Source: a virus. From it: 23,008 bases of DNA. A program made the translations under genes and the position numbers. This document shows, in pieces, positions 1-23,008 of this stretch; the stretch's first letter is position 1, and every line of letters starts with the position of its first letter. The stretch lies in IMG/VR virus record IMGVR_UViG_3300001827_000107, positions 1 through 23,008 of that record; one strand, 5' to 3'. Under the pieces are notes generated by a model that did no database searches, had not been told where the DNA came from, and saw nothing but the letters and a program-made list of their open reading frames with translations.

Positions 1-251
1 TCATCAGACAGCGCCTCCGCCCCAGGAAAATACTCATTAGGCCGTGGGCGTTTAAAGGCGTCAAGGCTGACTAGCCCCCCTTCGGCAAACCGTTTAGACC
101 CTAAAGCGCTGGATTTACGCCTGCTCTCACGACGCTGCATCTCCATGAGCGCTAGTTCAGGCCTTACATTAGGGCTAGAGCCCTGAGCCAGCATGGCTAA
201 CTGTTGGTCAGGCAGGGCCTCAATTAGCTGCTGTAATTGTATATCGTTCAT
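1..251 (-). CDS. Partial internal virion-type protein (N-terminal 83 residues)
   Basis: The reading frame opens at ATG 251-249 and runs off the left edge of the window without a stop, so only the first 83 residues are visible. The start overlaps the stop of the preceding gene by one base (TAATG), which indicates translational coupling. The N-terminus is Gln/Leu-rich and helical (NDIQLQQLIEALPDQQLAML), followed by a basic stretch MEMQRRESRRKSSA and the motif RFAEGG at residues 54-59. The same RFAEGG motif occurs near the C-terminus of the 608-aa protein two genes upstream. Short proteins with QLQQL and MQRR segments are common in marine podovirus internal-virion or ejection modules, as I recall them. 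The role as an internal or ejected virion protein is inferred from that resemblance and from position; no enzymatic motif is visible. Confidence 0.6.
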   Translation of the reverse strand, partial: MNDIQLQQLIEALPDQQLAMLAQGSSPNVRPELALMEMQRRESRRKSSALGSKRFAEGGLVSLDAFKRPRPNEYFPGAEALSD

Positions 252-1243
252 TAAAACAACCCTTTAAAGAAGTCCACCACGTCGGGAGCGAAGTCGTCCA
301 CCAGAAAGTCCCATCCTGCGCTAGCCCCTCCACTACCCCCCAACGCCCCTAGAGCGCTGGTGCCTGTCAATATAGCCCCCAGAACAGTATTAAGAGTACT
401 AGGGTCAGGAGTAGTTTGGGTCTTAGTACCGTAGCCAGAAGATAACCCAGCAATACCAGAAGCAAAAGTTTTAGCGCGGTCCAATCCATAATCCCGTGCC
501 TCCAAGTAATCTCCATATGCCGCGTCGGCGGCGGCTTGTTTCTGGCTACGCTGCTGTAAACCGAGCGCCGCTTGCTGAGCTACTTGAGATCTCTCATCCT
601 CACTCATACGCGACCCTATAGATGCTAAACCCTGAGCGCCCTGTAAGGCCGCCGCGGTAACGCGATCCGCCCTATCTGCTTCTTCTCCAAACAGGCTCCG
701 GGCGTTACCATACGCGCTTTCTAGCCCTTTAGTCTGAATATCGCTTAGCAGTTGGTTCTGCGCCCTCTCGGCTTCGGTTTCCAATAAAGTAGCCCTACTC
801 CCTCCGAAAGCCCCAGCCGAAGCGGCCCTAGCGCGTCGCTGTGATTGCTGTTTAGCGAAATCGGTCTGCGCCTCCCGTTTGGCTATGTCCACCACGGATT
901 GCGTGTAGGGATTAAAGTACCTCTGCGCGGCGGAGGCGTCGACAGAGCCGTCCGCACGGGGGGTAAACAGCCCGCTAAACGTGCCAGGGGCGGTGCCCCC
1001 TCGATTTAGCAAACTCTCGATACCCTGCGTAGTGTACCGGCTAGCGTCGCCGAATTGCGTAGGAGTCTGGAAATTTGCGGCGGTGTCGAACGCTTCCCCT
1101 TCTAAAGGGGTAATACCCGCGACCCGCTGCCCCTGGTAGGGTTGATAAGGTTGTAACGCCGTATTTTGAAGTGATTGCGCAGCGGATAGCTGGTAGGGCG
1201 CGAATATGCCAATAGGTGAAGTATTTACAGTTGTAGTAGCCAT
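251..1243 (-). CDS. Internal virion / ejection-type protein, 330 aa
   Basis: ATG at 1243 is preceded by GGAG with six bases between, a good ribosome binding site. The protein is Ala/Gln/Ser-rich. A central helical region (about residues 105-235) contains YFNPYTQSVVDIAKREAQ and ASAGAFGGSRATLLETEAE, which I recognise as recurrent in uncharacterised virion proteins of marine podoviruses. The last 50 residues hold a Gly/Ala-rich hydrophobic stretch (TVLGAILTGTSALGALGG) that could contact membrane. It lies between the 608-aa internal protein and the partial gene at the window edge, with the latter coupled through TAATG. By position and composition it is probably ejected with DNA or located in the head core, comparable in role to T7 gp14 or P22 gp7/gp20. 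That comparison is inference and no sequence homology to them is claimed. Confidence 0.6.
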   Translation of the reverse strand: MATTTVNTSPIGIFAPYQLSAAQSLQNTALQPYQPYQGQRVAGITPLEGEAFDTAANFQTPTQFGDASRYTTQGIESLLNRGGTAPGTFSGLFTPRADGSVDASAAQRYFNPYTQSVVDIAKREAQTDFAKQQSQRRARAASAGAFGGSRATLLETEAERAQNQLLSDIQTKGLESAYGNARSLFGEEADRADRVTAAALQGAQGLASIGSRMSEDERSQVAQQAALGLQQRSQKQAAADAAYGDYLEARDYGLDRAKTFASGIAGLSSGYGTKTQTTPDPSTLNTVLGAILTGTSALGALGGSGGASAGWDFLVDDFAPDVVDFFKGLF

Positions 1244-1301
1244 GTATATCTCCGAATTAAAGGCACAAGTTGCTCACTACAACCAGGGTCCTTCAATTAT
1301 G

Positions 1302-3128
1302 TCATCTTGGAAGCACTTTGCCAAGCACTACGGGTTTCATTTGTTTGGGTTTGCCTGTTTGTTCTTTGAATATCCTTTTAACCATACCGTCGAGTACTTT
1401 TGCTCCCGCGGTCGAAGATCCGTTACCTAGCGCGGACACCGCTTGCGCGGGAATAATATATTCCTCGTTAGCGATTAGCACGGGCTCTTCCCCGTCAATC
1501 GAAGCGGGGATACTATCACTCATGCCATCCCCTACGCCCCGCACCATTCTTCCTTGCCCCAAACTCGCTATCCCCCCTTCAGCAAACCGGCGAGGTTGCG
1601 TTCTTATTCCATGTTCGTAAGTATTCGCCTCTTTAAAAGGGGTGTACACAGGCGCTGAAGGTTGTACGGCTACACCGGCATTGTAGTTATACTCCCCCAC
1701 CGCCGGGATGCCCCCCGCCCCTCGATTTCCAAATCCAGCAACCAACCCGGCCCCCCCTAATAGAGCGGCCAACCCCCCTAATGAAGGCCTCCTTCGGTTT
1801 TGGGAATCTTGCTCTGTGAGAAGCTTACCCGCCACTAACGCCCCAGGTTTGCCCAAAGTATCCACGTTTAAACCAAAATCCGGTTTAAAATCGGCGCCGT
1901 AGTCCGTAGCGTACATTCCTGGCGCCAACCCTTGAATCCCTGGGGCTATATCAAACCCCGCCGGCACCTTTATCCCTGTTATACCCCCCGCGCCAGTATC
2001 CAGCCCCAAAGAAGGATTAAACCCCTCCCCTAGGCTGTAGTCGTATCCTTTCAAAGTGGGGTCAATGGCCACTCCTTCAGCGGGTGTCGCTAAAGAGTAC
2101 ATGTTATTAGGCGCGTTCCCAAAACTAGGAAATAGTTCAGTAAACTTCCCCTTTGCGGAGGAAAGTAAGTCCTTAGCCCAGTCAGTATTCATCGCGGCGC
2201 TAGACAATTGCCCCAGCGCTAGACTTGTAGCTGCGCCTTTTAGATCCCCTCTCCCCGCCGCCAACGCCGCTCCAGAAAGCCCGCCCGTAGCTATATTCGC
2301 CCCTAATTGCAGTATGCCTGGTAGATCCGCTGACCACTCCTGCGCTAGGTTTTTTATAAATCCCGAGGATTGAGACTCCACGGCCCCCGCTTTTTGTAAC
2401 TGTCCGTACAATTGTTCATTCGCTTGATATAAAGGCTGTAAGCGCTGGGGGTCTACCCCCGCGGTTTGCCCTAGGTGATCCAGCATCCCCTTACCAAAAT
2501 CCGTAAACCCGATAGTTCCTTTAGTAGTGTCCCCTGTAAACAACTGATCTTTAAAATACTGACTAGCTTTTTGGGTTACTTGATTAGGGTCCTGCCCTGA
2601 CATTTTCGCTGCGGACTCCGCAAGTGCCCTGTAAGAGGAAGAGCCAAAATTAGGGTCAAACTCAAACCCTCCTTTATACCCCACCGGGTTGGCCGGAATT
2701 ACTAGCGACTCGCCTTTGCCCCGGCGGTTAAGCCCTAAATCCTGCTGGAACTGTATTGCGTCGTGGTAGGTTTTACCGTAAAACGGGCGAAGATCCACCC
2801 CTTGGTCTAAAGCGGTTTTTAGGGATTGATCAAGCGGTACTTCAGGCGCAGGCGCCAAAGTACTAGCGTACGCCTCTTTGTTAAGAAAGTGCTCAACATA
2901 GCCTCCCTCATCATGCGTGTCGACCCTCTTGGAAGTCACTATATCCGCTGGTATTTCCCCTAGGTCCGTCTCAACGTCACTATCGCTCCAGCCTGTGACT
3001 GACTTTAAGAAAAACTTACCCGTATCGTTATCCTTGCTTACGTAGTACTGGGATTCATTTACACGCCTTAGCGCATCCCTATACGCCTGACCTTGAGTGA
3101 TCTGCTGGTATAATTGGTCTTTATTCAT
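1302..3128 (-). CDS. Large internal virion / ejection-type protein, 608 aa
   Basis: ATG at 3128 overlaps the stop of the 140-aa gene (TAATG), so translation is probably coupled. The N-terminal third is charged and helical. Gly/Ala-rich hydrophobic stretches occur near residues 270-315 (LPGILQLGANIATGGLSGAA) and around 450-470 (LGGLAALLGGAGLVAGFG), plausible membrane-interacting segments. The C-terminal module from about residue 513 begins RRFAEGGIASLGQGR, continues GVGDGMSDSIPASIDG and then NEEYIIPAQAVSALGNG. That arrangement recurs in phage internal virion and tape-measure-like proteins I know of and may be a packaging or partner-binding tail. RFAEGG recurs in the partial protein at 1-251. 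A 58-base gap follows before the next gene. Role in genome ejection is inferred; no lytic transglycosylase or peptidase motif is visible. Confidence 0.6.
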   Translation of the reverse strand: MNKDQLYQQITQGQAYRDALRRVNESQYYVSKDNDTGKFFLKSVTGWSDSDVETDLGEIPADIVTSKRVDTHDEGGYVEHFLNKEAYASTLAPAPEVPLDQSLKTALDQGVDLRPFYGKTYHDAIQFQQDLGLNRRGKGESLVIPANPVGYKGGFEFDPNFGSSSYRALAESAAKMSGQDPNQVTQKASQYFKDQLFTGDTTKGTIGFTDFGKGMLDHLGQTAGVDPQRLQPLYQANEQLYGQLQKAGAVESQSSGFIKNLAQEWSADLPGILQLGANIATGGLSGAALAAGRGDLKGAATSLALGQLSSAAMNTDWAKDLLSSAKGKFTELFPSFGNAPNNMYSLATPAEGVAIDPTLKGYDYSLGEGFNPSLGLDTGAGGITGIKVPAGFDIAPGIQGLAPGMYATDYGADFKPDFGLNVDTLGKPGALVAGKLLTEQDSQNRRRPSLGGLAALLGGAGLVAGFGNRGAGGIPAVGEYNYNAGVAVQPSAPVYTPFKEANTYEHGIRTQPRRFAEGGIASLGQGRMVRGVGDGMSDSIPASIDGEEPVLIANEEYIIPAQAVSALGNGSSTAGAKVLDGMVKRIFKEQTGKPKQMKPVVLGKVLPR

Positions 3129-3550
3129 TAGAACACCCTATAAAGCGCATGGGTCGTGGGGTGAGCGTATATCGCTCCTGTGTCCGCGGTGGGTACAACT
3201 ATGTCTCCGCTTGCGTGCGACGTCGCGGTCGTGCCTAGAAGCCCCCTGCTAACCCCAGTTAACGAGCTGCCGCTTGTACCGGCCCACGAAAATTTTTCGT
3301 CGTTTATTGTACCATAACCTGTCTCGGTAAACTGAGTAATATCATCCACTACGAAGGTTACATCCCCCGCCGTAACCCCACTGGTAAGCCCCACCCCGAC
3401 AACAATATCGACCACTTTCAATTTAGTGCAGCGAAAAGGGCCTTCTGATGTAAGGCGCTTAAAAAAAGTCATCAGCACGTTGTTGAGCCGGTTTTGATAC
3501 GGTTTGTTCCACTCCTCAGGAGCGTCTGGTAGGCGGGGGGGGTCTATCAT
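3128..3550 (-). CDS. Small tail/virion protein sharing a module with its neighbour, 140 aa
   Basis: The frame is open further upstream to 3601, but the ATG at 3550 is chosen: it follows GGGAGAAGAGC, a good ribosome binding site, and overlaps the stop of the 678-aa gene as ATGA. The N-terminus reads MIDPPRLPDAPEEWNKPYQN. Residues 56-118 form a small beta-rich module with GVTAGDVTFVVDDITQF and ending LTGVSRGLLGTTATSHASGD. A similar module sits at residues 113-172 of the 678-aa protein encoded just before it, ending LLGLTRGVNGTTAAAH. Such modules are scattered through phage tail proteins. The first codons contain an eight-C run (3535-3542 on the plus strand as G). The exact role is unknown; a minor tail or fibre-attachment component is likely. 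Confidence 0.6.
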   Translation of the reverse strand: MIDPPRLPDAPEEWNKPYQNRLNNVLMTFFKRLTSEGPFRCTKLKVVDIVVGVGLTSGVTAGDVTFVVDDITQFTETGYGTINDEKFSWAGTSGSSLTGVSRGLLGTTATSHASGDIVVPTADTGAIYAHPTTHALYRVF

Positions 3551-5583
3551 GCTCTTCTCCCGTTTGGCCGAGCGTCTAAACGAGGCGTACCCAACCTCCA
3601 AGCGGAGCCTAAAGTACTACCTTGGATCTTCAGTTTCATTTGCCTCCCACGCACGCGCACGTCGACCTGCTCCGTGTATTGCTCAATAGGCACTGTGGCG
3701 GAGCGTGTAACGTCCTGCGTGGGGGTCTCGGCCCTGTAAGGTCTACCGGACTGCGTTCTGGGTAATAGCGAAAGCGTAGCCCTCGGGGTAACCGCCGTAG
3801 AGCGGCTAAAGCTCATATCAGGGAGGATCCGGGACACAAGCATGTAGAACTCCCCTTCGCCAATCCCGAAATCGCTGGACTCAATATAGGAGACCATAGC
3901 TACTAAGTTGGTGTCCGTGCCGTCGTCAACCCCAAGCTCGTGGTAATACAGCCGATTCCCGCCCGCGGCGAGGGGGTACTCTCTGATATTGGCATCGACC
4001 CAGGCGGTCCTGGTCATCGTACCCACCGTCCACCCTTTTTCGACATAATTGAAAGTAACGTAAGCGTCGTTCAACAGCTCACTCTCAGTAGGGTAAAACC
4101 ACCACACCTCATCAAACGCTTCGTTGCTACCCGCGAACACTTGATAGTTCTGGTCGGAGTTGAAATTCTCAAACACATAATCGTCGACAGTGCTTGGAAG
4201 CGTGTTTACCCGGCCATCGTAGACATAAAACTTATTACGCCCCATCCAGAATACGGCGTTGTCGGCCAAGACCACCGCGTTGGGCCCGGCGATCGATATG
4301 TTACGATCAAGCAGGGTTTGCACAAACCCAAACTCAGGGCTAAACTGCAGGCTGTAGAGCGCGGCGTCTGTCCACACCAGTATCTCGTTGCGGGTTTCCA
4401 CCGCGGTAATGATCTCTGTACCTACAGTTAAGCGCAGGCTACCGGCTAGATTAGTGGGTAACTCAGTCCATACTTGCGCCAACTCTTGGTCGGACCAACG
4501 AATCAGCATGGGGTCTTGCACGGATGATCCGGCGGGGTTGGCCCCAAAAGCCATCACAAACCGAGACTCGGTTACAATCAGCTGGTTTTGCACCGTGGGC
4601 ACATCGGCGGCGCTGGCGAGGTTGGAAAGGTAACCCCCGCGAGTAGTAAACCCCGCGCTCGCGTCCCAGTAGAACATACCGCCCCCCCGAGGGCCGAAGA
4701 TTAAATCCTCTCCAAAATTCTGGTGGTTCCATACACGCATCTGCTGGCCCGCTCCCGTGGCCGCGGCGGCGCCAAAACCACTTAAACCAAAACCCCCCGC
4801 GCCCCAGCCCACACCTTGAACAAAATACTCTTGGCCTGTGTTGACTTGGTAGTCGGCGGTGACTGCCCCACCGCCAGTGGCCGCGCTGGTGGGGTATTCC
4901 TCGGCATCAAAATAATAAAAATCAGAGCCTCCTATCTCAATTTGGTGTTCGCCGTCTAGTGCCCCGGCCGACACACCTCCAACAGCTGAGGAGCCCGACA
5001 TAGTCACGTAGTCATTTGTTATGGCGCCGTGAGCGGTATCAGTAACCCGGACGTATCGAGAGGCCGCATTGGCAGTCGCCGTATGCGCCGCCGCTGTAGT
5101 CCCGTTCACCCCCCGAGTCAGCCCCAGCAGTGTGTTTCCGGCCTTATTACTGTAAATAATTTCTTCCGAATCGATTTGTACAGCTCCAGTAGTAGGGTAT
5201 TTACTGGCGTCGGTGAGCGTAAGCTGGGTGTCCGCGGCGGTGATGTCCGCGGCTAAGGTGTCGATTACTGTCTCGTAAGGGTCGGTTAAAGCTTGGGATT
5301 CCCTAACGGGGGTTACATCGTAATACACGCCCCCTCGTTCCACGTAGTACTTCAAGTGCGTGCCCACACCAATCAATTCTTCGCCGTCCAGCGTTGTCCA
5401 TGGGATTAAAGCGCGGCAAGTACCCAGGAATTCCTGGTTATTGGCCCTTTGCCACCCCCCGATAGTCTCGGGTAACCCATTTTTAAATCGAACCTTGTCA
5501 CCCAGGCGCCAAGCGCCATCAGCAGCCAACTCTGTGTTGTTGGCTACCATTGTAGGTTGGAATTTGACTCGCTGTAGGGGCAT
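3547..5583 (-). CDS. Tail tubular / DNA-stabilisation-type protein, 678 aa
   Basis: ATG at 5583 overlaps the holin stop (TAATG) and follows AGGA. The N-terminus MPLQRVKFQPTMVANNTELA with VRFKNGLPETIGGW at about residues 31-44 is the pattern I associate with beta-propeller-like phage tail proteins, in the role of P22 gp10 or T7 gp12 (tail tubular B). Residues 113-172 carry an inserted small domain ending LLGLTRGVNGTTAAAH that reappears in the next gene. The middle is Gly/Ala-rich (GVGWGAGGFGLSGFGAAAAT). From about residue 285 repeating blade-like strands follow (FGPRGGGMFYWDAS, LVWTDAALYSLQF, VFWMGRNKFYVYDG). The family assignment rests on pattern and length, not on an alignment. It is probably the structural nozzle or hub of the short tail. 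Confidence 0.6.
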   Translation of the reverse strand: MPLQRVKFQPTMVANNTELAADGAWRLGDKVRFKNGLPETIGGWQRANNQEFLGTCRALIPWTTLDGEELIGVGTHLKYYVERGGVYYDVTPVRESQALTDPYETVIDTLAADITAADTQLTLTDASKYPTTGAVQIDSEEIIYSNKAGNTLLGLTRGVNGTTAAAHTATANAASRYVRVTDTAHGAITNDYVTMSGSSAVGGVSAGALDGEHQIEIGGSDFYYFDAEEYPTSAATGGGAVTADYQVNTGQEYFVQGVGWGAGGFGLSGFGAAAATGAGQQMRVWNHQNFGEDLIFGPRGGGMFYWDASAGFTTRGGYLSNLASAADVPTVQNQLIVTESRFVMAFGANPAGSSVQDPMLIRWSDQELAQVWTELPTNLAGSLRLTVGTEIITAVETRNEILVWTDAALYSLQFSPEFGFVQTLLDRNISIAGPNAVVLADNAVFWMGRNKFYVYDGRVNTLPSTVDDYVFENFNSDQNYQVFAGSNEAFDEVWWFYPTESELLNDAYVTFNYVEKGWTVGTMTRTAWVDANIREYPLAAGGNRLYYHELGVDDGTDTNLVAMVSYIESSDFGIGEGEFYMLVSRILPDMSFSRSTAVTPRATLSLLPRTQSGRPYRAETPTQDVTRSATVPIEQYTEQVDVRVRGRQMKLKIQGSTLGSAWRLGTPRLDARPNGRRA

Positions 5584-5990
5584 TATTTTTTCCTGTTCTT
5601 ATAGGCGTATGCTAAGGCCGGGGTTACTTTTTCGACAGACCTGCCAATAACATACCCGCCGATACCCAGCTCCACGATATCCCATAGGGCTATGTACTCC
5701 TCAGGGGCTAAATTAGGGGCCGCCCAGCCAAACCAGCGAGCGACAATCAACCCCCCGAACGTAAGCATGAGTAGGGGGCGCCAGTTAGCCGCCAGCCAGT
5801 GTTGTGAAGCGGCTTCAGCCTTAATAATCCCCGCCTTAGCCAAAGTGATCTGCATGTCATTTTCTAGCTGCTGCATCTCACCCTTAAACGCCATCTCTGT
5901 GATGCGCTGCTTAGCCTCAGCGTTGGCTTTTTCATCGGGCAGTACGCGGTCTAAGACTGAGCCTATAATAGGTAATAACGCTTGGATCAT
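5583..5990 (-). CDS. Holin, 3-TM superfamily (gene-transfer-agent type)
   Basis: The product is 135 aa. It starts MIQALLPIIGSVLDRVLPDE, continues with a charged helix (about 20-60), then LAANWRPLLMLTFGGLIVAR at residues 66-85, a strong transmembrane segment. A second hydrophobic stretch, LWDIVELGIGGYVIGRSVEK, spans residues 102-121, and the C-terminus is basic (KNRKK). The NWRPLLM and GGYVIGRSVEK signatures are those of the Holin_3TMS family that includes the GTA holin. The gene overlaps the M15 endolysin stop as ATGA and is followed by the 678-aa gene at TAATG, so the lysis pair sits inside the tail gene run. The product would form membrane lesions that time endolysin release. Confidence is high for a membrane protein and good for holin. 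Confidence 0.8.
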   Translation of the reverse strand: MIQALLPIIGSVLDRVLPDEKANAEAKQRITEMAFKGEMQQLENDMQITLAKAGIIKAEAASQHWLAANWRPLLMLTFGGLIVARWFGWAAPNLAPEEYIALWDIVELGIGGYVIGRSVEKVTPALAYAYKNRKK

Positions 5991-6436
5991 GGTAACCCCA
6001 CTAAATACTGTTTCTTGGTGTATGTTAGCACTTCCATACGCAAATCGTCAGGGTCATAAGATACGTGCACCCAACCTGAGCGGGGGTCTCCCTCCCTATA
6101 GCATTCTAGGATCAGTTGGGTAAACCGAAGGCCTGAGTCCCTGATGTGTCTGGCCAACTCCAAATTAGATATATCGAAGGACTCAATATCTGCGGCCATG
6201 CCCCGTACGTGATGGGAACGGTCACTAGAGCCTAGAGCCCGGTTAAGCCGTAGGCACCGAAACCCTGAGTTAATGTTGATAAGGCCGACTTCGTCCCGCA
6301 CGGGCTGCAGCACTTCTGTGCACAGCGTGATTAAGTTGTCAATTTCATCAGGGCCTGCTTTGTTCTGGATGCCCATACGCGCGGCTGTCTGGCTGCGCTC
6401 GAACTCCCAAAGTGCAAAATCGTTTGATAAATCCAT
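5987..6436 (-). CDS. Endolysin: peptidase M15 (D-alanyl-D-alanine carboxypeptidase-like)
   Basis: The 149-aa product has the complete zinc-peptidase M15A signature. SGFR occurs at residues 57-60, the S-x-H-x-x-G-x-A-x-D motif at 74-83 (ligands H76 and D83), the likely catalytic E111 in LILE, and the third zinc ligand H124 in GWVHVS. These enzymes cleave peptide stems of peptidoglycan, so this is the probable lysis enzyme. It has no signal peptide, consistent with dependence on the adjacent holin. ATG at 6436 lies four bases downstream of AGGAG, which overlaps the stop of the tail fibre gene (TGAGGAG). The length is typical for single-domain phage M15 endolysins. No spanin gene is recognisable nearby. 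Confidence 0.88.
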   Translation of the reverse strand: MDLSNDFALWEFERSQTAARMGIQNKAGPDEIDNLITLCTEVLQPVRDEVGLININSGFRCLRLNRALGSSDRSHHVRGMAADIESFDISNLELARHIRDSGLRFTQLILECYREGDPRSGWVHVSYDPDDLRMEVLTYTKKQYLVGLP

Positions 6437-6443
6437 TTTCTCC

Positions 6444-7943
6444 TCACTTGTTTTCTAATGCTTCGATTCGGGCGGTTAGGTCGTCAATTCTGAACTGTAG
6501 TTCTTGAGTAACCATCGTCGAGATAAAGCACAAAACAGAGTATTTAACGGATAGAGTTACAGTTCCTGTCTCGCGCCGTTCTGTGGTTTTATTGCCCTCT
6601 TCGTCGGTAACTTCAACCTCTTCAGTATCAGGCGTAGAATCAACCAAACCGGGGAAAATATCTTGCAATTCTTGCGCCACAACCCCTAGCAGCTCTTGAT
6701 TTGTTGGGTCGTTGATTAGCGTGTAAGTCCAAAACTGAATCTGCTTGAAACGCTCGTAATAGCCTTTCCCGTACTTTCGATTCAACAAATTCTTCAGTTT
6801 GCGGTCGGAAATTGCGCCGTAGCTATTGTTTGTGTTCTGTACGTCGCCGTTTGCTAAGATTCTTATCGTAGCTGAAGCGTTTACGTTTCCTTGAAAATGG
6901 AATCCTGTCGAACCCGCAGGTAGGTGGCTGTCATAGTTGTAAACAGAACTTCCGGTATTGCTATTGATTGATGCAACTGTTGAGTTGTTCTGATTAGACT
7001 GAAAATTGTGACTAGAGTTGGCTGATAACCCTCCCAGCCCAGCAACACTTCCATAGCCGCCGGAATTTGATGCTTTGAAAAACTTGCCAGTTGTGAACCT
7101 CGCGCACTCACCGTCTGTCGTTCTGACAATAAGAGGATGTGCAGTTTTTGAGCCGATAGAAGTCGTTCCAGAAGGTTCATCAGCATAAAAATCAGCCCGA
7201 ACATTATCAGACCTAACTTGCGAATATGCACCCAGCGAGGCATAAGCATCAATTACTTTAAAATTTGCGCCGTACGTTGTTGTTCCGCCGATGCTAGGGC
7301 CGAAACCTATGTCATTGTTACTGTTTACCGCGATTCCTGACGTATTTAAAATCAGACCATTCGGCGCACTCCAGTTTTGAGCGTTGATGGTCAAACTATC
7401 ACCCGACGCGTTGCCTAGGGTGGTATTGCCTGTGCTTGATAAGTTGGTGAACGCGCCTGCTGCTGGAGTTGTGCCTCCTATCGGGGTGTTGTCAATCGTG
7501 CCTCCGTCAATGTCAGCCGAGGTGATCTTAAGGGCCGCCAACGAAGTGATCTGGTCCGCCACATTGCCGCTGTTATCAACGTATGCTAAAACCCTGTCTC
7601 CTGCCACTACAGTAAGAGTAGTGCCTCCCGCGTCAAAAACCAAGCTCTGGTTAGTAGCGTTCTCAAAAATGTACATTTTGCTTTTCAGGCTAGGCAAGGT
7701 GATAGTGCGCGTAGCCGTTAGCGTGCCGGTGAATTTAATTGACGCGTGCCGCGCCTCATCGTCTGAGCCGTTGTTGGCTGTCAAACTGTAATTGGCGTCC
7801 GCCAAGGCGATCTCTACGTGCCCTGCTATCGCTGCTTCCAGCAAAGTGCCCAAGTTCTCGTTAGTAGTCTCGTCCCAAGTCCCGGCCTGCTCGCCTTTAC
7901 CAATGAGTTCGATACGTAATGAATCTGAATATGTACTAGGCAT
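6444..7943 (-). CDS. Tail fibre with C-terminal S74 intramolecular chaperone, 499 aa
   Basis: The N-terminus MPSTYSDSLRIELIGKGEQ followed by GTWDETTNENLGTLLE is a widely shared phage fibre attachment domain. The middle is Ser/Asn/Gly-rich beta sequence. The C-terminus carries the endosialidase-type chaperone domain: SDRKLKNLLN starting at S379, then LLGVVAQELQDIFP at about residues 419-432, ending in a coiled coil (LQFRIDDLTARIEALENK). In the S74 family the Ser-Asp pair, here S379-D380, is where the trimerised chaperone cleaves itself off. The product should be a trimeric receptor-binding fibre. The part encoded left of about 7380 is clearly lower in GC (35-47% in counted lines) than the N-terminal part (58-60%), suggesting module exchange. 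The ATG at 7943 follows AGGA closely. Confidence 0.85.
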   Translation of the reverse strand: MPSTYSDSLRIELIGKGEQAGTWDETTNENLGTLLEAAIAGHVEIALADANYSLTANNGSDDEARHASIKFTGTLTATRTITLPSLKSKMYIFENATNQSLVFDAGGTTLTVVAGDRVLAYVDNSGNVADQITSLAALKITSADIDGGTIDNTPIGGTTPAAGAFTNLSSTGNTTLGNASGDSLTINAQNWSAPNGLILNTSGIAVNSNNDIGFGPSIGGTTTYGANFKVIDAYASLGAYSQVRSDNVRADFYADEPSGTTSIGSKTAHPLIVRTTDGECARFTTGKFFKASNSGGYGSVAGLGGLSANSSHNFQSNQNNSTVASINSNTGSSVYNYDSHLPAGSTGFHFQGNVNASATIRILANGDVQNTNNSYGAISDRKLKNLLNRKYGKGYYERFKQIQFWTYTLINDPTNQELLGVVAQELQDIFPGLVDSTPDTEEVEVTDEEGNKTTERRETGTVTLSVKYSVLCFISTMVTQELQFRIDDLTARIEALENK

Positions 7944-7955
7944 TGTCCTACCCTC

Positions 7956-8390
7956 TTATGTCTCTATATCTTCCCAAATCGTGCTACCTGTAACTACAGG
8001 GGTCCACGCCGTAGCCCCGGCGGCTATATCCGCCCAGACCGCATTCTGCTCATCGTCAATCGGCCTCCAAACTACAACGGAGGTCACCGCGGACTGTATT
8101 TCCAACCCTTGAGGGGTCAGAAAAACTTCAATTTCCAAATACGGTGTTACATCCCCCACCGCGCTACTTACCGCCTGCCCTGTAACCGGAATGCCTAGGC
8201 TTACAACCTCATCACCTGTAGCACTGACTATCTCCTGGCCAGTCAACGTGGGTGCTAGCGCCACCCTAACATCACCTACCGCGCTTGCGGCTTCATTACC
8301 GTCCACACTGACCTGTAGCAGGTCCAGCCCAAACGACGTCTGGCCAAACCCCCCGTTACCAAAACCGGAGATAAGGACACTGCCAGCCAT
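7956..8390 (-). CDS. Repeat-containing structural protein, 144 aa
   Basis: ATG at 8390 overlaps the previous stop (TAATG). The N-terminus is Gly/Phe-rich (ISGFGNGGFGQTSFG). Residues about 30-110 consist of three to four degenerate repeats of roughly 24 residues with a core S-A-x-G-D (EAASAVGDV, EIVSATGDE, AVSSAVGDV, EIQSAVTSV). This repeat type is common in small virion proteins of marine phages. The C-terminus is Trp-rich (VVVWRP, VWADI, AWTPV, IWEDI). It sits between the 139-aa structural protein and the tail fibre and was probably acquired with them. A fibre-associated or virion-surface role is inferred. No enzymatic residues are seen. Confidence 0.6.
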   Translation of the reverse strand: MAGSVLISGFGNGGFGQTSFGLDLLQVSVDGNEAASAVGDVRVALAPTLTGQEIVSATGDEVVSLGIPVTGQAVSSAVGDVTPYLEIEVFLTPQGLEIQSAVTSVVVWRPIDDEQNAVWADIAAGATAWTPVVTGSTIWEDIET

Positions 8391-8809
8391 TAGGTGATCC
8401 TAATAAGAGCCGTAGAAGCTGCAGCCGCCGGGAATATGATATTAAAATCCCCGTTTGAGACAGTGTTATCCGCTCCAAAATCCAAAACCGCCACCGCCCT
8501 ATTGGCTTTGGACGAGTTGTAAATTAGCGCCCCGCGGGCCGTAATACTGACGTTGTTAAACGTGGCATCATCAAAGTCAACAACCGCTGTACTCCCATCC
8601 AACGAAATAGTGCCGCCAGCCAGCGCTATTCCGCCCGCCGTGTAGTTGGTACCTGAAGATTCCCCTGACGCTGTATAAGCCGTGGTGCTGGCACCTAAGG
8701 TGGCGGCGCTGGTGTACAACGCGATGAAGAACACATCTGTATCCAAGTCATGGATCGCTCCTAGAAGCTCCGTCTTAAACGAATTGCAAACCGCTTGTGT
8801 AATAGCCAT
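8390..8809 (-). CDS. Conserved phage structural protein, 139 aa
   Basis: The sequence MAITQAVCNSFKTELLGAIHDL, then FFIALYTSAATLGASTTAY and ITARGALIYNSSKANRAVAV, matches a small virion protein family I recognise from many tailed phages, usually encoded near the fibre or connector genes and without assigned biochemical function. It is rich in small residues and predicted beta strands, consistent with a virion component. ATG at 8809 lies two bases beyond the stop of the 204-aa gene and follows GAGGTAAGCC. It is coupled through TAATG to the 144-aa gene. A tail or baseplate-like attachment protein is a guess from context. Confidence 0.65.
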   Translation of the reverse strand: MAITQAVCNSFKTELLGAIHDLDTDVFFIALYTSAATLGASTTAYTASGESSGTNYTAGGIALAGGTISLDGSTAVVDFDDATFNNVSITARGALIYNSSKANRAVAVLDFGADNTVSNGDFNIIFPAAAASTALIRIT

Positions 8810-8812
8810 GGC

Positions 8813-9427
8813 TTACCTCTGTGTCCTGTAGTTGTCTGTAACATTGTCTTTGCTTGCTACTTCCTGAACAAGTGCCAGCGCCGAGCGGAACCTCTCGTAA
8901 TACGGCTCCAGCTCTTCTTTGGTGTACTTTAACCAAATAGCGGCCTCAACTAAAGTGCCATACAGTAAAGCTTGGTCAAAGTTATCCCCCAACCAAGTCG
9001 TGCCCGCCGTAACAATACTCTCGGGGTATCCGAAGTAGTGCATCTCGACCGTATAATTCTGGTCAGGAGTAGGCGCTAAAAGCAATGTATCCTCGTCAAA
9101 CTGGGCGTAGTACTGGGGCCTGCCTTCTACAGTAGGGTCAGGGTACGCCTCGCGAATAAACGATACATCTTTGGGTAGCAAATACCCGCTCGCCCCGCCG
9201 CTCTGTACATCTATCTCATTGACTGAGACAAACCCGGTAGGCATGGACAAGTACCGCGAGCTGGCGGTCAGCGCGGCGGTTTGGTTTTTGTTGGTCGCTG
9301 GTACCTTGGCTTGGCGGTAGATGCGTTGTTCTGCCGCCTTAATAAACCCGTCGATGGAGGCCACGAAAGTAGCCTCGTAGTTCTCCATCGTGGTCTGAAC
9401 CAGCGTGGTCAGTTCGGAGTAATTCAC
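8813..9427 (-). CDS. Connector / tail-adaptor-like structural protein, 204 aa
   Basis: The start is GTG at 9427, overlapping the TGA of the 49-aa gene as GTGA; no strong independent ribosome binding site is seen, so reinitiation is likely. The N-terminus MNYSELTTLVQTTMENYEA, then FIKAAEQRIYRQAKVPA, and later LLAPTPDQNYTVEMHYFGYP followed by a C-terminal helical region (LYGTLVEAAIWLKYTKEELE) follow the layout of phage head-tail connector or adaptor proteins: N-terminal helices, beta middle, C-terminal helix bundle. I recognise the pattern from marine podoviruses but cannot assign it to a named T7 or P22 protein. It lies in the adaptor cluster next to the 225-aa protein with a similar general plan. 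Confidence 0.6.
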   Translation of the reverse strand: MNYSELTTLVQTTMENYEATFVASIDGFIKAAEQRIYRQAKVPATNKNQTAALTASSRYLSMPTGFVSVNEIDVQSGGASGYLLPKDVSFIREAYPDPTVEGRPQYYAQFDEDTLLLAPTPDQNYTVEMHYFGYPESIVTAGTTWLGDNFDQALLYGTLVEAAIWLKYTKEELEPYYERFRSALALVQEVASKDNVTDNYRTQR

Positions 9428-9573
9428 TTCTTACGTCCCGCCATGGCTTTGGCTTTATTGCGCCCCATAGTTTTCAAAGATTCCTGACTTACACCTGAGT
9501 TTTTACCTTTGGCCATACCGCCTTTCATGTAACCTTTTTTGTGGGCTTTGCCCCCGCACTTCATGCCTTTCAT
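9424..9573 (-). CDS. Small Lys/Gly-rich basic protein, 49 aa
   Basis: This short gene fills the stretch between the zinc-ribbon gene and the 204-aa gene. ATG at 9573 is preceded by AGGAG with about six bases between, and TGA at 9426-9424 overlaps the next start. The sequence begins MKGMKCGGKAHKKGYMKGGM and ends KAKAMAGRKK; it is dominated by Lys, Gly and Met with almost no acidic residues. Similar tiny Lys/Gly-rich proteins lie in structural regions of marine phages, as I recall. A nucleic-acid or charge-neutralising role is only a possibility. The strong ribosome binding site and tight overlaps support a real gene. Confidence 0.65.
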   Translation of the reverse strand: MKGMKCGGKAHKKGYMKGGMAKGKNSGVSQESLKTMGRNKAKAMAGRKK

Positions 9574-9574
9574 A

Positions 9575-9880
9575 TCATTCTCCTAAATCAAGTTGATCAT
9601 AAACGCCCAGCTCTTGGGCCAAAATCACATTATCTACTGTGATTGTTCTACTAGCGTCTTGTCCTGGATCGGGCCGCGCATCTCGTAAACTCTGCGGATC
9701 CACTACTTTCTGCTCACCTACACGTAACTGCGGGTGGCTGGGGTTCCAGCATCTTTTACAAGCCAGTACTCCTGTGGGAGTGTCTTTTTCGTAAATCTCT
9801 TTGAGGGTGCCGTAAGGCTCCCTGTCCGCACAAATATCGCATATCTGAAATGCGTATTTACCCGAGCTAAACTGCGCCAT
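9575..9880 (-). CDS. Zinc-ribbon-like small phage protein, 101 aa
   Basis: ATG at 9880 overlaps the adaptor stop (TAATG). Two Cys pairs, C14-x2-C17 (CDIC) and C41-x2-C44 (CKRC), are separated by 23 residues and suggest a single zinc-binding knuckle. They are followed by WNPSHPQLR and DPQSLRDARPDPG. I recognise this layout (a Cys-pair zinc ribbon then a W-x-P-x-HPQ segment) from small proteins in connector regions of other phages, where function is not established. The C-terminal third is acidic and aliphatic. It probably acts in assembly or as a minor virion part; binding of zinc is inferred from the cysteines. Confidence 0.6.
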   Translation of the reverse strand: MAQFSSGKYAFQICDICADREPYGTLKEIYEKDTPTGVLACKRCWNPSHPQLRVGEQKVVDPQSLRDARPDPGQDASRTITVDNVILAQELGVYDQLDLGE

Positions 9881-10557
9881 TACCGCCTCCCTGGTACGAT
9901 ACGCAGGGTGGACTTGTCCCTGTCTTCGTCGGAGGCTCTATCCCACGTCGCCTTATAGTACTCCGCCAGCATGGGGATGCGTGGGGCGCCTTCAGGGCGC
10001 TTCATGGCTATGCCAAGAGCAACCCCGGCGATCAGCGCGGGAATAAATCTAAAAGGGGTGTCAATAGTGTTACTGCCTACACCTGCGTCTTCGATTCGCC
10101 TTAGAGTCCACAGCATCAGCGTGTCCGCCGCGCTGGGTACAGGGTACAATGTCACAGAAGGTTGAGAAGTTTGCCTGTTTATGTAGTACTGATTGGGGGA
10201 TCCTTCGACGTTCTTATTTGCTATGTTCGCGTATGTAGAAATCGTGATCCTAGTGATAGACCGATCGTTTTGGCTAGTGCCCGAACCGGTACGCACCACC
10301 GCCTCCATGACGTCCACAGTGTCTGTGTCTAGTGTGTAGGTCGCGGTGCCTGCCACCAGCGCTACTGTCTGGGTGTCGACGGTAAATAGATTGACCCCGC
10401 GGTTGGCCCACTCAAGCAACAAAAGTTCCAATGAGCGGCGCGCCGTTCGTAGGTCGTACCCTGAGCGCAAGTCGCCGCCCCCCGTAGCTAGTTCCCAAGC
10501 TTCCTGGAGGATTTCGTTCTGGTCAAAAGTGCGTGTAGTAACACCGCTCGTTGGCAT
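9880..10557 (-). CDS. Head-tail adaptor / tail tubular A-like protein, 225 aa
   Basis: The frame is open to a TTG at 10569, but the ATG at 10557 (MPTSGVTTRT) is chosen because GGAG lies six bases before it; the TTG overlaps this GGAG itself. The protein has N-terminal helices (FDQNEILQEAWELA, ARRSLELLLLEWANRGVNLF), then a beta region with YYINRQTSQPSVTLYPVPS, then a C-terminal helix bundle (FRFIPALIAGVALGIAMKRP). This is the usual layout of short-tail adaptor proteins that sit under the portal, functionally like T7 gp11 or P22 gp4. The assignment rests on plan and position. An 83-base gap precedes the start. Confidence 0.6.
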   Translation of the reverse strand: MPTSGVTTRTFDQNEILQEAWELATGGGDLRSGYDLRTARRSLELLLLEWANRGVNLFTVDTQTVALVAGTATYTLDTDTVDVMEAVVRTGSGTSQNDRSITRITISTYANIANKNVEGSPNQYYINRQTSQPSVTLYPVPSAADTLMLWTLRRIEDAGVGSNTIDTPFRFIPALIAGVALGIAMKRPEGAPRIPMLAEYYKATWDRASDEDRDKSTLRIVPGRR

Positions 10558-10640
10558 AAGTAGCTCCAAATATGGTACCTAAGCAGCGACGATGCGCGGG
10601 AGGTTTTCTTTAGCTTATCACGATTGTTTATAAAATACTA
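10558..10640 (-). other. Intergenic gap before the adaptor gene
   Basis: This 83-base stretch between the Lys-rich 91-aa gene and the adaptor gene is one of the longest gaps in the window. Near its upstream end it is AT-rich, with TTTATAAAC and GATAAG on the minus strand that could serve as weak -10 elements, but no TTGACA-like box at a matching distance was found. The GGAG ribosome binding site of the adaptor lies at its downstream end. No hairpin followed by a T-run was seen. A weak promoter is possible but not supported. Confidence 0.35.
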
Positions 10641-10916
10641 CTACCACTTGGCCTTATCCGCCCAATAGGCCGCACTCATTTTGCCCTTTTTAATGTTTTT
10701 GGCATGTCTAGCTTTAAACGACGCCCTCTTTTCCTTCATGGCTTCGGATTCCCCTGCTTTAGGCTTACCCGCGGTTTTGGCACCTTGCTCCCCGAAGCGG
10801 ATTACCTTTTCTTTACCGCCCTCACAGGCTTTAACCACATGAGACTTTTTTGGGTGGCTGGGTGTACGTTTCGGCTTGTTGCAGGCCATGGCCTTCTTAT
10901 TGGCTTTAGCTACCAT
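10641..10916 (-). CDS. Lys-rich basic phage protein, 91 aa
   Basis: The protein is strongly basic: MVAKANKKAMACNKPKRTPS, then PKKSHVVKACEGG, IRFGEQG, AGKPKAGESEAMKEKR, FKARHAKNIKKGK, ending SAAYWADKAKW. I recognise this sequence pattern as a conserved small protein of marine phages with no established function. Length and charge suggest binding to nucleic acid or to acidic virion proteins. ATG at 10916 follows GGGA at about seven bases and nearly abuts the stop of the 110-aa gene. Two cysteines (C12, C31) are too few for an obvious zinc site. The function remains unknown. Confidence 0.65.
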   Translation of the reverse strand: MVAKANKKAMACNKPKRTPSHPKKSHVVKACEGGKEKVIRFGEQGAKTAGKPKAGESEAMKEKRASFKARHAKNIKKGKMSAAYWADKAKW

Positions 10917-10917
10917 C

Positions 10918-11250
10918 TCAATTTCCCTTCATAAAATAAGCGGCTGCCACAGTGGCGAATGAAGCGTATATACCCAGCATCCAGAATATGAGTTTGTTAT
11001 TATGAGCTGACTCCGCTTTAGTCGGAGCCTGCTGCAAAGCCAATTCGTGGATCTTAGTTAGCGTCTGTAAGTGCTGAGACCCCACACTTTCCATACGCGC
11101 CTTGATCTCCGTAAGCTGTCTTTGATGGCTGTCTAAACGCTCATTGGCTACAGCTTGTTTGGCCACCAACTCTGTAAGGGTGTCCAGTTTTTTACTAATA
11201 GCCTCAAGTATACTCATCTGAGCTTCTAACTTCGCGATCCTGTCCTCCAT
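10918..11250 (-). CDS. Coiled-coil protein with C-terminal membrane anchor, 110 aa
   Basis: Residues 1-75 form amphipathic heptads (MEDRIAKLEAQMSILEAISK, LDTLTELVAKQ, LTEIKARMESV). Residues 87-106 (LIFWMLGIYASFATVAAAYF) form one strong transmembrane segment, with only a short basic tail after it. ATG at 11250 follows AGGAG with five bases between. The plan resembles XhlA-type lysis accessory proteins (N-terminal coiled coil, C-terminal membrane anchor), but a membrane-attachment role in infection is equally possible. It is about 5 kb away from the M15/holin lysis pair. The membrane anchor is seen directly; function is inference. Confidence 0.6.
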   Translation of the reverse strand: MEDRIAKLEAQMSILEAISKKLDTLTELVAKQAVANERLDSHQRQLTEIKARMESVGSQHLQTLTKIHELALQQAPTKAESAHNNKLIFWMLGIYASFATVAAAYFMKGN

Positions 11251-11261
11251 AATAGCTCCTG

Positions 11262-11450
11262 TTATATAAGGGGGTCTTTCACAAAAATTATGCCCATGGC
11301 GGCGAAAAAGTCAGGGTCGCCACCTGTGCTAGCGCTACCAATCGCCGTAACAATTACATCCGTTTGGGGGGGATAAACGATACCCCCGTAGTACTGCCGT
11401 AAATGCGGGGCGTTGTCAGCCACCCCAAACAACTCAGTCACTCCACTCAT
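11262..11450 (-). CDS. Small conserved-looking phage protein, 62 aa
   Basis: The product begins MSGVTELFGVADNAPHLRQY, continues PPQTDVIVTAIGSASTGGDP and ends FFAAMGIIFVKDPLI. It is compact and mostly hydrophobic, with no Cys and no clear membrane helix. ATG at 11450 lies three bases after the stop of the coiled-coil gene, with only a weak GGGGTAATCC upstream. The position in an otherwise gap-free run between two well-supported genes is the best evidence that it is real. I do not recognise a family. A minor virion protein is plausible from location in the connector region. Confidence 0.5.
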   Translation of the reverse strand: MSGVTELFGVADNAPHLRQYYGGIVYPPQTDVIVTAIGSASTGGDPDFFAAMGIIFVKDPLI

Positions 11451-11453
11451 GGA

Positions 11454-11975
11454 TTACCCCAAAGAGTTTTTTAGTCGCTCAAGCTTTTTGACAGTATCGT
11501 CATAGCGCTTTTCCGCTTCCTTGATAGATTCTTCTACGGCTAACAGGCGCAGCTGGGCGGCGGCCTCAGCGGCTTGGCACTGAGCCTCTACTTCCATACG
11601 CATGTTTTCTAGTTGCTTGTCCGCGTCGGCTCGGGCGCGCTCCAGTTCGCGGCTCACTTCATTTAGCTTACGAGAGGCCGCTTTGCGTTTTTGAACTACC
11701 TCCTTAAACTCCAGCTGCCCCTTACGCTCCATCTCCGCGTAGTCCTGGGTTCGCTGGTTCATAAATTCTTCTTGGCCAGATATCGCCTCAGCTATTTTCC
11801 GCTGAACAACATCTAAGCGGCCTGACTCGCGCTGCACATCAGCTTTGAGCTGGTCTAAACGGCGCTTGCCTTTTTGTTCCTCTTCCAGAATAGTAAGCAC
11901 CTCGGGTAATGCCTCAACAAGAGGCCCGAACGTGTCCAGCAAATGTTTAACTTTTTTGCTAAGTGGGGTGTCCAT
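11454..11975 (-). CDS. Long coiled-coil protein, 173 aa
   Basis: Nearly the entire chain from about residue 25 onward is a predicted coiled coil with dense Glu/Lys/Arg/Gln (KGKRRLDQLKADVQRESGRL, LNEVSRELERARADADKQLE, YDDTVKKLERLKNSLG). There is no signal peptide or membrane segment. The N-terminus is MDTPLSKKVKHLLDTFGPLV. ATG at 11975 lies two bases after the stop of the 112-aa gene, with AGAGG about ten bases before it. Coiled-coil proteins of this size in head-tail regions act as assembly factors or virion rods, but this one cannot be assigned. A second scaffold-like or chaperone function is possible. Confidence 0.55.
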   Translation of the reverse strand: MDTPLSKKVKHLLDTFGPLVEALPEVLTILEEEQKGKRRLDQLKADVQRESGRLDVVQRKIAEAISGQEEFMNQRTQDYAEMERKGQLEFKEVVQKRKAASRKLNEVSRELERARADADKQLENMRMEVEAQCQAAEAAAQLRLLAVEESIKEAEKRYDDTVKKLERLKNSLG

Positions 11976-11977
11976 AA

Positions 11978-12316
11978 TTAATTACCTCTTATTCCGGCTT
12001 GAATAACTGTGAATGTAGCGGTCCCGCCAGTATATGAGGTGACGTTTAACCGGATCGCTGTTATAGGGAATGCATAATTCCCGTCGGCGTCGGCTGTTTC
12101 GCCCGCGACTACTGAATTAGGGAACCATGTGGCGGTCCCTGCGTCGAAAGAGGGATCAAATACGTCATCAAACGTGTGCTCGACCGTGTAAGTCAAGGTG
12201 GCGCCTGCGGATAGATCAACTGCGAAGCCCACGTTAAACGGGCTGATATGCAGGTTCAGAGGGATGGGCGAAGTGGCGCCTGCCGCGCGGAGGGTCTTTC
12301 GTTTGGGTCTAGCCAT
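11978..12316 (-). CDS. Small beta-rich virion protein, 112 aa
   Basis: A short basic N-terminus (MARPKRKTLRAAG) is followed by a beta-strand-rich body, ISPFNVGFAVDLSAGATLTY, then VEHTFDDVFDPSFDAGTATW and a C-terminal RLNVTSYTGGTATFTVIQAG. The sequence has the look of small decoration-type or minor structural proteins that I have seen in marine phages. ATG at 12316 follows AGGAG with six bases between. It is the first tail-side gene after the homing endonuclease, so its transcription depends on read-through past the capsid terminator or on the promoter-like region before the endonuclease. Function is inferred only as structural. Confidence 0.6.
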   Translation of the reverse strand: MARPKRKTLRAAGATSPIPLNLHISPFNVGFAVDLSAGATLTYTVEHTFDDVFDPSFDAGTATWFPNSVVAGETADADGNYAFPITAIRLNVTSYTGGTATFTVIQAGIRGN

Positions 12317-12358
12317 GGTTGGCTCCTTGATGGAGGTCTTGTAATCCCCATAATGCTA

Positions 12359-13840
12359 TTACCCAGTTGATTTGTCAATAAAAACCCATTTCTTTTTGCC
12401 ACAATCGTATATCCGGCGAGCCCCTATAGCATAAGTGATGTCCTGCTCGGTTTGAGGGCTATGGTCGGGGTCAAACCCTATAGGTACTTGGTGCTCAATA
12501 ATTCTTTGAGGTAGGGCTCGGCGTTGGTAATGTGACTTAGGTTTCAGCCCTAAAATCTTAGACCATACTTGATAATCTGGCAGGGTTTCTTGGTCTAAGG
12601 AGAACCCCAAAGCCCGATACATAGCCCCTGAAAAATACCGATTATCACTAAACGATTTTACTTCAATTGGGCGCTCTTCTTTGAGGAACGCTTTGAATAG
12701 TTTAGAAGCCCCTCCAGCTACAGGCAGGCGGGTGGCGTAGCGTGATAACGTCCAAGTACTGTTCTTGGCCCCTACTCCTCGGTCGTTTATACCAAATGAG
12801 AATCGCATGCATGCCACCATTTTCTCCTTGTAGAATAAGGCGTAGTTGGAACCTCCCCCTGCTCCGCCCTGTGGGTGGTATTTTTCGAAAAAGGCTTTGG
12901 CCTCTTTAGGCCCTACTTTTCGAACTTCGCACTTTCGGGCCATAATACGGCCCTTCATCTTCCCTATTGCTGCTCTTAGCAGCCTTTTCAATACATGGCT
13001 ACGCTCAAGCCACTCAGACTCATACATAGTGACCACCCTGACCCCCTGCGTTTGGGCAGCTTTGTACTTGTCATAGTGCTTGTGTTTGTTAGCCTTTTCA
13101 TCCTCTTTATCCGTGTGGCTGTGCCAGTACATCCCACAATACTCTATGGCCAAATCATGCTCAGGCAGATAAATGCCCAGCTCTTTGGGGGCGACGAGGG
13201 TGCGGTTGCGCGCCTCAGCCTTTGTAAATATCGACATGAATTTGTAGATGGCGTCTTCTTGTTGGGATTTCATATGGTTACAGGGGGAGCAGGCCACTTT
13301 ACCTGTCAAATGGTTAGTTGGCGTCTGCTCAAAATCCCCATGGGTAGGGCAAGTTATAACCACTTTTTTATGTGACTTTTCATATACCGCCTTTGTGTAA
13401 TCCCATCTGTCCCCCCACACACCCTTCGCCTTAAATATAAAATCTGAAGTACTGCCTGACTGTTTTGCCACCATCTGGAGGGTCCCACACAAAGGGCAAC
13501 CCTTTCCTTGAATATGGTTGGTGGGGCTTTGCTGGAACTCGCCATGCTTAGGGCATGTTATGGTTAATGGCGTGTGGGCGTTGACATATTTTGCCTTTTT
13601 ATAAGAGTAGTAGCCTGTGAACTTTAAGGTAGCCGCTTCTATAAAAGATTTTTGGTCAGAGTAAGACCTCCTTTTATTAGTAGTGTGCTTATAAGCCCTC
13701 ATAGCATCTTCTCGGGTGCACTCCTTACATTTGGCTATTGAGGTAAACCTAGGGGCTATATGCCCCCTGGCACAAGGGACCCCCGTAAAATAATGCGTTA
13801 ATCCTGCGGCTTTGGCTTGTTGCCTGCTTATTTTTTCCAT
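12359..13840 (-). CDS. Free-standing VSR/EDxHD-type homing endonuclease with zinc-ribbon repeats, 493 aa
   Basis: Several parts can be read. Residues about 10-41 form an N-terminal Cys/His region (C23, H27, C38, C41). Two zinc-ribbon repeats follow: TITCPKHGEFQQSPTNHI with C115/C118, and VITCPTHGDFEQTPTNHL with C184/C187, of the type found repeated in phage homing nucleases (DUF723-like, from memory). Residues about 195-280 are the nuclease core: LGIYLPEHDLAIEYCGMYWH, then KHYDKYKAAQTQGVRVVTMY and ESEW. About 305-426 is a second C-terminal domain (FFEKYHPQGG, AGGASKLFKAF, SFSDNRYFSGAMYRALGF). Relatives of the VSR-like family usually have LDIYIP; here the Asp is Gly222 (codon GGC), which may weaken catalysis. 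Two counted lines have 42% GC against 58% in a capsid line. It is bounded by its own promoter-like region and a terminator. It probably promotes its own spread into related phages. Confidence 0.82.
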   Translation of the reverse strand: MEKISRQQAKAAGLTHYFTGVPCARGHIAPRFTSIAKCKECTREDAMRAYKHTTNKRRSYSDQKSFIEAATLKFTGYYSYKKAKYVNAHTPLTITCPKHGEFQQSPTNHIQGKGCPLCGTLQMVAKQSGSTSDFIFKAKGVWGDRWDYTKAVYEKSHKKVVITCPTHGDFEQTPTNHLTGKVACSPCNHMKSQQEDAIYKFMSIFTKAEARNRTLVAPKELGIYLPEHDLAIEYCGMYWHSHTDKEDEKANKHKHYDKYKAAQTQGVRVVTMYESEWLERSHVLKRLLRAAIGKMKGRIMARKCEVRKVGPKEAKAFFEKYHPQGGAGGGSNYALFYKEKMVACMRFSFGINDRGVGAKNSTWTLSRYATRLPVAGGASKLFKAFLKEERPIEVKSFSDNRYFSGAMYRALGFSLDQETLPDYQVWSKILGLKPKSHYQRRALPQRIIEHQVPIGFDPDHSPQTEQDITYAIGARRIYDCGKKKWVFIDKSTG

Positions 13841-13851
13841 AATTAATAACC

Positions 13852-13867
13852 TATACGTAGGCGTATA
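13852..13867. repeat. Inverted repeat in the homing endonuclease leader
   Basis: TATACG and CGTATA are exact six-base arms around a four-base spacer. The repeat lies between the candidate -10 and the weak AGG ribosome binding site of the endonuclease gene (start at 13840) and touches that AGG. It could be a repressor site or an RNA hairpin limiting translation. Six AT-rich base pairs make only a modest hairpin. Confidence 0.5.
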
Positions 13868-13868
13868 A

Positions 13869-13895
13869 ATTATCGTCTTTATTTTTATTTGTCAA
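13869..13895 (-). promoter_or_regulatory. Candidate sigma70-type promoter for the homing endonuclease and downstream tail genes
   Basis: On the minus strand a perfect TTGACA (13895-13890) is followed by an AT-rich spacer. GATAAT lies 15 bases further (13874-13869), matching TATAAT at five of six positions but with a short spacer. Alternatively TAATTT lies at a 17-base spacing but is a poor match. The element begins directly after the T-run of the capsid terminator and ends about 28 bases before the endonuclease start. Such a layout would restart transcription downstream of the capsid gene. Confidence 0.55.
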
Positions 13896-13902
13896 GAGTA
13901 AT

Positions 13903-13926
13903 AAAAAAGGAGGCCGAAGCCTCCTT
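13903..13926 (-). terminator. Intrinsic terminator after the major capsid gene
   Basis: On the minus strand AAGGAGGC, the stable tetraloop TTCG and GCCTCCTT form a perfect eight-base-pair stem, with a run of six T ending at 13903. It lies 17 bases after the capsid stop codon. This is a textbook rho-independent terminator oriented to end transcripts coming from the portal-to-capsid genes, and it is the only one seen in the window. Confidence 0.9.
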
Positions 13927-13930
13927 CTCT

Positions 13931-13943
13931 GCTAAGCCTTAGC
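13931..13943. repeat. Short palindrome between capsid stop and terminator
   Basis: GCTAAG-C-CTTAGC is a perfect 13-base palindrome with a single central base, starting directly after the capsid stop codon. As RNA it could fold only with a larger loop and a four-pair stem, so it is more likely a chance sequence, a protein site or a helper stem for the adjacent terminator. Confidence 0.4.
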
Positions 13944-14900
13944 TTATGCGCCTTCTGAACCAAAGATGCCCAGAGGGTCAGACCAACCAAAGCTGTAACG
14001 TTCTCTGGCTTTGTACTTCATGTTTCCTGTGTCGAAGTCACCATCAGTTTTTGTCTGCATTGCCACACGGACAAAGTGCTTCAAACCATCAGGTACATCA
14101 GTTGTCAGGAACCAAGCATCTGCATCGGTCAAGTAGTGGTTTACTGCAAACCCCTGAGGGATCACCCCCATACTCTTGATGGCGTTGATGTCGTTTGGCG
14201 CAAAGGTGGTGACCGCTGACAAGGACGTGCGTAGTGTAGTGCTCATCAAGCGCTCTGCTACAAACATCAGGTCAGTAGGGATGATCAACTTTTTAGGCTT
14301 TGCTGCGATCAACAACCCGCGCTCATCTGTCCAGTTGGAGATCTGAATTACTGAGGCTTCCAAGGAGGTCTCATTCAAATCGGCTGGAGTTGTTAGGGAG
14401 TTCTGGTTCACTCCGCCACCTACTAAAGGGTGCCCTGTGCGCGAGCCTGCTGAGTTAAAACCAAACAATGAGCGCCCATCGCCCCCACGGTAAGCAGCTA
14501 CAGTACCGTCAAACCCGTTGTTCAGGATGTTGGCGGCCATAACTTGCTTGGTGTGGGCCATAGAGCGGGCTAGCGCTTTGACATAACGCTTACCCACGCT
14601 TGCGTAAAGGTTGTCCTCCATCGCTTCCTCGGTTATCGCGAAACCTAGTGCAATGGTCTTGTGGTTGTATCGAGAGGCGTATGCTTCTTGAGCTTCGTCG
14701 TAGCTAACCGCTGCGCCCTCTGCTTTTTCCAAAGCAGCGCCAAAGTTAGAAAGCTTCAACTCTTCTTCAAAAGAGCGATTTGACTTCTCTGTTACGAAAA
14801 TCTCTTTGTGCTCTTCGGCGTACGTTTTGTACTCCTGGCCAAAAAGTGCGTGCAACCCGGGAATGAGTTGCTTAAGTTCTTGTGCGCGTGAAATAGCCAT
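13944..14900 (-). CDS. Major capsid protein, 318 aa
   Basis: The sequence has features I associate with phage major head subunits of the Mu gpT-like/HK97-fold type: KSNRSFEEELKLSNFGAALE near residue 40, then AVSYDEAQEAYASRYNHKTI, LGFAITEEAMEDNLY and VKALARSMAHTKQVMAANIL. The C-terminal part has PKKLIIPTDLMFVAERLM and ends ARERYSFGWSDPLGIFGSEG. ATG at 14900 follows AAGGGGGA, one of the stronger ribosome binding sites here, as expected for the most abundant virion protein. The gene is immediately followed by an intrinsic terminator, which fits a highly expressed gene that ends the head operon. No N-terminal delta domain or protease gene typical of HK97 maturation is obvious. Confidence 0.82.
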   Translation of the reverse strand: MAISRAQELKQLIPGLHALFGQEYKTYAEEHKEIFVTEKSNRSFEEELKLSNFGAALEKAEGAAVSYDEAQEAYASRYNHKTIALGFAITEEAMEDNLYASVGKRYVKALARSMAHTKQVMAANILNNGFDGTVAAYRGGDGRSLFGFNSAGSRTGHPLVGGGVNQNSLTTPADLNETSLEASVIQISNWTDERGLLIAAKPKKLIIPTDLMFVAERLMSTTLRTSLSAVTTFAPNDINAIKSMGVIPQGFAVNHYLTDADAWFLTTDVPDGLKHFVRVAMQTKTDGDFDTGNMKYKARERYSFGWSDPLGIFGSEGA

Positions 14901-14912
14901 AATTTATCCCCC

Positions 14913-15533
14913 TTATAGGCCAACAGCATTAGTCAGGCTGTGGTAGCCTGGGTTGAATTTGACCAGCACGTCTGGGAAAGCGTCGTCAATCGGCGAAACC
15001 GCTGCCACAATGCGGAACGCCGCGGTTGTAGTAACAGTAGTGGACTCCAATGCACTTGTTGACAGCCCGGTAGTCACGCTACCCGTGCTGGTGCTTTGCG
15101 CAGCGGCGAAGAAAGTGTTTGCGCCTATATCAGACTGATCAATCGCCCCGTCCAACTGAGCTTGGAACAAAACGTTGGGGTCATCAATTACGTACGCTTT
15201 AATAGCGCCTCCATCAGCAGCAACTGTGCCGCTTGGGTAGTATTGGCTATGCACCACTTGGTTGGCGGAGTTAACATACTCACAACCTACAAACACACCT
15301 ATTGACCCTGTCAAGGTAGTGCCTGTGGGTAGGGCGTTAGTTGTTCCGTCAGCACCTGTAGCGGTGGACAAAGCAATGTAGCCGTCCGCGCCGATATGCA
15401 CGACTTGGCCTTTAAAGATATTAGTTGCCTCCCCAGCTGGGTCAATAAGATATTCACTTACCGCCCCGGCGTAAGGCATACCATCTGCGCGTTTTACGGC
15501 TCGCAGTCCGTATGGTGTTGCAGTAGTAGCCAT
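14913..15533 (-). CDS. Head-associated structural protein (decoration or minor capsid type), 206 aa
   Basis: The N-terminus MATTATPYGLRAVKRADGMP, with FKGQVVHIGADGYIALSTA, IGVFVGCEYVN and a C-terminal DVLVKFNPGYHSLTNAVGL, follows a structural protein family common next to or before capsid genes in marine phages. It is beta-rich and Ala/Thr/Gly-rich. ATG at 15533 follows GGGAG at about six bases, a strong site, so it is probably made in large amounts. The capsid gene starts 12 bases after its stop. A decoration or head-stabilising role is the best guess, with a minor capsid subunit as the alternative. Confidence 0.65.
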   Translation of the reverse strand: MATTATPYGLRAVKRADGMPYAGAVSEYLIDPAGEATNIFKGQVVHIGADGYIALSTATGADGTTNALPTGTTLTGSIGVFVGCEYVNSANQVVHSQYYPSGTVAADGGAIKAYVIDDPNVLFQAQLDGAIDQSDIGANTFFAAAQSTSTGSVTTGLSTSALESTTVTTTAAFRIVAAVSPIDDAFPDVLVKFNPGYHSLTNAVGL

Positions 15534-15544
15534 ATGACTCTCCC

Positions 15545-16015
15545 TTAATTACCTGTTCCAAATGAAAGTTCGTCTTTTTGATTGTTAAACAACGGAATGC
15601 GCGGGTCGCGCTGAGCTTCTAAGTTAGCGTTTACAGACTCTGTAGCCATGCGATTGCGGTTTTTGTAATACGTTCTACGTTGAGCTGCCAGGGATTTATG
15701 CAATTTGCACAGGAGTAGCCCTCCCATTTCAATAGCCCCTTCAAAAGGCCCTTGCGTCACGGTATGAAACCGCATGCTGGGTACTTCCTCGGCCTTAACC
15801 GGCTCATACCCTTCCCTCATTTTCGAAGAAACGTTTTTATTGTCGATTTCCCCGTTGTTATAGACCCTCACCCACCTGTAGGTGTAATTAGGATCCTTAA
15901 ACTGCTCAGGTATCTCAGGGATCAAAGAAGGTGGAACCCACTGCCTTACTTCCAGCTCGCGTTGCTCATCTTCCCGGACCTTCGACGCCCTTTGTGTGCG
16001 GCTACTCTCAGTCAT
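15545..16015 (-). CDS. Uncharacterised head-module protein, 156 aa
   Basis: The protein is charged and basic at the start (MTESSRTQRASKVREDEQRE) and contains RQWVPPSLIPEIPEQFKDPN, YTYRWVRVYNNGEIDNKNVS and a C-terminal Arg/Asn-rich tail (RRTYYKNRNRMATESVNANL). It has no membrane or Cys motifs. ATG at 16015 lies one base after the scaffold stop, with AGGA about nine bases before it. It sits between scaffold and capsid-associated genes, so a role in prohead assembly or as a minor head protein is likely, but I cannot assign a family. The IP..FKDPNYTYRWVRVYNNG pattern is reminiscent of small phage proteins seen next to scaffolds. Confidence 0.55.
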   Translation of the reverse strand: MTESSRTQRASKVREDEQRELEVRQWVPPSLIPEIPEQFKDPNYTYRWVRVYNNGEIDNKNVSSKMREGYEPVKAEEVPSMRFHTVTQGPFEGAIEMGGLLLCKLHKSLAAQRRTYYKNRNRMATESVNANLEAQRDPRIPLFNNQKDELSFGTGN

Positions 16016-16016
16016 T

Positions 16017-17117
16017 TTACGATTCCTTGTTAAATTTCAGTTTTTGTAGTGCGTATTCTTTTAGGGACACCCCCAGAGTCTCGGCCATAGCGACTTCAGA
16101 ACGTGTTAAACTCACTTTCTTAGGCGACGTGGATCGAGTTACGGGTGCGACCGCTGACGTTCGTTTAGGGCGACTCTGGGGTTTTGGTTGGGGCGCAGTA
16201 GTGACTTCTACGTCATCTTCTAAGCCCTCATCCGCAAACCATTCTGAATCGGGGAACGCTGATCTAACTCGCTTATCAATCGTTTCATAGTACTCATCTG
16301 AAGATGGGTCTACACCACGCTTAACTAGCTCATTGTGCACTCCGGTAGCGTACTGGGTCATTGTCGGGTCAGCCTGAAACCATTGGTTCCTTTGGTGCCA
16401 CTTCAACGCCCTAGGATCTGGGGCTGGAGGGTTATTAACCCTTTGTACACTATCCATGCCCGTTTGTAAAGTGGTTTCTTCGGGCTCGTCAAAAACAGGC
16501 GCTTTTAACGTCGATAGGTTTACTCGGGCCTCTACCATAGCTTCTTGCGCTTGAACAAGCGCCTCAGTGTCCCCCGACAAATGCGCATCGGCAAACGCTT
16601 TTTTGGCTGCTTCGTACTGCGCTTGCGCTTTACCCTTGATGGCCTCAAACGATTCTGTAGACGCGTGCTTGAATTTACCGCGCAAGGCTTCCAGCTCTTG
16701 GCGGGCTTTTTGGGCTATCGCTAAAGCTGCCTCTTTTTGGCGCAGGGCTTCTTCTTTCTCGCGGCGCTGGTCGTGCCACCCCCGAGACAGCTTTTTGATT
16801 CGCTTGCGCACCTGCTCTGAGCTGTATTTGTCTAGCTCCTCCTCAGTAGGAGGGTCAAAATCCTTAATCGGCTCTTTGCCACGGTCCTCCTCCGGCGTGT
16901 CATCCTCCACGGCGATGTCCAAATCGTCATCTCCCACCCCAGGCCCTTGGGATTTTTCTACATTAGTAGAGGGGGTGCGCGCCTCCATTCCTTCGGTTTC
17001 AACTTCCACATCCGCCTCTTCCGGCTCCGCGGCTTCTTCAGGAAAAGCCCTAGCGATCGCCTCTCGGGCGTCAATGTCTTCTTGACTCAATTCTTCATTG
17101 TTTGCGCGAGTGTTCAT
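16017..17117 (-). CDS. Probable scaffold protein, 366 aa
   Basis: Several features fit a phage scaffold: an acidic, disordered N-terminus (about residues 1-100, many Glu/Asp, e.g. EEAAEPEEADVEVETEGME), a long coiled coil at roughly 115-205 (RREKEEALRQKEAALAIAQK, AIKGKAQAQYEAAKKAFADA), a Trp-containing middle (LKWHQRNQWFQADPTMTQYA) and a basic C-terminus (RPKRTSAVAPVTRSTSPKKV). The basic end would bind the capsid shell. ATG at 17117 overlaps the co-chaperonin stop as ATGA and has AAGGAG seven bases before it. Position between portal and capsid genes matches a scaffold. No protease signature is present, so it is not a fused protease-scaffold. Confidence 0.75.
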   Translation of the reverse strand: MNTRANNEELSQEDIDAREAIARAFPEEAAEPEEADVEVETEGMEARTPSTNVEKSQGPGVGDDDLDIAVEDDTPEEDRGKEPIKDFDPPTEEELDKYSSEQVRKRIKKLSRGWHDQRREKEEALRQKEAALAIAQKARQELEALRGKFKHASTESFEAIKGKAQAQYEAAKKAFADAHLSGDTEALVQAQEAMVEARVNLSTLKAPVFDEPEETTLQTGMDSVQRVNNPPAPDPRALKWHQRNQWFQADPTMTQYATGVHNELVKRGVDPSSDEYYETIDKRVRSAFPDSEWFADEGLEDDVEVTTAPQPKPQSRPKRTSAVAPVTRSTSPKKVSLTRSEVAMAETLGVSLKEYALQKLKFNKES

Positions 17118-17446
17118 CGAGTAACTCCTTCTGGATAAGTGGTAACCGCTTCAACTGCGTCGTCATATATTAATGCATAGCGCTCTCCGTCGACTTTAAA
17201 CTGAGTTCCCGCAAAGCCCCGCGCTACAATATAATCCCCCACCTTGCAAAAAGGCCCGCTGGGAAACCTGGCCTCGTCCTTATATGCGTCGGGGCCAATG
17301 TCTATTACTTTTAGTACGACAGAAGTTAACTCCTCGACGTTACGGACAGTATCAGGTTTTATCAAACCTGAAGTCCCAAAAGTTTCTTCGATTTCGGGGA
17401 ACTTGCACAAAATCTTAAACCCAACGGGTTTTGGTAGCTTACTCAA
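17114..17446 (-). CDS. GroES-like co-chaperonin (Cpn10 family), 110 aa
   Basis: The 110-aa chain follows the GroES fold: strand VGFKILCKFPEIEE at residues 8-21, a loop with TSGLIKPDT (25-33) in the position of the GroES mobile loop with its hydrophobic tripeptide (Gly-Leu-Ile here), then VVLKVIDIGPDAYKDEAR, VGDYIVARGFAGTQFKVDGE and the final strand YALIYDDAVEAVT. Family members cap GroEL; phage versions such as T4 gp31 or its analogues adapt the cage for phage capsid folding. The start is TTG at 17446; upstream in the same frame there is no ATG before a stop, and a near-perfect AAGGAGG lies seven bases away. The gene sits between portal and scaffold, so the client is probably the capsid protein. 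No phage GroEL is seen here. Confidence 0.8.
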   Translation of the reverse strand: MSKLPKPVGFKILCKFPEIEETFGTSGLIKPDTVRNVEELTSVVLKVIDIGPDAYKDEARFPSGPFCKVGDYIVARGFAGTQFKVDGERYALIYDDAVEAVTTYPEGVTR

Positions 17447-17457
17447 TTTGAACCTCC

Positions 17458-17664
17458 TTACTCTTGGTTAAACTTGTCTGAAGTTTCTCTAACTACTTGC
17501 ACTGCGGCTTTTATTCCGGTGATTTGACCTTGTAAAAAAGTCAAATCCGCCAACGTTTTTTCTTTATTCCACGTAGCCAATGCTTTTTGCAAAGCTCTCT
17601 CTTTTTCTCGGATCTGTTCAATTAAATAATCGAATACTCCAGTTACACCGTCATGCGTGTCCAT
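17458..17664 (-). CDS. Small helical phage protein, 68 aa
   Basis: ATG at 17664 overlaps the portal stop as TGATG, with AGGAG eight bases before it. The protein is a helical, charged chain: MDTHDGVTGVFDYLIEQIRE, KALATWNKEKTLADLTFLQG, then TGIKAAVQVVRETSDKFNQE. It has no membrane helix, Cys or other catalytic-looking motif. Its stop codon lies within the AAGGAGG of the co-chaperonin gene. Small proteins like this are often found right after the portal gene in podoviruses, where function is not known. A portal-associated or assembly role is plausible from position. Confidence 0.55.
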   Translation of the reverse strand: MDTHDGVTGVFDYLIEQIREKERALQKALATWNKEKTLADLTFLQGQITGIKAAVQVVRETSDKFNQE

Positions 17665-20144
17665 CAGCTACTCTCCTTGGGTGGGTTGTTGGGTTTGTTT
17701 CTACTTAAAATCTCAGCGGCTTTTAGTCGCAGTTCCTGCTGCGCGCGTTGATTAGCCTCATCTTCTCGACGTTGTAGTCTTACGTCCTCGCGCTCCATAC
17801 GTTCTCGCTCCAGGGCCACACGCTCCATTGCTACCGCCGCGTCGTAAGCATCATTCTTCTGCTTGCGTATGATTTCGGCTTCTTTAAGGTCATTCTCACG
17901 TTGCTGCTGCTGCAGCACGGGATCTTGGGCCGCGGCTTGATTAGCCATTTGCTGGGCTTGAGCCATGTTCTGTTGAAGTAAAGCTTGACTAGCTTGAGCC
18001 ATAACCGCGCTCAGCGCTCTCTCCATTTCTGGCGGCACGGGCTGATCACCTTCAGGTAGCGGTTGGCCAAGCATGGCCTCTATCTGCGCTTTGTAAGCAA
18101 ACGCCATATGCTCTTGGATATGCGCCATTAGCGCAGGCCCGATAGTTTGCCCCATAGGGCCTTGCAGTACCTGTTGGTTCATGGGGTCCTGCAAAAACGC
18201 TTGGTGTGTTGCGATGTGGGCTTGGTGGTCTTGGTAAGAGAACGCCTTCATCGGTTGCCCGATCAAAGCCCCCATATTCTCCCTAACAGGATCCCGCGGA
18301 GACTTGTTCTTATCGTCAGGTATCGGCACGATTTTTTCTGCGTTGGGGATGTTGATCATCTCCAAAGCCCCTCTATGTAACTGGGCTAAATCGTACACCT
18401 GAGGCGCGGCTTGGCTTAGCTGTACAACTGCCTGAAGCTGCGCGATGCGCTGGCTCATGGTTGCTGCGTTGGGGTCGCTTACAGGAATCACCTCAACCAA
18501 GTCGTAGTCTGAAGCTTTAGCGGTCTGCCGGTCGGTATCTGGTTCGTACTCGTAGCTGTCCTCGGTGGTGTTTTTAATGATCCGTTTGAGTAACTTAAAC
18601 TCCTCTTTCATGGAGCTATGTACCCGAGCCTGGACCGCCGACATCACCTTAAGTTGCCGTTCCAATAGCGCCAAAGTGGTGCCCACAGGCGCGTTCGCGC
18701 TCATATCGCTAATCTTGATATCCGCTGTGGCGCCAATGCGTCGACCTTCATCCACCACCATCTGCAATAGGGCATACAACACCTGAGACGGTTCTTTATA
18801 AGGCAGGGTCATTATATTGTCTTTGAGTGTGCCCGAGGATATGTCCACGTCGCGGAACTCACCTGGGCCAATCGGGGTGTCGTCCCCTTTAACACGCATG
18901 CCTTTGGTTTTGAACCCCCCAGGTAAGTTAGACAACGTGCCCGCATCGATTAGCTGGCGCATGACGGAAGTAGCGCCTTTCGCAAAAGACCCTACCAAAT
19001 GAATTAGCCCAAACCCATACGCCCCAAAACCAGGAATGTAGTTGTACCCTACATAATAGCCCTCCGGGGTCATAGTATCGTCCCCCTCTTCCCAATTTCG
19101 GCGGATGGCTAGGATTTCGCCTGAGCTGGCTTCGATGCTAACGACATAAGGCTTGGCAATACCCTTCGAAGGTCTTGTTGGCGCCTCTTCTTCCTCTGAG
19201 TCCTCTCCATCGCCTCCATCCATACCTTCTTCGGTGTACTGAGCGTCCTCCACCTCATCCTCATCTCCTTCTGTAGGGTCTGTATCCAGATCAAGCTCGC
19301 ATATGACTTCGTAAATAGTATAGCGCTCGTCCTGTATAGCCTCCATCCCCGCCTTGTCGGCCTTTTTCTCTTCCACCTCGTTCATAATTAAGGTAGGCTC
19401 GGGCAGTTCGATATCTCTGTAAAACCCGCTCGCTTGTAGTTTAAGCACCTCGTTGTGGGTCTTACGCAGGATGTGGGTAACCCTGTAGGACGACCGAACA
19501 TTAGAGACCCCGTAAGGGATAAGCAGGTCTTCGGCCGGGACAAACATACTGACCGGGCGATTCAAAGTGCCGTCATAGTAAATTTTTTTAAACCCGGATC
19601 CGCTTAAGCCTAAATTCAAAAGCATTTTCTCATGCTCGTCCCGGTACTCAGGCATTTTCTCCAACAAGTAAAAGTTCATATCCTCTTTCACTCGTTTGGC
19701 CGCGTCGATCTTTTCTTGGGTTTCCTTACCGATGATTTTAGTTTCTACTGGGCCCGACGCTGGAAAGGTCTCCATTATCGTCTCGGATTGAAACCGAATA
19801 GCCGCCTCCATCAACATAGGGTGCGTTAGGCCGCAAGCGCCCTCCCAAGGCTCCGAACGCTCTTCCATATCTAGCCCAAGGACATCCAGCCCATCGATGT
19901 AGGTCCTGACCCAATCGGCGCGCGCCTCCTTATCACCTTCAATGTGCGCCAAAAGCTCCGATGAAATATGGTTAAGGTGGTTAGTGCTCAGCGTCTCAGC
20001 TAAATTCTGATCATGCTCATACGTGATTTCCTGGACATCAGGCATTAAGTCGATTTCTACCCCTGCTGCGCGTAGCTTCACGTCTTCAGGGTCTTCAATC
20101 TCAATTTCTATATCCGCTGGAGGGAGTTTGGTGGTTTTAGCCAT
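17664..20144 (-). CDS. Portal protein (P22-like), 826 aa
   Basis: The large size and position directly after the large terminase mark this as the dodecameric portal ring. Characteristic text includes PWEGACGLTHPMLMEAAIRF at about residues 99-118, then ETFPASGPVETKIIG, MPEYRDEHEKMLLNLGLSG, GSGFKKIYYDGTLNRPVSMF and VPAEDLLIPYG, which I recognise from P22-type portals of marine podoviruses. Residues 283-320 are an acidic stretch with 21 Glu/Asp in 38 residues, absent from many relatives as far as I recall. The C-terminal third is Gln/Ala-rich then helical (MAQAQQMANQAAAQD, MERVALERERMEREDVRLQR), resembling the barrel helix of P22 portal. ATG at 20144 follows AGGATTAGAC. The gene is coupled to the 68-aa gene by TGATG. 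Confidence 0.88.
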   Translation of the reverse strand: MAKTTKLPPADIEIEIEDPEDVKLRAAGVEIDLMPDVQEITYEHDQNLAETLSTNHLNHISSELLAHIEGDKEARADWVRTYIDGLDVLGLDMEERSEPWEGACGLTHPMLMEAAIRFQSETIMETFPASGPVETKIIGKETQEKIDAAKRVKEDMNFYLLEKMPEYRDEHEKMLLNLGLSGSGFKKIYYDGTLNRPVSMFVPAEDLLIPYGVSNVRSSYRVTHILRKTHNEVLKLQASGFYRDIELPEPTLIMNEVEEKKADKAGMEAIQDERYTIYEVICELDLDTDPTEGDEDEVEDAQYTEEGMDGGDGEDSEEEEAPTRPSKGIAKPYVVSIEASSGEILAIRRNWEEGDDTMTPEGYYVGYNYIPGFGAYGFGLIHLVGSFAKGATSVMRQLIDAGTLSNLPGGFKTKGMRVKGDDTPIGPGEFRDVDISSGTLKDNIMTLPYKEPSQVLYALLQMVVDEGRRIGATADIKISDMSANAPVGTTLALLERQLKVMSAVQARVHSSMKEEFKLLKRIIKNTTEDSYEYEPDTDRQTAKASDYDLVEVIPVSDPNAATMSQRIAQLQAVVQLSQAAPQVYDLAQLHRGALEMINIPNAEKIVPIPDDKNKSPRDPVRENMGALIGQPMKAFSYQDHQAHIATHQAFLQDPMNQQVLQGPMGQTIGPALMAHIQEHMAFAYKAQIEAMLGQPLPEGDQPVPPEMERALSAVMAQASQALLQQNMAQAQQMANQAAAQDPVLQQQQRENDLKEAEIIRKQKNDAYDAAVAMERVALERERMEREDVRLQRREDEANQRAQQELRLKAAEILSRNKPNNPPKESS

Positions 20145-20152
20145 GTCTAATC

Positions 20153-21661
20153 CTAATAGTAGGCCCGCTTGACGGGGGAGTAGTCGTAATCATCCTCTCT
20201 ATCGGACGTAAGGCTCACAAAGCCCCCTTGCCTGAATCGTAAGAGAGCCAATACGGTTGAGTCAACCAAGTCATCGTGTTCAGCGCCAGGAAACTCATAT
20301 AGCTGCTGCACTAATTCTTCCGCCCACCGAGTCTGCGGTACCCAAACGCAACCGTCTCGAATAATATCCGCAACATAATTAAGCCTAGCAGTCTTATCAC
20401 CCGTTCCTCGGTGTGGTACAAACGATTGTAGCATCATACCTTTACGGCGGAACTCTTGCAACAGCGGGGCCCCGTTGGCCTTGGCCTCAATAATAAACGA
20501 GTCAGGATTCCAGAATTTATACTCTTGGAGTGCTTTGTCCTTAAGCTCAGGAAACTCGGCCCGAAAGTTCAAACTGTTCAACAAGATCAACTCACGACGG
20601 GAAGTTTTCTCATTAAAAAACACCCCCCATGTGGTCAAGGCGTTAAAGTCCGATCTAGCCTTGGCTTCCACTGCAGCGTCCAGTGCCATCAGAATAAACT
20701 CACACTGTGGGGGCTGGGACTGTTCCCACACATTAAACCAGTCTTTCTTAACTATCCCGCCTGTCTCGTTGGTCGGGGTTTGTTGGTACTGCGCGTTCCA
20801 TTGGAACAACGGCATGGAAGCTCGTGTGCGCCGTAGTGCTTCGAGCGACCATTGCTCTGGCCATATGCTCTTTTCGTTTTCCTCGTGTTCGTGCAAGAGC
20901 GCCGGAAAAGAGAAATCTTCGTACTGGTCCGCCTCAGGATTCAACTCAGCATCTTTCATCAAACGGGCTATAAGGTCTCTGGTCGACCACCTGGTGTGCA
21001 AAATAGCCACTCGGCCGTTAGGCATTAAACGCGTTCGGGCGCCATAAGTAAACCATTCGTATACTTTTTCAAACACTTCATAGTTGCCATTGATCACGTC
21101 TTGCTCGTTAAACGGGTCATCAATGATCAACAAGTGGGCCCCACGGCCCGCCAGGGCGCCGCCCACACCCACCGCGAATGCTTCCCCGCCTTTAGTGGTG
21201 TTCCATTTACCCGCAGCCTTGGCGTCTGAAGATATCTCCACCCCAGGGAATATTGATCGATACTCGGGCGTCTGCATTATGTTCCGTACTTTTCGCAGGA
21301 AGTCCACCGCTAGGTCGGCGGTGTGTGACGCGATGATGAGTTTGTGGGTGGGGTTGTTGCCGATATACCAGGCGGGGAAGTAAGTTGAAATAGCCAAACT
21401 TTTACCCATACGCGGGGCCATACTAACCAAAACACGATCCTTCTCCCCGGCCTCAATGGCCTCAAGTAGTCCGTAGAGCCTCACCAAGTGCGGCCCCATT
21501 TTGTAATCCGGTTGCATATGCTGCACAAACGCCATCACGTTTTTACGTACTATTTGAACGTGCTTACGCCTCTCTAGCTCTTCAAGAATCCTCATAGTCT
21601 GCAGCTGCTCAGCTTCGGGCATGGAGGCTACAATTGCTTTGATCTCTTGGTTGCTCAGCAT
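20153..21661 (-). CDS. terL: Terminase large subunit
   Basis: The packaging motor is complete at 502 aa. The ATPase has a Walker A APRMGKS (residues 82-88), Walker B LLIIDDP (177-183, D181/D182) and a coupling motif LHTRWS (221-226). The nuclease domain has the three acidic positions typical of the RNase H fold: D328 (ALDAA), E392 (IEAKANG) and D463/D464 (HDDLVDST). The enzyme translocates DNA into the prohead through the portal and cuts it. ATG at 21661 overlaps the metallopeptidase stop as TAATG. The following portal gene starts eight bases beyond its stop. All key residues are present, so it should be functional. Confidence 0.95.
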   Translation of the reverse strand: MLSNQEIKAIVASMPEAEQLQTMRILEELERRKHVQIVRKNVMAFVQHMQPDYKMGPHLVRLYGLLEAIEAGEKDRVLVSMAPRMGKSLAISTYFPAWYIGNNPTHKLIIASHTADLAVDFLRKVRNIMQTPEYRSIFPGVEISSDAKAAGKWNTTKGGEAFAVGVGGALAGRGAHLLIIDDPFNEQDVINGNYEVFEKVYEWFTYGARTRLMPNGRVAILHTRWSTRDLIARLMKDAELNPEADQYEDFSFPALLHEHEENEKSIWPEQWSLEALRRTRASMPLFQWNAQYQQTPTNETGGIVKKDWFNVWEQSQPPQCEFILMALDAAVEAKARSDFNALTTWGVFFNEKTSRRELILLNSLNFRAEFPELKDKALQEYKFWNPDSFIIEAKANGAPLLQEFRRKGMMLQSFVPHRGTGDKTARLNYVADIIRDGCVWVPQTRWAEELVQQLYEFPGAEHDDLVDSTVLALLRFRQGGFVSLTSDREDDYDYSPVKRAYY

Positions 21662-22062
21662 TACAGGCCTTTATCGTACCATTCTAAACATTGCCTAACT
21701 ATAAGCTCCACCGTGTAAGCCTCCGCTTCGTACTCTTTATTGCCTAGCCCTAAATAAGCTTTTATGTCTTGTAAGGCGTGTACGGCTTCATGCGCTATGA
21801 CAGAAGGTACCCTGACCGGGCGGTCTCTTTTGCTATGCGGTTTAATGCATATGATGATCATATTCACTTCGTCGTTTTGCGTAAACCGGTGAGTCCTACC
21901 TGCGCTATTGGGCCCCAAAAAAGGGGCTACCTGCTCTATGTTTTTTCTTTTCAACCCCGCGGTGAACTTTTTCTCTTGGGTTGTAAACCCTATAAAAAAA
22001 GGCCATATACCTAACTGAACGTACTCAATACACGCTTTATCACTCTTGCGGGTCTTGTTCAA
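21661..22062 (-). CDS. Small HExxH metallopeptidase-like protein, 133 aa
   Basis: The motif HEAVH at residues 91-95 (VIAHEAVHALQDI) with a later EYEAEAY at 110-116 gives the layout of a zinc metallopeptidase of the gluzincin kind: two His ligands, a catalytic Glu92 and a possible third acidic ligand about 20 residues on. The N-terminal half has FFIGFTTQEKKFTAGLKRKN and a basic RVPS before the motif. The start is TTG at 22062; AGGAG lies six bases upstream, which supports it, and no ATG is available in place. It overlaps the small-terminase gene by 23 bases. Similar small HExxH proteins are known in phages near terminase genes, without clear function. Processing of a virion or packaging protein is inference. 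Confidence 0.65.
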   Translation of the reverse strand: MNKTRKSDKACIEYVQLGIWPFFIGFTTQEKKFTAGLKRKNIEQVAPFLGPNSAGRTHRFTQNDEVNMIIICIKPHSKRDRPVRVPSVIAHEAVHALQDIKAYLGLGNKEYEAEAYTVELIVRQCLEWYDKGL

Positions 22063-22597
22063 GGGGTTCTCCTGAGGCTGCGGGTTGGTAACCTACGTCG
22101 TCCATATTAATGACCTTGGCCAGCTTTTCCTGCAGTAATCTCTGCAGCTCCTCGGTCGACCGGGTTACGTGGGTGATTTCTGTCTTTTCCGTAAACAGCC
22201 CGATGTCACTGATCTTGCCCAACATTTCCAACGCTTTCATACGCACTGTATTTGGCTGCTCGGGTTGGGACTCTTCAATTAATCGATTAATGATGTAATT
22301 GCGGATCTTGGCTTTATCGTGCACTAGCTCCTGATCATACTTGGTCAGCAGCGCCTTTAGATGGACCACAACCCCTGGGCTGTACAAGTCCGGTGAGTTG
22401 GTCGCGGTCGACATGTCCTCTCGTTCTATAATGGCTATCGCTTTTTTGCGATCCTGCTCTGTCACTTCGACCTGCACGTTACCGATTTCCAAAGCTCTAA
22501 TCGCGGCGTCTACCCTATAGCGCAGGTCGCGAAAATCAGGGGGCGCTTCTGCGAACTCCTGCCCTAACGAAAAATTTGGCTCAAACATGTGCAGCAT
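22040..22597 (-). CDS. Probable terminase small subunit, 185 aa
   Basis: The protein lies just upstream of the large terminase, separated by the metallopeptidase-like gene. It is helical: AIRALEIGNVQVEVTEQDRK, then KALLTKYDQELVHDKAKIRN, and a distinctive C-terminal segment VRMKALEMLGKISDIGLFTE (119-138) followed by a helix STEELQRLLQEKLAKVI. The KALEMLGKI..IGLF pattern is what I recall from small terminases of marine phages. These proteins recognise the packaging site and stimulate the large subunit. ATG at 22597 has only AGG close by; the second Met at 22588 is an alternative start. A helix-turn-helix is not obvious at the N-terminus. Confidence is moderate. Confidence 0.6.
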   Translation of the reverse strand: MLHMFEPNFSLGQEFAEAPPDFRDLRYRVDAAIRALEIGNVQVEVTEQDRKKAIAIIEREDMSTATNSPDLYSPGVVVHLKALLTKYDQELVHDKAKIRNYIINRLIEESQPEQPNTVRMKALEMLGKISDIGLFTEKTEITHVTRSTEELQRLLQEKLAKVINMDDVGYQPAASGEPLEQDPQE

Positions 22598-22612
22598 TTA
22601 CCTATGCGAAGG

Positions 22613-23008
22613 TTATGAGAATGACTCCCCCCGGAATAATAGCACGTCATCCACCACATGAGCAAACTCAGGATACATAAGCTTGCCGTCTTTAAATGTC
22701 AGCATCACAAACCCCGGCTGCCAATCCTTATTAGTGCCCATGGTGTACTCAAATATCTCATGCTCGGGGTCTGCCAAAGTGCCTGTTTCGATACCGTAGC
22801 GGGTCTCGCCTCCCCGCCAACTAGAAGTCATCGGCCTGCAGTTCAGTCTATGCGTATGCCCAGTTATCACATTAAAGAACAACCCTTTAAGTACGTTATT
22901 GTACGAAGCATGCATTCCCTGGGCCCACTTGTGCAGGATCATTGTGTCGTCGTTGATTTTTAATTGCACACAGGCTTTCCAACGGGGTAGCCAGTCTTTT
23001 ATCCCTAT
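22613..23008 (-). CDS. Calcineurin-like metallophosphoesterase, C-terminal part
   Basis: The frame stays open through the right edge of the window; the visible 131 residues begin IGIKDWLPRWKACVQLKIND, and an internal GTG at 22969 is not needed as a start. The diagnostic part is VITGHTHRLNCRP: the GHTHR motif is the last metal-binding block of the calcineurin-like phosphoesterase fold. It is followed by YGIETGTLADP and a C-terminal beta region (GFVMLTFKDGKLMYPEFAHV). The N-terminal metal motifs (D-x-H, GD, GNHD) would lie outside the window. Phages often carry such an enzyme near the terminase genes, in repair or nucleotide metabolism, but its substrate is unknown. TAA at 22615-22613 lies 16 bases before the next start. 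Confidence 0.75.
   Translation of the reverse strand: MGIKDWLPRWKACVQLKINDDTMILHKWAQGMHASYNNVLKGLFFNVITGHTHRLNCRPMTSSWRGGETRYGIETGTLADPEHEIFEYTMGTNKDWQPGFVMLTFKDGKLMYPEFAHVVDDVLLFRGESFS

Follow-up and report, generated by a model that had tools for sequence, protein, structure and literature searches.

I-Bth0305I of phage 0305phi8-36 (PDB 3R3P) is the prototype of the EDxHD nucleases; it is 266 aa long, has an HTH-like N-terminal part, and lacks a Mom-like domain. The Vsr mismatch endonuclease (1VSR, 1CW0), a single-domain repair enzyme, has the active-site residues E25, D51, H64, H69, and D97 (PMC12907096). In jumbo phages, Mom is fused to REase-fold nucleases, and the fusions have been read as a protect-and-attack, restriction/modification pair (PMC7824862). 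A homing endonuclease gene may also persist past the loss of its activity, as does that of the defunct I-TevIII of phage T4, an intron-borne HNH gene whose activity was abolished by a large deletion (PMC2988022).

The window, i.e., the whole stretch of DNA analyzed here (23,008 bases), is an entire IMG/VR virus record. By its PHROG matches (terminase, portal, major capsid, and fibre), it carries a podovirus-like head and tail module, and the nearest named phages are Planktothrix phage Pag-Yong1, Pelagibacter phage HTVC023P, and phage DSL-LC04. The genes around the capsid locus are as follows.

11978..12316, minus strand: 112-aa gene directly downstream of the homing-endonuclease-like gene, located, by position, where related phages have their minor capsid/cement gene
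12359..13840, minus strand: free-standing homing-endonuclease-like gene, 493 aa, with three zinc modules, a Vsr-type nuclease domain, and a Mom-like GNAT domain
13944..14900, minus strand: major capsid protein gene, directly upstream of the homing-endonuclease-like gene (PHROG 371, E 1.5e-17)

The capsid protein is 63% identical to the annotated capsid protein of Pag-Yong1, and a PHROG search with the 112-aa gene gave no match. The 493-aa protein matches PHROG 559 (E 3.4e-91) and the homing endonucleases of PHROG 3339 (E 1.5e-69); both this long match and the site downstream of the capsid gene place it in the capsid-linked phage HEG group (PHROG 559/3339). The homing endonuclease of Caulobacter phage GB2A (gp084c) and its kin are 46% identical to the window protein over 88% of the protein; gp084c likewise lies directly after the capsid gene, but keeps Asp at the catalytic site. 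No second copy of the gene was found in the window's own record. Elsewhere in the window, a 110-aa gene with a TTG start (17114-17446, minus strand) resembles a GroES-type co-chaperonin, which is annotated at the matching place in Pag-Yong1, HTVC023P, and DSL-LC04.

Domain architecture of the protein

Profile searches and the predicted structure divide the protein into five parts.

13661..13840, minus strand: probable zinc module 1, residues 1–60, with C23, H27, C38, and C41 (PHROG 1081 match to residues 1–60; candidate ligands present)
13481..13645, minus strand: zinc module 2, DUF723/CapR-like, residues 66–120, with C96, H99, C115, and C118 (Pfam DUF723, E 2.4e-6, above the cut-off)
13277..13447, minus strand: zinc module 3, residues 132–188, with C164, H167, C184, and C187 (second DUF723 stretch; conserved Cys/His columns)
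12968..13270, minus strand: Vsr/EDxHD-type nuclease domain, residues about 191–291 (profile, Foldseek, and Z scores)
12362..12943, minus strand: C-terminal Mom-like GNAT-fold domain, residues 300–493 (Foldseek, Z, and Pfam in relatives)

The placement of the nuclease in the VSR/EDxHD family, proposed in the first-pass annotation from the sequence, is borne out by profile and structure. The family profile finds the I-Bth0305I crystal chain 3R3P (E 6.8e-6), which a single-sequence search of PDB did not find; 3R3P is also the first Foldseek match of the predicted nuclease domain (E 7.0e-4) and aligns with it at Z 10.2 and rmsd 2.8 over 92 residues. Comparison with Vsr (1VSR, 1CW0) gives Z of 9.9–10.7, the highest value over 109 residues. 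Pfam Vsr is matched by 5 of 41 family members. The window protein shares with I-Bth0305I the Vsr-like fold and the phage homing context, and with Vsr the fold and the D-x-H spacing.

The predicted C-terminal domain has phage Mu Mom (8bv8) as its first Foldseek match (E 1.7e-5) and aligns with Mom at Z 12.6 over 157 residues, N-acetyltransferases being equal on Z. The Pfam Mom family is matched by 5/41 family members (best 1.7e-4), the window protein not among them; Pfam and NCBIfam leave the domain at 12362-12943 (minus strand) unnamed in this protein. The domain aligns weakly with Mu Mom in hhalign (E 0.13), the invariant R367 falling on Mom R111 and the near-invariant D399 on Mom D149 (241-aa numbering), two of the residues needed for Mom activity. 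Judging by the predicted folds, the protein joins zinc modules and a Vsr-type nuclease to a Mom-like domain. At its core, this architecture has precedents, since fusions of Mom-like GNAT domains to REase-fold nucleases are already known from jumbo phages (PMC7824862); unlike them, the window protein is capsid-linked, mobile in distribution, equipped with zinc modules, and has Gly in the active site.

Gly222 and the catalytic column

The earlier reading of residue 222 as Gly, encoded by GGC one base away from GAC, is correct, and ORF 12359-13840 (minus strand) is open for 493 codons. Residue 222 and the main conserved acidic and histidine residues around it are encoded as follows.

13256..13258, minus strand: E195, intact, the first-helix Glu equivalent to Vsr E25; Glu in 130/134 relatives
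13175..13177, minus strand: codon 222, GGC, encoding Gly where the catalytic Asp is otherwise conserved (138/138 unselected relatives)
13142..13144, minus strand: E233, on the strand beside residue 222, intact; Glu in 139/139 relatives
13121..13123, minus strand: H240, as distant from residue 222 as Vsr H69 from D51, intact; His in 140/140 relatives

Column 222 corresponds to the Asp that binds metal in the Vsr/EDxHD nuclease fold, equivalent to Vsr D51, since four lines of evidence agree: close relatives, a wider sample, I-Bth0305I, and the Vsr geometry. Asp is present in all 60 close relatives of the alignment and throughout the wider survey of 138 distinct nuclease domains, which were retrieved with patterns that left out column 222; the rule of three sets the upper bound on the frequency of other residues at about 2%. 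Wild-type I-Bth0305I, the characterized enzyme with which an alignment had been proposed, carries Asp in this column. The spacing of residues 222, 235, and 240 (13 and 18 residues) equals that of Vsr D51, H64, and H69 (13 and 18). In the predicted structure, residue 222 stands where the first strand (221–225) of a pair begins, facing E233 on the adjacent strand (230–235). The rest of the core is intact, as had been noted: E233 and H240 of IEYCGMYWHS are kept, and so is K258, which is Lys in 139/139 relatives of the unselected survey.

The name EDxHD fits this protein in part. The fold is Vsr-like, the Glu and His occupy the same positions as in I-Bth0305I (E195 on its Glu, and H240; profile probability 95%), and the column of the first Asp had been recognized correctly by the first-pass annotation; the position of the last Asp, however, is His255 here and His in 132/139 relatives. 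The Asp of I-Bth0305I opposite His255 is probably the last D of the motif, by comparison with Vsr D97. Going by these alignments, the nuclease family as a whole departs from the strict EDxHD pattern, whereas Gly222 sets the window protein apart from I-Bth0305I and from Vsr, in which Asp51 is present.

At the positions aligned with residues 222 and 240, the 3R3P chain has Ala twice, as against Asp and His in the phage gene (L377). Since it differs from the phage gene at both catalytic residues, 3R3P is unfit as a wild-type active site in alignments; the two Ala changes were presumably engineered to disable I-Bth0305I. Compared with L377:1500-2300, the chain also shows one Leu replaced by Met, besides these two.

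Distribution of the family and of Gly

Nearly all close relatives immediately follow the capsid gene, and those more than about 40% identical do so on every contig that includes it (L001–L061). Among the best 80 capsid loci, one besides GB2A carries the gene downstream, though many of the contigs stop less than 1.5 kb past the capsid gene; the majority of related phages appear to lack the gene at this site. A scan of genome contigs yielded 25 relatives, none of them close. Divergence of the gene and of the adjoining capsid gene is nearly uncorrelated (Mantel rho 0.11, as high in 21 of 500 permutations; 33 loci and the window), and in some pairs the capsids are 83–87% identical, the nucleases about 50%. 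Because one site is kept while the gene exchanges between phages, the pattern points to homing, and such a sporadic, capsid-linked distribution is as expected for a mobile homing element.

The gene upstream of the capsid gene (14913-15533, minus strand) closely resembles its counterpart in a few relatives (L001, L017, L049) but has little similarity to that of others whose capsids are just as close, which suggests mosaic exchange around the capsid gene.

Motif scans covered 2.9 million viral contigs, the window's own record being left out. The local motif with an Asp codon was found in at least 120 stretches, and with any Gly codon in one sequence, L066, which was again the sole find when the second base of the codon could be C, G, or T. 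There, an open frame (L066:1501-3036) has Gly, encoded by GGT, at the same catalytic column. The L066 protein is distant (34% identical to the window protein) and looks intact; given this low identity, its Gly most likely arose independently. The family comprises at least 599 stretches in the viral collection, i.e., at least many hundreds of members in IMG/VR, and because it is so large, one or two changes of Asp to Gly are expected somewhere. Gly222 is real in the record, yet it is also what a large scan turns up.

State of the copy and competing explanations

The reading we favor, with a probability of about 0.6, is that the window carries a recently inactivated allele of a homing element, with the nuclease dead or crippled and the reading frame not yet lost. 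The gene would be a mobile, free-standing one of the homing-endonuclease type, inserted in a podovirus-like phage between the major capsid gene and its neighbor. The encoded protein would bind DNA through the three zinc modules and cut it with the Vsr-type nuclease domain, with the Mom-like GNAT domain at the C-terminus. A single A-to-G transition would then have turned the Asp that holds the catalytic metal (Vsr D51 position) into Gly, leaving a protein that should still fold and bind DNA, but would cut poorly or not at all. The position of residue 222 suggests loss of cleavage; against this, Gly might be tolerated, as the distant, intact-looking L066 protein also has it. Like I-TevIII, the gene would have outlived the activity of its product, but through a different kind of lesion.

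The first-pass suggestion that the nuclease was disabled recently is reasonable. Among columns at least 95% conserved in 45 relatives, the window protein departs at three, D222G, C262A, and L269V; most close relatives show no departures there, A262 is found in other family members, and V269 is rare. All candidate zinc ligands and all conserved C-terminal residues are present. As an old loss followed by free drift would have cost far more conserved residues, the loss is probably recent. The terminal branch of the window protein is long (0.84 changes per site). The ratio of nuclease to C-terminal divergence is unremarkable (rank 23 of 32), which, with so long a branch, also speaks for recency: the nuclease domain has not diverged faster than the remainder of the protein, and a test for relaxed constraint limited to this domain found none.

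The first alternative is that sequencing or assembly introduced the Gly codon by error, or that a minor variant entered the consensus, the real population having Asp and an active nuclease. A one-base transition would be enough, the rest of the nuclease domain is intact, and the base is known from one IMG/VR record, a metagenome consensus with no relative above 59% identity. On the other hand, codon 222 lies in no homopolymer, and other signs of error are absent: the 493-codon frame and the neighboring genes are open. Error rates in assembled contigs also make a hit on this particular codon unlikely a priori. We regard an error as unlikely, though a serious enough prospect that the base itself is best called probably real.

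Alternatively, the nuclease may be dead and the gene kept by selection, either because the Mom-like domain modifies or protects DNA, or because the CapR-like zinc modules occupy or repress the capsid locus. The Mom-like domain is complete, and protection of phage DNA has been proposed for fusions of Mom with a REase-fold nuclease (PMC7824862). CapR is a capsid repressor that evolved from the DNA-binding domains of HEGs (PMC10448857), and the human Vsr-like FASTKD4 works without cleavage (PMC11879112). However, among 32 C-terminal domains that of the window copy is the least conserved, whereas special retention would predict the reverse. Synonymous sites are saturated, because the nearest relative is 58–59% identical. 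The earlier proposal that the gene is kept for another reason is thus possible insofar as the intact Mom-like domain allows it; nothing here favors selection, and we consider this explanation improbable.

Another proposal of the first-pass annotation, a natural variant that still cuts and binds the metal through another residue or water, fared worse and is very doubtful. The independent Gly of L066 speaks for it. A compensating acidic residue was sought in the nuclease domain and none was found: the only unusual one, D229, lies in the inter-strand turn and is shared by a relative (L052) that keeps the normal Asp, while D235, near the Gly of L066, is also common among Asp-bearing relatives. Least probable, and hardly to be expected, is an immunity allele, i.e., a nuclease-dead protein, retained for its Mom-like and CapR-like parts, that binds the capsid-gene junction, modifies or occupies it, and so shields the phage against active homing relatives that other phages carry at this site.

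If the base is real, the recently inactivated allele would be a homing nuclease knocked out by nature at its catalytic site and encountered before decay of the frame, a stage that is predicted by models of the homing life cycle and is rarely seen; the functions of the nuclease and the Mom-like domain could then be told apart. More generally, a widespread capsid-linked element that combines zinc modules with Vsr-type and Mom-like domains bears on many genes now called "hypothetical" or "HNH endonuclease."
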